64,000 bases of DNA, from the NCBI GenBank assembly GCA_025041175.1, contig JAKCFJ010000001.1, positions 2,683,526 through 2,747,525 on the forward strand, written 5' to 3'. The notes beneath the pieces are model-generated. The model was not told where the DNA came from. It was given only the letters and a program-made list of their open reading frames with translations, and made no database searches. The position numbers and the translations under genes were made by a program. This stretch comes from Halobacteriales archaeon YIM A00010. Its GTDB lineage: Archaea; Halobacteriota; Halobacteria; Halobacteriales; Haloarculaceae. Numbering within the stretch: the stretch's first letter is position 1; each line of letters opens with the position of its first letter. Shown here in pieces: positions 1-64,000 of the stretch.

Positions 1-1
1 C

Positions 2-850
2 TTAGAGCGCCACGTCGGTCCCGGTACGAAGCTGTTGACGACCGTTCTTGCGCTGCCGCTCGTGGACGGGATTTTTCCCGCGCTCGTCATCGCCGGCGCG
101 GTCAACACGATACCAGGTATTCTCGAAGTCGGACTGCTCGTGTTCGGCGGCAGTGCGACGCTGTCGGTCGTGCTCGCCGAAATGGACGGCACGCGCCGCG
201 AACAGGTCTCTTCGATCCTCCTCGTGGGCACGGGCATCATCGTCCTCGCAGCCATCGAAGCCGCGCTTGCGCCGACCATCAGATCGCTGCTCGTCCTCGA
301 AACGTTCGAGCGGTTCGCTGCGCTGGTCATCCTCGCTATCGCCGCGAAAACCGCAAGCGCAACCGTCGGGGAGTATCTTCCCAGTCCGGGAGTCATTATC
401 GGGCTTGGACTGCTCGCAAGCCTCGATCCGGCCAACGCCGAGCTAGTGTTCACGACCGATACAGGGTTGATCGCCCGCAGCGTCGCGGCAGCCGTGGTGG
501 GAGTCGGGTTCACTCTCTGCGTGGCGCTCGCCGGAAACACCCTGCGAGAACTGGTTTCACTCGATTATTTCCGCTTTGGCAGTGCAGTCGCGCTCGGGGT
601 GCTCTCGCTGTCGGTGTTGGGCGTCATCTCTGATCAGATCCCGCTCGCGCTGGCGGTGCTGGGCGTGACGGCGCTGTTCTCGCTCGATCCGAACCCGGGC
701 GCCGAACCGGACCCCGTCCAAACGAGCGGGGAGAACGCCCACGCGAACGACGACTCCGACACCGAAGGGCACAGCCCCGGATCAGCCTCGGAGTCGGAGC
801 CCGAACCAGAACACAACCACAAACCGGAGCCGGATGCGCCGTGGATCTAG
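2..850 (+). CDS. Haloarchaeal multi-pass membrane protein, DUF5794-like, 5' end cut off by the window
   Basis: The frame is open from base 2 with no start codon in the window, and the residues before the first possible internal start (LERHVGPGTKLL) belong to the conserved N-terminal part, so the gene begins to the left. At least 283 residues are visible. About six hydrophobic segments are followed by a hydrophilic acidic tail of about 50 residues rich in Glu, Pro and His. The pattern resembles the haloarchaeal DUF5794 membrane family, whose function is unknown. The family name is from memory and is moderately certain; the membrane topology is seen directly. Confidence 0.7.
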   Translation, partial: LERHVGPGTKLLTTVLALPLVDGIFPALVIAGAVNTIPGILEVGLLVFGGSATLSVVLAEMDGTRREQVSSILLVGTGIIVLAAIEAALAPTIRSLLVLETFERFAALVILAIAAKTASATVGEYLPSPGVIIGLGLLASLDPANAELVFTTDTGLIARSVAAAVVGVGFTLCVALAGNTLRELVSLDYFRFGSAVALGVLSLSVLGVISDQIPLALAVLGVTALFSLDPNPGAEPDPVQTSGENAHANDDSDTEGHSPGSASESEPEPEHNHKPEPDAPWI

Positions 851-892
851 CACCGAGGAAAGTCTTTAGGGATCGAATGGAAAGCGTGAGTA

Positions 893-1405
893 GTGAGCCG
901 AAACCGCCGCAAGGAGATCACGCGCCACCTCTCTGAAGACGAACTCGATCGCCGGCTCGCGGAGACGAACGACCCCGATATCGTCTGTCGACTCATTTTT
1001 ATCAAGAATCTCTATGCAGGGGATACGCTCGAAGACGCCGCCAACCGCGTTGGAAAGTCCGCCTCGACCGGCAGTCGGTGGGCTCGCCGCTGGAACGAGG
1101 GCGGACTCGAACGGCTAACACCGGATTCCGGAGGCGGTAGACCCCCGAAGCTCGGTGTAGAAGAACGAAAGGCACTCGTAGAACGCCTGGAGAACCGACA
1201 GCCCTGGGAACCCAACGAGATCAAACAGCTCCTCAGCGAGGAGTTTGGTGTCGAGTATCATCCCGCCTACCTCAGCGAATTCCTGCGGAACCTCGGCTTG
1301 TCGTACTCGATCTCCCGCGCGGAGCGATCGTTTCCGGTCGACGTGCACGACGCGTCTGCGGACGAACGGCTCCCCGAACAGAACGGTGGTACTACCCGAG
1401 ACTGA
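893..1405 (+). CDS. Winged helix-turn-helix protein resembling the N-terminal half of IS630-family transposases
   Basis: A 170-aa protein with a GTG start; there is a stop just upstream in frame. It carries a homeodomain-like HTH (DAANRVGKSASTGSRWARRW, about residues 45-64), a G-R-P-P-K linker, then a second winged-helix-like part ending near residue 145. This two-part DNA-binding arrangement is that of IS630/Tc1-type transposases, but no DDE catalytic domain follows. It could be a domesticated stand-alone DNA-binding protein (common in haloarchaea) or the first half of a broken transposase. The stop codon overlaps the first base of MITE copy 1, so the element abuts the gene exactly. Confidence 0.6.
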   Translation: MSRNRRKEITRHLSEDELDRRLAETNDPDIVCRLIFIKNLYAGDTLEDAANRVGKSASTGSRWARRWNEGGLERLTPDSGGGRPPKLGVEERKALVERLENRQPWEPNEIKQLLSEEFGVEYHPAYLSEFLRNLGLSYSISRAERSFPVDVHDASADERLPEQNGGTTRD

Positions 1406-1501
1406 TACTGTCGGACCTACGGACGGAGTACGACGGAATATTCAGCTGCTGTCTGGCGATTCACCAGCATCCGATAGTCAACCACTGCTGTCCGACAGTA
1501 T
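1405..1501 (+). repeat. MITE-like element, copy 1 (97 bp, + orientation)
   Basis: It begins ATACTGTCGGAC and ends with the exact reverse complement GTCCGACAGTAT, giving 12-bp perfect terminal inverted repeats. The ends read TA-CTG...CAG-TA, consistent with a TA target duplication. The internal sequence is closely similar to copies at 3864, 4989, 31668 and 57338. No gene fits inside. Its first base is the last base of the preceding stop codon. The following 190 bases are A+T-rich and appear gene-free. Confidence 0.9.
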
Positions 1502-1650
1502 GACGTCCCGACGCAACCGTTGATTGGAGCACACTGCCGGTGAGCGACACAACTCCTGCCATCCAATAGCATACGTTTCGAACATAGCAATTTTACTATA
1601 ATAATGACAGAGATAAATATAGATAAGTATTATCTAGTAACCTACCAAAA

Positions 1651-1660
1651 CATATAATTG
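1651..1660 (+). promoter_or_regulatory. Probable TATA box for the B3/4 gene
   Basis: CATATAATTG lies about 35 bases before the ATG at 1690, within an A+T-rich stretch (about 1590-1680) that contrasts with the G+C-rich surroundings. The spacing is slightly long for a leaderless transcript. It is assigned by eye only. Confidence 0.45.
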
Positions 1661-1689
1661 ATAGGAAATCAAACAGAGAACCCGAGTCG

Positions 1690-2400
1690 ATGAATCGAAT
1701 TGTTGTCACGGAAGACATTCGACGCATAGGAATCGAAAATCCGGTCGGCTGCCTCATTAGTGGGCTTAACGTACAGTCTGGAACGTCCGAGCTGGATGAA
1801 CATGTTAGAGAACTTGAAAGAAGGATCGACTCGAACAGCGAGGAAATACTTAGTAGAGAAGAAGTTACTGCATACCATGATGTTTTCGAAGCAGTCGGGC
1901 ATCCGGGGCAGGAGCCGGCGGGCGAGCAGCTCGTGCGTCTCGTCGAACAGCAGGGATTGAATCGCCACAACAACGTGGTTGACGCGTACAACATTGCGAG
2001 TGCCGAGCGGGGGATGGGGCTCGGGATGCACGACGTGACGGCGCTCTCGGGCGACGTACACGTTCGTCGGGCGAGTGGTGGCGAGCGCATCCTTCCGATC
2101 TTCCACGACAAGCCCGTGACGGCCACGGCTGGCGACGTGCTCCACGAAGTGGACGGGCAGATACTCGGCATTCTCGGCCCGGTCGATCGGGACGCAGGGG
2201 CATACCGGGTTACCGAAGAGACCGAACAGGCGCTGTTGCTGTCACTCGGTAATAAAGAAACTTCAGAGGCGGACAACCGGGCGGCGTGCCGTCGTACCTA
2301 CGACCTGATCTGTGAAACCTGTCCGAACGCCACGCTGACGTTCCTCGATGTCGACACGATAGACGCTGCCGATGCTGATTCGGCCGTCGTTTCCCCCTAG
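1690..2400 (+). CDS. B3/4 domain protein, possibly related to tRNA editing
   Basis: A 236-aa soluble protein. The core (RLVEQQGLNRHNNVVDAYN, then HDVTALSGDV, RASGGERI and PVTATAGDVLHEVDGQILG) matches the B3/4 domain family. That fold is shared with a domain of bacterial phenylalanyl-tRNA synthetase beta chains that helps remove mischarged amino acids; stand-alone versions are widespread but little studied. The role here (aminoacyl-tRNA or related hydrolysis) is inference. It is convergent with the XRE regulator, and the two genes share 4 bp at their 3' ends. Confidence 0.75.
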   Translation: MNRIVVTEDIRRIGIENPVGCLISGLNVQSGTSELDEHVRELERRIDSNSEEILSREEVTAYHDVFEAVGHPGQEPAGEQLVRLVEQQGLNRHNNVVDAYNIASAERGMGLGMHDVTALSGDVHVRRASGGERILPIFHDKPVTATAGDVLHEVDGQILGILGPVDRDAGAYRVTEETEQALLLSLGNKETSEADNRAACRRTYDLICETCPNATLTFLDVDTIDAADADSAVVSP

Positions 2401-3326
2401 ATCGGATCCGCGTCCGCCCACAGCGTTTCGAACGATTGCACCGCGGTCGTGAGCCGATCCTCGTCCATAATCGTAACGCCTTGTACGTCGAGGGAGGGCG
2501 AAATCACGTAGCCGATACAGCCGTCCTCGTACAGGTAGCCTTGTTCAGTGAGAAAATCGTACAACACGGGATCTTCGGCTTCCAGATCGTTCTCTGCGAG
2601 TTCGTACACGCCACAGCCGGTGAACAGGGGCGTGTCGGTCACGCGAAAGCGACAGTTGCTCCGGACGGCGACTTCGCTGTTGGTTTGTTCGACGAGTAGC
2701 CGCCGGAACTTCTGAACGAGGGATGACCAGTCTGTGGAGGGGTTTTTAGCGAGCAGATACTGGTACTCCTGACCCTGGCTCAGGTTGTTTGCGACCGTCT
2801 TGAAAAAGCTCCCCGGCGTTTTCGTGGAATCGTCCTGGAGGTTGTAATGTAGCGTCTGGAGCGCCAGCCGCGTCGTTTGGCTGTACCGTTCCAGGGACGC
2901 CAGTTCGGTATCCGCGATGATCCCCGCGTACAGTCGTCGTCCGGGATCGTCCTCGAGATACCGCTCGATCTCCGTATCGAGCATCTGGGACAGACGACGA
3001 CCGACGTGTGCCACGAGAGCCGTGTGCTGGGCCGTTCGAATCTGCATATCCTGTAGCGACTGATCCATGTATCGCACGACTGGATCGGGATCCATCTGCT
3101 CGGCTTCGTCGTCATCGCCGAGCACGAGATAATCGAGGCTCACATCCAGCGCCTTGGCGAGCGCAACCAACTTCTCCAAACTGGGCCGAGTCTCACCCTT
3201 CCGGTACTGAGTGATCGACGACGACGAAACACCCACTTTGGTTGCAATTTCAGCATTGCTTTCATTTGTGATGGCCAAAAGCTCAGATAGCTTCTCTTCT
3301 ATTTTGATTTCGAATTGATCTTGCAT
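2397..3326 (-). CDS. XRE-family HTH transcriptional regulator with a long C-terminal domain
   Basis: A 309-aa protein. Residues about 10-70 form a classic Cro/cI-type HTH (NAEIATKVGVSSSSITQYRK followed by the RPSLEKLVALAKALDVSLDYL block). The remaining about 235 residues are acidic and mainly helical, contain two Cys, and match nothing I recognise; they may sense a ligand or dimerise. No transmembrane segment is seen. It overlaps the 3' end of the B3/4 gene by 4 bp (convergent). Its start lies in A+T-rich DNA. Confidence 0.75.
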   Translation of the reverse strand: MQDQFEIKIEEKLSELLAITNESNAEIATKVGVSSSSITQYRKGETRPSLEKLVALAKALDVSLDYLVLGDDDEAEQMDPDPVVRYMDQSLQDMQIRTAQHTALVAHVGRRLSQMLDTEIERYLEDDPGRRLYAGIIADTELASLERYSQTTRLALQTLHYNLQDDSTKTPGSFFKTVANNLSQGQEYQYLLAKNPSTDWSSLVQKFRRLLVEQTNSEVAVRSNCRFRVTDTPLFTGCGVYELAENDLEAEDPVLYDFLTEQGYLYEDGCIGYVISPSLDVQGVTIMDEDRLTTAVQSFETLWADADPI

Positions 3327-3863
3327 AGTTGTGCTTAATTACTCATGTCTATGAAAGCGTTTGGGAAGAATACGATTATCGATAATAAATAAACCTGATG
3401 CAAGGTAAATAATAGCCGACATATAAGTGTGTAGGGAGTGTTTCTGGGTTGCATGGTGGGTTATTGAGACAGAAAAAAGTCATATCAACAATCAATTGTT
3501 AGGATAGTCAGTCGATCGGAACCAGCCGAGGCGGTGGCTGTCGCGTCGTCCTAGGCGGTAACACACGATCGTCGACAGGTGCGTGACACCAACACACTAG
3601 TCATATACAATGACACTAGTCTATCCAAACAGGTCGCCTGTCGATGCACCGGTCGATCGACGGACCTAGGGATTACACTGCCCGAACAGCCGGTGTTGAA
3701 ATGGGTAGTATCGCAGCAGCGAGCGATGATTATTCGATACCGATACGATTTCATGAAACAAACACAACGACGTACGATCAACACGGATAGCTTGCGAATC
3801 ACACAGGTAGATACCACAAGCCGTGGGGTTTCGGGGGGAATCGACCGCGCTTGGATGACGGTC
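3327..3863. other. Gene-free stretch upstream of the XRE gene and the tfb region
   Basis: There is no convincing gene. The part next to the XRE start (3327-3500) is A+T-rich and probably holds that gene's promoter. The part from about 3500 to 3863 has open frames on both strands but biased, low-complexity translations without family resemblance. Direct near-repeats of ACACTAGTC occur at about 3590-3625. Together with MITE copy 2 and the tfb leader, the gene-free interval reaches 4081. Confidence 0.5.
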
Positions 3864-3964
3864 ATACTGTCGGACAGAGCCACGGACGGAGTGAGACGGA
3901 ATAGCCAGCTACTGTCTGGCGGATCACCAGCAACTGATATTCGATCACCGCTGTCCGACAGTAT
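3864..3964 (+). repeat. MITE-like element, copy 2 (101 bp, + orientation), upstream of tfb
   Basis: Perfect 12-bp terminal inverted repeats ATACTGTCGGAC / GTCCGACAGTAT, with the same interior as copies 1 and 4 plus a few extra bases after the left end (AGAGCCA in place of CTA). Copy 3 lies in the opposite orientation just after the tfb coding region, so the two bracket the gene. Confidence 0.9.
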
Positions 3965-4081
3965 CAGGAGTCGTCGGGAGCCGTCTCGCACTCGACGTTG
4001 TACCGTCGGCGTTCGGCCGGGATCGACATGGAAACAGTTCGTTCGCCGGTGGGAGTCCGTCAGACCCACGGTTTCATCAGT

Positions 4082-5008
4082 ATGGATATAGCAACACCAT
4101 CCCGGCAAGCGTGTCCCCACTGTGGCGCGACAGTTGTGGCCGATCCCCACCGTGGAGAGACCGTTTGTACCGAGTGTGGGACTGTCGTCGAAGAGGAGGC
4201 TGTCGACCACGGTCCCGAATGGACAGCTTACAGCTCACGGGAGTACGCGCAAGTCGCCCGCACCGGGGGACCGACGTCGATGACGCTCCACGACAAGGGG
4301 TTGTCGACGCTCATCAGTGGCAGGGATCAGGACGCGTCCGGACGCCAGCTCAGCGCGCGCAAGCGCAGCCAGATGCGGCGTCTCCGCACGTGGAACGAGC
4401 GGTGTCGGACACGGGATGCGACAGAGCGCAACCTCAAGCAGGCGTTTTCGGAGGTCAATCGGATGGCGAGCGCGCTCGGGCTACCCCAGTCCGTCCGCGA
4501 GACCGCGAGCGTCATCTACCGGCGGGCCGTCGATGCGGGCCTGTTGATCGGCCGATCGATCGAAGGCGTCGCCACCGCCGCGATGTACGCCGCCGCTCGC
4601 CAGGAGAACATCCCGCGTACGCTCGATGAGGTGACGACGGTCGCTCGTGTCGACCGCAACCGGATCGCACGGGCGTACCGGACCGTTGCCGCCGAGTTGG
4701 GGCTAGCGATCGAACCGGCCGATCCGACGGCGTTCCTCCCCCGTTTTGCGTCCGAGCTGGACTGTACGGAAGCGGTCCATCGACAGGCCCACGACCTCCT
4801 CGAAGCGGTCGCTGGCACCACGTACACGAGTGGGAAGAATCCGGCTGGTTTGGCCGCCGCCGCGCTGTACGCCAGCGCTTGCCTGACCGGCGAACGGATC
4901 ACCCAACAGGAGATCAGCAATGTAGCCGACATCACGAGTATGACGATCCGCGCCCACTACCGGGAGCTGATCGAGCAGGCCCAATCTGACACTGTTGGAC
5001 AGAGGTGA
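4082..5008 (+). CDS. tfb: Transcription initiation factor IIB (TFB paralogue)
   Basis: A 308-aa TFB. TFB binds TBP and the BRE and recruits archaeal RNA polymerase. An N-terminal zinc ribbon (C11, C14, C29, C32) is followed by the B-finger-like segment with HGPEWTAYSS and two cyclin-like repeats (from about 100 and about 200). ATG 4082 is chosen because the residues just before the zinc ribbon start there; an in-frame ATG at 4028 would add 18 unlike-family residues. Haloarchaea carry several tfb genes, and this one lies between two inverted MITE copies. Its last seven codons (from Asp in SDTVGQR, plus the stop) are encoded inside MITE copy 3, so the natural C-terminus was probably altered by insertion. 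Confidence 0.93.
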   Translation: MDIATPSRQACPHCGATVVADPHRGETVCTECGTVVEEEAVDHGPEWTAYSSREYAQVARTGGPTSMTLHDKGLSTLISGRDQDASGRQLSARKRSQMRRLRTWNERCRTRDATERNLKQAFSEVNRMASALGLPQSVRETASVIYRRAVDAGLLIGRSIEGVATAAMYAAARQENIPRTLDEVTTVARVDRNRIARAYRTVAAELGLAIEPADPTAFLPRFASELDCTEAVHRQAHDLLEAVAGTTYTSGKNPAGLAAAALYASACLTGERITQQEISNVADITSMTIRAHYRELIEQAQSDTVGQR

Positions 5009-5089
5009 TTGCATATCGGATACTGGTGAAACGCCAGGCAGCAGCTGGATAGTCCGTCTCAACCTGTCCGTGGCTCTGTCTGACAGTAT
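4989..5089 (-). repeat. MITE-like element, copy 3 (101 bp, - orientation), overlapping the 3' end of tfb
   Basis: The left end is ACACTGTTGGAC (two mismatches to the consensus) and the right end GTCTGACAGTAT (one mismatch). The interior is the reverse complement of copy 2, including its extra bases. The first 20 bp are the last codons and stop of tfb. It is the most diverged copy, suggesting an older insertion or relaxed constraint. Confidence 0.88.
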
Positions 5090-5176
5090 GAGGAGTGCTG
5101 ACCGGTTCCGTGTTCAGCGCGCTGTGAGATCACTTTATCAGATTGATAGGATACTCGATACAGATCGATGCGTGTG

Positions 5177-5184
5177 CTTTTATC
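5177..5184 (+). promoter_or_regulatory. TATA box for the uS10-like gene
   Basis: CTTTTATC lies centred about 27 bases before ATG 5207. That is the spacing expected for a leaderless haloarchaeal transcript, so it supports 5207 over the earlier in-frame ATG at 5168. Confidence 0.6.
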
Positions 5185-5206
5185 GTTCGCGCCGGGAGTC
5201 ACGGCT

Positions 5207-5539
5207 ATGACCTTCGTTACGACACTTCGGTTCACGAGCGGCGACCGCCACGTTCTCGATTCGGTCGTGGACGACATCAAACAGACGGCTCGAAGAAAGG
5301 GGGTGGAACTGAAAGGTCCCCATTCGAAGCCACCAGGGGATCTCCGGGTTCCACAGTCGAAATGTCCGGGACGGGATTCGGAGAGCTTCAGTTCGTGGCA
5401 GTACACCATCTACACGCGGACGATCCACATTCTCGGACACGGTGAGTTCGCCCGCGATACGACCGCCCGCGATTTTCCCGACGACATCTACGTCGAGGCC
5501 GACGTGGATCGCATCACTGGCGGCGGGAACGACAGGTAG
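5207..5539 (+). CDS. uS10-like small protein (ribosomal protein S10 family paralogue)
   Basis: A 110-aa protein with the S10 fold pattern: an N-terminal strand (TFVTTLRFTSGD), a helix (LDSVVDDIKQTARRKGVELKG), the characteristic HSKPPGDLRVP loop, and the strand TRTIHILGHGEFARD. Canonical archaeal S10 is about 100 aa and lies beside the EF-1 alpha gene. This copy is in a different setting next to tfb, so it is probably the haloarchaeal S10-like paralogue rather than the main ribosomal gene. The paralogue's role is not known to me. Confidence 0.78.
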   Translation: MTFVTTLRFTSGDRHVLDSVVDDIKQTARRKGVELKGPHSKPPGDLRVPQSKCPGRDSESFSSWQYTIYTRTIHILGHGEFARDTTARDFPDDIYVEADVDRITGGGNDR

Positions 5540-5570
5540 GTCCCCAACGGATCCCACTGCTCACGCACCC

Positions 5571-5580
5571 TTTTATATTC
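5571..5580 (+). promoter_or_regulatory. TATA box for the amidohydrolase gene
   Basis: TTTTATATTC lies about 30 bases before ATG 5606, directly after the end of the uS10-like gene. It suggests a leaderless, separate transcript. Confidence 0.6.
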
Positions 5581-5605
5581 ATTCGACACGATCGACAGGA
5601 TAAGC

Positions 5606-6910
5606 ATGTCTCACGCAGACACGGCGTCCGATCGGCTCGTTTCGCTGCGGCGCGACCTCCACCGTCATCCCGAACCCGCGTGGCGGGAGTTTCGCACGAC
5701 GAGCCGCATCGTCGATGAGTTGGAAGCGATCGGTGTGGACGAGCTGCTCGTCGGCTCGGAGTTCATCGATCCCGCGACGCGCATGGGTGTTCCCGAAAAA
5801 GCGGAGATCGACCGCTGGTACGAGGCGGCCCGGGAAGCGGGTGCGCGCGAGGACGTGCTTGACCGGACCGGCGGCGTGACCGGCGCGTTGGCTGTCGTTC
5901 GATCGGGCGACGGTCCGACGATCGGGCTTCGGGTCGACATCGACGGTCTCCCACGGTCGGAAAGCGAGGCGGCAGACCACGTTCCCGCTGCCGAGGGCTT
6001 CCGGTCGGAAACCGGCGCGATGCACGCGTGCGGTCACGACGCACACGTCACGTTCGGGATCGGCGTCGTCGAGTCGATCGTGAACGGTGAGGAGTTCGAT
6101 GGGACGCTCAAGGTCGTCTTCCAGCCCGCAGAGGAGGTCATCGGCGGCGGAAAGGCGGTTGCCGAAAGCGGCTGGTTCGACGACTGTGATCACCTGCTAG
6201 CCGCCCACATCGGTCTCGATCACCCGACAGGGGAGGTCGTCGCCGGGATCGATGGGTTTCTCGCGGTGCATCATTTCGAGGCGACGTTCACGGGCGAACC
6301 GGCCCACGCCGGCGGCCAACCCAACGAGGGGGCCAACGCGGTCCAGGCACTCGCGGCCGCCGTGGAGAATCTGTACGCCATCCCACGCCACGAGGACGGG
6401 CCGACGCGCGTCAACGCCGGGGTCGTCGAGGGCGGCAGCGCGCCGAACATCATTCCCGAAGAGGCCCACCTCGAAGGCGAAGTGCGCGGCAAGACGACTG
6501 AACTCAAGGAGTACATGCGCGATCGCGCCACGAGCGTGATCGAGAGCGCGGCGGAGATGCACGGCTGTGGGGTCGAGATCGACGCTGTGGGAGACGCCCC
6601 GAGCGCGAGAAGCGACGACGCGGTCGTGGATGTCGTCGAACGAGTGGCAAACAGGACGAGCGGCGTCGAGACCGTTCCTCGAAGGGACGATCTCGGCGGC
6701 AGCGAGGACGCCACCTACATCATGCAGCGCGTCCAGGACAACGGCGGCACGGCGGCCTACGTCGGTATCGGCACCGATCACCCCGGCGGCCACCACACCT
6801 CCACGTTCGACGTGGACGAACCGTCGCTGGGGATCGGCGTGGACGTGCTGACCGACTCCGTCCGCAGGCTTGCTGAGGACGGCGGTAACGGGGAGAGCGA
6901 CACCGAGTAG
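5606..6910 (+). CDS. M20 family amidohydrolase, AbgA-like
   Basis: A 434-aa metal-dependent hydrolase. The metal site MHACGHDAH is at about 138-146, followed by the catalytic-Glu block FQPAEEV. A dimerisation (lid) domain lies in the middle, GGSAPNIIPE follows, and the last metal ligand is in GGHHTSTFD. Length and the early motif SRMG-like (TRMGVPEKAE) followed by GGVTGALAVV fit the aminobenzoyl-glutamate/indole-acyl-amino-acid hydrolase branch (AbgA-like) better than peptidases. It likely removes an acyl or aryl group from an amino acid in the cytoplasm; the substrate is not determinable. It is followed by a 245-bp gene-free gap before the candidate toxin gene. Confidence 0.85.
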   Translation: MSHADTASDRLVSLRRDLHRHPEPAWREFRTTSRIVDELEAIGVDELLVGSEFIDPATRMGVPEKAEIDRWYEAAREAGAREDVLDRTGGVTGALAVVRSGDGPTIGLRVDIDGLPRSESEAADHVPAAEGFRSETGAMHACGHDAHVTFGIGVVESIVNGEEFDGTLKVVFQPAEEVIGGGKAVAESGWFDDCDHLLAAHIGLDHPTGEVVAGIDGFLAVHHFEATFTGEPAHAGGQPNEGANAVQALAAAVENLYAIPRHEDGPTRVNAGVVEGGSAPNIIPEEAHLEGEVRGKTTELKEYMRDRATSVIESAAEMHGCGVEIDAVGDAPSARSDDAVVDVVERVANRTSGVETVPRRDDLGGSEDATYIMQRVQDNGGTAAYVGIGTDHPGGHHTSTFDVDEPSLGIGVDVLTDSVRRLAEDGGNGESDTE

Positions 6911-7155
6911 GTCAGCCCTCGAGCGGTTCGTCACTTCAAGCTCTATTTGAATGTGTCGACAGTTCACACGATATCGGTGCGTATCACGCCGCTTTCGAGT
7001 GTTTTGATGTATTAATCTGGTACGTATATGAGTGGTATCTACCGATAAACAGTCGTGAACAGTGAAAACTCTGGTTTCAAGCAGAGCTTGAAGATTTTCA
7101 AGCACCCCAATACAAAGTACCCCTACGCCGTGGGGTGGTGTAGAGCCACACCATC

Positions 7156-9261
7156 ATGCGTCGGCTGCGTCGTCTTGCGATCGTGTTGGTTGCTATTGGA
7201 TTGGTGACGAGCGCTGTCTACGCCACGGGCGCATTTTCGAGTTTGAGTACCTCCCGGGATGCGAACGTGCACGTGGCTGGTGATAAGGCAGGGTATCTCG
7301 GGCTTGCGCCGGGAGAGAACGGCGAGTATACGACGTATCAGAACGGCAAGCTGCAGCTCCAGTTGAACGGCGCCCTGGAAGGAAAAGATGCGCCGACCGG
7401 CGGCGGCGTCAACCGCGACGCCCGGACGGAACTCACCGACGTTTTCACCATCACCAACCAGGGCGCTCAATCGGTCGGTGTCTGGCTGGAAGACACCGAT
7501 GATTACATCGCCTTCGAGCGCGCGAGCGGGGGCTCGCTCGAAGGGCAAGGCAACGCCGTCGAACTCGCCCCCGGCGACACCGTCCACGTCGGGCTGACCA
7601 TCGACACCACCGAGACGGATGCCGACCAGCTCGATACGCAGCTCATCATCAACGCTGACAGCGATGTGGAGGGGACGAACGCAGGCACAGGGTCGGAGAA
7701 CTCAGAAGGAACACAGTTGCCAGCGTCGTCCTCGACGCCAGAGGAAGATGAGTTATCCAACGGGAACGACGACTCGGACGATAGTTCCGATGAGGACAAA
7801 TATGAGAACTGCGATAAATGGAAAGTACTGATCGGCAAGCCATGTTATAAGCAAACATCCGAGTCCGATGCAATAGACGCTACCGTAGAGGTTCTTGATG
7901 AGACGACCGAACCAGCACAGAAAGAAGTGGGTGAGGCGACTGAACCGATACGAGAGCCCATAGAAGAAAAGTTCAACTCACGCGAAGAACTCATACAGGA
8001 ATTAACTGCGGACATCGAGAACGTCATCGACTTTCTGGAAGAGCATCCGAAAATCTCGGCGGTTCTAATGTGGCAGAATCCTTTGACGATAAGCGCATGG
8101 GCGTATATGCATCCCGAGGAGGCGACATCGTTAGTGCTAGGAGTGCTCCTAGGCGAGGCAGGGATACCTGGCGGAAAGGCTGAAGTGTCACAATCGGACT
8201 CCGTGTTTTATCTCGTGGGGTGGCTGGCCCCCGGATTTATACCGGAGGTTGGTGCTGTCTTTGATGGTCGAGATTTGGCCCATAGCGCATGGAATCTAAA
8301 CGGAGAAGGCATTGCTCTCAATTCCCTCGCTGTCGCTTCCAGCATTAAAGGAGTTGGTATCGGTAATGTGCTGAAAGCGGGTGGAGGCCTCACGAAGTGG
8401 ATTGCCAAGGTTGGCGGCAGGGCCGGTAGCCCTGCTGCTAACGCTCTCAAAGCTGACGCCCTTGATGCAGTGGGCAAGTACATCGTGCCACACACACTGG
8501 AGTCCTCCAGGTTGTCGGGGAGACAGAATTCGGCATTCATTGAAACTTCCACAATAACGCTGTTGGACAGACTCAGCGACGGCGGGGCCTCCAAGATGCT
8601 CGATAACGGCGCACCAATGGATGCTGTAGCCAAGTCCGCTAAGGCTGGCGACCTTAAAAAGAATGGAGAGGTCACCAAGAGGGTTGGGTATGAAGAAATG
8701 AAGACACTCCAAAGAATGGAGCTTTCCGGAGCTGAGAAGATGGAATTCGTCAAACGTGGACACGATATAACGGCAGTCGGTAACCTGATGGACAATGGGC
8801 TCTCGGCCGGCAGGGCTCATACGTTCGCTGAGAGAGGAATCGACTTCACCAGGGCCGAAGAACTCCGCAGTATGGATGGTGTCACAATTGATAATATCCG
8901 GCGACTTGGCGATGAAGGAGCTAATTTCAAAAAGGCCAAAACGGCTCACGGGGAGGACGTGCCTATAGGGCACGTCGAATACTACATCAAGAACGGCAAC
9001 GATCTCGATGAAGTTATCGCAGCCCGAGAGACGGGACGCTCGGCAACTTTTATCAAGAAAGTCTATCAGTTCAAGAATTCAAAGAAAACAGTAGAAAATA
9101 AGGCTAAAGCCATTGATTGGAAAAAGAAAGGGAAAGTAGGTCTAGCCCTCAGTGGGTACTACGCTGCGGCACACAACTACTGTACGTGGCAGAGCCAAGA
9201 ACATGCGGACGAGGACTGGAAGTTTAGCAAAACTTGTCGAGCGCTTCCGTCTCAACCATAA
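7156..9261 (+). CDS. Large secreted multidomain protein; candidate polymorphic toxin with DUF1102-like N-terminus
   Basis: A 701-aa protein. Residues 1-30 are a signal-type segment (RRLRR then a hydrophobic run). Residues about 30-168 form an all-beta module with alternating strands (DVFTITNQGAQSVGVWLED, NAVELAPGDTVHVGLTID) like haloarchaeal DUF1102/TasA-type surface proteins, which normally end there. An acidic Ser/Asp linker (170-217), a Cys pair (219, 230), a helical part, and a Gly-rich amphipathic segment at about 348-425 (LAPGFIPEVGAVFDGRD onward) follow; the last resembles pre-toxin regions of polymorphic toxins. Residues 470-635 are Gly-punctuated helical repeats of about 13-19 residues. 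The C-terminus (660-701) has a hydrophobic stretch, then C676 and C694. A membrane protein gene and its truncated copy follow at once. No known toxin active site was recognised; the toxin call is inference from architecture and context. Confidence 0.5.
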   Translation: MRRLRRLAIVLVAIGLVTSAVYATGAFSSLSTSRDANVHVAGDKAGYLGLAPGENGEYTTYQNGKLQLQLNGALEGKDAPTGGGVNRDARTELTDVFTITNQGAQSVGVWLEDTDDYIAFERASGGSLEGQGNAVELAPGDTVHVGLTIDTTETDADQLDTQLIINADSDVEGTNAGTGSENSEGTQLPASSSTPEEDELSNGNDDSDDSSDEDKYENCDKWKVLIGKPCYKQTSESDAIDATVEVLDETTEPAQKEVGEATEPIREPIEEKFNSREELIQELTADIENVIDFLEEHPKISAVLMWQNPLTISAWAYMHPEEATSLVLGVLLGEAGIPGGKAEVSQSDSVFYLVGWLAPGFIPEVGAVFDGRDLAHSAWNLNGEGIALNSLAVASSIKGVGIGNVLKAGGGLTKWIAKVGGRAGSPAANALKADALDAVGKYIVPHTLESSRLSGRQNSAFIETSTITLLDRLSDGGASKMLDNGAPMDAVAKSAKAGDLKKNGEVTKRVGYEEMKTLQRMELSGAEKMEFVKRGHDITAVGNLMDNGLSAGRAHTFAERGIDFTRAEELRSMDGVTIDNIRRLGDEGANFKKAKTAHGEDVPIGHVEYYIKNGNDLDEVIAARETGRSATFIKKVYQFKNSKKTVENKAKAIDWKKKGKVGLALSGYYAAAHNYCTWQSQEHADEDWKFSKTCRALPSQP

Positions 9262-9292
9262 ACATAACCCATTAGCTACTACATAATAAAAC

Positions 9293-9688
9293 ATGACGCG
9301 AAATATAAGAGATAATGTTGAATTAGTCATCGTCAGTATCCTATCCGCGCTCGTCTATCTGTACGTCGTCCATCCAATCCTTGAAGATATCAACCCCGTT
9401 CTTACCTTCAACTCGAACGGCGTTGGACTAGGTATACTATCGATGGCTATTACGATAACGATACTCTCTGTGGCTTATTCTATAATGAAGCCAGTAATTA
9501 TATTTTTACTATATGCTCCTCTACCATTTATTGATTATATAAGAGATTATGGGTTAGTACCCTTTCTCTCAAATGTTGGATTAACATTTTTAATAATTAT
9601 TCCCAATAAATATTTGCCAGAGAAATACTACCCAGAGAACATCAACGATCTTCAAGAACTGGAGGATCGCTACGATAAAAATCGCTAG
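9293..9688 (+). CDS. Small A+T-rich membrane protein; candidate immunity protein
   Basis: A 131-aa protein with about four hydrophobic segments (about residues 12-29, 46-66, 67-82, 90-105) and a charged C-terminal tail (DLQELEDRYDKNR). It starts 31 bases after the stop of the 701-aa secreted protein. Base composition is markedly A+T-rich, unlike neighbours on either side, suggesting recent transfer. A second, truncated copy of its first 40 codons with a related leader lies at 9835. Position and small membrane-embedded form suit an immunity protein against a secreted effector, but nothing in the sequence proves that role. Confidence 0.6.
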   Translation: MTRNIRDNVELVIVSILSALVYLYVVHPILEDINPVLTFNSNGVGLGILSMAITITILSVAYSIMKPVIIFLLYAPLPFIDYIRDYGLVPFLSNVGLTFLIIIPNKYLPEKYYPENINDLQELEDRYDKNR

Positions 9689-9834
9689 CAACCTCACTAC
9701 CAGTTCATGGCCGACTCAGTGAAAAACCGATTTATACATTTGCCAAGGTGAAAAATGAATAGGGAATAAATTTATCTAGCCAAAGTAACTGAGCCAATAA
9801 ATACATTTAGCTACTACCATCGTAGAAGCTACCA

Positions 9835-9978
9835 ATGGAGAAGAAACCAAGTGAGTACGTCGAATTAGCCATCGTCAGCATTCTATCCGCGCTCGTCTAT
9901 CTGTACGTCGTCCATCCGATCCTGGCTAATGTCGCCCCAATCCTCACCTTCAGCTCGAGCGGAGCCGACGGAAAATGA
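9835..9978 (+). pseudogene. Truncated second copy of the candidate immunity gene
   Basis: It encodes 47 residues and a stop. From residue 9 it matches the gene at 9293 almost residue for residue (VEL-IVSILSALVYLYVVHPIL), then ends after LTFSSSGADGK, so three of the four membrane segments are missing. A 35-base stretch is identical between the two copies, and their upstream bases share TTAGCTACTAC. It may be a decayed tandem duplicate or a silent spare immunity fragment. The next gene (etfA, opposite strand) ends 28 bases later. Confidence 0.8.
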
Positions 9979-10006
9979 ACACCCACGCGTCCCGAGACCG
10001 AGTCGT

Positions 10007-10960
10007 CTACTCCAACGCGTCGATGAGCTGCGGGACGACGTCGAAGAGGTCGTCGACGATGGCGTAGTCGGCAAGATCCATGATCGGCGCGTTCGGGTCG
10101 GTGTTGATGGCGACGATCGTATCGGAGCCTTTCATGCCGGCGACGTGCTGGACGGCTCCGGAGATGCCGATGGCGAGATACACGTCGGGCGTGACGACCT
10201 TCCCCGACTGTCCGACCTGGCGGTTTTTCGGCAGCCAGCCGTTGTCGACGATCGGGCGCGAGGACGACAGCGTGGCGTCGGTCGCCTCTACGAGGTCCTC
10301 GATGAGCGGGAGGTTGTCCTCCTCCTCGATGCCCCGCCCGATCGAGACGAGAAACTCCGCCTCGGAGATGTCCACGTCGCCACCAGCGACCTCCTCGAAC
10401 CCGGTGACGGTGGATCCGACGGCGCTCTCATCGATGTCGGCGTCGAACGCCTGCACGTCGGCGTCTCCAGCAGCCTCAGCCGCCGCCCACTCGGCGGGCC
10501 GGATGGACACCGCAACAGCGTCACTATCGATTTCGATGGTCGTTTCGACCTTCGAGCCGTACATCTCGCGGGTGACTTCCGTCTCCCCGTCGCGTTCGAT
10601 GCCGATGGCGTCGGTGACCAACGGAACGTCGAGCCGGCTGGCGACGGCGGGCGCGTAATCCAGCCCGTTGACGGAGTTGGGGAGCAACAGCGTCCCCGGC
10701 TGGAGCTCCTCGAACAGCTGCTCGGTGACCTGGGTGTACACGTCGTGGTTGAACTCCTCGCCCGCGTCGACAGTGTGGATCACCGACACGCCGTCGAGAT
10801 TCAGCTCCGTAGCGAAGGTCTCGGCGTCGCCACCGATCACCGCGAGATGAAGCTCCCCGCCCTGTTGATCGGCGATCTGGCGACCGGCAGTGACGAGCTC
10901 GAAGCTCACGTCCCGAAGCTCGCCCTGTCGGTGCTCGGCAACGGCCAGAACATCGCTCAT
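10007..10960 (-). CDS. etfA: Electron transfer flavoprotein, alpha subunit
   Basis: A 317-aa protein. The N-terminal half is the nucleotide-binding-like ETF domain. The C-terminal FAD domain has the conserved order SSRPIVDNGWLPKNRQVGQS, KVVTPDVYLAIGISGAVQH, then INTDPNAPI and ADYAIVDD. ETF accepts electrons from acyl-CoA dehydrogenases and passes them towards the quinone pool. It starts inside the end of etfB with a 4-bp ATGA overlap, so the two are co-translated. No dehydrogenase or ETF-quinone reductase gene is adjacent. Confidence 0.95.
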   Translation of the reverse strand: MSDVLAVAEHRQGELRDVSFELVTAGRQIADQQGGELHLAVIGGDAETFATELNLDGVSVIHTVDAGEEFNHDVYTQVTEQLFEELQPGTLLLPNSVNGLDYAPAVASRLDVPLVTDAIGIERDGETEVTREMYGSKVETTIEIDSDAVAVSIRPAEWAAAEAAGDADVQAFDADIDESAVGSTVTGFEEVAGGDVDISEAEFLVSIGRGIEEEDNLPLIEDLVEATDATLSSSRPIVDNGWLPKNRQVGQSGKVVTPDVYLAIGISGAVQHVAGMKGSDTIVAINTDPNAPIMDLADYAIVDDLFDVVPQLIDALE

Positions 10961-11748
10961 CCCTCGACCACCCCCGCGTCTCGCAGGAGATCAGCAAGCT
11001 CCACAGCGGTCTCCTCGGGACTCCCCTCGAAGACGACGGCGTCACTCTCGCTTTCGGGTTCGTACATCGCAGTGCGACGCAAGGGCGATTCGAGAGCCTC
11101 GGCGTCCAAACCGAGATCCGACAGCGTGCTCACGTCGAGGGGTTTGCTCTGGGCCTGGCGGATCCCGCGCAGGCTCGCATACCGGGGCTCGTTGATCCCG
11201 GTCTGGATCGTCAACACCGCCGGAAGCTGGATCTCGGTGAGCTCCTCGATACCACCCTCGAGCTCGCGGTGGACGTTCCCAACGCCCGCGTCGGCGTCGA
11301 GATCGAGCGCGTTGACGACCGCGCCCCACTCGAAGCCGATCGTTTCGGCCAGCGCAACACCGGTCGCGCCGAAGCTGTCGTCGCCGGCCTGAACGCCGGT
11401 GAGTACGAGATCCGGATCTTCTTCGGCCACCACCGCCGCGAGAACGTCGGCTTTCGTCGCGGGGTCGAGGGTGTCTGTGGCTGCGATGTCGTCGTCCCAG
11501 ACGCGGATCGCCCGGTCGACGCCCTTCGCAAGGGCCATTCGGATCGTCTCTTCGGCGCGCTCGGGACCGATCGTGACGGAGACGACATCGCACTCCCCGT
11601 CCTCTTTGATCTGGACCGCCTCTTCAATGGCGTACTCGTCCCATTCGTTGAGGTCGTATTCCAGATAGCGATCGTCGATGTCGAGACCGTCGATTTCGAA
11701 ATCGTCCTCGGCCTCGGCCACCTCCTTGACGGTGACGAGTATTTTCAT
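10957..11748 (-). CDS. etfB: Electron transfer flavoprotein, beta subunit
   Basis: A 263-aa protein that pairs with EtfA and binds AMP in characterised ETFs. The family start MKILVTVKEVAEAED is at 11748; an in-frame GTG at 11754 would add two residues and is less likely. The AMP/ETF signature region (VLTGVQAGDDSFGATGVALAE, then GVGNVHRELEGG) and the C-terminal TIQTGINEPRYASLRGI block are visible. It is the first gene of the etfBA pair. Confidence 0.95.
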   Translation of the reverse strand: MKILVTVKEVAEAEDDFEIDGLDIDDRYLEYDLNEWDEYAIEEAVQIKEDGECDVVSVTIGPERAEETIRMALAKGVDRAIRVWDDDIAATDTLDPATKADVLAAVVAEEDPDLVLTGVQAGDDSFGATGVALAETIGFEWGAVVNALDLDADAGVGNVHRELEGGIEELTEIQLPAVLTIQTGINEPRYASLRGIRQAQSKPLDVSTLSDLGLDAEALESPLRRTAMYEPESESDAVVFEGSPEETAVELADLLRDAGVVEG

Positions 11749-11785
11749 AGACACTCCACACTCCCCACCGTTTCGTGTTAAACGT

Positions 11786-12958
11786 TTAGGAACGATTTTG
11801 ATCGTCCCCGGAGTGGTCGTGATCGTGGTTTGGCAGGCTGATCAGATTCTCGCGTCCGATTCGCAGCTTCTCGATGCGTTCGTCCTCGTCCATCGCGGAC
11901 AGCAGCTGTGACACCTTGGCGTCCGACCACCCGGTTTCCGTGACGATCGTCGCTTGTCGCATCCGGCCGCCGTTGGTCCGGAGCAGTCGCTCGACGCGCT
12001 CCTCGTCGCTCAACAGTTCGATATCGACTCCATCGGTCGTGGAGCGGGTGTCGGTCTCGCCTGCCGGACCCATCACCGCAGCAGCGTCCATCCCGGTTCC
12101 GGTCTCGTGCTCGTTCGCCGAGCGCGGTGTATCCGCGCCGTCTCGCCCCGGTAGCGGGATGTTTCTATCCGCCGTTATCCGGTGAATCAGCGTTCGACGA
12201 CGGGAATACGCGAACGCACCGACCGAGCCGGCCACAACGAGAGCGACCAGCGCAACGAGCCCGACGAATGCACCGGATCGATTGGTGTTTTCTTCACCCT
12301 CCGGTTGTTGGTACGTTTCCTCGCGGTAGGCGATGTCGAACTGCTGGAAGGTCCGTTGGCCCTCATACACCCAGGTGTTTCCCTCGATTTTATCGACGTT
12401 CTTGCCTTTTGTTATCTCGTACCCCTCAGAGACGCTGATCACGAGCATTTGGCCTTCTCTGAGGCTCGAGATCCACGGGCGGTCTCCGACGGTGAACGAC
12501 TCGTTCAGGTTGACGGCTTCATCGCCCTCCGGTGGGACGGTGAAGCTCGTCCACGTGAAATTCCGGTAAAAGATCCCAGTGTCGTTTCGCCTGGATGTGT
12601 CGTTTTTGATGTTAACAATACGCATCGATCGATTCGATTCGTTGCCGACTGCGTGTGCCGCTTGGCGGAAGGATTGGAGGGAGTCGTCAGCACCATCGGT
12701 TTTCCCGAAGCTTGCGCCACCACCCTTCCTGTACTGTCGTGCTGTTTTATTGAACGCTGCTGAATCGTTCTGCGTTTCGATCGAAACGGTTCGTATCACG
12801 GAAATGTCGGCATCACCGTTCGGGAGGATCCGGATCGCAACGATCTCGTCCGAGTCGTTAACGGAGACGGGGGCTGCGGTGGCCGATCCCACGGCTGCGT
12901 GGCCGATAAAACACACCGAGACTGCTATGAGGAGGGCAATGGTGGCCACAGTCCGCAT
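11786..12958 (-). CDS. Membrane-anchored regulator: signal peptide, extracellular domain, one TM helix, C-terminal wHTH
   Basis: A 390-aa protein. Residues 1-28 are a Sec-type signal. Residues about 30-225 form an extracellular beta-rich domain with several N-glycosylation sequons (NDS, NKT, NES, NRS, NDT). A TM helix lies at about 230-252 (AFVGLVALVALVVAGSVGAFAY). A cytoplasmic Arg patch and acidic linker lead to a winged HTH at about 318-378 (MRQATIVTETGWSDAKVSQLLSAM type). This is a known haloarchaeal layout for putative membrane-tethered transcription factors. It may sense an envelope signal; the targets are unknown. It is divergent from the secreted protein at 13148, with a shared promoter region. 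Confidence 0.8.
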   Translation of the reverse strand: MRTVATIALLIAVSVCFIGHAAVGSATAAPVSVNDSDEIVAIRILPNGDADISVIRTVSIETQNDSAAFNKTARQYRKGGGASFGKTDGADDSLQSFRQAAHAVGNESNRSMRIVNIKNDTSRRNDTGIFYRNFTWTSFTVPPEGDEAVNLNESFTVGDRPWISSLREGQMLVISVSEGYEITKGKNVDKIEGNTWVYEGQRTFQQFDIAYREETYQQPEGEENTNRSGAFVGLVALVALVVAGSVGAFAYSRRRTLIHRITADRNIPLPGRDGADTPRSANEHETGTGMDAAAVMGPAGETDTRSTTDGVDIELLSDEERVERLLRTNGGRMRQATIVTETGWSDAKVSQLLSAMDEDERIEKLRIGRENLISLPNHDHDHSGDDQNRS

Positions 12959-13147
12959 ATAAACCTGTGAACGCTCCGGTAGGAAAACACTTACTGTCGA
13001 TTTCCCGGCGAACCAAGTCCAGTGACAACGCGGGGACCATCGCTGCTATGGGATCGGTAACCGCCCCACCGCTCGTTGTGGTGTGAGATAGCAAACGCCG
13101 ATACATATCACCGATGTTTTTGTTCCCGCCTGCTGTATATGGTCCCA

Positions 13148-14488
13148 ATGCGTTCCTCCCGGCTTCTCGTCGTATGGGTGGTCGTACTCATTGCCCTCGC
13201 AGTGATACCCTCGTCGACGACTGCACCCACACCCGTATCCTCCGATACACAGCAGGACGATCCTGGAACGATCGAACACGCGGTCGGCGGCGATCTGTCC
13301 TACCTGGCGATCAACGGTTCGATCGAGCGCAACGACACAGTGACCGTCTCCCAGGACGTGGGGAGCGCTGTTTCCTTGGACACCACCAAATTCCAGCAAC
13401 AGTACAGTTACGAACGGATCGAAGTCGCTCACGAAAACGCCTCCGACGAAGCGGCGTTCGCCACCGACGAGCTCGATAACGTCGAAACGCGGACCGACGA
13501 TCTTCGAGCGAAACAGAACGACACGATTCGGGCGTACAACGACGGGGAACTCTCCTCGGAGGCGTTTCTCCGCGAGCTAGCGCTGATCTCCACCGAAGCA
13601 CGACGGACGCAGGTGCTGGCTAATTATCTTACAGCTCACAGTGATATAGAGAACGAGTCGGTCGAAAGACGGGCCAACGACATCAGCCAGGAATTAAATA
13701 TGTTCCAAGGACCCGTCCGGAGCAGGATCAAATCAGCACTCAACGGTGATCAGACCGCCCCTAGCCGGTTTTTCGTTCGAACGTCTTCGGATGGAGTCGT
13801 GCTCGCAACGATCGACGGCAGTGATGGCGAGGAAACGTACATCCGGGAGGCGTATCTCGACGGTGCACGAGGAAATCCGAACGACGAACAACCTGCTCAA
13901 ACGAATTTAAAAGGGAAAACAAATGAGTTATATTCTAACGGCGTCAGCATAGAAAATACAGCAGGCTCGGAACGTTGGAGTAGATATAGATTGCGACAAA
14001 ACATACATTTCAATAGCACGGCAAATTTATACTACAGCGTTATCTCGGGGAACATCGTGTACGAACAACAGAAGATCCCCATCCAGGAGGAGGGGACGAT
14101 CGGGCGCGACGCCCAAAAGAACCCCAACGAGCAGCTTGCACTCACACAGAACGTCACCTTCCCCGGCGGCTACATGTACGTGCGGCTCACACATCCGGAG
14201 GAAGGCGAGCCGCGCAACGGCACCATTTCCGTGGATGGCGAGCCGGTCGACACGACCGATGAGGAGGCGTTGCTCATGCTCCAGCCACCGAACGGGAGCA
14301 CGATCACCGGCACTGTCGGCAACGACAACGTCTCGATCACCGTCGGGAACGAATCCTCTCAGCCGCCGGACTCAACCGGGACCGGCGGTCCAGCCGGGAC
14401 CAGCAGTGACCAACGCCAGAGCAGCCACCTGCGACTCGCTGCGCCGGTTGCAACGGTCCTCTCCGAAGGTTTATCAGCTATCGGGTGA
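13148..14488 (+). CDS. Secreted, Asn-rich haloarchaeal protein of unknown function
   Basis: A 446-aa protein with an N-terminal signal (MRSSRLLVVWVVVLIALAVI). ATG 13148 puts the basic residues first; ATG 13139 is three codons earlier and equally possible. The mature part has a coiled helical segment (about 95-190, with RTDDLRAKQNDTIRAYNDGE), a beta-rich domain with many N-glycosylation sequons, and a Gly/Ser/Thr linker followed by a weak hydrophobic C-terminus. Codon and base use around 13900-14030 is more A+T-rich than the flanks. It resembles haloarchaeal surface proteins encoded next to membrane-wHTH regulators. The function is unknown. Confidence 0.65.
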   Translation: MRSSRLLVVWVVVLIALAVIPSSTTAPTPVSSDTQQDDPGTIEHAVGGDLSYLAINGSIERNDTVTVSQDVGSAVSLDTTKFQQQYSYERIEVAHENASDEAAFATDELDNVETRTDDLRAKQNDTIRAYNDGELSSEAFLRELALISTEARRTQVLANYLTAHSDIENESVERRANDISQELNMFQGPVRSRIKSALNGDQTAPSRFFVRTSSDGVVLATIDGSDGEETYIREAYLDGARGNPNDEQPAQTNLKGKTNELYSNGVSIENTAGSERWSRYRLRQNIHFNSTANLYYSVISGNIVYEQQKIPIQEEGTIGRDAQKNPNEQLALTQNVTFPGGYMYVRLTHPEEGEPRNGTISVDGEPVDTTDEEALLMLQPPNGSTITGTVGNDNVSITVGNESSQPPDSTGTGGPAGTSSDQRQSSHLRLAAPVATVLSEGLSAIG

Positions 14489-14500
14489 CCAGCGGTCCGT

Positions 14501-14959
14501 GTGTCCGACCGTGGCGTATCCACCGTCGTGGGAGTCGTCGTTCTCGTGGCGATCACGGTCGTGTTGGCCGGTGCGTTCGGTGCGATGGTGCTCTCCCAGT
14601 CTCCGGGATCGGAGCCACCACGGGCGGCGATCGCTCTCACCACCGACAGCGCGACCCAGACGATCACGCTCACCCACCGGAGCGGTGCGGTGCTCGATCC
14701 GGCGTCGCTTCGTCTGCAGATTGCCGTTGACGGAGAGCCGATCGCTCACCAACCGCCGATCCCGTTTTTCGCGGCCACCGGGTTTGTGGGCGGACCGACT
14801 GGCCCGTTCAACAGCGCGTACGAGGGCAACTGGACCGCGGGACAGTCCGCGAGCCTCCGGCTTGCGAGCACGAACACACAGTTCCATCCGGATTCGACGG
14901 TGACCGTCCGGCTGTACACCGGCGATCAGCTGGTGGCTGTGCTCGAAACGCGCGCGTGA
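14501..14959 (+). CDS. Type IV pilin-like protein with archaeal pilin N-terminus
   Basis: A 152-aa protein with a GTG start 13 bases after the preceding gene. It opens with MSDRGVSTVVGVVVLVAITV, the class III signal of haloarchaeal pilins that is processed by a prepilin peptidase just before the hydrophobic stretch. The remainder is a small beta-rich domain (RAAIALTTDSATQTITLTH, then SASLRLAS and TVTVRLYTGDQL). It may be a minor pilin or adhesin subunit, or simply a pilin-signal surface protein. It is probably cotranscribed with the secreted protein upstream. Confidence 0.8.
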   Translation: MSDRGVSTVVGVVVLVAITVVLAGAFGAMVLSQSPGSEPPRAAIALTTDSATQTITLTHRSGAVLDPASLRLQIAVDGEPIAHQPPIPFFAATGFVGGPTGPFNSAYEGNWTAGQSASLRLASTNTQFHPDSTVTVRLYTGDQLVAVLETRA

Positions 14960-14972
14960 TAACGGGGAGCGA

Positions 14973-15587
14973 CTAGGGGTTTGCGACGGTGGTGATGGCG
15001 ATCTCGGGGCTGTGGGACGGTCCCATGAGGTGGTGCTCGAACTCCCCAAAGCCAGCGCTCTGGAACATGCGGTCGGCTTCGTCCTCGTCGTAAAAGAGCA
15101 TGATCGCGTCGGCGAGCTTCTGGAACAGTGTTCGAGAGGGGTAGTTCGGTCCGACGATGAGCACGCGCCCATCGGGTTTTACGACGCGACGACACTCCCG
15201 GAGCGCCTCGACCGGGCGGGGCCAGTACTCGATCGAGCCGGAAGACCAGACGACGTCGAACGTCGAATCCGCGAAGGGCAGCCGTTCGGCGTCGCCGCGA
15301 TAGAACCGAACCGGACTCCGTCTTCCGAACTTCTCTTCGGCCTGTTCGAGTTGGTGGACGCTCTGATCGAGTCCGTGGATGCGCTCGGTGTGCTCGATCA
15401 GTCCCTCGGTCGCAAACCCCGTTCCACACCCCACATCGAGCACGCGGTCGTCCGGCCCGATGTCGAGCAGCCCGATGGCTTCGGTGCGCATCTCTTCGGT
15501 CCAGATGAACGCGTTCACTTCGTCGTACACCTTCGATAGATACTTGTAAAAAAACCGTGCGCGAGCCTTGTTTTCGAGGATTCCCAT
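14973..15587 (-). CDS. Class I SAM-dependent methyltransferase, MPBQ/MSBQ methyltransferase-like
   Basis: A 204-aa protein from ATG 15587. It begins MGILENKARARFFYKYLSKV; open frame upstream exists but is unlike the family. The SAM-binding motif VLDVGCGTGFA is at about 45-55, followed by HGLDQS, GDAERLPFADSTFDVV and the post-I motif. The N-terminal pattern and length fit methyltransferases acting on prenylated quinone or hydroquinone rings, so a role in haloarchaeal menaquinone modification is plausible but inferred. It is convergent with the pilin-like gene. Confidence 0.75.
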   Translation of the reverse strand: MGILENKARARFFYKYLSKVYDEVNAFIWTEEMRTEAIGLLDIGPDDRVLDVGCGTGFATEGLIEHTERIHGLDQSVHQLEQAEEKFGRRSPVRFYRGDAERLPFADSTFDVVWSSGSIEYWPRPVEALRECRRVVKPDGRVLIVGPNYPSRTLFQKLADAIMLFYDEDEADRMFQSAGFGEFEHHLMGPSHSPEIAITTVANP

Positions 15588-15774
15588 TGAACGGACTTGC
15601 TCGCACACCGCCATAACGCTGCGGATCGGGAGCGATACACCGGCTACGAAAGCCGTCTCCGGAGTCTCGGACGCTTCGTCCCGTTGGCCGCCGGGTGGAT
15701 CCTCGGAGGGCACTCCCACAATCCACTTCGCAACGCCCAAATAGCCGCTAATCCAATCTCTTCACGATATAAGC

Positions 15775-16107
15775 ATGGCCAGACCCGAGGTTCTGGATCA
15801 AATCAAGGAGGCCGAGGACGATGTCGACGACATCGTGGCCGAGGCACAGGCCGACCGCGATGAGATCATCGCCGAGGCACACGAGCGAGCCGATGAGATA
15901 CGCTCGGAGGCCGAGCAGGACGCCGATGAGCTGGCCGAGCGGCGGCTCAGCGACGCCCGAGCGGAGATCGAACGCGAGCGAGAATCGATCCTCGAGCAAG
16001 GAAACGCCGAGCGTGAGTCCCTTGAAGCGAGCGCCAGCGAGCGCGAAGCGGACGTGATCGAGGAGATCATCACAACGTTCGAGGAGACCGTCCATGCTCA
16101 GACCTGA
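15775..16107 (+). CDS. atpH: A-type ATP synthase subunit H (peripheral stalk)
   Basis: A 110-aa, almost entirely helical, heptad-rich acidic protein (EAEDDVDDIVAEAQADRDEII onward). It is the peripheral-stalk partner of subunit E. It is first in the operon and its 3' end overlaps the start of atpI by 14 bp. The family is short and low-complexity, so the call leans on position as well as the coiled-coil pattern. Confidence 0.88.
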   Translation: MARPEVLDQIKEAEDDVDDIVAEAQADRDEIIAEAHERADEIRSEAEQDADELAERRLSDARAEIERERESILEQGNAERESLEASASEREADVIEEIITTFEETVHAQT

Positions 16108-18358
16108 GCGGATGAGCCGGGTGTCGGTGACCGGTTCCACCCAAGTCATGGACGACGTGATCGAAGCCATCCACGGGATGCACCTGCTCCACCTCACCGA
16201 CTACGACGACACGTGGGAGGGGTTTGCTCCGGGGGATCCGATCGAGGGTGCTGACGAGGCGTCCGAGAAGCTCGTCACCGTTCGGTCGCTCCAGAGCATT
16301 CTCGACGTGGACGAGGAGGACGCTGCGCCCGAGCGCATCGTCACCCCGGACGCGCTCGACAACGAACTCGAATCCATCAGACAGACGGTCAACGAACTCG
16401 ATGACCGGCGGAGCGAGCTGACTGACGACCTCCGTGCGGTCAACGACCGCATCGAAACGATGGAGCCGTTTGCCGCGCTGGGTATCGATCTCGATCTGTT
16501 GTCGGGGTACGATTCGCTCTCGGTTGCGGTCGGTGAGGGCGATCCGGCGGCGGTCGAGACCACGCTCTCGGAGTCAGGCGTGACGGAGTACGAGCTGTTC
16601 GAGGAAGACGGCGTGGTCGCCGTGTTCGCACGCGCCGACGATAGCGAGGAACAACGTTCCTCGGACAGTCGGACGCAGTCCGACGATAGCAATGTCGATG
16701 TCGAGGAGCTGCTCGTCGGTGCGGCGTTCACAGCCCACGACGTTCCCGACGCGGCGGGCGATCCCGAGCGCTACATCGAGGAGCAAAAACACGAGCGCCA
16801 GCAGCTCGAATCGAAGCTCCAAACGGTCGAGGATCAGCTCGAAGAGCTGCGATTGGAACACGGCGGATTCCTGCTCGCGGCCGAAGAAACGCTGGCCATC
16901 GACGTTCAGCGCCAGGAAGCGCCGCTGTCGTTTGCAATGACGGACAACGCATTCGTTTCGGAGGGATGGATTCCCACCGAGCGCTTTGGCGAGTTCGTGG
17001 AGACGCTCCACAGCACCGTCGGCGAGCACGTGGAAGTCGACGAGCTGGAACGGGCTTCCTACGACGGCGACGGCCACCTTATCGACCGCGAGGACGTTGG
17101 CGGCGCGGCCGGCGGCCCCGATCCGGCGGCTGCGGCTGCCGATGGCGGCGAACAGATCGCCGCAGATGGTGGCGTCGACCAGGCGATGAGCAACAGCGAG
17201 CCGCCCGTGGTGCAGGACAACCCTGGCTCGGTGAAGCCGTTCGAACTGCTCGTCAAGATGTTCTCACGGCCGAAATACTCCGAGCTCGATCCGTCGATTA
17301 TCGTGTTCCTCACGTTCCCGACGCTGTTCGGGTTCATGATCGGCGATTTCGGATACGGACTTCTCTACATAGCGATTGGCTACTTCCTCGCCACGAGATA
17401 TGACGGCGTGGTAGCAAGCCTTGGTGGGATTGCACTGTGGGCCGGCGGATTTACGGCGCTGTTCGGTCTGCTCTACGGTGAGATCTTCGGGCTCCACATG
17501 CTCGGTGAGATCGTCTGGGGTGGCAATCCCCCCATACACAAGGGACTGATGCCGGCCTATGAGGAGTACGCACTGCTGTGGATGGTCCTGTGCCTGTTGG
17601 TCGGCGTGTTCCACCTAACGATCGGCTACGCGTTCTCCTTCTACGAGCATCTCAGCCACAGCGTGAGCGATGCCGTGCGGGAGAGCGGATCGTGGCTGTT
17701 CATGTTGTTGGGCTTTTGGGTGTGGATCTTCGGTGATGCTCCGATTCCGTCGGTTGGGTCTGGTTACACACCAAATTTCATAGTTGGACCGGAATCCGTG
17801 TTCAACGGTCATCCGATTGGGCTTGGATTCACGGGCTTGCCGGAGTCGGTTGGCCTCGCCGGGATCGGTTTTTTCCTGCTCGGAATCGCCCTGGTCGCCA
17901 CGACGGGGATCGTTGAAATCGCTGAAGCACTCCTACTGAAGGTTTTCTCAGACATTCTCTCCTACATCCGGATCGGAGCGGTGTTGCTTGCAAAGGCGGG
18001 GATGGCGTTCGCTGTCAATCTCATCGTATTCGGTGGATACGTCCATCACGGAGACCACGGTGAAGTGTACCACTTCATCTTCTTCAGCTCTAAGAGCCCC
18101 GCCGAGATCCCGGCCGAGGAGATGATGTTTGCCGGGCTCTTGAACGGCTCCGGTCCTGTCGAGATGCTCGTGGGAGGAGTACTTGGAATAATCATTCTCG
18201 TTCTTGGACATATTCTCGTGTTGGCGCTCGGAATTACCAGTGCCGGTCTGCAGGCCCTTCGTCTCGAATACGTGGAATTCTTCCAGAAATTCTACAACGG
18301 CGGTGGAGAGGCGTACACGCCATTCGGATACGTACGCCGATTCACGCCCGAAGAATAG
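16094..18358 (+). CDS. atpI: A-type ATP synthase subunit I (a-subunit homologue, membrane)
   Basis: A 754-aa protein of normal family length. Residues about 1-390 are cytoplasmic with two long coiled-coil stretches (about 80-140 and 225-260). From about 400 there are seven or eight membrane helices with the family blocks FPTLFGFMIGDFGYGLLY, GGNPPIHKGLMP, and LKVFSDILSYIRIGAVLLAKAGMA, which contains the arginine expected at the proton path. It forms the half-channels with the K ring. An Ala/Gly/Asp-rich insert lies at about 340-365. Confidence 0.96.
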   Translation: MLRPERMSRVSVTGSTQVMDDVIEAIHGMHLLHLTDYDDTWEGFAPGDPIEGADEASEKLVTVRSLQSILDVDEEDAAPERIVTPDALDNELESIRQTVNELDDRRSELTDDLRAVNDRIETMEPFAALGIDLDLLSGYDSLSVAVGEGDPAAVETTLSESGVTEYELFEEDGVVAVFARADDSEEQRSSDSRTQSDDSNVDVEELLVGAAFTAHDVPDAAGDPERYIEEQKHERQQLESKLQTVEDQLEELRLEHGGFLLAAEETLAIDVQRQEAPLSFAMTDNAFVSEGWIPTERFGEFVETLHSTVGEHVEVDELERASYDGDGHLIDREDVGGAAGGPDPAAAAADGGEQIAADGGVDQAMSNSEPPVVQDNPGSVKPFELLVKMFSRPKYSELDPSIIVFLTFPTLFGFMIGDFGYGLLYIAIGYFLATRYDGVVASLGGIALWAGGFTALFGLLYGEIFGLHMLGEIVWGGNPPIHKGLMPAYEEYALLWMVLCLLVGVFHLTIGYAFSFYEHLSHSVSDAVRESGSWLFMLLGFWVWIFGDAPIPSVGSGYTPNFIVGPESVFNGHPIGLGFTGLPESVGLAGIGFFLLGIALVATTGIVEIAEALLLKVFSDILSYIRIGAVLLAKAGMAFAVNLIVFGGYVHHGDHGEVYHFIFFSSKSPAEIPAEEMMFAGLLNGSGPVEMLVGGVLGIIILVLGHILVLALGITSAGLQALRLEYVEFFQKFYNGGGEAYTPFGYVRRFTPEE

Positions 18359-18592
18359 ACCGGTACTCGTTTTTGTTTACGCCGACAACACTCGTATCTT
18401 TAATTTTCGATTGTGTACACAAACCGAGATAGTCAAAGAGCCATACTACGTAGTACTAATCGCAGATAAATCCGCGGATTCGGCGCGTAGTCGTACAGTA
18501 CCGATGAAATTGGTTTGAGAAGCTTTATGGGCACTGTATAATTAGGATCAACCGTTCGGATACGAGCGAACTCTACAAAAAGCTACCAAACC
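18359..18592. promoter_or_regulatory. Gap between atpI and atpK with a probable internal promoter
   Basis: The 234-bp interval is A+T-richer than its flanks and has no convincing gene. GCTTTATGGG (about 18522-18531) and TGTATAATT (about 18535-18543) lie 50-70 bases before atpK, so the K-E-C-F part may have its own promoter, fitting the higher dose needed for the proteolipid ring. This is by eye only. Confidence 0.4.
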
Positions 18593-18838
18593 ATGATGGA
18601 AATCACTCCAATGCTGCTCGGCGCTATGGTCTTACAAGCATCGGCAATTCCTGCAAAGTCTGGAATAGCGATTGGCGTCGGACTCGCAGCGATCGGTGCG
18701 GGGATGGCAGAACGCAGCATCGGTGCGGCTGCGATCGGTGCGATCGCTGAAGACGATGACATGCTTGTGTACGGAATCCTTCTGACCGTCATTCCGGAGA
18801 CGCTGGTCATTTTCGCACTGGCTCTCAATTTCGTATAG
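18593..18838 (+). CDS. atpK: A-type ATP synthase subunit K (proteolipid, c-ring)
   Basis: An 81-aa protein with two membrane helices: a Gly-rich first (GIAIGVGLAAIGAGMAERSIG) and a second carrying the ion-binding carboxylate in IPETLVIFALAL. The two-helix, one-carboxylate form is the short proteolipid. ATG 18596 is an equally good start. It lies between atpI and atpE as in other haloarchaea. Confidence 0.95.
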   Translation: MMEITPMLLGAMVLQASAIPAKSGIAIGVGLAAIGAGMAERSIGAAAIGAIAEDDDMLVYGILLTVIPETLVIFALALNFV

Positions 18839-18871
18839 AACCACACTTCCGGATCACCCCTATCGACCATT

Positions 18872-19471
18872 ATGAGCCTTGATACGGTTGTAGAAGACAT
18901 TCGAGACGAAGCCCGCGCGCGTGCGGACGAGATACACGAAGAGGCCAACGCGGAGGCCGAGGAGATCGTCTCTGAGGCCAACGCGGAGGCCGAGGAGATC
19001 ATCGACGAGCGCGAGCGCAAGGTCGAACGAACGATCGAACAGGAGGAAGAACAGCGCCTATCGAGCGCCAAGCTCGAAGCGAAACAACAGCGCCTCGAAG
19101 CGCGTCGTGACATCCTCGAAGAGGTTCGTGAGTCAGCACAACAGCGGCTCGCAACGCTCGAAGAGAACCGCGAGGAGCTGACCCGCACGCTGCTTGCCGA
19201 CGCCGCAGCGGAGTTCGATTCCGGCACCATACAGGTGTACGGTCGCGGTGACGACGCCGAGTTGATCGAATCGATCCTCGATGACGACGAATACGACGAC
19301 TTCACCTACGCCGGCGAGTACGACTGTCTCGGCGGCGTGGTGGTCGAAAGTGACAGTTCGAGGATACGTGTGAACAACACGTTTGATTCCGTATTCGAGG
19401 ATGTCTGGGACGATAACCTGCGCGAGGTGAGCGAGCGGCTATTCGAAGGAAAGAATGAGCGCAACGGTTGA
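18872..19471 (+). CDS. atpE: A-type ATP synthase subunit E (peripheral stalk)
   Basis: A 199-aa protein. The N-terminal half is a charged coiled coil with an exact internal repeat of the ANAEAEEI type (about residues 25-45) that pairs with subunit H. The C-terminal half is globular with YDCLGGVVVESDSSRIRVNNTFDSVFE, the conserved E-subunit end. It overlaps the start of atpC by 17 bp. Confidence 0.95.
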   Translation: MSLDTVVEDIRDEARARADEIHEEANAEAEEIVSEANAEAEEIIDERERKVERTIEQEEEQRLSSAKLEAKQQRLEARRDILEEVRESAQQRLATLEENREELTRTLLADAAAEFDSGTIQVYGRGDDAELIESILDDDEYDDFTYAGEYDCLGGVVVESDSSRIRVNNTFDSVFEDVWDDNLREVSERLFEGKNERNG

Positions 19472-20510
19472 TACAGCCAACTACGGCTACGTCACGGCAC
19501 GCGTTCGGTCGCGCCGAGCATCCCTGTTTGATGAGAGCGATTACCGCAAACTGGTCCGCATGGGTCCGGGTGAGATCGCCCGGTTCATGGAGGAGACCGA
19601 GTACGAAACCGAGATGAACGCGCTCGGCGCTCGATACGGCGGTGTAGACCTCATCGAGTACGCGCTCAACCGAAATCTGGCGAAACACTTCGACGATCTC
19701 CTTCGTTTCGCCGACGGCGAGTTGTACGATTACATCGCGCGCTATCTCCGGAAGTTCGACGCGTGGAACATCAAAACGGTCATTCGTGGTGTCTACACCG
19801 ACTCCGATCAGCAAGAGATCACGGACGATCTCATTCGTGCTGGGGAGTTCTCGGACCAGCTGTTGGATCGGCTCGTCGAATCGACCTCGATCGAGATGGT
19901 CGTCGAGCGGCTTTCGAACACCATCTTCGGGCCGGCGCTCGAAGACGCCTACCCGGATTATGAGGAGACGGGCGTGCTCGTTCCGCTCGAAAACGCGGTC
20001 GATCGCGCGTTCTACTCCGACATGCTCGGCGAATTTCCGGAGGAACCGTCCGAGGGAACGAGACTGTACATCCGGTTCTTGCGCGCGGAGATCGACTTTC
20101 GAAACGTCCGGAACGCGCTTCGGCTCGCGCGCAGCGGTGCGGACATCGATCCCGGCGCGTACTACATCCCCGATGGGCGGTTGTTCGACGAGTCCGAGCT
20201 GCGCCAGCTCACTGCAAACATCGGTCAACTCACGGAGTACCTCCGTCAGGGTCCCTACGCGAGCGATCTGGACGACGCGCTGTCGGAACTCGAAGCGGCA
20301 GACAGCCTCATCGAGTTCGAGCGGGCGCTACAGCAGGCGTTGTTGGAGTACGCGGACACCCTCACGAACCGGTATCCACTGTCGATCTGTCCAGTGATCG
20401 CGTACATCCGTGCGAAAGAGCGCGAAGTCGACAACATCCGCGCGATCGCTCGGGGCAAGGAAGCAGGACTAACGGACGAGGAGATCGAAGAAGAACTGGT
20501 GATCGTATGA
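19455..20510 (+). CDS. atpC: A-type ATP synthase subunit C (central stalk-rotor adaptor)
   Basis: A 351-aa helical protein of normal length. The opening NYGYVTARVRSRRASLFDESDYRKL and the later YIRAKEREVDNIRAIARGKEAG-like block are family hallmarks. It couples the K ring to the rotor shaft. The coding region overlaps atpE (17 bp) and atpF (4 bp, ATGA). Confidence 0.95.
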   Translation: MSATVDTANYGYVTARVRSRRASLFDESDYRKLVRMGPGEIARFMEETEYETEMNALGARYGGVDLIEYALNRNLAKHFDDLLRFADGELYDYIARYLRKFDAWNIKTVIRGVYTDSDQQEITDDLIRAGEFSDQLLDRLVESTSIEMVVERLSNTIFGPALEDAYPDYEETGVLVPLENAVDRAFYSDMLGEFPEEPSEGTRLYIRFLRAEIDFRNVRNALRLARSGADIDPGAYYIPDGRLFDESELRQLTANIGQLTEYLRQGPYASDLDDALSELEAADSLIEFERALQQALLEYADTLTNRYPLSICPVIAYIRAKEREVDNIRAIARGKEAGLTDEEIEEELVIV

Positions 20511-20851
20511 GCCACCAGGACACCAACGCAAGCCAGGAGATCGGGGTCATCGGGAGCCAGGAGTTCACCACGGGGTTTCAGTTGGCCGGCGTTCGTCGGT
20601 TTGAAACCGTCCCCGAGGATCGGAAGGCGGAGGATCTCGACGACGCCGTCCAGACGATGTTGAACGACGATGACATCGGGATCGTGGTGATGCACGATGA
20701 CGATCTCCCCCACCTGTCCCGGCAGCTGCGAACCGAAGTCGAAACGAGCGTCGATCCCGTGCTCGTCACGCTGGGTGGTGGTGCCGGGAGCGGTGGACTC
20801 CGCGAGCAGATCAAGCGAGCGATCGGTATTGATCTCATGGACGAGTCCTAG
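20507..20851 (+). CDS. atpF: A-type ATP synthase subunit F
   Basis: A 114-aa small alpha/beta protein with EIGVIGSQEFTTGFQLAGVRR near the N-terminus and VMHDDDLPHL in the centre, as in F subunits that contact the rotor and regulate hydrolysis. A 137-bp non-coding gap then separates it from atpA. Confidence 0.93.
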   Translation: MSHQDTNASQEIGVIGSQEFTTGFQLAGVRRFETVPEDRKAEDLDDAVQTMLNDDDIGIVVMHDDDLPHLSRQLRTEVETSVDPVLVTLGGGAGSGGLREQIKRAIGIDLMDES

Positions 20852-20988
20852 CGAAACCGATGCGACCGTGGCCACACCGTCGAGACGGCACGCAACCCGC
20901 GTCGCGCAACGTACTTCCGAGCTAACGGCAGCGATCACGAACGGAATCGACCAGAGTCAGAGTCAATCCACTCGAACCAACACAAACC

Positions 20989-22755
20989 ATGAGTCAGGCA
21001 ACACAGGAACAGGCCGTCAGCGACGACGGCGTTATCGAAAGCGTGAGCGGTCCGGTCGTGACCGCCACGGACCTCAACGCCCGGATGAACGACGTCGTGT
21101 ACGTCGGTGAGGAAGGGCTGATGGGCGAGGTCATCGAGATCGAAGGCAACGTAACCACAATTCAGGTGTACGAGGAGACGTCGGCCGTTTCCCCCGGCGA
21201 AACGGTCACGAACACCGGCGAGCCGTTGTCGGTGGATCTCGGGCCGGGAATGCTCGACACCATTTACGACGGCGTCCAGCGGCCCCTCGACGTGCTCGAA
21301 TCCCAGATGGGTGCATTTCTCGATCGTGGGGTCGACGCCCCCGGCATCGACCTCGAAAAGACGTGGGAGTTTTCGCCCACGGTCGAGGTCGGTGAGGAAG
21401 TCGGTCCGGGCGACATCGTCGGAACGGTCGACGAGACGGTCAGTATCGAGCACAAGGTGCTCGTTCCCCCCGACTTCGAGGGCGGTGAGGTCGAGTCGAT
21501 CGAGGCGGGAGCGTTCACGGTCGAGGAAACGGTGGCAACGCTCGATTCGGGCGAGGAGGTCACGATGCACCAGGAGTGGCCGGTGCGCGAAGCCCGTCCG
21601 ACTGTCGAGAAACAGACGCCGACCACGCCGCTGGTGTCGGGACAACGCATCCTCGACGGGCTGTTCCCGCTGGCAAAGGGTGGCACGGCCGCGATCCCGG
21701 GACCGTTTGGTTCCGGAAAGACCGTCACCCAGCAGTCGCTGGCGAAGTTCGCAGACGCCGACATCGTTATTTACGTCGGCTGTGGGGAGCGCGGCAACGA
21801 GATGACCGAGGTCATCGACGACTTCCCCGAACTCCCGGACCCACAGAGCGGCAACCCCCTGATGGCCCGAACGTGTCTCATCGCCAACACCTCGAACATG
21901 CCCGTTGCGGCCCGCGAGTCGTGTGTGTACACGGGCATCACCATCGCGGAGTACTACCGCGACATGGGGTACGACGTGGCGCTGATGGCCGATTCGACCT
22001 CTCGGTGGGCCGAAGCCATGCGGGAGATCAGCTCGCGGCTCGAGGAGATGCCCGGCGAGGAGGGGTATCCCGCGTACCTCGCCGCGCGGCTCTCTGCGTT
22101 CTACGAGCGTGCGGGCTACTTCGAGAACGTGAACGGCACCGAGGGGTCCATCTCGGTGATCGGCGCGGTCTCACCGCCCGGCGGCGACTTCTCCGAGCCC
22201 GTAACGCAGAACACGCTGCGCATCGTCAAGACGTTCTGGGCGCTCGACGCCGATCTCGCCGAGCGCAGACACTTCCCGGCGATCAACTGGGACGAATCGT
22301 ACTCGTTGTACCGCAGCCAGCTCGACCCGTGGTTCGAAGACGAGATCGCGGACGATTGGTCGGACACGCGCCAGTGGGCGATCGATACGCTGGACGAGGA
22401 ATCGGAGCTACAGGAGATCGTCCAGCTGGTCGGCAAAGACGCTCTCCCGGAGGATCAGCGGCTCACCCTCGAGGTGGCTCGCTATCTCCGAGAAGCGTGG
22501 CTCCAGCAGAACGCGTTCCACGACGTGGACCGGTACTGTCCGCCGGAGAAAACGTACCAGATCCTCACAGCGATCAAGTCGTTCAACGACGAGGCGTTCG
22601 AGGCGCTGGACGCCGGCGTCCCCGTCGACGAGATCACCTCGATCGACGCGGTGCCGCGTCTGAACCGCATCGCAACCACTCCGGACGAGGAGGCCGCGGA
22701 GTTCGTCGCGGACCTCACCGAGGATATCACGAACCAACTTCGAGAGAAATACTGA
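20989..22755 (+). CDS. atpA: A-type ATP synthase catalytic subunit A
   Basis: A 588-aa catalytic subunit. The Walker A GPFGSGKT is at about residues 236-243, preceded by the A-subunit-specific insertion (residues about 115-195). [14 protein letters not shown], the [18 protein letters not shown] block and [11 protein letters not shown] are all present. It alternates with B in the hexameric head. It is followed after one base by atpB. Confidence 0.97.
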
Positions 22756-22756
22756 C

Positions 22757-24175
22757 ATGAAAGAGTATCAAACGATCACGGAGATCAGCGGTCCGCTGGT
22801 GTTCGTGGAGACGGACGAACCGATCGGCTACGACGAGATGGTCGAGATCGAGACACCGTCCGGTGAGACCCGCCGCGGGCAGGTGCTCGAAGCGGCCAGC
22901 GATCACGTTGCGATCCAGGTGTTCGAGGGCACCGACGGCATCGATCGGGACTCGTCGGTTCGGTTTTTGGGCGAGACGCTCAAGATGCCCGTCACCGAGG
23001 ATCTCCTCGGGCGGGTGCTCGACGGCTCCGGACAGCCCATTGATGGCGGTCCGGACATCGTGCCCGACGAACGCCACGACATCATCGGTGCCGCGATCAA
23101 CCCCACTGCCCGGGAGTATCCCGAGGAGTTCATCCAGACGGGGGTCGCCGCGATCGACGGCATGAACACGCTCGTTCGCGGCCAGAAGCTGCCGATCTTC
23201 TCGGCGTCGGGGCTGCCACACAACGAGCTAGCGCTCCAGATCGCCCGACAGGCGACCGTGCCCGAAGAGACCGCGGACGAAGACGAGGAGGAATCGGAGT
23301 TCGCGGTGGTGTTCGGCGCGATGGGGATCACCGCAGAGGAGGCAAACGAGTTCATGGACGACTTTGAGCGCACGGGCGCGTTGGAGCGCTCGGTGGTGTT
23401 CATGAACCTCGCCGACGACCCGGCGGTCGAGCGGACGATCACGCCGCGGCTGGTGTTGACCACCGCGGAGTATCTCGCCTTCGAGAAGGATTACCACGTG
23501 CTCGTCATCCTGACGGACATGACCAACTACTGCGAGGCGCTGCGCGAGATCGGCGCAGCCCGCGAGGAGGTGCCCGGCCGCCGTGGCTACCCGGGGTACA
23601 TGTACACGGACCTCGCGGAGTTGTACGAGCGCGCCGGCCGCATCGACGGCCGAGAGGGATCGGTGACACAGATCCCGATCCTGACGATGCCCGGCGACGA
23701 CGAGACCCACCCGATCCCCGATCTGACCGGCTACATCACGGAAGGGCAGATCTACATCGATCGGGATCTCAACTCACAGAACATCAGCCCACCGATCAAC
23801 GTGTTGCCCAGCCTCTCGCGGCTGATGGACGACGGGATCGGTGAGGGACTCACTCGCGAGGACCATGCCGATGTCTCCGACCAGCTGTACGCGGCCTACG
23901 CGGAAGGTGAGGACCTGCGCGATCTCGTGAACATCGTCGGCCGCGAGGCGCTTTCGGAAAGCGACAACAAGTATCTCGACTTCGCGGAACGGTTCGAAAA
24001 CGAGTTCGTCGACCAAGGGTTCACCACTGACCGCGACATCGACGAGACGCTCGACATCGCGTGGGATCTGCTGTCGATGCTGCCCAAAACCGAACTCAAC
24101 CGGATCGGCGAGGACCTCATTGAGGAGTATTACACCGACGACGAAGAACAGCCCGTCGAAGCCACTGCGGACTGA
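22757..24175 (+). CDS. atpB: A-type ATP synthase regulatory subunit B
   Basis: A 472-aa nucleotide-binding non-catalytic subunit. The Walker A position is degenerate ([17 protein letters not shown]), as usual in B subunits. [27 protein letters not shown] and [27 protein letters not shown] are visible. It is the last gene of the operon seen here; subunit D, which usually lies shortly downstream in haloarchaea, is not in the window. Confidence 0.97.
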
Positions 24176-24233
24176 TCCACGTTCAATTCCGTTTTCCGAT
24201 CCTGTTTTGGTGGATGGTTGATACTGTTGGGAC

Positions 24234-25238
24234 ATGGAATGGTCTCGGGATCGAGAACTCGCGCTTCGGATGGCGGTGACGCTCGCGTTGCTCGGTGGCG
24301 TGGCGTGTGTGTTTTTCGGTGTGGTGTACGGTGCCGTGGTTGGTCTCCTCTTGTTGGTGGAATCCCACCCGCTGGTTCCGTCCGATAGCAGTGTCTGGCT
24401 CGGACTCGTTGTGACCGGAACTCTTCTTGCAGCAATGATTTATCGGGAGTACGCCGGCGGACCCCTGGCTCTCAGATTCATTGAATCGCTTCCTCCCCGA
24501 TCGGCATCGGAGCGTTCGGATTCGTTCCAACGAACCGTCGAGCAGTTGGCCCACCAGGCCGATCTTCCCGTGCCGACCGTCGTCGTCGCGGAGTCGGCAT
24601 TCGCAACGTCGTACACGAGCGGACTGACCCCCGACCGTGCAACGATCGTCGTCACGAGCGCGCTGCTCGAAGCACTCGACGCAGAGGAGCTACGAGCAGT
24701 GTTTGCCCACGAACTCGTCCACATCAAACACCGCGACGTGGCGGTCATGACAGTCGCCTCGACCCCTCTGGTCATCGCGCGATCGATGTACGAGTGGGCA
24801 GCCGAACGGAGAAAAGGAGACAAGGATTGGATCGGAGTGGGCGTGTGTTACATTGTTTCCGGGGGATTTTGGCTGCTCGGCCGACTCCTGATCCGATCGC
24901 TGTCCCGGTATCGGGAACTAGCGGCAGATCGGGGCGCTGTCGCGCTCACCGGTTCCCCGGTCGCGTTGGTGAGCGCCATCACGAAGCTCGATCGGCAATT
25001 GGACGACGTTCCCACCGATGATCTCCGGGCAGGGCGTGCGTCGATCGAAGCGTTGTCGATCGTCCCAGTCGACACACCGGTCGACGAACCCATTCGACTC
25101 GGTCCCGACGGCGACAGAATACCGGAACACCACGAGAACACGTATCGGTTCCAAAAGCTGACAGAGCCGCTGTTCACTACTCATCCATCAATGGATCGCC
25201 GGTTGGACCAGCTTCGAGAGATCGAAACGGACCTGTAG
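24234..25238 (+). CDS. M48 family metalloprotease, HtpX-like, membrane
   Basis: A 334-aa protein. Two N-terminal membrane helices (about 10-45 and 50-68) are followed by the peptidase domain with zinc motif HELVH at about 164-168. A third helix pair lies at about 180-220, and the third ligand is the Glu in RYRELAADRGA. It likely degrades or trims membrane proteins, as HtpX does in quality control. It follows atpB by 58 bp on the same strand. Confidence 0.88.
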   Translation: MEWSRDRELALRMAVTLALLGGVACVFFGVVYGAVVGLLLLVESHPLVPSDSSVWLGLVVTGTLLAAMIYREYAGGPLALRFIESLPPRSASERSDSFQRTVEQLAHQADLPVPTVVVAESAFATSYTSGLTPDRATIVVTSALLEALDAEELRAVFAHELVHIKHRDVAVMTVASTPLVIARSMYEWAAERRKGDKDWIGVGVCYIVSGGFWLLGRLLIRSLSRYRELAADRGAVALTGSPVALVSAITKLDRQLDDVPTDDLRAGRASIEALSIVPVDTPVDEPIRLGPDGDRIPEHHENTYRFQKLTEPLFTTHPSMDRRLDQLREIETDL

Positions 25239-25306
25239 CAATCGTCTGACTGTTTCAGTGGTTCGAACCTTTATCTTGCTCCCGATACCGCGATAGGGAT
25301 CGAACG

Positions 25307-25768
25307 TTATTCCTGACGTTTGAACAAGAACTTCATGTCGCCTGCGAACACCTGTTCGTCGTCCTGGTTTCGAACGTCCGAATCGATGACGACCAGTCCG
25401 GCGTCGTCCCGGCTCTCCAGTTCGCGCCGCTCGGTCACTTCGAACGTCGCCGTGAGCGTGTCACCGATGAACAGGGGATTTGGGATATCCATGTAGTTCA
25501 TCCCGAGAAACGCGATAACGGTCCGTTCGACGAACCCACACCGCTGGACCAGCCCTGTGGCGATGATGAACGTCATCGGCCCGTGGGCGATGCGTTCGCC
25601 GTACGGACCCTCCTCGGCGTACTCGGCGTTCGTGTGGAGTTCGGTCCAGTCGCCGGTGAGCATCGAGTGCATCACGAAATCCGACTCGGTGATCGTCCGG
25701 CCCGCGCTCTCGAACGTCGTCCCCTCCTCCATCTCCTCGAAGTAGTGCGGTTCGTAGCTGTACGGCAT
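25307..25768 (-). CDS. MaoC-like hot-dog dehydratase
   Basis: A 153-aa protein with the hot-dog pattern EGTTFESAGRTITESDFVMHS, the catalytic-type Asp/His segment (GDWTELHTNAEYAEE) and RIAHGPMTFIIATGL. R-specific enoyl-CoA hydratases have D...H at equivalent positions. It probably hydrates an enoyl-CoA or related thioester. It is a single gene transcribed towards the M48 protease gene. Confidence 0.85.
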   Translation of the reverse strand: MPYSYEPHYFEEMEEGTTFESAGRTITESDFVMHSMLTGDWTELHTNAEYAEEGPYGERIAHGPMTFIIATGLVQRCGFVERTVIAFLGMNYMDIPNPLFIGDTLTATFEVTERRELESRDDAGLVVIDSDVRNQDDEQVFAGDMKFLFKRQE

Positions 25769-25922
25769 ATCTCTACATCAAAACTCGACAATAAGTATGT
25801 ACCGAATGTCGAATCATTGTTGTTTTTGGCGGGAGAGACTTCCGGTGATTCGAGCCGGTGGACTCCGAGCCAGCGTGAATGGCACGAGAAACATCACTCA
25901 CGAGTTTAAACAATTAATTGAT

Positions 25923-26048
25923 ATGGATGTGAATTGGATACGGGAGTGGTACGATAGAAACCCGGTTGACGCGGTTCTCGTCGTATCGTTCTCCTTGCTA
26001 CTGATCTTCGGGTGGGGACAGATGAGTTCTACACCCGGACACGAATAG
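25923..26048 (+). CDS. Very small membrane protein, possibly the 5' part of a broken SHOCT-type gene
   Basis: A 41-aa product (starts MDVNWIREWYDRNPVDAVLV) with one membrane helix, preceded by A+T-rich sequence with TTTAAACAATTA. Its N-terminus is like that of haloarchaeal membrane proteins which end in a SHOCT domain. A SHOCT-bearing frame starts 92 bases downstream in another frame. It may be a separate small gene or the front half of a frameshifted one. Confidence 0.45.
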   Translation: MDVNWIREWYDRNPVDAVLVVSFSLLLIFGWGQMSSTPGHE

Positions 26049-26140
26049 AGCAACACGCAGGTGACCGCCTCCCGGACAACAGGATTGTTCCCGGCCAATC
26101 AGGCGACATATCGGTACATGAATCGTGTCCGGGTGTATCG

Positions 26141-26383
26141 ATGATCGGATGGGTAATTCTCGCCGCGTATCTCATCGATAGAGTATTGAAACACGTTCGA
26201 GGGGACGGGTCGACCGAGGAGATCGAGGAAGACGATCCACAGCCAGCAGGGGACCCGCTTCAGGAACTGCGGAATCGGTACGCCCGCGGCGAAATTCGGG
26301 AAGAGGAGTTCGAACAGAAGGTAGAGCGACTGATGGGAAATGGAATCGATGGATCGGATCGACGACCGCGAGCTACTGACTGA
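26141..26383 (+). CDS. SHOCT-domain small membrane protein
   Basis: An 80-aa product from ATG 26141; the frame is open further upstream but without hydrophobic start features. One N-terminal helix (MIGWVILAAYLIDRVL), a charged linker, then the SHOCT motif DPLQELRNRYARGEIREEEFEQ at about 42-64. SHOCT is a short oligomerisation-type motif of unknown function at protein ends. See the preceding 41-aa frame, which may be its detached front part. Confidence 0.6.
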   Translation: MIGWVILAAYLIDRVLKHVRGDGSTEEIEEDDPQPAGDPLQELRNRYARGEIREEEFEQKVERLMGNGIDGSDRRPRATD

Positions 26384-26461
26384 AACGTCCTGATTGTCGG
26401 TCGCTGTGCTGGGCACTACTTGTTAATGCACAATGGTATTCCGCATTCCATCAGTACCTTT

Positions 26462-26569
26462 ATGAGTGATGGGGAAGGCAACGATAAACGAGGACGCCAG
26501 CCACGAGATGGCGCGTTCATTGAAACGCGCCGGGTGTGCAACCACCCGACGCTGGGTCCTCTGCGGTAG
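26462..26569 (+). CDS. 35-aa ORF, first member of duplicated three-gene cassette (copy 1)
   Basis: It encodes a basic 35-aa peptide (MSDGEGNDKRGRQPRDGAFI, then ETRR and HPTLGPLR at the end), unrecognised. The same ORF is at 42677 with only three residues changed (G/E at position 4, CN to PY at 26-27). TACCTTTA just before the ATG is the same in both copies. Because DNA is conserved too, coding is not proven; it could instead be a leader or structured RNA. Confidence 0.45.
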   Translation: MSDGEGNDKRGRQPRDGAFIETRRVCNHPTLGPLR

Positions 26570-26578
26570 GAGAAACCC

Positions 26579-26725
26579 ATGCTTGGGAACGCAACAGAGA
26601 CACGTAACGGTGTCGCATCGTATCAGAAAGACGAACAGCGCACGCGCTGCCCGGTGTGCGGTCGGCCGGTTCGTACGCGCCTCGACCACCGGATGGGCTG
26701 CCCGCAGGGGCGGTGGTGGCGATGA
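26579..26725 (+). CDS. 48-aa zinc-finger-like protein, second member of cassette copy 1
   Basis: A 48-aa product with a likely metal site C24-x2-C27-x9-H37-x3-C41 (RCPVCGRPV onward) and a conserved end GRWWR. Its stop overlaps the next ATG in a 4-bp ATGA, implying translational coupling. The second copy at 42794 conserves all four ligands while other residues differ, which supports a real protein. Confidence 0.65.
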   Translation: MLGNATETRNGVASYQKDEQRTRCPVCGRPVRTRLDHRMGCPQGRWWR

Positions 26726-27279
26726 GTATACCACTGTTTCAGTTCCGGAATCAGCGGGGCGAGGTGGTGAACCTCTCGGCGGTCGAGGATCGGGACGTGG
26801 TGTCGAAAGCGGAGCTGTACCACATCATCGACGTGGGTGAAGGATTGTGGTGTCGCCCGTGCCAATCGACGGGCTGTGCCCACGCCACCCAGATCGAACA
26901 GATACTGGCGACGGCGGGGCTTGGCAGGACTCGAACGGGCGGGTACGAGGAGTTGCCGGGCATCGCGCGGTTCACGCGCTACTGCGCCACCGATGAGACG
27001 ATCATCGAATGTTGGTTCGACAACGGCGCGTGCGCCCGATTCCACGAACAGCGCGATGGTGACGTGGTTCAGTCCGTGTTCACGCCCGATGATTCGCGAG
27101 AACCGGCCGAGATGACCGAGAAATCCGACGTAGACAGCGCGCCCGCCTGTCTGGTCGACACGCTGGTAACCTACTGCAAGTACCGCCAGCGCGGTGATCT
27201 CAATGGCTTGCGCCAGCGCCATCCCGAACTGGCCCGGGTCGTCGGTGATACCGCTGTTGCACCTACCACCGACGACTAA
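26722..27279 (+). CDS. 185-aa protein of unknown function, third member of cassette copy 1
   Basis: I do not recognise the family. Visible features are a strand-rich start (PLFQFRNQRGEVVNLS), a possible metal site C44-x2-C47-x4-C52-x-H54 (GLWCRPCQSTGCAH), and further Cys in RFTRYCA, IECWFDNGAC and PACLVDTLVTYC. It is acidic at the end. The homologue at 43038 is very similar throughout, with all Cys kept. It overlaps the zinc-finger ORF by 4 bp, so the two probably act together. Confidence 0.7.
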   Translation: MSIPLFQFRNQRGEVVNLSAVEDRDVVSKAELYHIIDVGEGLWCRPCQSTGCAHATQIEQILATAGLGRTRTGGYEELPGIARFTRYCATDETIIECWFDNGACARFHEQRDGDVVQSVFTPDDSREPAEMTEKSDVDSAPACLVDTLVTYCKYRQRGDLNGLRQRHPELARVVGDTAVAPTTDD

Positions 27280-27301
27280 CGAACCACCGTAGCAAGCGGG
27301 A

Positions 27302-27347
27302 GCGGTCGCGGAAGCGGAGTGGTCGCGGAAGCGGAGTGGTCGCGGTG
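27302..27347 (+). repeat. Short tandem repeat after cassette copy 1
   Basis: A 17-bp unit AGCGGAGTGGTCGCGGA is repeated two to three times, the first partial. It leads directly into the hairpin element E1. Together with E1 it fills the 348-bp interval between the cassette and rpiA; no gene is seen there. Confidence 0.7.
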
Positions 27348-27348
27348 C

Positions 27349-27589
27349 AGTGGCGGAGCGGTAGCGGTGAGTACACTCACCGCGAGCGGAGCGCATGCGG
27401 AGCGAGCGGCTTTTTTTCGCCCACGTTTTTTGCGTTCCCGCGAGCGCAGCGAGTGGGAACCAGAGAGGCGCTACGCGCCTCAAGCAGCCGGCCGTAGGCC
27501 GGCGACAGCGAGTCGTAGCGCGAACGAAGTGAGCGACCGACTCGCCAGGCGAGGGTGCGCGAAGCGCACCCGAGCGGAAAAAAGGTGGG
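27349..27589 (+). repeat. Hairpin-rich G+C element E1 (expanded form)
   Basis: Conserved arms shared with elements at 39575 and 42945 are GAGCGAGCGGCTTTTTTT, then GTTTTTTGCG, and at the right end CGAGCGGAAAAAAGGTGG. Between the arms are several consecutive hairpins, for example GAGGCGC-tac-GCGCCTC, CCGGCC-gta-GGCCGG and GGGTGCGC-gaa-GCGCACCC. The other copies have only one hairpin, so E1 seems to have grown. It lies between the cassette and rpiA. Mechanism and function are unknown. Confidence 0.75.
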
Positions 27590-27627
27590 TGGGAAGACAA
27601 AAAAGGTGGGATCGAGAACTGGTTTCC

Positions 27628-28314
27628 ATGAAGGCATCGGGTGGAACCGACGAGGCAAAGCGCCGCGCAGCGGAGTCGGCGGCCCAACAGGTCGAGAGCG
27701 GCATGGTCGTCGGACTCGGAACGGGAAGCACCGCAGCACACGCGATACGAGCACTCGGGGAGGCAGTCGCGTCCGGAACGGAGATTCAGGGCGTTCCGAC
27801 CTCCTATCAGGCTCGTGCACTCGCCCGCGAGGCGGGCATCCCGCTCGTCACGCTGGACGACGCACGGCCGGACATCGCTATCGACGGCGCGGATCAGCTG
27901 CAACCGGACGGCACGGTGATAAAGGGCGGTGGAGCAGCCCACACGCGCGAAAAGATCGTGGACACGAGCGCAGAGCGCTGTCTCATCGTCGCTGACGACA
28001 CCAAATCCACGGACGTGCTCGATCACCCCGTCCCAGTCGAACTGCTTTCGGACGCCGTCCCGACGGTCGAACGATCGATCCGGGCGCTCGACGGCGAACC
28101 CACCCTGCGAACCGCACGGAGAAAGGACGGCCCGGTGGTCACCGACAACGGTAATCTCGTCCTCGATTGCGCGTTCGGAGCGATCGAAGCCCCGGACGCG
28201 CTCGCCGGGTCGCTGTCTGCGATTCCCGGTGTCGTCGAGCACGGAATCTTCACCGACGTGGCTGACGAGATCCACGTCGGCTCCAACGACGGCGTTAGTA
28301 TCCACTCGGCGTGA
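27628..28314 (+). CDS. rpiA: Ribose-5-phosphate isomerase A
   Basis: A 228-aa enzyme interconverting ribose 5-phosphate and ribulose 5-phosphate. [15 protein letters not shown] (phosphate loop, about 30-44), [29 protein letters not shown] (active site) and [14 protein letters not shown] are clear. ATG 27628 is chosen because the family length is about 226 aa and the sequence upstream is repeat element E1. Confidence 0.95.
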
Positions 28315-28363
28315 AAACGGCTGCGGAAAACAATGCCGTGCAGACCGTATGATAGCCGCGACC

Positions 28364-28531
28364 TTACAGGTCCCGGGGCTGAACGGTCTTGCGGTCGTTC
28401 TCCTGTGCACGTCGCGCGGCGTCGTCGAGGAGGTCCTGGACCTCCTCATCGAGCGCGTCGTAGAAGTCCGATGCTACGTTCATCTCGTTAAGCGCGTCTT
28501 TTACGGCGGCTTTGACGATTAGATCTGCCAT
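28364..28531 (-). CDS. DUF1931-family small histone-fold-like protein
   Basis: A 55-aa protein (starts MADLIVKAAVKDALNEMNVA, ends NDRKTVQPRDL), too short to be noticed by length alone. The all-helical pattern with AARRAQENDRKTVQPRDL resembles the second half of a histone fold. In haloarchaea the DUF1931 family is highly conserved and probably abundant. DNA binding is a family-level suggestion, not shown here. Confidence 0.85.
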   Translation of the reverse strand: MADLIVKAAVKDALNEMNVASDFYDALDEEVQDLLDDAARRAQENDRKTVQPRDL

Positions 28532-28554
28532 ACAGGATCCCCTTCACGGACTTA

Positions 28555-28564
28555 CTTTATAAAC
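28555..28564 (-). promoter_or_regulatory. TATA box for the DUF1931 gene
   Basis: On the minus strand it reads GTTTATAAAG, centred about 28 bases before the ATG at 28531, with no Shine-Dalgarno between. This fits a leaderless transcript. Confidence 0.6.
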
Positions 28565-28707
28565 TTTCTCAAATACGGAGCCTCTCAGGGGTGATGACGG
28601 CATTTTCTGATCACCCCAGAAGGGAATCAAAGTCGATTTCGTAGAGCCACACAGAGAATCCATCCCGAAGTCGATGCCTAGGTGTGTCTCCGCGCCTGAG
28701 CTGAGCT

Positions 28708-29475
28708 ATGCGTGAGCTACTCGAGTCCGTGGCAGCGGGCGAGCTGTCGGTTGCCCAAGCGGAGGCCGCCTTGGCTGGGTATGCGACGGGCGACGCCGGA
28801 CGGTTCGACGCCGCGCGTGGCCGTCGCACCGGGATTCCCGAGGTGATCCTCGCTGCGGGCAAGACCCCCGAAGAGACCGCGTCGATGGCCGCAATCGCGG
28901 TGGAGACGACCGATCGGGCGATCGTCACCCGCGCCGACGCGTCGACAGCGACGAGGATCGAGGAGCACCTCACCGAACACCACCCGAACGCCACGATCGA
29001 CCACACCGAACGCGCGGCCACGGTCGTCGTTCACGGGCCGTCGTTCGATCCTTCCTCTCTCGACGCGGACGTGGGGATCGTCACCGCCGGAACGTCGGAC
29101 GCCGGTCCGGCTGGGGAAGCCGCAACCATCGTGAGCGAGATGGGTGCACGGGTTGCCCGGATCGACGATGTCGGCGTCGCCGGCATCGCCCGGTTGATCG
29201 ACCGACTGGACGCGTGTCGAACACAGGACGCACTCATCGTCGCCGCGGGCCGAGAAGGCGCGCTCCCCACCGTGCTCGCGGGACTGGTCGACGTGCCGCT
29301 GATCGGTCTCCCCGTTTCGAACGGGTACGGACACGGCGGGAACGGACGGGCCGCCCTGTCCGGAATGCTTCAGTCTTGCACGCCGATCACGGTCGTGAAC
29401 ATCGATGCCGGGTTCACTGCGGGGGCACAGGCCGGTCTCATCGCGCGCGCACTCGATGCGGCCCGCTGTGACTGA
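28708..29475 (+). CDS. larB: Nickel-pincer cofactor biosynthesis protein LarB
   Basis: A 255-aa protein. LarB carboxylates and hydrolyses nicotinic acid adenine dinucleotide to make pyridinium-3,5-biscarboxylate mononucleotide, the precursor of the nickel-pincer cofactor. RTGIPEVILAAGKTPEE, GIVTAGTSDAGPAGEAA, a LIVAAGREGALPTVLAGLVD block and GLPVSNGYGHGGNG show the PurE-like catalytic core. No larA, larC or larE is in the window. Confidence 0.93.
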   Translation: MRELLESVAAGELSVAQAEAALAGYATGDAGRFDAARGRRTGIPEVILAAGKTPEETASMAAIAVETTDRAIVTRADASTATRIEEHLTEHHPNATIDHTERAATVVVHGPSFDPSSLDADVGIVTAGTSDAGPAGEAATIVSEMGARVARIDDVGVAGIARLIDRLDACRTQDALIVAAGREGALPTVLAGLVDVPLIGLPVSNGYGHGGNGRAALSGMLQSCTPITVVNIDAGFTAGAQAGLIARALDAARCD

Positions 29476-29581
29476 CCCCTCTCTCGATTGTATTCCTCGG
29501 CATGAACTATCGAAATTACGAGGATATATAGGTGTTGAATATCAAGAGGGTACTGCTGACACACACCGTGTCGGTATAACA

Positions 29582-29734
29582 ATGGCCAAGTGCGACCACT
29601 GCGGCGCGCACGTCTCTGGACGCTTTGCCCGCGTCTTCGCTGATGAGAGCGGGACGATTTTCGCGTGTCCTAACTGTTCAGCGAACGCGGGAATTGCGGA
29701 GGTGTCGCGGGACCGCGCCGGAAACATCCGATGA
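29582..29734 (+). CDS. 50-aa zinc-ribbon-like protein (DUF7563-like)
   Basis: It begins MAKCDHCGAHVSGRFARVF and has a second CxxC (FACPNCSAN), giving a four-Cys zinc ribbon. It is a typical haloarchaeal small zinc protein; the function is unknown. The DUF number is from memory. Confidence 0.75.
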   Translation: MAKCDHCGAHVSGRFARVFADESGTIFACPNCSANAGIAEVSRDRAGNIR

Positions 29735-30018
29735 GGCTACCATCGAACCGTCGTTCGAGCTTGACACACTCCCGCGGCTGACGTAGCAAGAATGTGCACA
29801 TTCTTGCTGATCAGCCAAACTGAAGTTTTGGCGAGGTCGTGGGAACCAACACGTACAGCCGGTTGCGACGCTCTCATCGTCTTCTGAATTTCGTTGTGCG
29901 ACTCGTGGCGTGGTGTGTCTGGCCGTGGACGCGTCACAGTGGGGTGGCGGATTCGTGGTCGACCGACACAGTGTGGCGAGACCCCACGAATTTTCCGGGC
30001 TCGCTCGTATCCTACCGT
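29735..30018. other. Gene-free interval with palindromes before the GIY-YIG gene
   Basis: No convincing gene. It holds a perfect 24-bp palindrome (29785-29808) and, just after, a second small inverted repeat (GCCAAA...TTTGGC). The bases before it (GCTTGACACACTCCCGCGG at about 29758) loosely resemble the inverted end of TnpB-type elements. An open frame reads through the interval but lacks family resemblance until 30019. Confidence 0.5.
29785..29808. repeat. Perfect 24-bp palindrome
   Basis: The left half AGCAAGAATGTG is followed at once by its exact reverse complement, with no spacer. It lies 27-50 bases past the end of a zinc-ribbon gene's downstream region and about 210 bases before the GIY-YIG gene. 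It could be an operator, a cruciform or an insertion-element end. Confidence 0.85.
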
Positions 30019-30255
30019 GTGCACTACGTCTACGTGTTGCGCTGCGGCGATGGATCGTTGTACACGGGGTACACGACGGACGTGGACCGGCGCGTCGAAC
30101 AACACAGGGCAGGTAACGGCGCGAAGTACACCCGTGGTCGCGGTCCGCTCGAGGTGGTACACGTCGAGGAGCACGAGACCCGATCGGCTGCGATGGCCCG
30201 CGAGCACGAGATCAAACAGCTCACCCGCGAGGACAAAGAGCGGCTCATCGGGTGA
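30019..30255 (+). CDS. GIY-YIG nuclease-superfamily protein (UPF0213 type)
   Basis: A 78-aa protein from GTG 30019, with the motif HYVYVLRCGDGSLYTGYTTDV, then ARG-like GAKYTRGRGP and a conserved Glu near the end. The GIY-YIG fold is that of URI endonucleases; stand-alone UPF0213 members are thought to be repair or structure-specific nucleases but are largely uncharacterised. The start is uncertain because the frame stays open far upstream; the chosen start matches family length. Confidence 0.82.
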   Translation: MHYVYVLRCGDGSLYTGYTTDVDRRVEQHRAGNGAKYTRGRGPLEVVHVEEHETRSAAMAREHEIKQLTREDKERLIG

Positions 30256-30262
30256 CGGGGGG

Positions 30263-30272
30263 TTTTTATTTG
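30263..30272 (+). promoter_or_regulatory. TATA box for the sugar phosphomutase gene
   Basis: TTTTTATTTG lies centred about 25 bases before ATG 30292. This is the expected spacing for a leaderless haloarchaeal transcript. Confidence 0.6.
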
Positions 30273-30291
30273 CGCCGTTGGAGACCCGAGT

Positions 30292-31668
30292 ATGGACCCC
30301 AGAGACCAGATCGTGTTTGGCACCGACGGCTGGCGTGACACGCTCGATGCGTTCACGGAGCCACGGGTTCGGATCGTCGCCCAAGCGGTCGCGTCGTACA
30401 CCGAAACTGGAACGGTTGCGGTCGGATACGACGCTCGTGAGGGGTCGCGTGGGTTCGCTGACGCGGTCGCCGACGTGCTCACCGACAACGGGATCGACGT
30501 GATAATCAGCGAACGCGACTGTCCGACGCCGGTGCTCGCGTGGACGCTTACGGACCGGGATTTCGACGGCGGGGTGATGATCACTGCGAGCCACAACCCG
30601 CCGGAGTACAACGGTATCAAGTTCCTTCCACCGGAGGGAGCGCCCGCGCTTCCGGCGGTGACGGACGAACTCAGTGAGCTGCTGGCAGAGCCGACCGCCG
30701 TGGCCGAATCCGAGCGCGGGGATCGACACGAGGACACGTTCACGACCGCCTACGGACAGCGCGCGTTCGAGTTCGTGGATACCGAACTGGATCTGGAGGG
30801 CATGGCAATCGCGTACGACGCAATGCACGGCAGCGGCCGGGGCGTCACCGACGCCCTGTTAGCGGAGGCGGGCGCGACCGTCGAGCGCCGCCGCTGTGAA
30901 CGCGATCCGGCGTTCGGGGGGACGCCGCCCGAACCGAGCGCGGACCGACTCGCGTCGCTCACCGAACGCGTCACGTCCGGTGACGCGGCGCTCGGAATCG
31001 CCAACGACGGCGACGCAGACCGGATCGCAGTCATCACGCCCGAGCGGGGCTATCTCGATCCAAACCTCTACTACGCGGTGCTGTACGAGTATCTCCTCGA
31101 AACCGCGTCCGGTCCGGCTGTTCGGACGGTGTCGACCACGCACCTCATCGACCGCATCGGGGCCGCCCACGACGAGCGCGTGATCGAGACGCCGGTCGGC
31201 TTCAAATGGGTTGCCCGGGCGATGGACGAGCACGACGCGATCGTCGGGGGAGAAGAAAGCGGCGGCTACGGGCTCACAACGCACCTCCGGAACAAAGACG
31301 GCGTGTTGCTCGCGCTGTTGACGGCCGCCGCTCACGCCGACCGACCGCTCGACGACCGGGCCGACGACATCACCGAAACGTACGGCGAAATCCACCAGGA
31401 CCGGCTGAGTGTCGCCTGTCCCGACGAGCGAAAACCCCGCGTGCTCTCCGAACTTGAGGGGGTCATCCCCGACCGCGTCGCTGGCGAGCCGGTGGCGTCG
31501 ATCGGAACGGGCGACGGCTTCAAAATCAACCTCGAGGACGGCTCGTGGCTGCTCGTCAGGCCGAGCGGCACCGAGCCAAAACTCCGCGTCTACGCCGAAG
31601 CCGATTCGGACGAGCGCGTCAACGAACTGTTGGCGGCCGGCCGGGATCTCACCGAGCCGCTGGTTTGA
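30292..31668 (+). CDS. Phosphoglucomutase/phosphomannomutase family protein
   Basis: A 458-aa alpha-D-phosphohexomutase. The phosphoserine loop is TASHNPPEYNG (Ser at about residue 100), the metal loop DGDADRIAV, the sugar-specificity loop GGEESGGYG, and the phosphate-binding loop RPSGTEPKLRVY. Short opening FGTDGWR. It interconverts hexose 1- and 6-phosphates (glucose, mannose or amino sugar; not distinguishable here). Its stop codon's last base is the first base of MITE copy 4. Confidence 0.93.
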   Translation: MDPRDQIVFGTDGWRDTLDAFTEPRVRIVAQAVASYTETGTVAVGYDAREGSRGFADAVADVLTDNGIDVIISERDCPTPVLAWTLTDRDFDGGVMITASHNPPEYNGIKFLPPEGAPALPAVTDELSELLAEPTAVAESERGDRHEDTFTTAYGQRAFEFVDTELDLEGMAIAYDAMHGSGRGVTDALLAEAGATVERRRCERDPAFGGTPPEPSADRLASLTERVTSGDAALGIANDGDADRIAVITPERGYLDPNLYYAVLYEYLLETASGPAVRTVSTTHLIDRIGAAHDERVIETPVGFKWVARAMDEHDAIVGGEESGGYGLTTHLRNKDGVLLALLTAAAHADRPLDDRADDITETYGEIHQDRLSVACPDERKPRVLSELEGVIPDRVAGEPVASIGTGDGFKINLEDGSWLLVRPSGTEPKLRVYAEADSDERVNELLAAGRDLTEPLV

Positions 31669-31764
31669 TACTGTCGGACCGACGGACGGAGTGAGACGGA
31701 ATATCCATCTGCTGTCTGGCGGTTCACCAGCAGCCGATATTCAATCATCCCTGTCCGACAGTAT
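31668..31764 (+). repeat. MITE-like element, copy 4 (97 bp, + orientation)
   Basis: Perfect 12-bp terminal inverted repeats ATACTGTCGGAC / GTCCGACAGTAT. It lies between two convergent genes and touches both: its first base completes the stop of the phosphomutase, and its right 24 bases encode the last residues and stop of the acetyltransferase on the other strand. Confidence 0.9.
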
Positions 31765-32133
31765 GACCCCTCGCCACCGGTCTCCCGTCCGTTCGATGTC
31801 GAAGCCCAGCGACTCGTAAAACTCGCTCACGTCGGGTCTGAACGCGGCTGTGAGTCGTCCGCGCGCGCTGGCGGTTTCCACGAGCGCCGTGCCAATGCCC
31901 TGTCCGCGCCGGTTGGGTCGTACCGCGACCGCCTCGATGTGGGTGCCATCGAGCACGAGCGCCCCGAGGATCCGATCCTCCTCGGTGGCGACCAGCACGG
32001 CGTCCTCCTCGAATCGGCCTCTGACGGTCTCCACAGCCACGTCGAGCAACGCTCCCTCGAGAATCGCCATGACACGCGGGAGATCCACTTCTCGGGCCGG
32101 GTGAACGACGATCCGGTTGGATGGCTCGGTCAC
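31741..32133 (-). CDS. GNAT family N-acetyltransferase
   Basis: A 130-aa protein with acetyl-CoA motif AVRPNRRGQGIGTALVETA at about 70-88 and the C-terminal FYESLGFDIERTG. It begins with GTG sharing one base with the samp2 stop, so it is in an operon with it. The substrate is unknown. The C-terminal residues after GV (ILSDRDD and stop) are encoded by MITE copy 4, so the tail is not native. Confidence 0.85.
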   Translation of the reverse strand: MTEPSNRIVVHPAREVDLPRVMAILEGALLDVAVETVRGRFEEDAVLVATEEDRILGALVLDGTHIEAVAVRPNRRGQGIGTALVETASARGRLTAAFRPDVSEFYESLGFDIERTGDRWRGVILSDRDD

Positions 32134-32333
32134 TATCCACCTTTGATGAGCCGGAGCACCCGGACGCGTTCGGTTTCGACCGTTCCGTCGTTGGGGACCG
32201 GCTGGCCGTCGACCAGTACAGTCGCCTCGTGTGGACTCAATCCGACCGCAGCCAGGAGATCGCCGTAGGTTGCCGCTGCTTCCAGATCGAGCTCCCGTGT
32301 TTCCTTCCCCACGATCTCGGCCGTGACGCGCAT
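32133..32333 (-). CDS. samp2: Ubiquitin-like small archaeal modifier protein SAMP2
   Basis: A 66-aa beta-grasp protein (starts MRVTAEIVGKETRELDL) ending in LRLIKGG, with the C-terminal diglycine needed for activation by the E1-like UbaA. SAMP2 forms isopeptide bonds to protein lysines and also serves as a sulfur carrier for tRNA 2-thiolation. Length and the block LSPHEATVLVDGQPVPNDG match Haloferax SAMP2. It is 37 bases downstream of the thioesterase and overlaps the acetyltransferase. Confidence 0.92.
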   Translation of the reverse strand: MRVTAEIVGKETRELDLEAAATYGDLLAAVGLSPHEATVLVDGQPVPNDGTVETERVRVLRLIKGG

Positions 32334-32370
32334 ACCTGTGTGTTCGTGTGCGAACGCTTGAGCGTGGCGT

Positions 32371-32817
32371 TCACTCGCCTCCGTTCTCGCCCTCGAGCGC
32401 GGCCTCTTGGAGCCGCTTCCCGCGCTCGGTCGAGACAGTGAGGTCGGGAACCGGCGTCGGCTGTCGGTCCTCGTCGATCGCGACGTAGACGAAATACGAC
32501 TCGGTGGTCTGTTCGCGGGTGTCGGTACGGGGATCCTCCCGATACGCCCGAAGCCGTACACGCATGCTGGTCTGGCCGATCCTGTACACGTACGCCTCGA
32601 TAAGCGCGAGATCGCCAACGAGGATCGGGCGCTGAAAGTCGACGCGGTTGATGTGAGCGGTCACACACGACTCCCGCGAAAACCGCATGGCCGACATCGC
32701 ACCGATCTCGTCCATCCATTTCAGCACGTACCCACCGTGGGCCGTTTCGAGCATATTGGCGTGGTTGGGCCGGACCATCCACCGGTTTTCCATGTGCGTG
32801 TCCAGCAGATCAGGCAT
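32371..32817 (-). CDS. Acyl-CoA thioesterase (hot-dog fold)
   Basis: A 148-aa protein with the hot-dog signature NHANMLETAHGGYVLKWMDE at about 18-37, where the Asp is the usual catalytic residue, then HINRVDFQRPILVGD. It resembles the YciA/BACH-type broad acyl-CoA hydrolases. It is first of a minus-strand group with samp2 and the acetyltransferase. Confidence 0.88.
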   Translation of the reverse strand: MPDLLDTHMENRWMVRPNHANMLETAHGGYVLKWMDEIGAMSAMRFSRESCVTAHINRVDFQRPILVGDLALIEAYVYRIGQTSMRVRLRAYREDPRTDTREQTTESYFVYVAIDEDRQPTPVPDLTVSTERGKRLQEAALEGENGGE

Positions 32818-32898
32818 TGGCCGACGCTACGGCGCTGATGGGGAAGGATCTGCTGGTGCTCCGGGCGCTGCGGTGGCGAGTGTCACACACCACGCGGC

Positions 32899-33909
32899 TC
32901 ACGCGTCCACATCGGCGTCGAACATCCCTGTGGACATGTACCGTTCGCCGCTGTCGGGAAACACCGTCACGACGAGCGGACAGTCGTCGTATTCGCCGTG
33001 AGTCTCGTTCGGTCCGCCGTCCGCCTGGGCGGTGGCGTCGGTGTTCGGCGCGACCGTCCCCGGTGTCGGTGGGCAGTTCAGCTCCGGCGTTGCGAGCCGC
33101 GCGGCGACCCGTCTGGCAGCGACGTTCGACGCGCCGCTGGACTGGCCGACGAGCAGCCCCTCCTCGCGGGCAAGCCGGCGACATTCGGCTTCTGCGGCGT
33201 CGATCGAGACGGTTTCGACCGAATCGAGGAGATCCAGCTCCAAGTTGTCGCTCACGAATCCCGGACCCATCCCCTGGAACGCGTCCTCGCCCGACTCGCC
33301 GGTCGAGAGCACGGCGTTGGCTTCGGGTTCGACCGCAACGATCTCCATCTCGGGGAACGCCTCGCGGAGCCGGCGGCCGACGCCGCTGATCGTCCCTCCC
33401 GTTCCGACGCCCGCCACGAGCGCGTCGATCGACCGATCCCCGACTTGCTGGAGGATTTCGGGACCCGTCGTCCGGTAGTGGGCCTCCGTGTTCGCCGGGT
33501 TCTCGAACTGGTGCAACTGCACCATTCCCTCCTGTGCGAGGCTGTCCGCGCGGTTTTTCGCGTCGCTGATCTCTCCATCGACGAGGTCGATGTCGGCACC
33601 GTACGCGCGCATGATCTGCCTGCGCTCGGGCGATTTCGAGCTGGGCATCACGATCGTGAGATCGTACCCCTTCGTGGCGGCCACGAGCGCGAGACCGATC
33701 CCGGTGTTCCCGCTGGTCGGTTCGACGATCCGATCGTCCGGCGACAGAACGCCCTCGCGCTCGGCCTGTTCGACCATCCACAGCGCCGGGCGGTCCTTGG
33801 CGCTGCCCGCTGGGTTTTTCGATTCGAGCTTTGCCGCGATCGTCGATCCCGGCGGGGAGTACACCTGTACCAGCGGCGATCCGATGGTGTCGAGGACGGA
33901 ATCGTTCAT
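32899..33909 (-). CDS. cysK: Cysteine synthase family PLP enzyme
   Basis: A 336-aa protein. The PLP lysine is in KNPAGSAKDRPAL (about residues 32-44), substrate loop EPTSGNTGIG, phosphate-binding GVGTGGTISG, and PLP-ring Ser in GQSSGAS. It makes cysteine (or a relative) from an O-activated serine and sulfide. Odd feature: an about 30-residue insertion rich in Pro, Thr and Asn with two Cys (about 285-316) just before the final strand, absent from standard CysK. Cystathionine beta-synthase-like specificity cannot be excluded. Confidence 0.9.
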   Translation of the reverse strand: MNDSVLDTIGSPLVQVYSPPGSTIAAKLESKNPAGSAKDRPALWMVEQAEREGVLSPDDRIVEPTSGNTGIGLALVAATKGYDLTIVMPSSKSPERRQIMRAYGADIDLVDGEISDAKNRADSLAQEGMVQLHQFENPANTEAHYRTTGPEILQQVGDRSIDALVAGVGTGGTISGVGRRLREAFPEMEIVAVEPEANAVLSTGESGEDAFQGMGPGFVSDNLELDLLDSVETVSIDAAEAECRRLAREEGLLVGQSSGASNVAARRVAARLATPELNCPPTPGTVAPNTDATAQADGGPNETHGEYDDCPLVVTVFPDSGERYMSTGMFDADVDA

Positions 33910-34038
33910 ACACGCCGTTCCCGTGGCGACGCTAAAGGCGTGGCGAACCTCCCATATCCGGCTGCTTTCTCGGTGGTGCTGTCCGGCTGTCTCTGCCTCG
34001 TTCCGAACGGCTATCCGTCGTCTGTCCCCAGTTTGGGT

Positions 34039-34482
34039 ATGCTGTCAGAAGGCGATCCGGCACCGACGATCACCGCACAGAACCAGCGTGGCGAACCCGT
34101 CACACCCGATTTCTCCGAGCCGACGGTCGTGTATTTCTATCCTCGTGACGGAACGCCCGGCTGCACGATCGAGGCCCGTCAGTTCCAGGAGCAGCTCCCT
34201 GCGTTCGAAGCCAGCGGTGCCACCGTGTACGGCGTTTCGACCGATCCCGTCGAGAAACACGCCGAGTTCTCCGCGGAGGAGGGACTCGACTTCGAACTGC
34301 TCGCAGATCCCGACGGCACCGTCGCGGCCGACTTCGGTCTCGACGTGCAGGACAACTACGTCCAGCGGATCACGTTCGTTCTCGACGACGAAGAGGTAGC
34401 GGCCGTCGTCGATGCCGACGACGCGAACCCCGAAGGTCACGCCGAGGCGGTACGATCCGTCGTGGCCGAGCTGACGGCGTGA
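34039..34482 (+). CDS. bcp: Peroxiredoxin, bacterioferritin-comigratory protein (BCP/PrxQ) type
   Basis: A 147-aa thiol peroxidase. The peroxidatic Cys is in YPRDGTPGCTIEARQFQE (about residues 38-55). The usual nearby resolving Cys of PrxQ is replaced (ARQFQ), so this is a one-Cys form. The frame is open far upstream through the cysK region, but the family start is at 34039. It is divergent from cysK; a thioredoxin gene lies downstream. Confidence 0.92.
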   Translation: MLSEGDPAPTITAQNQRGEPVTPDFSEPTVVYFYPRDGTPGCTIEARQFQEQLPAFEASGATVYGVSTDPVEKHAEFSAEEGLDFELLADPDGTVAADFGLDVQDNYVQRITFVLDDEEVAAVVDADDANPEGHAEAVRSVVAELTA

Positions 34483-34485
34483 GCT

Positions 34486-34758
34486 TCAGCGTTCCTCGGA
34501 GATCCACACCCCCTGTGTGGGATGAAACACGAGATACGCGTCGACGTTCGACGCGTCGTCGGGATGGGCGGTGTGGAGTGTGAGCTGTCCCGTGATGGGG
34601 TGCTCTCTGTTCAGTTCGATCACCCACGTTTCGGCGTCCGTTTCCGAGTCGAACGACAGCCGAGGAGCGTCCTCCGAATCGAACTCGAAATCAGCCCGAG
34701 AGAACGGCGTCTCCCGAAAGACGGAGGGTTTGAGCTCGACGAGGTATGAATCCGCCAT
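34486..34758 (-). CDS. Small acidic haloarchaeal protein of unknown function
   Basis: A 90-aa protein, convergent with bcp (3 bp apart). It has no membrane helix and no Cys. Beta-rich with conserved-looking segments ETWVIELNREHPI and DAYLVFHPTQGVWI. I do not recognise a family. Confidence 0.6.
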   Translation of the reverse strand: MADSYLVELKPSVFRETPFSRADFEFDSEDAPRLSFDSETDAETWVIELNREHPITGQLTLHTAHPDDASNVDAYLVFHPTQGVWISEER

Positions 34759-34857
34759 ACTGCTGTTTCAACCGCTCGTCTCTTCAACCTCCGGGTCGCT
34801 CGCTGTGGATGCTGCCCGGAGCGCGGCCATTAAGTCGCCCACCCGAGTAGCTCGGGT

Positions 34858-35217
34858 ATGGCACTCGAAACGATGGCACCGAACCCGGTGTGGGACGCGG
34901 ACGCCCACGAGGATACGGTGTCGATCCTGCGCGACCACGACGGCGTGACGTACACGATCTGGGGCGGCGATTGGTGTAAGGACTGCCGGTCACAGCTCCC
35001 CGATTTCGGCGCGGCGCTCGATGCGGCCGGCGTCGATGACGACCGCATCGAGCACGTCGCGGTCGACCGCGACAAGCAGGGTCCCGGCGTCGAGGAGTAC
35101 GCCGTCGAATACATCCCGACGATCGTCGTCGAGCGCGACGGCGAGGAGATCGCCCGGTTCGTAGAGAGCGAAGAGCTCCCTCCGGCGGCGTATCTCGCGG
35201 AACAACTCGATTCGTAA
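34858..35217 (+). CDS. Thioredoxin-family protein with WCKDC active site
   Basis: A 119-aa protein with the thioredoxin fold. The active-site Cys pair is in GGDWCKDCRSQLPDF (about residues 37-51), and a cis-Pro is in YIPTIVVERDGEE. It likely reduces disulfides or BCP. Its end is 4 bp from the end of the convergent YyaL-like gene. Confidence 0.88.
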   Translation: MALETMAPNPVWDADAHEDTVSILRDHDGVTYTIWGGDWCKDCRSQLPDFGAALDAAGVDDDRIEHVAVDRDKQGPGVEEYAVEYIPTIVVERDGEEIARFVESEELPPAAYLAEQLDS

Positions 35218-35221
35218 GCCG

Positions 35222-37336
35222 TCACGCCTCGGTTCCGTCCGAGCGCCACGCGAGCGCCGCTTCGAGATCGGTTTTCGGCGGCGAGCAGGTGAAGTTCTCA
35301 CAGAGGTACACGGTCGGCTCGTCCGCCTGCTGGTCTCGCCCGGCCCAGATCGGCGGGGTCGCGTCGAGACCGAGCCAATCGACCCACTCGGCCACCCCGT
35401 CGGCCGTTGGCGGCCGTCTCCCGATGAGCCGCCGTGGGAGATACGTGGTGGCCAGCTGCTCGCGGAACGAGGGCGGTAGGCCGTCGGCTGCAATGGTGAG
35501 TTCGATGGGACCGGACGCGCGTTCGTCGGCCGCGAGCGCGAGCGAGACACACCGGAGCGGATCCGACTCGATTTTCTTTGTGTGGGTCGACAGCACCGTT
35601 TCGGCGATCGATCCGAACCGGTCGTGGGGAACGAACCCATCGAGCGCGAGCAACAGCGACGTGGCGACGCCCGCGCTCGCTGGTGTCGACTGGTCAGACA
35701 GCTCCTGTGGCCGGGCGATCATCGACTCGCCGCTTTCGGGGGTGAAATACAGGGTGCGGTCTTCGTCCCAGAACTCCCGTTCGATGGCCGTGGCGAGATC
35801 GAGCGCGAACCCGAGCGGCTCGAGTGCCCCCGTCGCCTCGTGCAGGTGGAGCGCACCCCGCCCGAGAAACGCGTAGTCCTCGAGATAGCCCTCGCCGCTC
35901 ACGTCGCCGTCTTTCTCCCGGCGAGCCAGCCGGCGTTCCTCCTCGTCCCACAGCTGCTCCCGGGCGAACGACAGCGCTCGCTCGGCTGTCTCTGCCAGCC
36001 CCGGCTCGTTACACGCCAGCGCTCCCTCCGCGAACGCGGAGATCATCAGCCCGTTCCAGCCCGCCAACACCTTCTCGTCCCGTCCGGGTCGTGGGCGCTG
36101 CTCGCGTCGCTCGAACAGCTGCCGTCGGGCCGTTTCTAGAGACTTTTCGACGGATTCGTCCGTCCGATCGTACGCCTCGGCCAGCTCGTCGATTCCGGCT
36201 TGTGCGGTGAGGACGGTGTTCCCGCCCTCGAAATTCCCCGATTCGGTCACGCCGTATCGATCACGGAACAGGTCGGCGGCCGTCTCATCGTCCACCGCGC
36301 TGTCGATTTCCTCGGGCGTCCAGACGTAGAACGCTCCTTCCTCGCCGTCGCTTTGGGCGTCCAGCGTGGCGTAAAACCCACCATCCGGGTGGGTGAGTTC
36401 CCGCTCGACGAACGTCAGGGTTCGGCGGGCGGCTTCTGCGTACCGGTCGTGGCCGGTGAGCTGGTAGCCGGCGAGCAACACCCGCGTGATCTCGGCGTTG
36501 TCGTACAGCATCTTCTCGAAGTGGGGTACCACCCACTCCCGATCGGTCGTGTACCGGTGGAATCCCCCGCCCACGTGGTCGAACAGTCCGCCGTGCACCA
36601 TCGCGTCCAGCGTCTCCTCGGCCACGTCCCGGTACACGTCCCGTCCGGTTCGTTCGGTGGCGCGCAACAGCGCCCGGACGCGACCTGTCTGGGGGAATTT
36701 CTGTCCCGATCCGAATCCACCGTGCTCTCGGTCGGCACTTTTGGCGATCCGCTGCGCCGTGGAGCGGAGCACGTCCGATTCGGGTGCCTCTCCCGGCTGC
36801 TCGGGAACCTCCTCCAGCTCCCCCGCGATCGCGTCGGTCCACTGCTCCGCCCGGGTTTCCATCTCTTCGCGCTGTTCGGGATCGGCCCACGAGCTGGCGA
36901 CGTTCTCCAGCAGCTCCCGGAAGCCGGGAGTGCGACCGCGCGCGGTGGGTGGGAAGTACGTCCCGACGTAAAACGGCTTACCGTCGGGGGTGAGCCACAC
37001 CGACAGCGGCCACCCGCCGCCGCCGCTGACGAGTTGACAGATCGTCTGGTAGATGCTGTCGAGATCCGGGCGCTCCTCCCGGTCGACCTTGATCGGGACG
37101 AAGTTGTCGTTCAACACCGACGCGACCGACTCGTCCTGGAAGCTCTCGTCTTCCATGACGTGACACCAGTGACACGCCGAGTAGCCGATCGACAGGAAGA
37201 TCGGCACGTCGCGCTCTTTCGCTGCGGAAAGCGCTTGGTCGTCCCACGGCTGCCAGTGCACCGGGTTGTCCGCGTGCTGTTCGAGATACGGACTGGCCTC
37301 CTCCCCAAGGCGGTTGCGGCGGGTGGGATCGGTCAT
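35222..37336 (-). CDS. YyaL-like thioredoxin-domain/six-hairpin glycosidase-like protein (DUF255)
   Basis: A 704-aa protein. The N-terminal DUF255 thioredoxin domain has LSIGYSACHWCHVMEDESF (CxxC at about 52-55) and the VDREERPDLD block. Residues about 200-700 form an (alpha/alpha)6 barrel like N-acylglucosamine epimerases/glycosidases. ATG 37336 starts MTDPTRRNRLGEEASPYL as in the family. The function is unsettled; it is often linked to redox or spermatogenesis-associated homologues (SPATA20). It is convergent with the thioredoxin gene. Confidence 0.9.
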   Translation of the reverse strand: MTDPTRRNRLGEEASPYLEQHADNPVHWQPWDDQALSAAKERDVPIFLSIGYSACHWCHVMEDESFQDESVASVLNDNFVPIKVDREERPDLDSIYQTICQLVSGGGGWPLSVWLTPDGKPFYVGTYFPPTARGRTPGFRELLENVASSWADPEQREEMETRAEQWTDAIAGELEEVPEQPGEAPESDVLRSTAQRIAKSADREHGGFGSGQKFPQTGRVRALLRATERTGRDVYRDVAEETLDAMVHGGLFDHVGGGFHRYTTDREWVVPHFEKMLYDNAEITRVLLAGYQLTGHDRYAEAARRTLTFVERELTHPDGGFYATLDAQSDGEEGAFYVWTPEEIDSAVDDETAADLFRDRYGVTESGNFEGGNTVLTAQAGIDELAEAYDRTDESVEKSLETARRQLFERREQRPRPGRDEKVLAGWNGLMISAFAEGALACNEPGLAETAERALSFAREQLWDEEERRLARREKDGDVSGEGYLEDYAFLGRGALHLHEATGALEPLGFALDLATAIEREFWDEDRTLYFTPESGESMIARPQELSDQSTPASAGVATSLLLALDGFVPHDRFGSIAETVLSTHTKKIESDPLRCVSLALAADERASGPIELTIAADGLPPSFREQLATTYLPRRLIGRRPPTADGVAEWVDWLGLDATPPIWAGRDQQADEPTVYLCENFTCSPPKTDLEAALAWRSDGTEA

Positions 37337-37401
37337 GTCCCCACGTAGATGCCCGACACTAAAGAAAGGCCACTTCACTCGTCGGTGGTGCCCATTTTCG
37401 C

Positions 37402-39402
37402 CTATCGTTTCTCCATTTCACCCGCTGAAAGTCCCTCGTCGCCGCGTTCTAGCGCTTTCGGGACGTCGTGATGGTCGGAGTAGCCGTCGAACCAGCGGGC
37501 GATGCGTTCGAGACGATCGACGACGTGGACAGGTTCACCGCTCCGAGACAGCTCGTGGCCCTCCCGTGGATAGCGGACGAGCCGTGTTTCCACGCCGAGC
37601 TTCCGGTAGCACGTGTGGAGTAACTCGGCGTTGTTGACGGGGACGCGAAAATCCTCGTCGCTGTGGATGAGGAGCGTCGGCGTGTCGACGTTCACAGCGT
37701 GGGCAGCGGGCGAGTGCTCCCAGAGGAAGGCCGCGTCGTCCCACGGCCGCGCGTCGAAGTCTCCCTCGACGAGTTTGAACGCATCGGTCGAGCCGTAAAA
37801 GGAGGTGAGATCGTAAACACCACGCTGGCCGACAGCAGCGGAAAAGCGATCCGTGTGCCCGATGATCCACGCGGTCATGTACCCGCCAAAGCTTCCGCCG
37901 GTCACGAACAGGTTGTCCTCGTCGACGTACTCACGAGCAGTGACCTCCTCGACGCCAGCCATCACGTCGCGCATCGTCATCCCACCCCAGTCGCGCTCGA
38001 TCGACATCGCGAACTCCTCGCCGTAGCCGACTGACCCGCGAGGATTACACCATACCACGACGTACCCGCGGGCGGCCAGCGTCTGGAATTCGTGCCACAT
38101 GGTCCCGCTCGTCGTCCACATCCCGTGTGGCCCGCCGTGGATCTCGACGACGAGTGGATACGTCTCGTTCGGATCGAACTCGGGCGGCGTGAGCACCCAC
38201 CCCTGAATCTCGACTTCGTCGCTCTCGAAGTGGATCGCTTCGGGCTTGCCCACGTGGTGTGTATCGAGGTACCCCGCGTTGACGTTCGTGAGTCGGCGCG
38301 TTTCGCCGTCGACGCGAGTGAACACGTCACAAGGGTGATCCCACCCGCTCCTGACGAACGCGACGACGCCGTCGCGGACGGACGCTCCCGTGAGCTCGCC
38401 GGCGTCGACGACGGTCTCGGTGGTTGGCCCGTGTTCGGCCGCGACACGCCGGAGAACGACGCGTCCCTCGTCCGGCGTGAGGAAGTAGAGTTCGTTCCCG
38501 TCCCACTGGATGCTCGCCGGTTCGACGGTGCGATCGAGCCTCGCTGTGGGCGTGACGATGTCGTCCGTCTCGCGGTCGTACACTTCGATGTCTGTCTGTC
38601 GCATCGATAGTTTTTCTTCAGGCGTGCGTGGATACGCGAGCCGGCCGTCTTCTGTGGCAGCGATAGCGGGCAGCCACCCCGTCGACTGTGTGACAGTCTC
38701 CGTCTCGTCCGTCTGCAGGTCGAGGACGTCGATGTCGTAGCGGACGCTGTCGTCCGGTTTGTCTTCCCGACAGACCGCGTAGTAGAGGGTGGTGGCATCG
38801 CCGAACTCCGGTGTCACGAAATCGTGTTCGCCATCGGTGTGGCGCGTCACTTCCTCCGTCGCCAGATCGACCGTGTAGACGTGGCTTTGTCTCCCATCGA
38901 AGTAGCGCGCGTCGCCGCGGTATATCATCCGGTCGATGACCCGCGGGTCTGGCGCCTCCCGCTCGTACTCCGTGTCTCCGTTTTCGTCGGTGTCGAGCGC
39001 TGCCTCTCGCTCTCGCTCCGTCACTCGTTGCGTGAACGCGATCCGATCCCCGTCCGGCGACCAGACGAACGACTCCACGCCACCGACGACGGCAGTCACC
39101 TGGCGTGCCTCCCCGCCGTCGGTCGGCATGATCCACAGCTGTGGCGTTTCCGTATCTCCTCGGACACTGGTGAACGCCAGGCGGTCACCGCTCGGACTCC
39201 AGCGCGGGGAGCTGTCCTGTCCCGCTACGGCAGTAAACGCCCGCGCCTCCCCGCCGTCGGTGGGGATGGTGTAGATCGTCGTTTCGTACTCATCGTCCGA
39301 GGGAACGTGGCGGACGAACGCGACGGTCTCGCCGTCGGGAGCGAGCTCCGGATCGGAAACCTGTATGATGTCGTGGTAGTCGTTGGCTTTGATACGCTGC
39401 AT
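37402..39402 (-). CDS. S9 family serine peptidase (acylaminoacyl-peptidase-like)
   Basis: A 666-aa protein. The N-terminal half is a beta-propeller with TolB/WD-like repeats (ELAPDGETVAFVRH, SPRWSPSGDRLAFTS, SFVWSPDGDRIAF). The C-terminal alpha/beta hydrolase has nucleophile GGSFGGYM, acid in HSDEDFRVP, and His in REGHEL. It cleaves short or acylated peptides in the cytoplasm; no signal peptide is present. ATG 39402 is supported by a TATA box 28 bases upstream. Confidence 0.93.
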   Translation of the reverse strand: MQRIKANDYHDIIQVSDPELAPDGETVAFVRHVPSDDEYETTIYTIPTDGGEARAFTAVAGQDSSPRWSPSGDRLAFTSVRGDTETPQLWIMPTDGGEARQVTAVVGGVESFVWSPDGDRIAFTQRVTEREREAALDTDENGDTEYEREAPDPRVIDRMIYRGDARYFDGRQSHVYTVDLATEEVTRHTDGEHDFVTPEFGDATTLYYAVCREDKPDDSVRYDIDVLDLQTDETETVTQSTGWLPAIAATEDGRLAYPRTPEEKLSMRQTDIEVYDRETDDIVTPTARLDRTVEPASIQWDGNELYFLTPDEGRVVLRRVAAEHGPTTETVVDAGELTGASVRDGVVAFVRSGWDHPCDVFTRVDGETRRLTNVNAGYLDTHHVGKPEAIHFESDEVEIQGWVLTPPEFDPNETYPLVVEIHGGPHGMWTTSGTMWHEFQTLAARGYVVVWCNPRGSVGYGEEFAMSIERDWGGMTMRDVMAGVEEVTAREYVDEDNLFVTGGSFGGYMTAWIIGHTDRFSAAVGQRGVYDLTSFYGSTDAFKLVEGDFDARPWDDAAFLWEHSPAAHAVNVDTPTLLIHSDEDFRVPVNNAELLHTCYRKLGVETRLVRYPREGHELSRSGEPVHVVDRLERIARWFDGYSDHHDVPKALERGDEGLSAGEMEKR

Positions 39403-39425
39403 ACGAATGATTGAAGTGCAATTTC

Positions 39426-39434
39426 GATATAAAT
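39426..39434 (-). promoter_or_regulatory. TATA box for the S9 peptidase gene
   Basis: On the minus strand ATTTATATC lies centred about 28 bases before the ATG at 39402. This is a strong match in position and sequence for a leaderless haloarchaeal promoter. Confidence 0.65.
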
Positions 39435-39502
39435 CGCACTGATAATTTCGGCTCATCCGGAGGATTGATCGGAAACCGCAGACTGCTCTGCTGTGTGGGT
39501 CT

Positions 39503-39574
39503 TGGATGGGCAACGCTCACGTCGTCATGCCCCCACACGCTCGTGGACGAGACCGTTCTACTCGTCGGTGGCGG
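39503..39574 (+). repeat. Degenerate duplicate of the purD leader and first codons
   Basis: This 72-bp stretch matches 39702-39776 over its length: TGGATGGGCAACGCT at the left, GTTCTACTCGTCGGTGGCGG at the right, with about ten substitutions and a short gap. The ATG equivalent is GTG here. The two copies directly flank element E2. The frame after it is not purD, so it is non-functional as a start. Confidence 0.85.
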
Positions 39575-39701
39575 TGCGGTGGCGGTAACCGTGAGTACAC
39601 CCACCGCGAGCGCAAGCGAGCGGCTTTTTTTGGTCCAGATTTTTTGCGTGAGCGGTGGCCGAAGGCCACCCGAGCGGAAAAAAGGTGGCGTACCAAAAAA
39701 G
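39575..39701 (+). repeat. Hairpin-rich G+C element E2
   Basis: It has the arms GCGAGCGG-CTTTTTTT and TTTTTTGCGTGAG, one hairpin (GGTGGCC-gaa-GGCCACC) and the right arm CGAGCGGAAAAAAGGTGG, collinear with E1 and with the reverse of E3. It is flanked by direct copies of the purD start region. Confidence 0.8.
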
Positions 39702-39776
39702 TGGATGGGCAACGCTTACGTCTTCGTGCACCTCCCACTTGCTCATGGACGAGATCGTTCTACTCGTCGGTGGCGG
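39702..39776 (+). repeat. Native copy of the duplicated purD start region
   Basis: This is the right-hand copy of the 72-75 bp direct repeat around E2. It includes the functional ATG (39745) and the first ten codons of purD, coding for MDEIVLLVGGG. Confidence 0.85.
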
Positions 39777-41034
39777 CGGGCGCGAGCACGCGATCGCCCG
39801 CGCGCTGGCCGACGCCGATGTCACGCTGTACGCTTGCGCGTCGAACCGCAACCCCGGCATCGCTCGGCTCGCGGCGGGGTTCGAAACGCTGGATGAGACC
39901 CACCCGACTGCGGTCGTCACCTACGCCACGGAGGTCGACGCGACGATGGCGGTGATCGGGCCGGAGGCACCGCTCGAATCGGGCGTCGCGGACGCTCTCG
40001 ATGAGGCGGGCGTGTACACGTTCGGTCCCCACGAGAGCGAGGCGCGCATCGAGACGGACAAGGCGTTCCAGCGGCGGTTCATGGCCAAACACGACGTTCC
40101 GGGCAGTCCTGACTTTGCGACGTTCGACGACATGGACGCGGCGTGTGAGTACATCGACGGCTACGACGGTGATCTGGCGGTCAAACCCGCGGGTCTCACC
40201 GGCGGGAAGGGCGTTCGCGTGACCGGCGATCAGATAACGAAAGCCCAAGCGATGGACTACCTTCGGGAATCGGAGTACGACCGGGTTGTGCTCGAAGAGC
40301 GCCTCATTGGCGAGGAGTTCACCGTCCAAGCGCTGGTTGCCAACGGCGAGATTCGCGTTTCGCCCGCCGTGCAGGACCACAAACGTGCCTACGAGGGGGG
40401 TGAAGGTCCGAACACCGGCGGGATGGGGAGCTACTCCGACGCGGGAGAGCTGCTTCCGTTCATGACGGACGAGGATTACGCGGATGCCGTTTCGATCATC
40501 GAGCAGGTCGTCGAGAACCTCAAAGGGTACAAGGGGGCGCTGTACGGGCAGTTTATGCTCACCGCCGATGGGGTGTCGGTCGTGGAGTTCAATGCCCGGT
40601 TTGGGGATCCCGAGGCGATGAACACGCTTCCAGTGCTCGAAACACCGTTCATCGACGTTCTCAGGGCCGCCCGCGACGGCGAGCCACTGCCGGAGCTTTC
40701 GTTCTCACAGCCGGCGACGGTGTGTAAATACGCCGTTCCGGCGGGCTACCCGACTGATCCCAGCGGCGGAACCAAGGTCGCGATCGACGAAGACAGCGCG
40801 GGCGACGCCCTGCTGTTCTACGCCAGCGTCGACGAACGCGACGACGGCGTTTACACCACCACCTCCCGTTCGTTTGCCGTCGTCGGCCGGGCCGACTCTA
40901 TCGACGCTGCCGAAGGGATCGCAGAGGAGGCGCTGTCCGAAGCCGGCACGGAGGGACTGCACGTCAGACACGACATCGGTACCGCCGAGCTGGTCCAACG
41001 GCGCGTCGACCACGTCGAAGAACTCCGGGAGTAG
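39745..41034 (+). CDS. purD: Phosphoribosylamine-glycine ligase
   Basis: A 429-aa ATP-grasp enzyme joining phosphoribosylamine to glycine in purine synthesis. The opening MDEIVLLVGGGGREHAIAR, VIGPEAPLESGVADAL, the ATP-grasp segment DLAVKPAGLTGGKGVRV, PNTGGMGSYSD and VEFNARFGDPEAMN are classic. The frame is open upstream through element E2, but ATG 39745 is the family start. Its 5' end is duplicated upstream of E2. Confidence 0.96.
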   Translation: MDEIVLLVGGGGREHAIARALADADVTLYACASNRNPGIARLAAGFETLDETHPTAVVTYATEVDATMAVIGPEAPLESGVADALDEAGVYTFGPHESEARIETDKAFQRRFMAKHDVPGSPDFATFDDMDAACEYIDGYDGDLAVKPAGLTGGKGVRVTGDQITKAQAMDYLRESEYDRVVLEERLIGEEFTVQALVANGEIRVSPAVQDHKRAYEGGEGPNTGGMGSYSDAGELLPFMTDEDYADAVSIIEQVVENLKGYKGALYGQFMLTADGVSVVEFNARFGDPEAMNTLPVLETPFIDVLRAARDGEPLPELSFSQPATVCKYAVPAGYPTDPSGGTKVAIDEDSAGDALLFYASVDERDDGVYTTTSRSFAVVGRADSIDAAEGIAEEALSEAGTEGLHVRHDIGTAELVQRRVDHVEELRE

Positions 41035-41061
41035 TTCTCAGTACACCGACCCCACACTTTC

Positions 41062-41571
41062 ATGCCCGACGACCCAGACAACGCTCGTCACGACCGACTC
41101 GACAGGCACCCAACTCCGGGAGCGCACAACTCGCTGTGGCGGTGGCCCAACGCCAAGCACCCGCTTCAGATCGTGTTCAACTACGTCCTCATCGTGCTTG
41201 CACGCCACTCCCCGAGCCTCCGGCTGAAGAATCGTCTGTTGGGACTCGCCGGCGTCGACGTGGGTCAGGGCGTCTCGTGGGGGTTGGAATCGACGCCGGA
41301 CGTGTTTTGGCCCGAACTCGTCACCGTCGAGGACCACGCCATCATCGGCTACGACGCCACGCTTCTCTGCCACGAGTTCCTCCAAGAGGAGTATCGAACC
41401 GGCGAGATCCTCGTCGAGGAAGGAGCGATGATCGGCGCGGGCAGTATCGTCCTCCCAGGGGTGACGATCGGCGCAGGTGCGAAAGTGGCTGCCAACTCGT
41501 TGGTGACCGAGGACGTTCCCCCCGCCACGACGGTTGCCGGCGTGCCCGCGACCGAACGTTCCTTACACTGA
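41062..41571 (+). CDS. Hexapeptide-repeat acyltransferase
   Basis: A 169-aa protein. The N-terminal about 60 residues contain a helix/hydrophobic patch ([18 protein letters not shown]). Then come left-handed beta-helix turns ([55 protein letters not shown]) typical of O-acetyl or acyl transferases. The substrate is unknown. It is 27 bp after purD on the same strand. Confidence 0.85.
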
Positions 41572-41598
41572 TTGCTCGAAGGGATGTCCGTGTCGGTG

Positions 41599-42495
41599 TC
41601 ACTGTCCGAGATGGTCCAGGAGGAGGGCGGCGACTCGATCCGTTCGCTCGTGGGTGATCCAGTGGGTGGCGCGTTCGAATCGTTCGAGAGCCCCGTGCTC
41701 GCAGTAGTCGAGGCTCCGCTCTGCCATCTCGGGAACGAGCGCCTGGTCGTTCTCGCCCCAGACGATTCGCGTCGGGGCCCCAACCCGCTCGCGGGGCGGC
41801 TCCGAGCGGTGCCAAAGGAGTGCGCGGTACCAGTTGATCATCGCGGCCGGCGCGCCCGCCTGTGCCCACGCGCTCCGGTAGCGCTCGAATTCCTGCTCGG
41901 TGAACGCTTCCGATCGAGAGCCTTCGCGCATCGTGTTCACCCACGGCTCGAATGCGGTTCGTCTCACGTACCATTCCGGAAGGCGGGGAAGCTGGAAAAA
42001 CAGCATGTAACGGCTTTTGAACAGCTGCGTGAGGTTCGACCGGAGTGTGTCGAGGAACACCGACGGATGTGGCACGTTGATGATGCTGAGCCGATCGACC
42101 GCGTTGGGGTGGCGGAGCGCGAGATCCCACGCAACGGCCGCTCCCCAGTCGTGGCCGATCACGTGGGCAGACTCGCGTCCCTCCGTTTCGATGAGAGAAA
42201 CCACGTCCTTCGAGAGCCGAGAGATTCGGTACGGACGGATGCCGTCGGGCTTCTCGCTCCGGTTGTAGCCGCGCTGGTCGGGGACGAGCACCCGGTAGCC
42301 CGCGTCCACGAACGGCTCGACGTACTCCGACCACTCGTACCAGAACTCCGGAAAGCCGTGCAGGAACACCACGAGCGGCGCGTCCGTCTCGCCGGCCGCG
42401 ACCACGTGCAACTCCACGCCGTCGACCGTACGAAACGTCGATTCGGCCGAGGAAACGTTCGATAGGTAGTCGGTCGGGGGTGGTCGTGTGGACAT
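41599..42495 (-). CDS. Alpha/beta hydrolase, epoxide-hydrolase-like
   Basis: A 298-aa protein with oxyanion motif FLHGFPEFWYEW and nucleophile HDWGAAVAW, where the nucleophile is Asp as in epoxide hydrolases and haloalkane dehalogenases. The acid region WGENDQALVPEM and base ATHWITHERTD follow. A cap domain lies at about 150-225. The actual substrate is uncertain. ATG 42495 chosen; earlier starts add residues unlike the family. Confidence 0.87.
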   Translation of the reverse strand: MSTRPPPTDYLSNVSSAESTFRTVDGVELHVVAAGETDAPLVVFLHGFPEFWYEWSEYVEPFVDAGYRVLVPDQRGYNRSEKPDGIRPYRISRLSKDVVSLIETEGRESAHVIGHDWGAAVAWDLALRHPNAVDRLSIINVPHPSVFLDTLRSNLTQLFKSRYMLFFQLPRLPEWYVRRTAFEPWVNTMREGSRSEAFTEQEFERYRSAWAQAGAPAAMINWYRALLWHRSEPPRERVGAPTRIVWGENDQALVPEMAERSLDYCEHGALERFERATHWITHERTDRVAALLLDHLGQ

Positions 42496-42676
42496 CGTGG
42501 TCTCGAATCGATTGGAGTTCGGTGCCACCGCACAAAACACCCGTGGCACGGAGCCCGGACGCGTGATTGAGGGATGAGATGCTCGCACGAGTTATCATTC
42601 ACACCGGAGCCAGCGTCCTACAGCCTCGAAATATGTGACAATGATATATAATAATGTTCCTTCCATCAGTACCTTT

Positions 42677-42784
42677 ATGAGTGATGAGGAAGGCAACGAT
42701 AAACGAGGACGCCAGCCACGAGATGGCGCGTTCATTGAAACGCGCCGGGTGCCTTACCACCCGACGCTGGGTCCTCTGCGGTAA
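42677..42784 (+). CDS. 35-aa ORF, first member of cassette copy 2
   Basis: It differs from the ORF at 26462 by three residues and has an almost identical leader ending TACCTTT before the ATG. It is unrecognised. Conservation of DNA and peptide are equally high, so it could be a small protein or a non-coding leader. Confidence 0.45.
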   Translation: MSDEEGNDKRGRQPRDGAFIETRRVPYHPTLGPLR

Positions 42785-42793
42785 GAGCAACCC

Positions 42794-42940
42794 ATGACTG
42801 GGAATGAATCAGAGACACGTAACGGTGTCGCATCGTATCAGAAAAACGAACAGCGCCAGCGCTGCCCGGTGTGTGGCCGGCCGGTTCGGTCGCGCCTCGA
42901 ACACCGCATCGGGTGTCCGTTGGGGCGGTGGTGGCGATGA
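42794..42940 (+). CDS. 48-aa zinc-finger-like protein, second member of cassette copy 2
   Basis: It keeps the C24-x2-C27-x9-H37-x3-C41 pattern and the GRWWR end of the copy at 26579, with about ten substitutions elsewhere. In this copy element E3 follows the stop, so the 4-bp coupling to the third ORF has been lost. Confidence 0.65.
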   Translation: MTGNESETRNGVASYQKNEQRQRCPVCGRPVRSRLEHRIGCPLGRWWR

Positions 42941-42944
42941 CACT

Positions 42945-43028
42945 CCACCTTTTTTGCGTTCGGGTGGGCGTCGCCCACCACTCACGCAAAAAACGTGGGC
43001 GAAAAAAGCCGCTCGCTTCGCTCGCGGA
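42945..43028 (-). repeat. Hairpin-rich G+C element E3 inside cassette copy 2
   Basis: This is the reverse orientation of E1 and E2: CCACCTTTTTTGCG, hairpin GGTGGGCG-tc-GCCCACC type, ACTCACGCAAAAAACGTGGG, GAAAAAAGCCGCTCGC. It sits exactly between the second and third ORFs. Left flank GTGGCGATGACACTCCAC and right flank GTGGGAATGACGCTACCG look like a duplicated target carrying the start codon. Confidence 0.8.
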
Positions 43029-43037
43029 GGAGTGGGA

Positions 43038-43592
43038 ATGACGCTACCGCTGTTTCAGTTCCGGGATCGGCAGGGTGAGGTCGTGAACCTCTCGGCCATC
43101 GAGGATCGGGACGTGGTGTCGAAGGCGGAGCTGTACCACAGCATCGACGTGGGTGAAGGGTTGTGGTGTAGACCGTGCCAGTCCACTGGTTGTGCGCACG
43201 CCACCCAGATCGAGCAGATACTCGCGACCGCCGGGCTTGCCACCACAACGGGCGGGTACGAGGAGTTGCCGGGCATCGCGCGGTTCACGCGCTATTGCGC
43301 CGTGGGCGAGACGATCATCGAATGCTGGTTCGACAACGGCGCATGCGTCCGCTTTCACGAACAGCGCGATGGCGACGTGATGCAGTCCGTGTTCACGCCC
43401 GATGACGCACGCGAACCGGCCGCCATGACCGAGAAACCGGATGTCGAGAGCGCTCCGGCCTGCCTGGTCGACACGTTGGTAACCTACTGCCAGTATCGAC
43501 AGCGCGGCGATCTTGCTGGTTTGCGCCAGCGCCACCCCGAACTAGCAGGCGTCGTCGGTGCGGCCGCCGCTGCACACACCACCGACGACTGA
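43038..43592 (+). CDS. 184-aa protein of unknown function, third member of cassette copy 2
   Basis: It is very similar along its whole length to the protein at 26722. All Cys are kept, including the GLWCRPCQSTGCAH site. One residue is deleted near GLATTTGGYEE. ATG 43038 is the equivalent start; it appears to have been preserved or recreated when E3 inserted. The family is unrecognised. Confidence 0.7.
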   Translation: MTLPLFQFRDRQGEVVNLSAIEDRDVVSKAELYHSIDVGEGLWCRPCQSTGCAHATQIEQILATAGLATTTGGYEELPGIARFTRYCAVGETIIECWFDNGACVRFHEQRDGDVMQSVFTPDDAREPAAMTEKPDVESAPACLVDTLVTYCQYRQRGDLAGLRQRHPELAGVVGAAAAAHTTDD

Positions 43593-43601
43593 CAGGGAAC
43601 C

Positions 43602-43650
43602 GTGCAGTGGCGGAGGCGGTAGCGGTGCGGTGAATACATTCACCGCTCTT
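43602..43650 (+). repeat. Partial hairpin element E4 (left arm only)
   Basis: GTGCAGTGGCGGAGGCGGTA followed by GCGGTGAATACATTCACCGC matches the left part of E1 (from 27349) after cassette copy 1. The right arms are missing. It shows that the duplicated block includes sequence past the third ORF. Confidence 0.6.
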
Positions 43651-43682
43651 GCGGATCTCGCGGAGCCAAGCGTTTCCGGACT

Positions 43683-43705
43683 TGCAAAAACCAGAGATTT
43701 TTGCA
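43683..43705. terminator. T-rich hairpin downstream of the DUF2182 gene
   Basis: TGCAAAAA, a 7-base loop CCAGAGA, then TTTTTGCA: an 8-bp perfect stem, about 75 bp beyond the stop of the minus-strand DUF2182 gene and after cassette copy 2. It may terminate either transcript; this is inferred from position only. Confidence 0.4.
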
Positions 43706-43779
43706 GACTGTGTTCCGCTCAGTGACGAGAATCTTCGATCCTCGAACCACTTGATCCCGAGGCAGTTGACCAGATAGCG

Positions 43780-44571
43780 TTACACTATCGTGATTATGAG
43801 GAGGGAAATCCCTCCGAGTCCAGCGGAGATACCGACCGCCTGTGCCAACCGCTGGCCCCACGTGACAGTCCGTTCGAGCGATAGTACCACCGCGATGAGC
43901 GCCATCCAGACGATGTTCATCGAGCCGACGGCCACCATAAACACGAACAGCGCCCAACAGCATCCGACGCAGAAGACGCTGTATTCCCAGGTCATCCGGA
44001 TGGCCCCACGGACCCCCGGACGGTGGTGTCCCATGAGGAAACCGAACGGCGACCGACAGTACCGTAGACATCGATATTTGTACGGAGACAGCTGGTACCC
44101 CGACAGGAACAGCAGCGCTCCTCCCCATAGGAGCCCACCATGCGCGTTCGTGAGGGTTGCGATAGGCACCACCGCATTGACCACGAGGGGAACGATCCCT
44201 GTCGATGTCCACACGAGCGCGTACGTCCCCATAACCGCCCCGATCCGCGTGGCTTTGCCCGCGTTCGACGTTCCTTCGAGCGTCTTGTAGTACAGCCGGA
44301 AGAACGGTACTGACGACGGATACATCATTGCGATCATCATCACGCCCCACATGATCAGATAGAGACCGACACCAGCTACCCCGTTTGAGAGCGCCATCGC
44401 CTCCGGCACCCCGGGATCGGACATCCGCGTGGTCATTGCTTCTCCTGGCATCGGAAGCCAACGGCCGACGATCACCACCCACGCAAACAGCGCAACCACG
44501 TAGCTGACGAGCGCGATAACTGGGAGGCGGTGGAGATCGAATCGGTCACGGAACGATTCGTGTGTGGACAT
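43780..44571 (-). CDS. DUF2182 integral membrane protein
   Basis: A 263-aa protein with six or seven membrane helices, containing the Met-rich signature MWGVMMIAMMYPSSVPF (about 72-88) and a later CLRYCRSP and SVFCVGCCW Cys cluster. DUF2182 proteins are predicted metal-binding membrane proteins. It is encoded 32 bp after the DUF1326 gene, its frequent partner. Confidence 0.87.
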   Translation of the reverse strand: MSTHESFRDRFDLHRLPVIALVSYVVALFAWVVIVGRWLPMPGEAMTTRMSDPGVPEAMALSNGVAGVGLYLIMWGVMMIAMMYPSSVPFFRLYYKTLEGTSNAGKATRIGAVMGTYALVWTSTGIVPLVVNAVVPIATLTNAHGGLLWGGALLFLSGYQLSPYKYRCLRYCRSPFGFLMGHHRPGVRGAIRMTWEYSVFCVGCCWALFVFMVAVGSMNIVWMALIAVVLSLERTVTWGQRLAQAVGISAGLGGISLLIITIV

Positions 44572-44603
44572 GACTGATCGATCGGAGAGCTGTCTCACCG
44601 TCG

Positions 44604-45215
44604 TCAGGCGTTCGCTAGCTCGAAATCACAGAGAAACGCGTTGTTCTCCGAGACGTCCCACGTGAATTCGTCGTTGTAGGACACAGTGGCGGTGGTGGAC
44701 TTTCCCGTGTTCATCTTCCGGTTCTTCGTGAACGGATGCGGTGTAACCGTTCCGAGCTCCTCCTTGAAGCCGTGTTTCCCGACCACGTCCATGGAGACGA
44801 CATCGCCGATTTCGACAGAGAAATCCGCATCGTCCCGGGTGAACGAGAACGGGGCGGTCGCAACCTCCGCACGTTCGACGTGGGTATCGGCGGCAACCGC
44901 AAAGATGCCGCCGGCCCGACCCAAGTAGATGTCTTCGAGCGCGGTCCGCTGGTCATCGTCAGCCGCTTCGTCGACGAGGAGCACCACGTGCCACGCCGTG
45001 TCTGGATCTAACATGACTCCCTCCTCAGTGCGGATGAGCAGCGCCGCGTGGAGTCCGTTCAGATCGACATCGCCGTACTGACCGTCCGTAATACGCCAGG
45101 CAATCGAGACCGCACAGAGGTTATCGTCGGGCGGTTCGAACCAGAGACACTGGCAGACAGCGTCACAGTTGCACGCTTCGACGTAGTCGCCCGTGATGGA
45201 CCAGTCTTGTTTCAT
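44604..45215 (-). CDS. DUF1326 family protein
   Basis: A 203-aa protein opening ITGDYVEACNCDAVCQCLWF, with three to four Cys within 12 residues, then VDLNGLHAALLI and a conserved LDPDTAWHVVLLVDE region. The Cys cluster suggests metal or redox chemistry. It forms an operon with the DUF2182 membrane protein downstream. Confidence 0.87.
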   Translation of the reverse strand: MKQDWSITGDYVEACNCDAVCQCLWFEPPDDNLCAVSIAWRITDGQYGDVDLNGLHAALLIRTEEGVMLDPDTAWHVVLLVDEAADDDQRTALEDIYLGRAGGIFAVAADTHVERAEVATAPFSFTRDDADFSVEIGDVVSMDVVGKHGFKEELGTVTPHPFTKNRKMNTGKSTTATVSYNDEFTWDVSENNAFLCDFELANA

Positions 45216-45319
45216 TGGCGAACACCATGGTGTATGTCACCACTCAACACGATAAAGTCATCTAGTGAGATACTGCGTGAAACTGTTGGAAAAGGTACCA
45301 CCCGGCATCGTAGACGTGG

Positions 45320-46105
45320 TTATGTCCGAATCCGGACGACCCCGGAGCGGAGCACGATGTGGTTCGGGAGGATGAACTCCTCGCCATCGTTTTCGATGCG
45401 GGTTGCGAACAGATCCACTTCTTGAACGATGCCGCGGTGCCCGTCGATGTCGACGGTGTCACCGATCGCATACGGCTCCGAGAAGATGAGATAGATTCCG
45501 GCGGCCCCCGCGGCGAGGAGATCCTTGAACGCGAGTCCCCCGAGCACGATGATCCCGAGCAGATACCCGCCGAGAACGACGAGCAGCGCGCCGGTTTCGA
45601 TTCTGAGCTGTGCGAGCGCGATGAGCGAAGCGACGAAGAGAATGCTGTATTTGACGGCCGGGGGGAGCAGGGACACCTCGGTGAGTTTGACATCCTGAAA
45701 CCGCTGTTTGATCTCGACCTCCGCTTTGTCGCCGACAATGAGACCGATGATCACCACCAGCGCGGCGACGAACACCTGCAACAGATACCCCCGAAGCAGC
45801 TCCAGATAATACCTCGTATCGAGCACGCCCCCGATGCTGAGCGTCAGTCCCACGGCGAGTGCGATGAGAAACAGCGTGATGAGCCCCGACAGAAGCCCGA
45901 TCGTCGACGTTCCGAGCCGATTGACCGTCCGCTCGAACGTCGTTCCCTCGACCCCGCCGGGAACGCCGGCGGCGATCAGGAGCCGACGGCTGAGTCGGCC
46001 GAGGATGATGGCGACCAACACGCCGGTGACGAACACCACCAGCGGAAGAATCGAGTTGGAGAGATCACTCAGGAAGTCGTTCACGATATAACCGATCTCT
46101 GGCAT
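45320..46105 (-). CDS. MscS-family small-conductance mechanosensitive channel protein
   Basis: A 261-aa protein. About five membrane helices; the pore-lining and beta-domain region shows GIIVLGGLAFKDLLAAGAAGIYLIFSEPYAIGDTVDIDG and VDLFATRIENDGEEFILPNHIV, typical of MscS. It lacks the large C-terminal domain. It starts 2 bp after the dacZ stop, so it is cotranscribed with it. Confidence 0.9.
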   Translation of the reverse strand: MPEIGYIVNDFLSDLSNSILPLVVFVTGVLVAIILGRLSRRLLIAAGVPGGVEGTTFERTVNRLGTSTIGLLSGLITLFLIALAVGLTLSIGGVLDTRYYLELLRGYLLQVFVAALVVIIGLIVGDKAEVEIKQRFQDVKLTEVSLLPPAVKYSILFVASLIALAQLRIETGALLVVLGGYLLGIIVLGGLAFKDLLAAGAAGIYLIFSEPYAIGDTVDIDGHRGIVQEVDLFATRIENDGEEFILPNHIVLRSGVVRIRT

Positions 46106-46106
46106 C

Positions 46107-46919
46107 TCAATACGCCTCCGGATCGAGCTCGAATATCAGCTCGCCGCCCGAAAATGCGCGCACTAACCCGTCGCTCTCGGACAACACGATCGCAATGGCG
46201 TTCGTATCGCGCGTGATCGCACCGGCAGCCATGTGGCGCGTCCCGAGCCCTTTCGGGATGTCGACGCCCTCCGTCGCCGGCTCAAGATACCGGTACGCCG
46301 AGACGATCTTTCCGGAATCGGAGATCACGAAGGCCCCGTCGAGCCGCGAAAACTCCTTTAACATCACGTCGACGATCGGGTCACCGACGTGGACGTGGGA
46401 CTTCTCGAAGGGGTTGTACGACAGCGACCGCGATTTGTTCATCACCTTTCCAGCGTCCCCGACCACGAACAACGCCCCGACCGGTTTGCCTTTTTGGCCC
46501 TTCTTCCCGAGACCGATCACGACCTCCAACACGTTCCGAATCACCGATGGCTCCGCCCGAGAGTTGACGAACAGGTCGTAGATACCGGTGTGGGTGAACT
46601 CACCCGCACGAACCCGCGTCACAGAGTCGATTCCATCACTGAACAGCCCCATCGAACAGAGGACGATCGTGCCCGTATCGATGTACTCCTGATCCATCCC
46701 CCCTTCCAGTCCGAACCGAATCCGCTCTTTGATCTCCTTGAACTGGATCGGCAGCTCGATGAATGATTCCGTCCCGACCGTGTTCTCCGCTGCCACCACG
46801 ACGACCGGCACATCGGACTCCGCGACGATCGATTCGTAGTTAGCGGTGCTCGGGGAGAACAAAAACACGGCATCGACGTCCGCAACGAGATTCGTCACTA
46901 CCTCCCCCAGTCCAGACAT
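46107..46919 (-). CDS. dacZ: Diadenylate cyclase DacZ
   Basis: A 270-aa protein that makes cyclic di-AMP from two ATP. The DAC domain motifs DGAFVISDSGKI (about 194-205) and GLGTRHMAAGAI (about 224-235) are intact. The N-terminal half is a pyruvate-kinase-like alpha/beta domain, as in the archaeal DacZ. It is followed directly by an MscS channel gene, consistent with the role of c-di-AMP in osmotic control. Confidence 0.93.
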   Translation of the reverse strand: MSGLGEVVTNLVADVDAVFLFSPSTANYESIVAESDVPVVVVAAENTVGTESFIELPIQFKEIKERIRFGLEGGMDQEYIDTGTIVLCSMGLFSDGIDSVTRVRAGEFTHTGIYDLFVNSRAEPSVIRNVLEVVIGLGKKGQKGKPVGALFVVGDAGKVMNKSRSLSYNPFEKSHVHVGDPIVDVMLKEFSRLDGAFVISDSGKIVSAYRYLEPATEGVDIPKGLGTRHMAAGAITRDTNAIAIVLSESDGLVRAFSGGELIFELDPEAY

Positions 46920-47004
46920 ACTCTGTCTCTACTGTTGATGGAGGGGCGATACAGGAAAACCTTTCCGGCCGATTCTGGCAAGCATCCGCGCAACACACGG
47001 GTAC

Positions 47005-48435
47005 TCAGTCCCGATCCACCGGCTTGTCACGCCCGGTTTCCCGAGCGGACAGCATCCGTTTTGCCTCTCGAAAGAGTCCATCGAGAATCTCGGGTGTCGT
47101 CGGATGGTACGCGCGGTCGGGAACGTCGTGGATGTCCATCTCGCTTTCGACGACGACCTGCATCGTTTTCGCCATCACGTCGGCGTGGTAGTGGAAGCCT
47201 TGGTAGCCGAGTACGGTGCCATCGGTGCCGACGACGAGCCGTGCGAGACCGTGGGGTGCGTCTTTCGTGAGGAAGACGCCGTCGTCGCTCGCTTGCCGGT
47301 CGACGGTGACGTGCTCGATGCCCGCCCTGTTCGCCGACGCTGCGGTGTGTCCGACGCGAACGACGGGATACACGCCGAGACCGGCGAACACCACCCGGTG
47401 GGTCACGTTCTCGTACGGAACGAGCGCACGGCCGTCCCGGTGTCGAAGGATGTTGTCGGCCGCCCGGTGTCCCTGTTCTTTGGCCACATGGAGGATCGGT
47501 TCCTTACCGTTCGCGTCACCGACGACGAACGTGCGCTCGTCGTCGCGGGCCTGCATCGTGTCCCGGACCCACTCGCCCTCCGGCTCTATCTCCGTCCGTT
47601 CGAACCCGAGACCACCGAGTGCGGGCTGTCGACCGGTAAACACGAACAGCTGTTCGGCGTCGATCGTCCGCGTCGTGCCCGCCTCCTCGACGGTCATCCG
47701 GACGCCCTCCTCGGTCGGCTCGATCGCTTTCTCGTGGGTGTTCGTTCGAACGTCGACACCGAACACCTCGCGGTAGAGCGCCAGGAGTTCGTCCCCGAAC
47801 GGCGCGTCGTGGCCGTCCAGCGGGCGAGCGTCGTGCTCGATGACCGTGAGATCCATCTCCCCCGCCTCGGACAGATACGGAACCAATTCGATCCCCACGT
47901 AGCCAAAGCCCATCACGATCCCCGAATCCGGGAGACTGGTCGCATCGAGCACGTCGGCGCTGGTCAGGAACTCGACGTTCTCGATCCCCGGAAGCGCGGG
48001 GATCAACGGCTCCGATCCCGTGGCGACGACGACGTAATCAGCCGATATCTCGCGCGTGCCGACCGCCACCGTGTGGTCGTCGATAAACCGCGCCGTCTCG
48101 TGGATGAATTCGACGCCTTCCTGCTCCGCGAGCGAGTAGACCGTCTCGCGCCGGTGGGCCGCGAAGCTCGCGGTGTGCTCGTCTTTCGTCTCGACGGTTC
48201 GATCGAGCGCAACGGACGGCACCGATCCCGTGAGACGGTCGTCGTGGCGGGCCTGAAACCGGTGAGCACCCGCTGATAACACCTCTTTCGACGGCATACA
48301 CCCGCGGAGAATACAGAGTCCCCCGCCAGGCTCCCCGTCGTCAACGAGCGTGAGCTGAACGTCGCTGTCCGCAAGCGCGTTTGCGACGGCCACGCCGGCA
48401 CTGCCGTAGGCACCGATGATGAGGACGTGCGTCAC
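47005..48435 (-). CDS. Dihydrolipoyl-dehydrogenase-like flavoprotein disulfide reductase
   Basis: A 476-aa class I pyridine-nucleotide-disulfide oxidoreductase. FAD motif VLIIGAYGSAGVAVANAL, redox disulfide GGGLCILRGCMPSKE (about 36-50), NAD motif region GIVMGFGYVGIELVPYLSE, FAD end FVVGDANG, and the C-terminal active base in RAYHPTTPEI. The FAD motif is slightly atypical (A in place of the third Gly). No lipoyl-complex genes are adjacent, so it may reduce another disulfide or metal. Confidence 0.88.
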   Translation of the reverse strand: MTHVLIIGAYGSAGVAVANALADSDVQLTLVDDGEPGGGLCILRGCMPSKEVLSAGAHRFQARHDDRLTGSVPSVALDRTVETKDEHTASFAAHRRETVYSLAEQEGVEFIHETARFIDDHTVAVGTREISADYVVVATGSEPLIPALPGIENVEFLTSADVLDATSLPDSGIVMGFGYVGIELVPYLSEAGEMDLTVIEHDARPLDGHDAPFGDELLALYREVFGVDVRTNTHEKAIEPTEEGVRMTVEEAGTTRTIDAEQLFVFTGRQPALGGLGFERTEIEPEGEWVRDTMQARDDERTFVVGDANGKEPILHVAKEQGHRAADNILRHRDGRALVPYENVTHRVVFAGLGVYPVVRVGHTAASANRAGIEHVTVDRQASDDGVFLTKDAPHGLARLVVGTDGTVLGYQGFHYHADVMAKTMQVVVESEMDIHDVPDRAYHPTTPEILDGLFREAKRMLSARETGRDKPVDRD

Positions 48436-48476
48436 ACAAAAACAGGAGCTGCCAGCCGCTTAGCTATTGTGTCAGC

Positions 48477-48632
48477 CTACACCTGTGAGTTGATCTCGAC
48501 TGCCACGTCGGATTGTACCCACGCGCGGTGGTTGCTCGGATCGTATATCACTACCTCTCCGTCCTCGAGTTCGAGAACAATGCAGTCCTGTTCGGTGTCG
48601 TCGCCGTTCGTGTCGTATGTTCGTGTGCTCAT
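48477..48632 (-). CDS. Small conserved haloarchaeal acidic protein
   Basis: A 51-aa product (starts MSTRTYDTNGDDTEQDCIVL) containing LEDGEVVIYDPSNHRAWVQS, a pattern I associate with a very common haloarchaeal 50-60 aa family. No function is known. An A+T-rich region with GTATACTA and TTATATT lies 35-60 bases upstream. Confidence 0.65.
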   Translation of the reverse strand: MSTRTYDTNGDDTEQDCIVLELEDGEVVIYDPSNHRAWVQSDVAVEINSQV

Positions 48633-48834
48633 TGTCCTGTCGTGCCGGGCAGATTGTTTCCATGTCCTAGTATACCACAACATAATATAAGCTTTCAGTA
48701 TCCGGAAGGTTAATGGGGGTATAATGTTAATTGATAACACCACACAAATTGTGAGAAGCTGACGCCCACGATTTCGACCGGTTTCGTGGTTCGAGCGCGC
48801 CGCGAGGTGGTATGGTGTGCTTACTCCGTTTTTC

Positions 48835-49005
48835 TCAGGCGGTTTGGGCGTCGGATTCGATGTCGCCGATCTTGACGAAGCCGTATCCACACTCCGGGCA
48901 GCGCCATTTGGTTTTTTCGCCGAGTTGGACGAGGGTGCTCGCCGTCTGATAGAAACTGTGTTGTTCCTCGCAGGACGGGCAGTAATGTTCGATTTCCAGA
49001 CTCAT
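48835..49005 (-). CDS. 56-aa zinc-ribbon protein
   Basis: It starts MSLEIEHYCPSCEEQHSFYQ and has a second Cys pair in KWRCPECGYGFV, making a four-Cys zinc ribbon. It is a typical haloarchaeal small zinc protein with unknown role. It is divergent from the e-MtaB gene. Confidence 0.75.
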   Translation of the reverse strand: MSLEIEHYCPSCEEQHSFYQTASTLVQLGEKTKWRCPECGYGFVKIGDIESDAQTA

Positions 49006-49098
49006 GGTCGCCTTTACCGGTCCCGTCACTTCACGTTTTCTACGTGTCTTAGCAGAAGCGCCGTGTTTTTCTCCCTACGCACCCGAGAGCCGATAGCG

Positions 49099-50349
49099 AT
49101 GGCCCGTTATCACATCGAGACGTACGGTTGCACGGCCAACCGGGGAGAGAGCCGCCAGATCGAGCGGTTGCTCCGCGACGGCGGCCACCACCCTGTGGAC
49201 GGTCCCGAGGAGGCAGACGTTGCGATCCTCAACACGTGTACCGTTGTCGAGAAAACCGAGCGCAACATGCTCGCGCGGGCCAAAGAACTCGAATCGGAGA
49301 CGGCTGACCTGATCGTCACGGGCTGTATGGCTCTCGCCCAGGGAGAACAGTTCGAGGACATCGACGCGGAGGTGCTCCACTGGGACGCGGTCCCGACGGC
49401 GGTTCGAAACGGCGAGTGTCCCACGACGACACCGGGCACAGAGCCGGTCCTAGACGGCGTGGTGGGGATCCTTCCGATCGCCCGGGGCTGTATGAGCGAC
49501 TGTTCGTACTGTATTACCAAGAAGGCCACCGGGAAGATCGACAGTCCACCGGTCGAGGAGAACGTCGAGAAGGCCCGCGCGCTCGTTCACGCGGGAGCCA
49601 AAGAACTCCGGATCACCGGCCAGGACACCGGCGTCTACGGCTGGGACACGGGCGAACGCACGCTCCACACCCTGCTCGAACGCATCTGTGCGATCGACGG
49701 CGACTTTCGCGTCCGCGTGGGAATGGCTAACCCCAAAGGGTTACACGGCATCCGCGACGAACTCGCGGCGGTGTTCGCCGACAACGAGAAACTGTACAAT
49801 TTCATCCACGCCCCGGTCCAGTCGGGCAGCAACGACGTGCTCGGTGACATGCGCCGCCAGCACCAAGTGCAGGAGTTCGTGGAGGTGGTCGAAACGTTCG
49901 AGTCGGCGCTCGATCATTGGACGCTCTCGACCGACTTCATCGTCGGCTTCCCGAGCGAAACCGACGCCGATTACAGACAGAGCCTCGCGCTGTTGCGCGA
50001 GGTCCGCCCGGAGAAGATCAACGTGACTCGCTTTTCCAAACGCCCGGGCACCGACGCCGCAAAACGCAAGGGACTCGGCGGCACGATCAAAAAGGAACGC
50101 TCCTCGGAGATGGTCGAGGAGAAAATGGAGATCGTCGGCGACGCCTACCGCGACATGGTGGGCGAGCGCCACGAGGTGCTCGTCGTCGAGCAGGGAACCG
50201 GCGATTCGGTGAAATGCTACGACGAGGCCTACCGACAGGTCATCATCAAACACGCCGACGAGCACGATGTGGAGCCGGGCGAGTTCGTCGACGTGGAGAT
50301 CACCAGCGCCGAAACGGTGTACTGTTTTGGCGAACCCGTTTCTAGTTGA
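49099..50349 (+). CDS. tRNA t6A37 methylthiotransferase, archaeal e-MtaB type
   Basis: A 416-aa radical-SAM enzyme that adds a methylthio group to t6A37 in tRNA. The N-terminal UPF0004 domain has YGCTANRGES, LNTCTVVEKTE and VTGCMA (three cluster-binding Cys). The radical-SAM Cys motif is in ARGCMSDCSYCITK, and a TRAM domain closes the protein. ATG 49099 is the family start. Confidence 0.93.
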   Translation: MARYHIETYGCTANRGESRQIERLLRDGGHHPVDGPEEADVAILNTCTVVEKTERNMLARAKELESETADLIVTGCMALAQGEQFEDIDAEVLHWDAVPTAVRNGECPTTTPGTEPVLDGVVGILPIARGCMSDCSYCITKKATGKIDSPPVEENVEKARALVHAGAKELRITGQDTGVYGWDTGERTLHTLLERICAIDGDFRVRVGMANPKGLHGIRDELAAVFADNEKLYNFIHAPVQSGSNDVLGDMRRQHQVQEFVEVVETFESALDHWTLSTDFIVGFPSETDADYRQSLALLREVRPEKINVTRFSKRPGTDAAKRKGLGGTIKKERSSEMVEEKMEIVGDAYRDMVGERHEVLVVEQGTGDSVKCYDEAYRQVIIKHADEHDVEPGEFVDVEITSAETVYCFGEPVSS

Positions 50350-50395
50350 TCGCCGCCCGTTTCCACCGTTTCCAACGGTTATCCAATCGTTTCCG

Positions 50396-51307
50396 TCAGT
50401 TCGTCTCGTTCGTATCGGTTTCTTCGTCGGACTCCTTCCACTCGCCGAGTTCCTTCGGGTCGAGGTGGACGAACACGTCGTCCACCTCGGGGATATCCCG
50501 GATTGATTCGACGACGTGGGTTTCGATGTCGTGGGCGTCGATGAGCGAGCGATCGCCCTCGATTTCGATGTGGAGGCTCACGTCCACCTCGGGACCCACG
50601 TAGTGGGGTACAACGTCGTGGATCCCTTCCACGTCCGGATGGGAGAGCGCCCGGTCGACGATCTCATCGCGGAGTTCCTCGGGCGGTGCGCCGCCCACGA
50701 GATAGCCGAAGTTGTCGATCACGATCTCGACGCCAGTGTACATGATGCCGACGGAGACGACCGCGCCGGCCACTGGATCGAGTACTGGCCATCCGACGCT
50801 CGCGCCGATAACGCCCACGAGTGCAGCACCTGCCGTCAGAACGTCGGCGCGGTTGTCCAGCGCCGTCGCTTCGATGGCGGGAGAGTGGTAGGTCTGGCTC
50901 ATCCGGAGACAGTACCGGTAGAGGAGGTATTTCACGACCGCAGCCCCGGCGAGCACGGCGATTGCCGGGAGGCCGCCGACGGCGACCGAACCTGTCAGGA
51001 TGGAGCGGACGGCGTTGTAGAGCACGGCGATCCCGGCCCCGAAGATCCCGAGCGCGACGAACAGCGAAACGAACGGTTCGATCCGCTCGTGTCCGTGGGG
51101 GTGGTCGGGATCTGGCGGCTGTGTCGTCACGTACAACCCGGCGACGACGACGAGGCTGTACACCCCATCAGCGAGGCTGTTTACGGCCTCCGAACCGACC
51201 GCGATCGATCCCGTGGAGAGATACACACCACCCTTGGCTACCACGAGAGCACCGTTGATCCCCAACACGAGGATCCCAACGCGCCGAAGGGCGGTGTTCC
51301 GATTCAT
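50396..51307 (-). CDS. Cation diffusion facilitator family transporter
   Basis: A 303-aa protein with six membrane helices (to about 210) and a cytoplasmic ferredoxin-like domain. Metal-site residues are in SEAVNSLADGVYSL (helix 2) and ALDNRADVLTAG (helix 5), with HPHGHERIE in the loop. It exports Zn, Fe, Mn or Co in exchange for protons; the metal is unknown. ATG 51307 excludes an upstream non-homologous extension. Confidence 0.9.
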   Translation of the reverse strand: MNRNTALRRVGILVLGINGALVVAKGGVYLSTGSIAVGSEAVNSLADGVYSLVVVAGLYVTTQPPDPDHPHGHERIEPFVSLFVALGIFGAGIAVLYNAVRSILTGSVAVGGLPAIAVLAGAAVVKYLLYRYCLRMSQTYHSPAIEATALDNRADVLTAGAALVGVIGASVGWPVLDPVAGAVVSVGIMYTGVEIVIDNFGYLVGGAPPEELRDEIVDRALSHPDVEGIHDVVPHYVGPEVDVSLHIEIEGDRSLIDAHDIETHVVESIRDIPEVDDVFVHLDPKELGEWKESDEETDTNETN

Positions 51308-51344
51308 GTTCCGTGAACGCCGGCTGGTTCGAACGTCGCTTCGT

Positions 51345-51887
51345 TCATTTCTCTCCCGGCTCGATCCCGATCGCGCCCTCGTCGGTGGGGTGTGTCCCCT
51401 CCTGGGCGGCGAACGCCTCGTACAGCTGGTCGTAGGTGTTCTCGATGGCCTCGACGATGACTTTCGTCTCGCTAATGACCGGCATGAAGTTCGTGTCTTC
51501 CTCCCAGCGGGGCACGATGTGGGTGTGGAAGTGGTCACCGATCGAACCGCCCGCCCCGCGACCGAGATTACACCCCGTGTTGAATCCGTCCGGATCGAGC
51601 GACCGTTCGAGTGCAGCGAGTGTCCGCTGTTTCAACCGGGCGTGGTCGAGCAACACCGCATCCGACAGCTCGCGGTATTCGCCCGTGTGTGTGTGCGGAA
51701 TGACCATCACGTGGCCGGGGTTGTACGGGTAGTTGTTGAGTAGTACGTATGCGTGCTCGCTCCTGGCAACGATTCGGTTCTCTCGGTCCCGACCGGCTGC
51801 CGGTAGCTCACAAAAGACGCAGTCGCCGTCGGTCCCCTCATCGCGCTCGACCCACTCGATCCGCCACGGTGCGAACACCTGTTCCAT
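51345..51887 (-). CDS. HIT-family nucleotide hydrolase/transferase
   Basis: A 180-aa protein with the histidine triad GDHFHTHIVPRW (about 118-129), the N-terminal CVFCELPAAGRDRENRIVAR with zinc-type Cys, and YPYNPGHVMVIPHTH. It likely acts on AMP-linked or dinucleoside substrates. The start at 51887 matches the family; 38 bp separate it from the CDF gene. Confidence 0.9.
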   Translation of the reverse strand: MEQVFAPWRIEWVERDEGTDGDCVFCELPAAGRDRENRIVARSEHAYVLLNNYPYNPGHVMVIPHTHTGEYRELSDAVLLDHARLKQRTLAALERSLDPDGFNTGCNLGRGAGGSIGDHFHTHIVPRWEEDTNFMPVISETKVIVEAIENTYDQLYEAFAAQEGTHPTDEGAIGIEPGEK

Positions 51888-52100
51888 GGCCGCTCTCCGG
51901 CCCACGAACCGTTAAGCATGGCGTACCGTGCTGTCGAGCTACTCACGTGTACTTAAACATACTGGCCTTTTCGCCACTGGTTTGGCTCAAACCGTTTCTA
52001 AAACGTTTCTAAACGCTCTCAACGGAGCTAGAACAGTTACCACCAAAACCGGCTCACGTCCCCCGAAAATCGACGTGAACTACCCCCAACGGAAATGGGT

Positions 52101-52110
52101 TTTTATACCC
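52101..52110 (+). promoter_or_regulatory. TATA box for the zinc beta-ribbon gene
   Basis: TTTTATACCC lies centred about 27 bases before ATG 52133. It supports a leaderless transcript. The rest of the 51888-52100 interval holds direct CGTTTCTAAA-like repeats but no gene. Confidence 0.6.
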
Positions 52111-52132
52111 TACAGTCCGGTAGGCTCGGGTG

Positions 52133-52339
52133 ATGAAAGCCGCCAAGCAGCAGTCGAAGCAGGGAGATATCCACGAAATGTGTTCGGTGTGTGGGCGTGA
52201 AACACCACACAACGTGTCTGTCAAGATTCTGACTGAGAGCAGCAAGCCCGAAAACGCGCAGTTTTCACGGGAACCCTACCGCGTCAGCGTCTGTCAGATC
52301 TGCGAATCGGAGACCTCTATCCGAATGAACAACGCCTAG
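52133..52339 (+). CDS. 68-aa zinc beta-ribbon protein (DUF7835-like)
   Basis: It carries two Cys pairs, in HEMCSVCGRETPH and SVCQICESET. It is a small haloarchaeal zinc protein of unknown function. It is convergent with trpG and overlaps its 3' end by 4 bp. Confidence 0.75.
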   Translation: MKAAKQQSKQGDIHEMCSVCGRETPHNVSVKILTESSKPENAQFSREPYRVSVCQICESETSIRMNNA

Positions 52340-52947
52340 ATCCTTTTGAGGAAGTTCCGAACGATCTGGTGGCCCGAGTTTGTGAGTACGCTTTCGGGAT
52401 GGAACTGGACGCAGCTGATGGGGTGTTCGCGGTGGCGGACGCCCATCACGAGGTCGGACTCGGCATCAGCGTCTTCGGTGGTGGCCGTCACCTCAAAACA
52501 CTCTGGGATATCGGTGGCGACGAGCGAGTGGTAGCGTCCGCCCCGAAGGGGGTTCGAAAGCCCCTCGAACACGCCCCTCTCGTCGTGTTCGATCGCGAAC
52601 GCCTTGCCGTGGATCGGCTGTGGCGCGTGGTCGATCGTGCCGTCGTAGGCGTACACGGCGGCTTCTAAGCCGAGGCAGATCCCGAACGTCGGCACCGTGG
52701 TGCTCAGCTCGGTGAGAACGTTGAGCGTGACGCCGACGTCCCGATCGTTTTTCGGGTGGCCCGGTCCGGGACTGAGCACGATCGCGTCGGGATCGATGGC
52801 GCGTACATCATCGAGGGAGACGGTGTTGCGAACCACCTCGGTTGCGGCGTGTTGGCTCACGTACTCGACGAGATTGTACGTGAACGAATCGAAATTGTCG
52901 ATGAAACAGACGCGTAATTCCGCGTCGGATTTTCCCTCGGTTGTCAT
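52336..52947 (-). CDS. trpG: Anthranilate synthase component II (glutamine amidotransferase)
   Basis: A 203-aa class I glutamine amidotransferase that supplies ammonia to TrpE. The opening is CFIDNFDSFTYNLVEYV, oxyanion SPGPGHP, nucleophile FGICLGLEAAVYAY, and catalytic His-Glu in CVQFHPESVLT. The usual Gln after the nucleophile region is Glu here (GLEAA); the triad itself is intact. It is last in the trpD-F-E-G operon and overlaps trpE by 4 bp. Confidence 0.95.
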   Translation of the reverse strand: MTTEGKSDAELRVCFIDNFDSFTYNLVEYVSQHAATEVVRNTVSLDDVRAIDPDAIVLSPGPGHPKNDRDVGVTLNVLTELSTTVPTFGICLGLEAAVYAYDGTIDHAPQPIHGKAFAIEHDERGVFEGLSNPLRGGRYHSLVATDIPECFEVTATTEDADAESDLVMGVRHREHPISCVQFHPESVLTNSGHQIVRNFLKRI

Positions 52948-54593
52948 CGTGATGGCTCTATCCCCGGCTCGGTTCTCGGGCTGGGCTTTTCAGCTTCGAT
53001 CGCTTCCAGCGCGGCTAGCACGCCGTTCATTTTCTGTTCGGTTTCCTCGTATTCGGCGGTTGGGTCGCTGTCGGCGACGATACCGGCGCCGGCCCGGATC
53101 GTGATGCGGTCCGTCAATTTTTCAGTCTCGTCGGCTGCTCCGTGTTCGATCGTCGCGGTTCGAATGACGATCGCCAGCTCCGCGTCCCCGCCCCACGAGT
53201 AGTAGCCGAGTCCACCGCCGTAGACCCCGCGCGGTCGGGACTCGAGCGCGTCGATGAGTTCCATCGCGCGGATCTTCGGCGCGCCGGTCAGCGTTCCGGC
53301 CGGGAAGGCGGCGCGCGTCGCATCGAACGCGTTCGCGTCCTCAGCAAGCGTTCCGGTAACGGTGCTCTCGATGTGCTGGACGTGGCTGTACTTGAAGACG
53401 TTCATGAACTCCTCGACCGACACGCTGCCCGGTTCGCTCGCGCGGCGGACATCGTTGCGAGCCAGATCCACGAGCATCGTGTGCTCTGCGCGCTCTTTTT
53501 CGTCTGCGAGCATTTCGCCGGCCAGCCGGCGATCCTCGACCGGGCTGTCGCCTCGATCGCACGTCCCCGCGAGCGGATACATCGCCACGGTCCCGTCTTG
53601 GACCGACACGAGCGTCTCCGGACTGGCCCCGACGATCGTGGTGTCGCCCCGGTCGAGCACGTACATGTACGGTGAGGGGTTGATCTCCCTGAGCGCACTG
53701 TACAGTCCGAGCGGATCGATCTCCCCCTCTAACTCCCGCGTTCGGGAGATGACGCCCTGGTAGATGTCGCCGTCGAGGACGTGCTCTTTGGCCGTCTGAA
53801 CTGCTCGTTCGTACGCCGCTTTGTCTCCTGAACGCGAGTCTGTGCGCCGAACGCCGCCGGTCTCGATCCCCTCCGCGGCTCGCAGCCGATCTGCCACCTG
53901 TTTTGCTTGTGAGTGAAGCGCGGTGTACAGCGCGTCCGCGTCCTCGCCGGGACGGACCACCGGCGTGAACACGAGTTCGAGGCTGTCGGTGTGGTGGTCG
54001 AACACGAGCGTCGAATCGCTCAGCACGAACCCCGCGTCGGGTACTCGGGTTTCGGGGCGGTCGTAGTCCAGCTCGGAGAGAAAGAGGTCGTACACCGCGT
54101 CGTAGGCGAGCACGCCGACCAACCCGCCGTCCAACTGCTGACGAGTTCGGTCCGGAAAGCCACGCAAGGAGACCTCGGGAAGGACGGCGTGCAGCCTGTC
54201 GAGCGCGTCCGTCCCCGCTGGGTCGGGATCGAGCAGTCCCTCGTACCGATCATCGAGGAGATCGACGGTCACGTCCGGGCCGCTCACAGCGACGATGGCG
54301 GCGGGATCGTACCCGACGAACGAGTAGCGCGCGTGTCTGTCGCCGGTCTCTGTGGGCGTAAACGCTCCGTCGGGATCGCTGGAGGGAACCTTCTCGCCGC
54401 TTTCGAGCAGAAAGCCGTACTCACCCTGCTCGTTCAACGTCGCGTACGCCACCAGTGAGGAGACATCGACATCCAGCGGTGCCGCCACGCGGACCACGAC
54501 AGGGTGGTCGCAGCCGGCGTGTTCGACGAACTCCTCGCGCGAGGTGTCGAGCGTCACTCCCGTCGCGTCGTCCATGGATTGATCGTCAGTCAT
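52944..54593 (-). CDS. trpE: Anthranilate synthase component I
   Basis: A 549-aa chorismate-binding enzyme. SPYMYVLDRGDTTIVGASPETLVSVQDG, MYPLAGTCDRGDSP, ERAEHTMLVDLARNDVRR and AAFPAGTLTGAPKIRAMELID are the active-site segments. The N-terminal feedback site region (YGFLLESGEKVPSS) is present. It overlaps trpF and trpG by 4 bp each. Confidence 0.96.
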   Translation of the reverse strand: MTDDQSMDDATGVTLDTSREEFVEHAGCDHPVVVRVAAPLDVDVSSLVAYATLNEQGEYGFLLESGEKVPSSDPDGAFTPTETGDRHARYSFVGYDPAAIVAVSGPDVTVDLLDDRYEGLLDPDPAGTDALDRLHAVLPEVSLRGFPDRTRQQLDGGLVGVLAYDAVYDLFLSELDYDRPETRVPDAGFVLSDSTLVFDHHTDSLELVFTPVVRPGEDADALYTALHSQAKQVADRLRAAEGIETGGVRRTDSRSGDKAAYERAVQTAKEHVLDGDIYQGVISRTRELEGEIDPLGLYSALREINPSPYMYVLDRGDTTIVGASPETLVSVQDGTVAMYPLAGTCDRGDSPVEDRRLAGEMLADEKERAEHTMLVDLARNDVRRASEPGSVSVEEFMNVFKYSHVQHIESTVTGTLAEDANAFDATRAAFPAGTLTGAPKIRAMELIDALESRPRGVYGGGLGYYSWGGDAELAIVIRTATIEHGAADETEKLTDRITIRAGAGIVADSDPTAEYEETEQKMNGVLAALEAIEAEKPSPRTEPGIEPSR

Positions 54594-55258
54594 ACGATGG
54601 AATCAGCGGGTGTCGTTTCCGGACGCGTTCTGACCTGCTCGACGAACGACCGCACGGCCGCCGGGTCTTTTTTCCCACCCTCGCGTTCGACGCCGCTTGC
54701 GACATCGACCCCGTAGGGCCCGACGGTGTCGATCGCGCGGTCGACGTTGTCGGGCGTGAGACCGCCAGCGAGCACGACGGGCGAGTCGAGCGTCCCGATA
54801 CGGTTGCGTGTCCGCTCCCAATCGTGGGTCTCACCGGTACCGCCGGCACCAGTTTCGTCGAGCGAATCCACGAGTAGCGCGTCGGCCGCAGCATCGTATC
54901 GCGGGCTGTCGGCCGCCGTTACCGCGGCGATCACCGACGCGTCCGTCGCGTCAGCGAGGGACGCGACGGCCGTAGGAGACAGTCCGTGCACTTGCACGGC
55001 GTCCGGCCCGATGGATTCGATGCGTTCGAGGGCGTCGTCCACCGCCTCGGGCATCGTCACGAGCACCGCGCTCACGAACGGCGGGGTCGTTGCGGCGAGC
55101 GACGCCGCCGTCTCCGGGGGGATCTCTCGCGCCGTGTCGACCGGCACACCGCTGATGAACCCCACGGCGTCCGCGCCGGCTGCGACGGCGAGATCCCGGT
55201 CTGCGGGCGTGGTGAGTCCACAGATCTTCACCCGCGTCCGAGCGTTCGTCCGACTCAT
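54590..55258 (-). CDS. trpF: Phosphoribosylanthranilate isomerase
   Basis: A 222-aa TIM barrel with VKICGLTTPADRDLAVAAGADAVGFI (catalytic Cys), a DAVQVHGLS block, and the phosphate-binding end VLAGGLTPDNVDRAI and GVDVASGVERE. It overlaps trpD and trpE by 4 bp each. Confidence 0.95.
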   Translation of the reverse strand: MSRTNARTRVKICGLTTPADRDLAVAAGADAVGFISGVPVDTAREIPPETAASLAATTPPFVSAVLVTMPEAVDDALERIESIGPDAVQVHGLSPTAVASLADATDASVIAAVTAADSPRYDAAADALLVDSLDETGAGGTGETHDWERTRNRIGTLDSPVVLAGGLTPDNVDRAIDTVGPYGVDVASGVEREGGKKDPAAVRSFVEQVRTRPETTPADSIV

Positions 55259-56262
55259 TTGGTGACCGAGACCGACCGGAGTTGTTCGAGCACCGCCCCG
55301 GCGGTTCCCGATTCGATCGCTTCACGCGCGCGGTGGACCCCGGACTCGATGCTGTCGGTCTCCCCGGCGACGTAGACGGCTGCTCCGGCGTTGGCGAGCA
55401 CGATGTCGCGTTTCGGTCCGGTTAGCTCGCCGTTCACGACGCCGCGGAGCGCGTCGGCGTTCTCCTCCGGCGTTCCCCCGCTGATCCGTTCGATCGGCGC
55501 GCGCTCGAGCCCGATGTCTTCGGGAGTGAGCGTGTACTCCTCGAACTCCTCGCCTGTGACCTCTCCAACCCGCGTTTCCCCGTGAACGGCGATCTCGTCT
55601 AGTCCTGCACCGTGGACCACGAGCGCCCGCTCGACCGGGAGCCGGGTGAGCGCACGCGCGAGCATCCCCACGAGCTCCGGGTCGTACACCCCGACCACCT
55701 GCGCGTTCGCCCCCGCGGGGTTCGTCAGCGGTCCGAGCACGTTGAAGATCGTCCGCATTCCCAGCTCCCGGCGCGGCCCGATGACCGCCTTCATCGCCGG
55801 ATGGAACACCGGGGCGTGCATGAAGCCGATGCCGTGTTCGTCGATCAACCGTTCGACGGTCGCCGGCTGGGCGGCTGCCGGTACGTGGAGCGCTTCGAGC
55901 ACGTCCGTACTCCCCGAGGAGGAGGAAACCGAGTAGTTGCCGTGCTTTGCAACCGGAACGCCCGCACCACCGGCGACGATGGCGCTCGTCGTCGAGACGT
56001 TGATCGTGTCGTGATCGTCGCCCCCTGTTCCACACGTGTCCACCAGCGGCGATCGGCCGGGCGAAATCGTGCGGGCAGCCGCTCGCATCCCCTCCGCGAA
56101 CCCTGCGATCTCCGCTTCAGTCTCGCCTTTCGACCGCAACCCTGCCAACAACGCACCGATCTGTGCCTCTGTCGCGTCCCCGAACACGGCGCTCGCTACC
56201 GTCTGAGCCTCCCCCTGTGTCAGATCCTTTCCGTCCGTGACCTGCTCGATGTACTCGTTCAT
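55255..56262 (-). CDS. trpD: Anthranilate phosphoribosyltransferase
   Basis: A 335-aa protein. DTCGTGGDDHDTINVSTTSAIVAGGAGVPVAKHGN is the pyrophosphate/anthranilate site; ALHVPAAAQP, MHAPVFHPAMKAVIGPRRELGMRTIFNVLGPLTNPA follow. ATG 56262 begins MNEYIEQVTDGKDL. It is the first gene of the operon; a promoter probably lies in 56263-56340, where CTGTCGGTAA and ATGTACATATT occur. Confidence 0.95.
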   Translation of the reverse strand: MNEYIEQVTDGKDLTQGEAQTVASAVFGDATEAQIGALLAGLRSKGETEAEIAGFAEGMRAAARTISPGRSPLVDTCGTGGDDHDTINVSTTSAIVAGGAGVPVAKHGNYSVSSSSGSTDVLEALHVPAAAQPATVERLIDEHGIGFMHAPVFHPAMKAVIGPRRELGMRTIFNVLGPLTNPAGANAQVVGVYDPELVGMLARALTRLPVERALVVHGAGLDEIAVHGETRVGEVTGEEFEEYTLTPEDIGLERAPIERISGGTPEENADALRGVVNGELTGPKRDIVLANAGAAVYVAGETDSIESGVHRAREAIESGTAGAVLEQLRSVSVTK

Positions 56263-56435
56263 GATGACCACTAATGACCGATGTTGTCTTGCTTTGCCCA
56301 AATATGTACATTGACTTAATACTGTCGGTAATGTGTGATATTATCTCGCAAGCATGGCTTCCGGTGTTCCCCGGGCAGTGTGATTCGGAAAGGTTCAAGT
56401 ATCCCTCCCCAGTACTGGCAACTGTAAGCCAAACA

Positions 56436-56510
56436 GGGTTCGTGGTCTAGACTGGTTATGACACCTCCTTGACATGGAGGAGGCCGGCGGTTCAAATCCG
56501 CCCGAACCCA
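56436..56510 (+). tRNA. tRNA-Val (anticodon GAC)
   Basis: 75 nt. Acceptor GGGTTCG pairs with CGAACCC before discriminator A. D arm, then anticodon stem CCTCC/GGAGG around loop TTGACAT (anticodon GAC, reads GUC/GUU), and T arm GGCGG-TTCAAAT-CCGCC. CCA is not encoded. There is no intron. Its 3' half is repeated downstream. Confidence 0.95.
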
Positions 56511-56593
56511 CTGTTCTGGCGCGAACGAACGTGAGCGACTGTACTGGGTTGAGTCGGATTTGAATCAGAGAGTGGAGCGTGCGGAACGATCGA

Positions 56594-56615
56594 GGTTCAA
56601 ATCCGCCCGAACCCA
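56594..56615 (+). repeat. Exact 22-bp repeat of the tRNA-Val 3' end
   Basis: It repeats GGTTCAAATCCGCCCGAACC plus CA from 56489-56510, 84 bp downstream of the end of the tRNA. A third weaker match (CGGTTCAAATCCGATCGAA) lies at about 56701-56719. Such repeats are typical of attachment sites left by integrases. No integrase gene is nearby, so this would be a relic. Confidence 0.75.
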
Positions 56616-56768
56616 TATTGCTTTTCAGTTTTGTGTTGCCACGAAGTGAGTGTCTGGCAGTGAGACGTGGAGCGAGGCGCACGCCCGAACCGTCTTGATT
56701 CGGTTCAAATCCGATCGAAGAATCCGATACGACAGGCGTAAATACTGGTCACAAAAACCTGCAATCAA

Positions 56769-57338
56769 ATGGGTTCAGTAAACATCGTCGTCGGTCTCTC
56801 CGGCGTCGGGAAAACGACAGTGATGGAAAAAGCGATCGAACGGGCTGAAACCGATCATCAACTCATTAACTACGGCGATCGGATGCTCGACGTCGCTACG
56901 GAGCGGAATCTGGTCGAGAACCGCGACGAGATGAAAGACATCGAGAGCGGCACGTACAAAGAGATTCAGATGGATGCCGCCGAATCGATCGTCAACGATT
57001 CCGAGGACGGTGACGTGATCGTTGACACCCACGCCGCAATCAAATCGCCGTTCGGGTATATCCCTGGCCTTCCGAAGTGGACGCTGGAAAACCTCGCTCC
57101 CGATAAAATCATCATCATCGACATCGACGCCGAAACGATCGTCGAGCGGCGTGAAGAAGACCTGGAACGGGAACGAACCGCCGATCCCGTCGAGGCGATC
57201 GAGGAATACCGGGAGGTGGCTCGTGAGATGGCCGCAGCAGGGTCGGTACACACTGGTGCGTATCTGAAAGTCATCCGGAACGAGGACGAGAAGGTCGATG
57301 AAGCGGCCGAGCAGCTCCTTACGACGCTCAACAACTAA
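56769..57338 (+). CDS. adkA: Adenylate kinase, archaeal type
   Basis: A 189-aa protein with P-loop IVVGLSGVGKTTVMEKA at the start, NYGDRMLDVA for AMP binding, and VDTHAAIKSPFGYIPGLP, all in the order of the archaeal trimeric Adk rather than the bacterial form. It interconverts ATP + AMP and 2 ADP. MITE copy 5 starts at the last base of its stop codon. Confidence 0.93.
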   Translation: MGSVNIVVGLSGVGKTTVMEKAIERAETDHQLINYGDRMLDVATERNLVENRDEMKDIESGTYKEIQMDAAESIVNDSEDGDVIVDTHAAIKSPFGYIPGLPKWTLENLAPDKIIIIDIDAETIVERREEDLERERTADPVEAIEEYREVAREMAAAGSVHTGAYLKVIRNEDEKVDEAAEQLLTTLNN

Positions 57339-57434
57339 TACTGTCGGACAGGGGTGATTGCGTATCAGATGCTGGTGAACCGCCAGACAGCAGCTGGCTA
57401 TTCCGTCGTACTCCGTCCGTCGGTCCGACAGTGT
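57338..57434 (-). repeat. MITE-like element, copy 5 (97 bp, - orientation)
   Basis: The left end is ATACTGTCGGAC and the right end GTCCGACAGTGT (one mismatch). The interior is the reverse complement of copies 1 and 4. Its first base is the last base of the adenylate kinase stop. Confidence 0.9.
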
Positions 57435-57496
57435 AAGTCGCACGCGTCCAACGTGAAACGCGGACAGTCAGGACGAAACCGTGTCTGAGATCCTCG

Positions 57497-57893
57497 CTAT
57501 CCCCGTAACGCATCGACGAGGTCTTCGACTGTAAACAGTCGAAGGTCGTCCCGTTCGTCGGCAGCTTGGGCGACTGATGGTTTGAATCCGCTCCGGGAAA
57601 AGAGCGCATACTGCTCGATTCGGTTACTACCGTCGGAGGGCGTCCAGCGGAGCTCGTCGACGTGATTCTGGAGTTTCGAGAACGCGTCGTACCCGAGTCG
57701 TGACTGCTGGAATTTACACTCGCCGGCGATCAGGGTCTTCCCTGCGGTAAGGCCCACAACGTCGATCTCGTGCCTTGACGAGCGCTGTCTTGCCCAGTCG
57801 ACGGCGGCCGAAGATCACTGCGAGTTCGGCATCGTCTCCCTCGTAGAGAGCACGGAGGCGTGAGAGCTCCTCGCTCCGGTTTACATAGATACA
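57497..57893 (-). pseudogene. Deletion remnant of an archaeal AAA-type ATPase with C-terminal DUF234
   Basis: Read on the minus strand, the first part (about 57893-57765) encodes YVNRSEELSRLRALYEGDDA, then VIFGRRRLGKTALVK with Walker A. The frame then shifts into EIDVVGLTAGKTLIAGECKF and the rest of a DUF234-like C-terminal domain. Intact relatives are about 450-500 aa, so most of the middle is deleted. The C-terminal fragment alone is open for 86 codons but cannot be functional. Confidence 0.75.
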
Positions 57894-58016
57894 AGGAGAA
57901 TGCCTGTCCCTTTAGGGTCAGGATGAATCCGTTGGAATGGTAGCAGTCATCAGTCAATTGCTGCCCGGATATTCATCAATCGACGGCTTTTTATATTTAA
58001 TCTGTACATATTACGC

Positions 58017-59309
58017 ATGGCGATTCAATCCGTCCGTCGGACCTACCGAGCGTCCATTCGGAATCACTCGCAGGTGGCGGACGAATTGGATGCGCTCGGG
58101 GTTGCTGGGTCGAAACTCTGGAACGTTGGCCGCTGGACGGTTGCACGGGTCTGGGAGGGCTGTGGCAAAATTCCGGACGCGTTCGATCTCCAGAAGTACC
58201 TCAAGAAACACGAACGCTATGGTGATCTTCATGCGCAGTCAAGTCAGCAAGTTCTCGCAGAGCTTGGTGAGGCGTTCGAAAGCTGGTACGCACAACGGGA
58301 TCAGGATGACGAGCAAGCAAATCCCCCCGGTTACCGCAAACGTGGTGATGAGCACCCACGCTCAACGATCACGTTCAAACAAGCCGCGATCAAACACGAT
58401 GGGAAACACGGCTATCTCCGCCTCTCGAAGGGCGGGAACCTGAAAGCCCACCGCTACGATTTCTTGCTGTGTGAGTACGACACACGCCCCGATGTGAATC
58501 TCTCGGCCGAGTCGGTCTCGATTCAGTTGGTGCGTGCGGTGTGGACCGGCGACGAGTGGGAACTCCACATCGTCTGTGATGTCGAACAAAGCGTGCCAGA
58601 CGCCCCTGGTGGGCGAACGGCTGGCGTTGACCTCGGTATCAGTAATCTCGCTACTGTTTCGTTCGGCGAGGAAGCACTGCTGTACCCTGGTGGGACGCTC
58701 AAAGCAGCCAAACACTATTTCACGCAGATCGAATACGACTGCGAAGGTGACGAGGGACTGTCGAACACAGCCCGGTGGGCCAAGCGACGTCTGAAGCGTC
58801 GACGGCGGCACTTCCTTCACGTCCTCTCGAAGGACATCATCGCCCAGTGTGTCGACCGGAACGTTGGCCGACTTCGGGTTGGTGATCTCAGTGGTATTCG
58901 ATCCACAACGAACGGTGAGGGTCGTGACTGGGGGAGACATGGCAACAAACGCTTGCATGACTGGGCGTTCTCGAAACTCATCGGGATGCTCGAATACAAG
59001 GGCGAAGCCGCCGGCATCGACGTGATCGTCGGGTCCGAACGCAACACCTCCAAAACGTGTTCTGTCTGTGGACATATCGACGGTAACCAACGCGTCCACC
59101 GGGGCCTCTACCACTGTACTGCGTGTGGCCGAACAGCCAACGCCGACGTGAATGGCGCAGAGAACATCAGACAACCGCTACTCCCGAATCCAGACGCCTT
59201 CGACCGACTGGATAGGGATAACGGCTGGTTGGCACAGCCCGTAGTTCGACTGTTCGATACACAAACGGGTGCATTCCACCCACAAGAACATCTCGACTGC
59301 AAACCCTAA
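58017..59309 (+). CDS. tnpB: TnpB-family RNA-guided endonuclease (IS1341-type element, no tnpA)
   Basis: A 430-aa protein. The N-terminal helical/wedge domain is followed by RuvC-I with AGVDLGISNLATVS (Asp205), RuvC-II region RLRVGDLSGIR (about 285-295), a zinc ribbon C348-x2-C351...C367-x2-C370 and RuvC-III ANADVNGAENI (Asp377). The glutamate normally two residues before the L of the RuvC-II motif is Gly289. Family knowledge: TnpB uses a right-end RNA to cut DNA next to a short target motif. TTTTTATATTTAA lies about 25 bases before the start. No tnpA is present, so it is a non-autonomous IS200/IS605-type element. Confidence 0.9.
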   Translation: MAIQSVRRTYRASIRNHSQVADELDALGVAGSKLWNVGRWTVARVWEGCGKIPDAFDLQKYLKKHERYGDLHAQSSQQVLAELGEAFESWYAQRDQDDEQANPPGYRKRGDEHPRSTITFKQAAIKHDGKHGYLRLSKGGNLKAHRYDFLLCEYDTRPDVNLSAESVSIQLVRAVWTGDEWELHIVCDVEQSVPDAPGGRTAGVDLGISNLATVSFGEEALLYPGGTLKAAKHYFTQIEYDCEGDEGLSNTARWAKRRLKRRRRHFLHVLSKDIIAQCVDRNVGRLRVGDLSGIRSTTNGEGRDWGRHGNKRLHDWAFSKLIGMLEYKGEAAGIDVIVGSERNTSKTCSVCGHIDGNQRVHRGLYHCTACGRTANADVNGAENIRQPLLPNPDAFDRLDRDNGWLAQPVVRLFDTQTGAFHPQEHLDCKP

Positions 59310-59328
59310 TATCTCAACGCCTGGGATT

Positions 59329-59348
59329 CCTCCGCGTTTACGCGGAGG
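59329..59348 (+). other. Right-end hairpin of the TnpB element (probable 3' end of its guide RNA scaffold)
   Basis: CCTCCGCG-TTTA-CGCGGAGG, an 8-bp stem, lies 20 bases after the tnpB stop and is followed by AGGATGTCAAG. The right end of IS1341-type haloarchaeal elements has this form. The guide RNA would run from within the tnpB 3' end through this hairpin, with the guide drawn from the bases just after it. Confidence 0.6.
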
Positions 59349-59410
59349 AGGATGTCAAGAACGCTTCCATAGCGGTCCTTCCCGCTCGCCGTCTATAATA
59401 CCTCCCATAA

Positions 59411-59442
59411 TCGTACTCTGAAGTACGATACTTCAAAGTATC
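59411..59442. promoter_or_regulatory. Overlapping palindromes upstream of leuS
   Basis: Three partly overlapping inverted repeats: TCGTACT-ctga-AGTACGA (59411-59428), TGAAGTA-cga-TACTTCA (59419-59435) and GATACTT-ca-AAGTATC (59427-59442). They lie about 115 bases before leuS and 80 before its likely TATA box, so they could be operator sites or a tnpB-side terminator. Confidence 0.5.
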
Positions 59443-59518
59443 ATAACTCGAATTTGATTATTCGCTGGTCGGATCGACGGAACTCCGTTGCCGAACCGGG
59501 AGCACGATCACCAAAAAT

Positions 59519-59528
59519 ACGATATATG
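59519..59528 (+). promoter_or_regulatory. Probable TATA box for leuS
   Basis: ACGATATATG lies about 33 bases before ATG 59557. This is a plausible leaderless promoter spacing; the call is by eye. Confidence 0.5.
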
Positions 59529-59556
59529 TTTGTGATAGTAGTAGCAAACCCAACGC

Positions 59557-62205
59557 ATGGCTCGGGGAGAGTACGACCACGCTGCCATCGAAACGCGCTG
59601 GCAAACAGCGTGGGACCAAGCGAACGTCTACCGCACGCCTGACACTGTCGAAGCGCCGACGTACGTCCTCGGGATGTATCCCTATCCGTCCGGTGAACTC
59701 CACATGGGACACGTCCGGAACTACACGATCACGGACGCGTACGCCCGGTATCGCCGGATGCGCGGTGACGCTGTGCTGCACCCGATGGGGTGGGACGCCT
59801 TCGGTCTCCCCGCGGAAAACGCCGCCAAGGAGCGCGACACGAACCCCCGCGATTGGACGCTCGACTGCATCGACACCATGCGATCCCAAATGAAGTCGAT
59901 GGGATTTGGCTACGACTGGGAGCGCGAGGTTACCACCTGTGAACCGGAGTACTATCGCTGGAACCAGTATTTTTTCAGACGATTTCACGAAGCGGGCCTG
60001 GTCGAGCGCCGGAATGCGGCGGTGAACTGGTGTCCCTCGTGTGAAACTGTTCTGGCCGACGAGCAGGTCGAAGGCGAGGAAGAGCTCTGTTGGCGGTGTG
60101 AGACGCCCGTCACACAACGAGAACTGGCCCAGTGGTTCCTGAGGATCACGGAGTACGCGGACGAACTGGCCGGTTCGATCGACGCGTTGGATGGGTGGCC
60201 AGACAGCGTCAAGCAGATGCAGCGCAACTGGATCGGCAGCCAGAAGGGGACGGTCCTGCCGTTCGAGATCGAGGGGTACGGAACCGTCGACGCGTTCACC
60301 ACCCGTGCGGATACGGTCTACGGCGCGACGTTTTTCGCGCTCGCAACCGATCACCCGATCGTCGAGGATCTGCACACGGACGATGCGACCGTCCGGAAAT
60401 TCGTCGATCACGACGCCGATCCGGAGGGAGACGAACCGAACGGTGTGTCCACTGGATTGACGGCAGTACATCCCGTCTCCGGCGAGCGCATTCCGGTGTA
60501 CGTGGCCGACTTCGTCCTGTCGGATGTCGGCACGGGCGCGTTGATGGGCGTTCCCGCTCACGACGCGAGAGATCACGCCTTCGCCTCGAAGATGGGGATA
60601 GACATCGTGCCCGTCGTCGCTCCCGAAGCCACTGAGACCGCAGGACCAGCGCCACCGAACGTTTCCGAGACCGCGTTCACCGAGGATGGAGTGCTCGTCG
60701 ACTCCGGCGAGTACACCGGGCTGGATAGCGAGACGGCGCGCGACCGGATCACAGCGGATACCGACGGCGCGGCGTGGGAGACCCAGTACCGGCTTCGTGA
60801 CTGGGGGATCTCCCGCCAGCGCTACTGGGGGACGCCGATTCCGGTCGTCCACTGTGAGGACTGTGGTCCGGTCCTCGTTCCCGAGGAAAAGCTCCCGGTC
60901 GAACTGCCCGAATTCATCAACACGACGGGCAACCCCCTCGAGGCGGCCGAGGAGTGGAAGGCGACGCCGTGCCCGGAGTGTGGCCGGCCCGCGACCCGAG
61001 AGACCGACACGATGGACACCTTCGTCGACTCCTCGTGGTATTTCCTGCGCTATGTGTCACCCGGTCTTGCGGACGCTCCTTTCGATGCGGAGCGGGCAAA
61101 CCGGTGGCTGCCCGTCGAGCAGTACGTCGGTGGCATCGAGCACGCGGTCATGCACCTCCTGTACGCGCGGTTCGTCACGAAGGCGCTGGCCGACACCGAG
61201 GGACTACGCTGTCGTGAGCCGTTCGAGCGGCTGTTGGCCCAGGGGATGGTCCAATTAGCGGGCGAAAAGATGTCCAAGTCGAAAGGCAACGTCGTCTCAC
61301 CCCAGCGCATCGTCGAGGAGTACGGTGCCGACACGGCCCGTCTGTTCGTGCTGCAGGCGGCCCAACCCGAGCGTGATTTCGATTGGACCGAGGAGGGCGT
61401 CCGCTCGACCAACCAATTGCTCGCCCGGCTGGTCGACCTCGTCGAGGACCGGCAGAAACGCGAGTGCTCCGAGAAACGGGATTCGACCGCGGCGTTCGTC
61501 GCGGCCGAAATCGACGCCGCGATCACGATCGCGACAGAGGCGTACGACGAGTTGTCGTTCAGCATCGCGCTCCGGGAGGTGCAGGACCTGATTCGCACGC
61601 TCAGACAGTATCGGAACCACACCGAGCCACACGCTGAGACGTACGAGCGCGGCTTGGAAACCGTCTTGCGCCTGATCGCGCCGGTGGCCCCGCACCTGGC
61701 CGAAGAGCTGTTCGAGGCCATGGGCAACGGCGGGTTCATCGTCGACGCCGACTGGCCGGAACCGACCGTCTCGCGCGAGGCGATCGAGCACCGCCGCTTA
61801 CTGGTCGACAACACGCGAGAAGACGTGCGACAGATCATCGATGTCGCTGCTATCGAGGACCCGGAGCGGATCGAGATCGTGGTCACGCCGGAGTGGAAAC
61901 ACCACGCGCTCGAGATTGCAACCGAAAGCGACGCTGACAACCTCATCTCCGAAGTCATGACCGAGCCGTCGATCCGTGAACACGGCGATGCGGCCGCCAC
62001 CTACGGACAGAAGCTTCAGGACGAACGCGAGGCACTGTCAGTGACGCTGCCTCCATCGCGCGAGTACGAAGCTCTCGAGACAGCGACGTGGCTCATCGAA
62101 CGGGAGTTCGACGCACCCGTCAGCGTGGTGCAGGCTGAGGAAGCCAACGACGCGCTCGCACACAAAGCCGAGCCGGATCGCCCTGCGATCAACATCGTGG
62201 AGTGA
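59557..62205 (+). CDS. leuS: Leucyl-tRNA synthetase
   Basis: An 882-aa class Ia synthetase. The HIGH motif is HMGH at 49-52 (in YPSGELHMGHVRNYT) and the KMSKS loop is at about 571-575 (GEKMSKSKGNVV). A CP1 editing domain between about 220 and 420 contains the T-rich segment FTTRADTVYGATFFALATDHP. A zinc-type CPSCETVL and CWRCETP pair lies at about 157-185. A C-terminal anticodon domain follows. Length and order are of the bacterial-like haloarchaeal LeuRS. Confidence 0.96.
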   Translation: MARGEYDHAAIETRWQTAWDQANVYRTPDTVEAPTYVLGMYPYPSGELHMGHVRNYTITDAYARYRRMRGDAVLHPMGWDAFGLPAENAAKERDTNPRDWTLDCIDTMRSQMKSMGFGYDWEREVTTCEPEYYRWNQYFFRRFHEAGLVERRNAAVNWCPSCETVLADEQVEGEEELCWRCETPVTQRELAQWFLRITEYADELAGSIDALDGWPDSVKQMQRNWIGSQKGTVLPFEIEGYGTVDAFTTRADTVYGATFFALATDHPIVEDLHTDDATVRKFVDHDADPEGDEPNGVSTGLTAVHPVSGERIPVYVADFVLSDVGTGALMGVPAHDARDHAFASKMGIDIVPVVAPEATETAGPAPPNVSETAFTEDGVLVDSGEYTGLDSETARDRITADTDGAAWETQYRLRDWGISRQRYWGTPIPVVHCEDCGPVLVPEEKLPVELPEFINTTGNPLEAAEEWKATPCPECGRPATRETDTMDTFVDSSWYFLRYVSPGLADAPFDAERANRWLPVEQYVGGIEHAVMHLLYARFVTKALADTEGLRCREPFERLLAQGMVQLAGEKMSKSKGNVVSPQRIVEEYGADTARLFVLQAAQPERDFDWTEEGVRSTNQLLARLVDLVEDRQKRECSEKRDSTAAFVAAEIDAAITIATEAYDELSFSIALREVQDLIRTLRQYRNHTEPHAETYERGLETVLRLIAPVAPHLAEELFEAMGNGGFIVDADWPEPTVSREAIEHRRLLVDNTREDVRQIIDVAAIEDPERIEIVVTPEWKHHALEIATESDADNLISEVMTEPSIREHGDAAATYGQKLQDEREALSVTLPPSREYEALETATWLIEREFDAPVSVVQAEEANDALAHKAEPDRPAINIVE

Positions 62206-62226
62206 ACCGATATTATTGTTTTCACT

Positions 62227-62254
62227 GAATGTCGGCAGGGGTTTCCCGACATTC
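62227..62254 (+). terminator. Hairpin downstream of leuS
   Basis: GAATGTCGG, a 10-base loop, then CCGACATTC: a 9-bp perfect stem starting 22 bases after the leuS stop. It lies between leuS and the convergent lipoprotein gene. The terminator role is inferred from position. Confidence 0.5.
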
Positions 62255-62324
62255 GTTAGACGTACCAACCCTTAGTGCGTCGATGATATTCCCGACAGAA
62301 GCGAGCGGAGTCGGGCGGGGCAAG

Positions 62325-63596
62325 TTACTTCCAGAACTTCGGCACCGTCGCGTCGACCTGGTAGCCGTCGTCCTGGTTACTATCAGACACGAATGTTTGA
62401 AGATCGCCATCCATCGACAGCGGTCCCATGATGTTCGTGAGCAAGGTCTCTCGGGTTTCGGTGCGGTAGAGTTCGTACCACTCGTTCCCGTCGACGCTTG
62501 CGAGCACGACTGAATCGCTCGCTGTCTCGTGCATGGGCGAGTAGCCAAACGGCATGAGACAGAGTTCGCGTCCATCGTCTTCACGGATGTGCCAGCGGCG
62601 ACGGGCGTACATCTCCATCGTATCGTCGTCTGGATCGGTCTCGATCTGAACGTGTGGATAGTCGAGATCGCTCACCCCATCCGGTTCGTCATCAGGACCC
62701 TCACGCTCCCAGCGAATGATCCCCTCCGGAGCGCCATCGGTGCCGAACGCGACACAGTCCTCGAAAGCAGCGACCTGCGTTATCATGGTGACAGCGCCTT
62801 GCTCGGCGATCGTCTCCCACGAGCTGCCGAGATCGTCGCTCCAATAGATCTGTGCGTTGCCATGATCACCAACAGCAACCCAGATCCGTTCGGCGTACGG
62901 ATCGTACTCGACATCGTGGATATGGAGGTTCGCAGCGTCTCTGCTATTGAGGGGAGCTTCGAGAACACGATCGAACGACTCGCCGCCGTCGGTCGAGAGG
63001 ATCACCTCGTTAGCGTGTCTGCCCGCCTCGAAATCCGATCGTTTGTACGACGAGATGACGATGATGTCGTCGTGGACGACATGGCCCAGGCTGTTCGAAA
63101 CGCGGCCGTAATCGAACTGGTACAGGGTTTCCGCTCCGTTGCGATCGTCATGGAGGCGGTAGATTGTTCCCCCTGCGTCGCTCCGGCCACCAACCGCAAC
63201 GATGATGTTTCCACCGTCTGGAACGATGACCGCTTGGACGTACCTGTCATCTTCGTCTTCAAAGGAGTACAGCATCTCGGTCGTTTCCCACCTGTCGTCG
63301 CTGACCATCACTTCAGTCGCGTAGCGCCCGTACATACGTCCGTCCTGATCGATCCAGAGAGGGTACCCGTTCTCGCGCTCCTCGTGGACGTCAAGCTGGT
63401 ACTCTGTACTTGGCCGGCCATCATGCTCCTCGGCCGTATCTTGGTCTGTCTCGGTGGCTGTCTGGTCTTGTTCTTGGGTCGCCGTCGCTGTATCCGTCTC
63501 CTCACCATCGGTGTCACTCGATTCCTCGCTTCCACACCCCGAGAGTGTGGCCGTTGCACTCGCTCCTATCATTGATAGAATATGTCTCCGCTTCAC
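62325..63596 (-). CDS. Secreted lipoprotein with beta-propeller (BNR/Asp-box) fold
   Basis: A 423-aa protein from GTG 63596. It begins with KRRHILSMIGASATATLSGC, a Tat-like twin-Arg followed by a lipobox (LSGC), as in many haloarchaeal lipoproteins. An ATG at 63641 would add 15 residues in front and weaken the signal. A Ser/Thr/Asp/Gln-rich linker (about 25-65) leads to a propeller with Asp boxes STDGGESFD and WSDDLGSSWE. The ligand is unknown; such domains often bind or process glycans but catalytic residues are not evident. Confidence 0.8.
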   Translation of the reverse strand: MKRRHILSMIGASATATLSGCGSEESSDTDGEETDTATATQEQDQTATETDQDTAEEHDGRPSTEYQLDVHEERENGYPLWIDQDGRMYGRYATEVMVSDDRWETTEMLYSFEDEDDRYVQAVIVPDGGNIIVAVGGRSDAGGTIYRLHDDRNGAETLYQFDYGRVSNSLGHVVHDDIIVISSYKRSDFEAGRHANEVILSTDGGESFDRVLEAPLNSRDAANLHIHDVEYDPYAERIWVAVGDHGNAQIYWSDDLGSSWETIAEQGAVTMITQVAAFEDCVAFGTDGAPEGIIRWEREGPDDEPDGVSDLDYPHVQIETDPDDDTMEMYARRRWHIREDDGRELCLMPFGYSPMHETASDSVVLASVDGNEWYELYRTETRETLLTNIMGPLSMDGDLQTFVSDSNQDDGYQVDATVPKFWK

Positions 63597-63681
63597 TATC
63601 AATTGAAATTCCAGTCGTGATAATAAGTCTTCTGAGCTCATCTTGGCGAATTGCTTTCATCGCAAAACGATCGGTCGAAAC

Positions 63682-63999
63682 TCAGTCAGTGATGACTTCT
63701 TGGACGAGCGACATCGGGGTTGCGTCGTAGGCGGGATTATCGATGATGAAGCCCTCGGCGGGTTCGAGCATCACCTCGCTTCCCGACCGGTACTCGTTTT
63801 CGAAGACGAACCCGTTCTCGATGATCTTCGCGCCGGAGCCGACGACCCAGACGGGCACGTCCTGTTGGGCAGCTGTCGCGGCGATCGGGAACGATCCGAC
63901 GCGGTTGTACAGCGTGTCTTCGACGATGCAGTCCATGCCGAAGACGACGCGATCGACGTCGGACAGAACGGTGCCACACGCGCTATCCACGATCAGATG
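63682..63999 (-). CDS. eIF2B alpha/beta/delta-related protein, 5' end cut off by the window
   Basis: The last 105 residues are visible: LIVDSACGTVLSDVDRVVFG, MDCIVEDTLYNRVGSFPIAATAA, then PVWVVGSGAKII. The frame stays open to the window edge, so the start lies to the right. The pattern is that of the archaeal eIF2B-related family, which includes ribose-1,5-bisphosphate isomerase (AMP pathway) and methylthioribose-1-phosphate isomerase; the visible part does not separate these. Confidence 0.8.
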   Translation of the reverse strand, partial: HLIVDSACGTVLSDVDRVVFGMDCIVEDTLYNRVGSFPIAATAAQQDVPVWVVGSGAKIIENGFVFENEYRSGSEVMLEPAEGFIIDNPAYDATPMSLVQEVITD

Positions 64000-64000
64000 C

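Follow-up and report, generated by a model that had tools for sequence, protein, structure and literature searches.

A haloarchaeal family of TSA-duplicating MITEs is enriched at the stop codons of genes

Copies of a short haloarchaeal MITE lie at the ends of genes, many of them exactly at a stop codon. With a probability of roughly 0.8, we consider that these gene-end copies are best explained by a duplicated target that matches TGA, together with loss of copies from coding DNA. The window, which is the whole stretch of DNA analyzed (64,000 nucleotides; G000:C1:2683526-2747525), comes from the 5.97 Mb, seven-contig genome of the haloarchaeon Halobacteriales archaeon YIM A00010 and contains five copies of a 95-99 bp repeat with ends TACTGTCGGAC...GTCCGACAGTA. 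The copies and the two genes next to copy 4 are listed here in window positions:

1406..1500, plus strand: copy 1, element proper; duplication TGA at 1403-1405 and 1501-1503
3865..3963, plus strand: copy 2, element proper, intergenic; duplication TCA at 3862-3864 and 3964-3966
4990..5088, minus strand: copy 3, element proper; duplication TGA at 4987-4989 and 5089-5091
30292..31668, plus strand: phosphoglucomutase/phosphomannomutase gene, PGM_PMM domains I-IV, with orthologues in relatives
31666..31668, plus strand: left target duplication of copy 4, TGA, the phosphomutase stop codon
31669..31763, plus strand: copy 4 of MITE family A, element proper, 95 bp, ends TACTGTCGGAC...GTCCGACAGTA
31741..32133, minus strand: GNAT acetyltransferase gene, its last codons and stop (31741-31764) within copy 4 and its duplication
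31764..31766, plus strand: right target duplication of copy 4, TGA
57339..57433, minus strand: copy 5, element proper; duplication TAA at 57336-57338 and 57434-57436

At copy 4, the phosphomutase and GNAT genes converge, with the element between them. The GNAT frame (31741-32133, minus strand) matched PF13508 at 3.5e-12, while the overlapping frame 31745-32140 had no Pfam match. The element sits where the original prediction had placed it, and the 24 bases 31741-31764 read ILSDRDD and a stop on the minus strand. The same prediction held that the first base of copy 4 completes the phosphomutase TGA; that A is part of the target duplication and not of the element. Direct triplets flank all five window copies (on the plus strand TGA, TCA, TGA, TGA, and TAA for copies 1 to 5), and thus the phosphomutase stop is target DNA that was copied at 31764-31766. 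Nor was this TGA made by the element, since relatives without it end the gene at the same codon. The idea that copy 4 supplies both gene ends therefore survives for the GNAT tail, which comes from the element, but not for the phosphomutase stop, which is the duplicated target. Among the 129 family-A copies examined, copy 4 alone forms the end of both neighbors.

Comparison with relatives revealed the empty site. In six genomes of the same genus, the copy 4 position is unoccupied and the GNAT gene lies directly downstream of the phosphomutase gene (72-88% identity), in convergent orientation; G040 and G041, two of these genomes, share an identical junction. In every one of the six, the phosphomutase C-terminus is EPLV or GPLV and the stop codon has the same position, being TAA in two and TGA in four. 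At one relative locus (L245), the GNAT gene overlaps the end of the phosphomutase gene in antisense with its tail, GVTPTAR*; when the flanks of copy 4 were joined by eye, the matching tail GVKPAAR* resulted. Insertion of copy 4 left the phosphomutase unchanged, swapped five GNAT tail residues for seven encoded by the element, and parted two overlapping gene ends.

That four of the five window copies lie at gene ends was borne out. The duplicated triplet is the stop codon at copies 1, 4, and 5: the left TGA of copy 1 (1403-1405) ends the ORF at 893-1405, and the left TAA of copy 5 (57336-57338) ends a kinase-like gene (56769-57338). Copy 3 gives a TFIIB-family gene (4136-5008) its stop (5006-5008) from within, with the tail DTVGQR*. 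Orthologous sites of copies 1, 3, and 5 were not recovered, as synteny with two relatives ended short of them, and a protein scan with the copy 5 kinase for such a site yielded no match. The ORF that ends at copy 1 encodes a helix-turn-helix protein (HTH_32 and HTH_33, domains also found in IS630 transposases). Elsewhere in the window are a 114-nt direct repeat (9307-9420 and 9849-9962; 81% identical, 542 nt apart) and diverged long duplicates (26446-27233 and 42661-43546; 87-91%, in several blocks about 16.3 kb apart). A search of the window with Rfam matched tRNA alone.

We characterized the family in 91 stretches around at least 117 listed copies (730 kb, about 12% of the genome). These hold 129 family-A copies and 23 copies of family B, which comprises other elements with the same outer ends. 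A pattern that requires both ends found at least 100 copies in the genome, and the reversed control found 0. The element proper is 93-99 bp in all 129 family-A copies (95, 98, or 99 bp in 118), and its terminal inverted repeats consist of 12 conserved pairs with ATACTGTCGGAC ends. Identical direct triplets flank 81 of the 129 copies (TCA 48, TGA 31, TAA 2), compared to an average of 34.6 and at most 48 when left and right triplets were paired at random. Inverted pairs, with TGA on one side and TCA on the other, occurred at only 5 of the 129, which marks the triplet as duplicated target DNA rather than a piece of the inverted repeat. Among the remaining 48 copies, 19 are flanked by TA at both ends, as a duplication of 2 bp; neither type of duplication fits 29 of the 129. 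At sites other than stops, the base preceding TSA is C in 55%, T in 27%, and A in 2%. Since C or T precedes TSA and A is nearly excluded, the target is close to a palindromic YTSAR (where S is C or G). By the features tested, these elements are a MITE superfamily with TSA duplication: they are short and carry no transposase gene, they have terminal inverted repeats and a target duplication, and they are present in many dispersed copies, with the orthologous site of copy 4 empty in six relatives.

Related elements were also present. Family-B elements, mostly 109 bp, have their outer ten bases in common with family A, and a one-end pattern matched 56 times genome-wide; at C1:1005190-1005408, one copy follows another almost head to tail. 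A C-type MITE of 108 bp, with ends TAGGGACTGTTGTG...CACAACAGTCCCTA and the same TSA duplication, was found at L036, L058, L096, L099 (for example, L099:1968-2075), and other loci. At 14 sites, A or B elements are inserted at one same internal TGA of this C-type MITE.

We determined how often potential targets are occupied, using genes called by a codon-usage script trained on these sequences rather than by annotation (84% of the window is coding). As the loci were picked because they hold an element, all occupancy rates are inflated alike. Fourteen sites with one common flank were collapsed to one for the analyses of stop formation, flanking bases, and gap size, and were left uncollapsed in the counts of reconstructed empty sites and per-site occupancy. 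On reconstructed empty sites, 25 of 81 triplet copies fell exactly at a stop codon, 6 within a gene, and 50 between genes. Per TGA/TCA site, elements of families A and B occupied 26 of 350 stop codons (7.4%). On the 3′ side of genes, occupancy was 7/107 at less than 10 nt, 5/225 at 10-30 nt, 13/307 at 30-60 nt, 7/257 at 60-100 nt, 5/380 at 100-200 nt, and 1/474 beyond, a range of 1-6.5% within 200 nt downstream of stops. Occupancy was about 1% on the 5′ side (22/2,418 in all) and 0.05% in coding sequence (6/12,157). Compared to other noncoding TGA/TCA sites (60/4,168), the odds ratio for stop sites was 5.5 (Fisher p 5e-10). After control for flanking bases, and with other noncoding sites as the reference, the odds were 6.3 at stops, 2.3 from +1 to +60, and 0.08 inside genes. 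In both data sets together, where the other-organism part consists of the matches listed, 41 of 586 TGA stops were occupied versus 2 of 417 TAA and TAG stops.

The elements regenerate the stops that they meet in two ways. Besides copy 4, the stop is formed by the duplicated triplet alone at 30 sampled copies and is supplied from inside the element alone at 10. Since most internal tails are either xTVGQR* (or a similar form) or ILSDRDD*, an early stop lies near either end of the element.

These features probably arise as follows. A transposase supplied in trans would insert the non-autonomous MITE at YTSAR or at TA, duplicating the 3-bp TSA in the former case and 2 bp in the latter. Read on one of its two strands, TSA is TGA, the stop codon used most in these genomes. 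Insertion into a TGA stop would be nearly silent because the duplicated TGA would end the gene, leaving the remaining element in the 3′ untranslated region. Where an insertion lies a few codons short of the stop, the ends of the element would soon supply one (xTVGQR*, ILSDRDD*). Insertions within genes would be purged, and those near starts partly purged. With purging and silent stops combined, surviving copies would accumulate at stop codons and just downstream. This scheme accounts for most of the pattern, and we infer that selection acts as the filter.

The pattern was replicated in other organisms. A paired-end scan of 84,980 species genomes recovered at least 75 loci in at least 18 named organisms, the hosts among the matches listed including Halobellus (such as Halobellus inordinatus), Halococcus (such as Halococcus morrhuae), Natronorubrum, Halomarina, Halostella, Natronolimnohabitans, and uncultured Halobacteriales. 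Among the matches listed, 77 elements are 74-100 bp long; a TNA triplet flanks 55 of the 77, and 15 of the 77 fit neither duplication type. Also among the matches listed, 19 of 48 independent TCA/TGA cases lie exactly at stop codons; occupancy was 19/298 at stop sites versus 23/2,360 at other noncoding sites (p 2e-8), with 15/1,100 on the 3′ side as a whole, 8/1,260 on the 5′ side, and 6/8,658 in coding sequence. Enrichment near stop codons, which the original prediction had named as its own test, is therefore present here and in 18 other organisms among the matches listed. The ends were detected in 126 of 392 sampled genomes of the order, with most reversed controls at zero, and at least 20 end matches each were found in our genome and ten others of the order. 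Family A itself was not found in any of the 145 other genomes of its family in a search at E 1e-6; a Halalkalicoccus jeotgali plasmid carries a relative (85%), and a genome of another family has one A-like copy (L169). The distribution is patchy, like that of mobile DNA.

We considered whether the coincidence with stops has other origins. With flanking bases controlled, the stop codon is favored about 2.8-fold (odds ratio) over the next 60 nt downstream (z 3.7), and TGA stops by short gaps are occupied about three times as often as those by long gaps (30/253 versus 10/261, p 8e-4). Both results would be expected if transposition were steered to gene ends before selection, by a stalled polymerase, supercoiling between convergent genes, or translation termination. 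However, in gaps with room the stop excess shrinks to 12/312 versus 17/846 (p 0.09), the gradient between 3′ and 5′ sides is what selection predicts, and in intergenic C-type MITEs, A and B elements repeatedly take one TGA that is not a called stop. We therefore regard such steering as highly improbable. The earlier suggestion that the elements target termination regions holds as far as enrichment goes, but recognition of those regions accounts for the data less well than a duplicated target that coincides with TGA, combined with genic loss. An artefact of reading frames that chance on a stop inside the repeat might apply to the 11 sampled copies, including copies 3 and 4, that supply a stop from inside, but is extremely unlikely overall, as most coincidences come through the duplicated triplet, already present in the reconstructed empty site, and the stop codon at copy 4 is at the same position in six relatives without the insertion.

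The elements might instead be bidirectional terminators or insulators selected at gene ends, chiefly between near-touching convergent genes. TGA stops at convergent gaps of 0-40 nt have the highest occupancy (16/84; p 4e-5 versus all other TGA stops), and there are 12 elements in 49 such junctions here and 11 in 36 in other organisms among the matches listed. Per TSA site, these tight gaps are over-occupied relative to convergent gaps of more than 100 nt in both data sets (p 8e-7 here; p 7e-7 in other organisms among the matches listed). However, when counted by junction, occupancy is the same in tight as in roomy convergent gaps (p 0.80 here and 0.63 among the matches listed), tight convergent stops do not differ significantly from tandem stops with gaps of 41-100 nt (16/84 versus 9/79, p 0.20), and the convergent share of 11/25 versus 216/547 background junctions indicates no overall preference. 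Orientation relative to the gene is also random (13 same, 12 opposite). The 12-bp terminal inverted repeat could fold as a hairpin on either strand (z-scores for copy 4, -3.9 and -4.9), and the available part of a Haloferax reporter study describes a hairpin sequence that ended 59% of transcripts, compared to 95% for a T-stretch, and a haloarchaeal terminator criterion of about five T before the 3′ end (PMC7237163). The longest T-run in the elements is at most four on both strands of all 129 copies, and no terminator-like site was detected within 31400-32200. Only the terminal-repeat pairs are conserved, and these are nearly invariant; the interior showed no covariation (term 0.08; 40 of 129 copies aligned), and an interior hairpin as a conserved RNA was rejected on this basis. 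With random orientation, no convergent preference, no covariation, and no run of five T, the proposal that the copies have been retained as bidirectional terminators is unsupported, and a terminator or insulator role, judged from sequence, would be improbable.

Simple permissiveness, in which gene ends merely tolerate insertion, does not predict the short-gap excess. For tandem and divergent pairs, per-site occupancy likewise tends to drop as the gap lengthens, and part of the effect may stem from dilution with dubious genes or from copies decaying in long gaps. The excess at tight convergent junctions is not fully explained in this way, which leaves an opening for a functional or targeting explanation. 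Conceivably, elements are steered to or kept at tight gene ends, such that haloarchaea put a buffer or bidirectional terminator of about 100 bp between near-touching convergent genes, with this junction class filled independently by elements of differing interiors in many genera; we consider this rather unlikely.

Duplication of TGA-matching targets with loss from genes presupposes a transposase that acts in trans. No autonomous parent was found in 30 loci of the 38 DDE_Tnp_1 matches in our genome, among DDE_3 matches or leftover end patterns, or in 20 loci of other genomes, and a scan of 347 loci for paired ends gave only chance or MITE-MITE pairs. Two candidates were rejected: a decayed IS630-type transposase (L080, C1:2562700-2563860) merely contains nested B-type elements, and in a 1,419-bp unit of another genome, two short elements enclose other genes, LysW/LysX-like by eye. 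The IS1031 and IS427 groups of the IS5 family make 3-bp TNA and 2-bp TA duplications, and the IS5 target is YTAR. The TSA or TA duplications of our elements agree with those of the IS1031 and IS427 groups, and an IS5-like transposase may be the mobilizer. However, the loci inspected contain no IS5-type DDE transposase between these ends. As no transposase with these ends was found, we assign no family and do not claim membership in IS5.

Several known repeats resemble these elements. According to the accessible part of one account (PMC3119063), the MITEs of Haloquadratum walsbyi are likewise short, non-coding, and mobilized in trans, with terminal inverted repeats, target duplications, and many copies, and their parent transposase is sometimes not functional in the genome. 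They differ in that all families total 55 per strain, and that part of the account mentions neither TSA duplication nor insertion at stop codons; our comparison is by description and not by end sequence. SMR-A of Haloquadratum, as described there, is also about 110 bp with terminal inverted repeats and recurs at a single insertion point within other mobile repeats, as A and B elements do in the C-type MITE, but SMRs are reported to lack the target duplication that our elements make (PMC3119063). Bacterial SPRITEs are small extragenic repeats for which terminator-like sequences are reported (PMC10969869), and bacterial REPs are small extragenic repeats too, described as palindromes of 20-40 bp (PMC3733652). 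Unlike SPRITEs and REPs, our elements have no T-tract and have a clear target duplication. In the literature searched, mostly non-subscription, no MITEs that sit at stop codons and duplicate TSA were described.

By rewriting TGA, a 3-bp duplication would make the stop codon a safe place to land, a simple reason for repeats to crowd at gene ends. This provides a neutral baseline to subtract before gene-end repeats are named terminators. In addition, elements give genes new C-terminal tails and come between convergent genes that overlap, and their excess at tight junctions is a testable lead.
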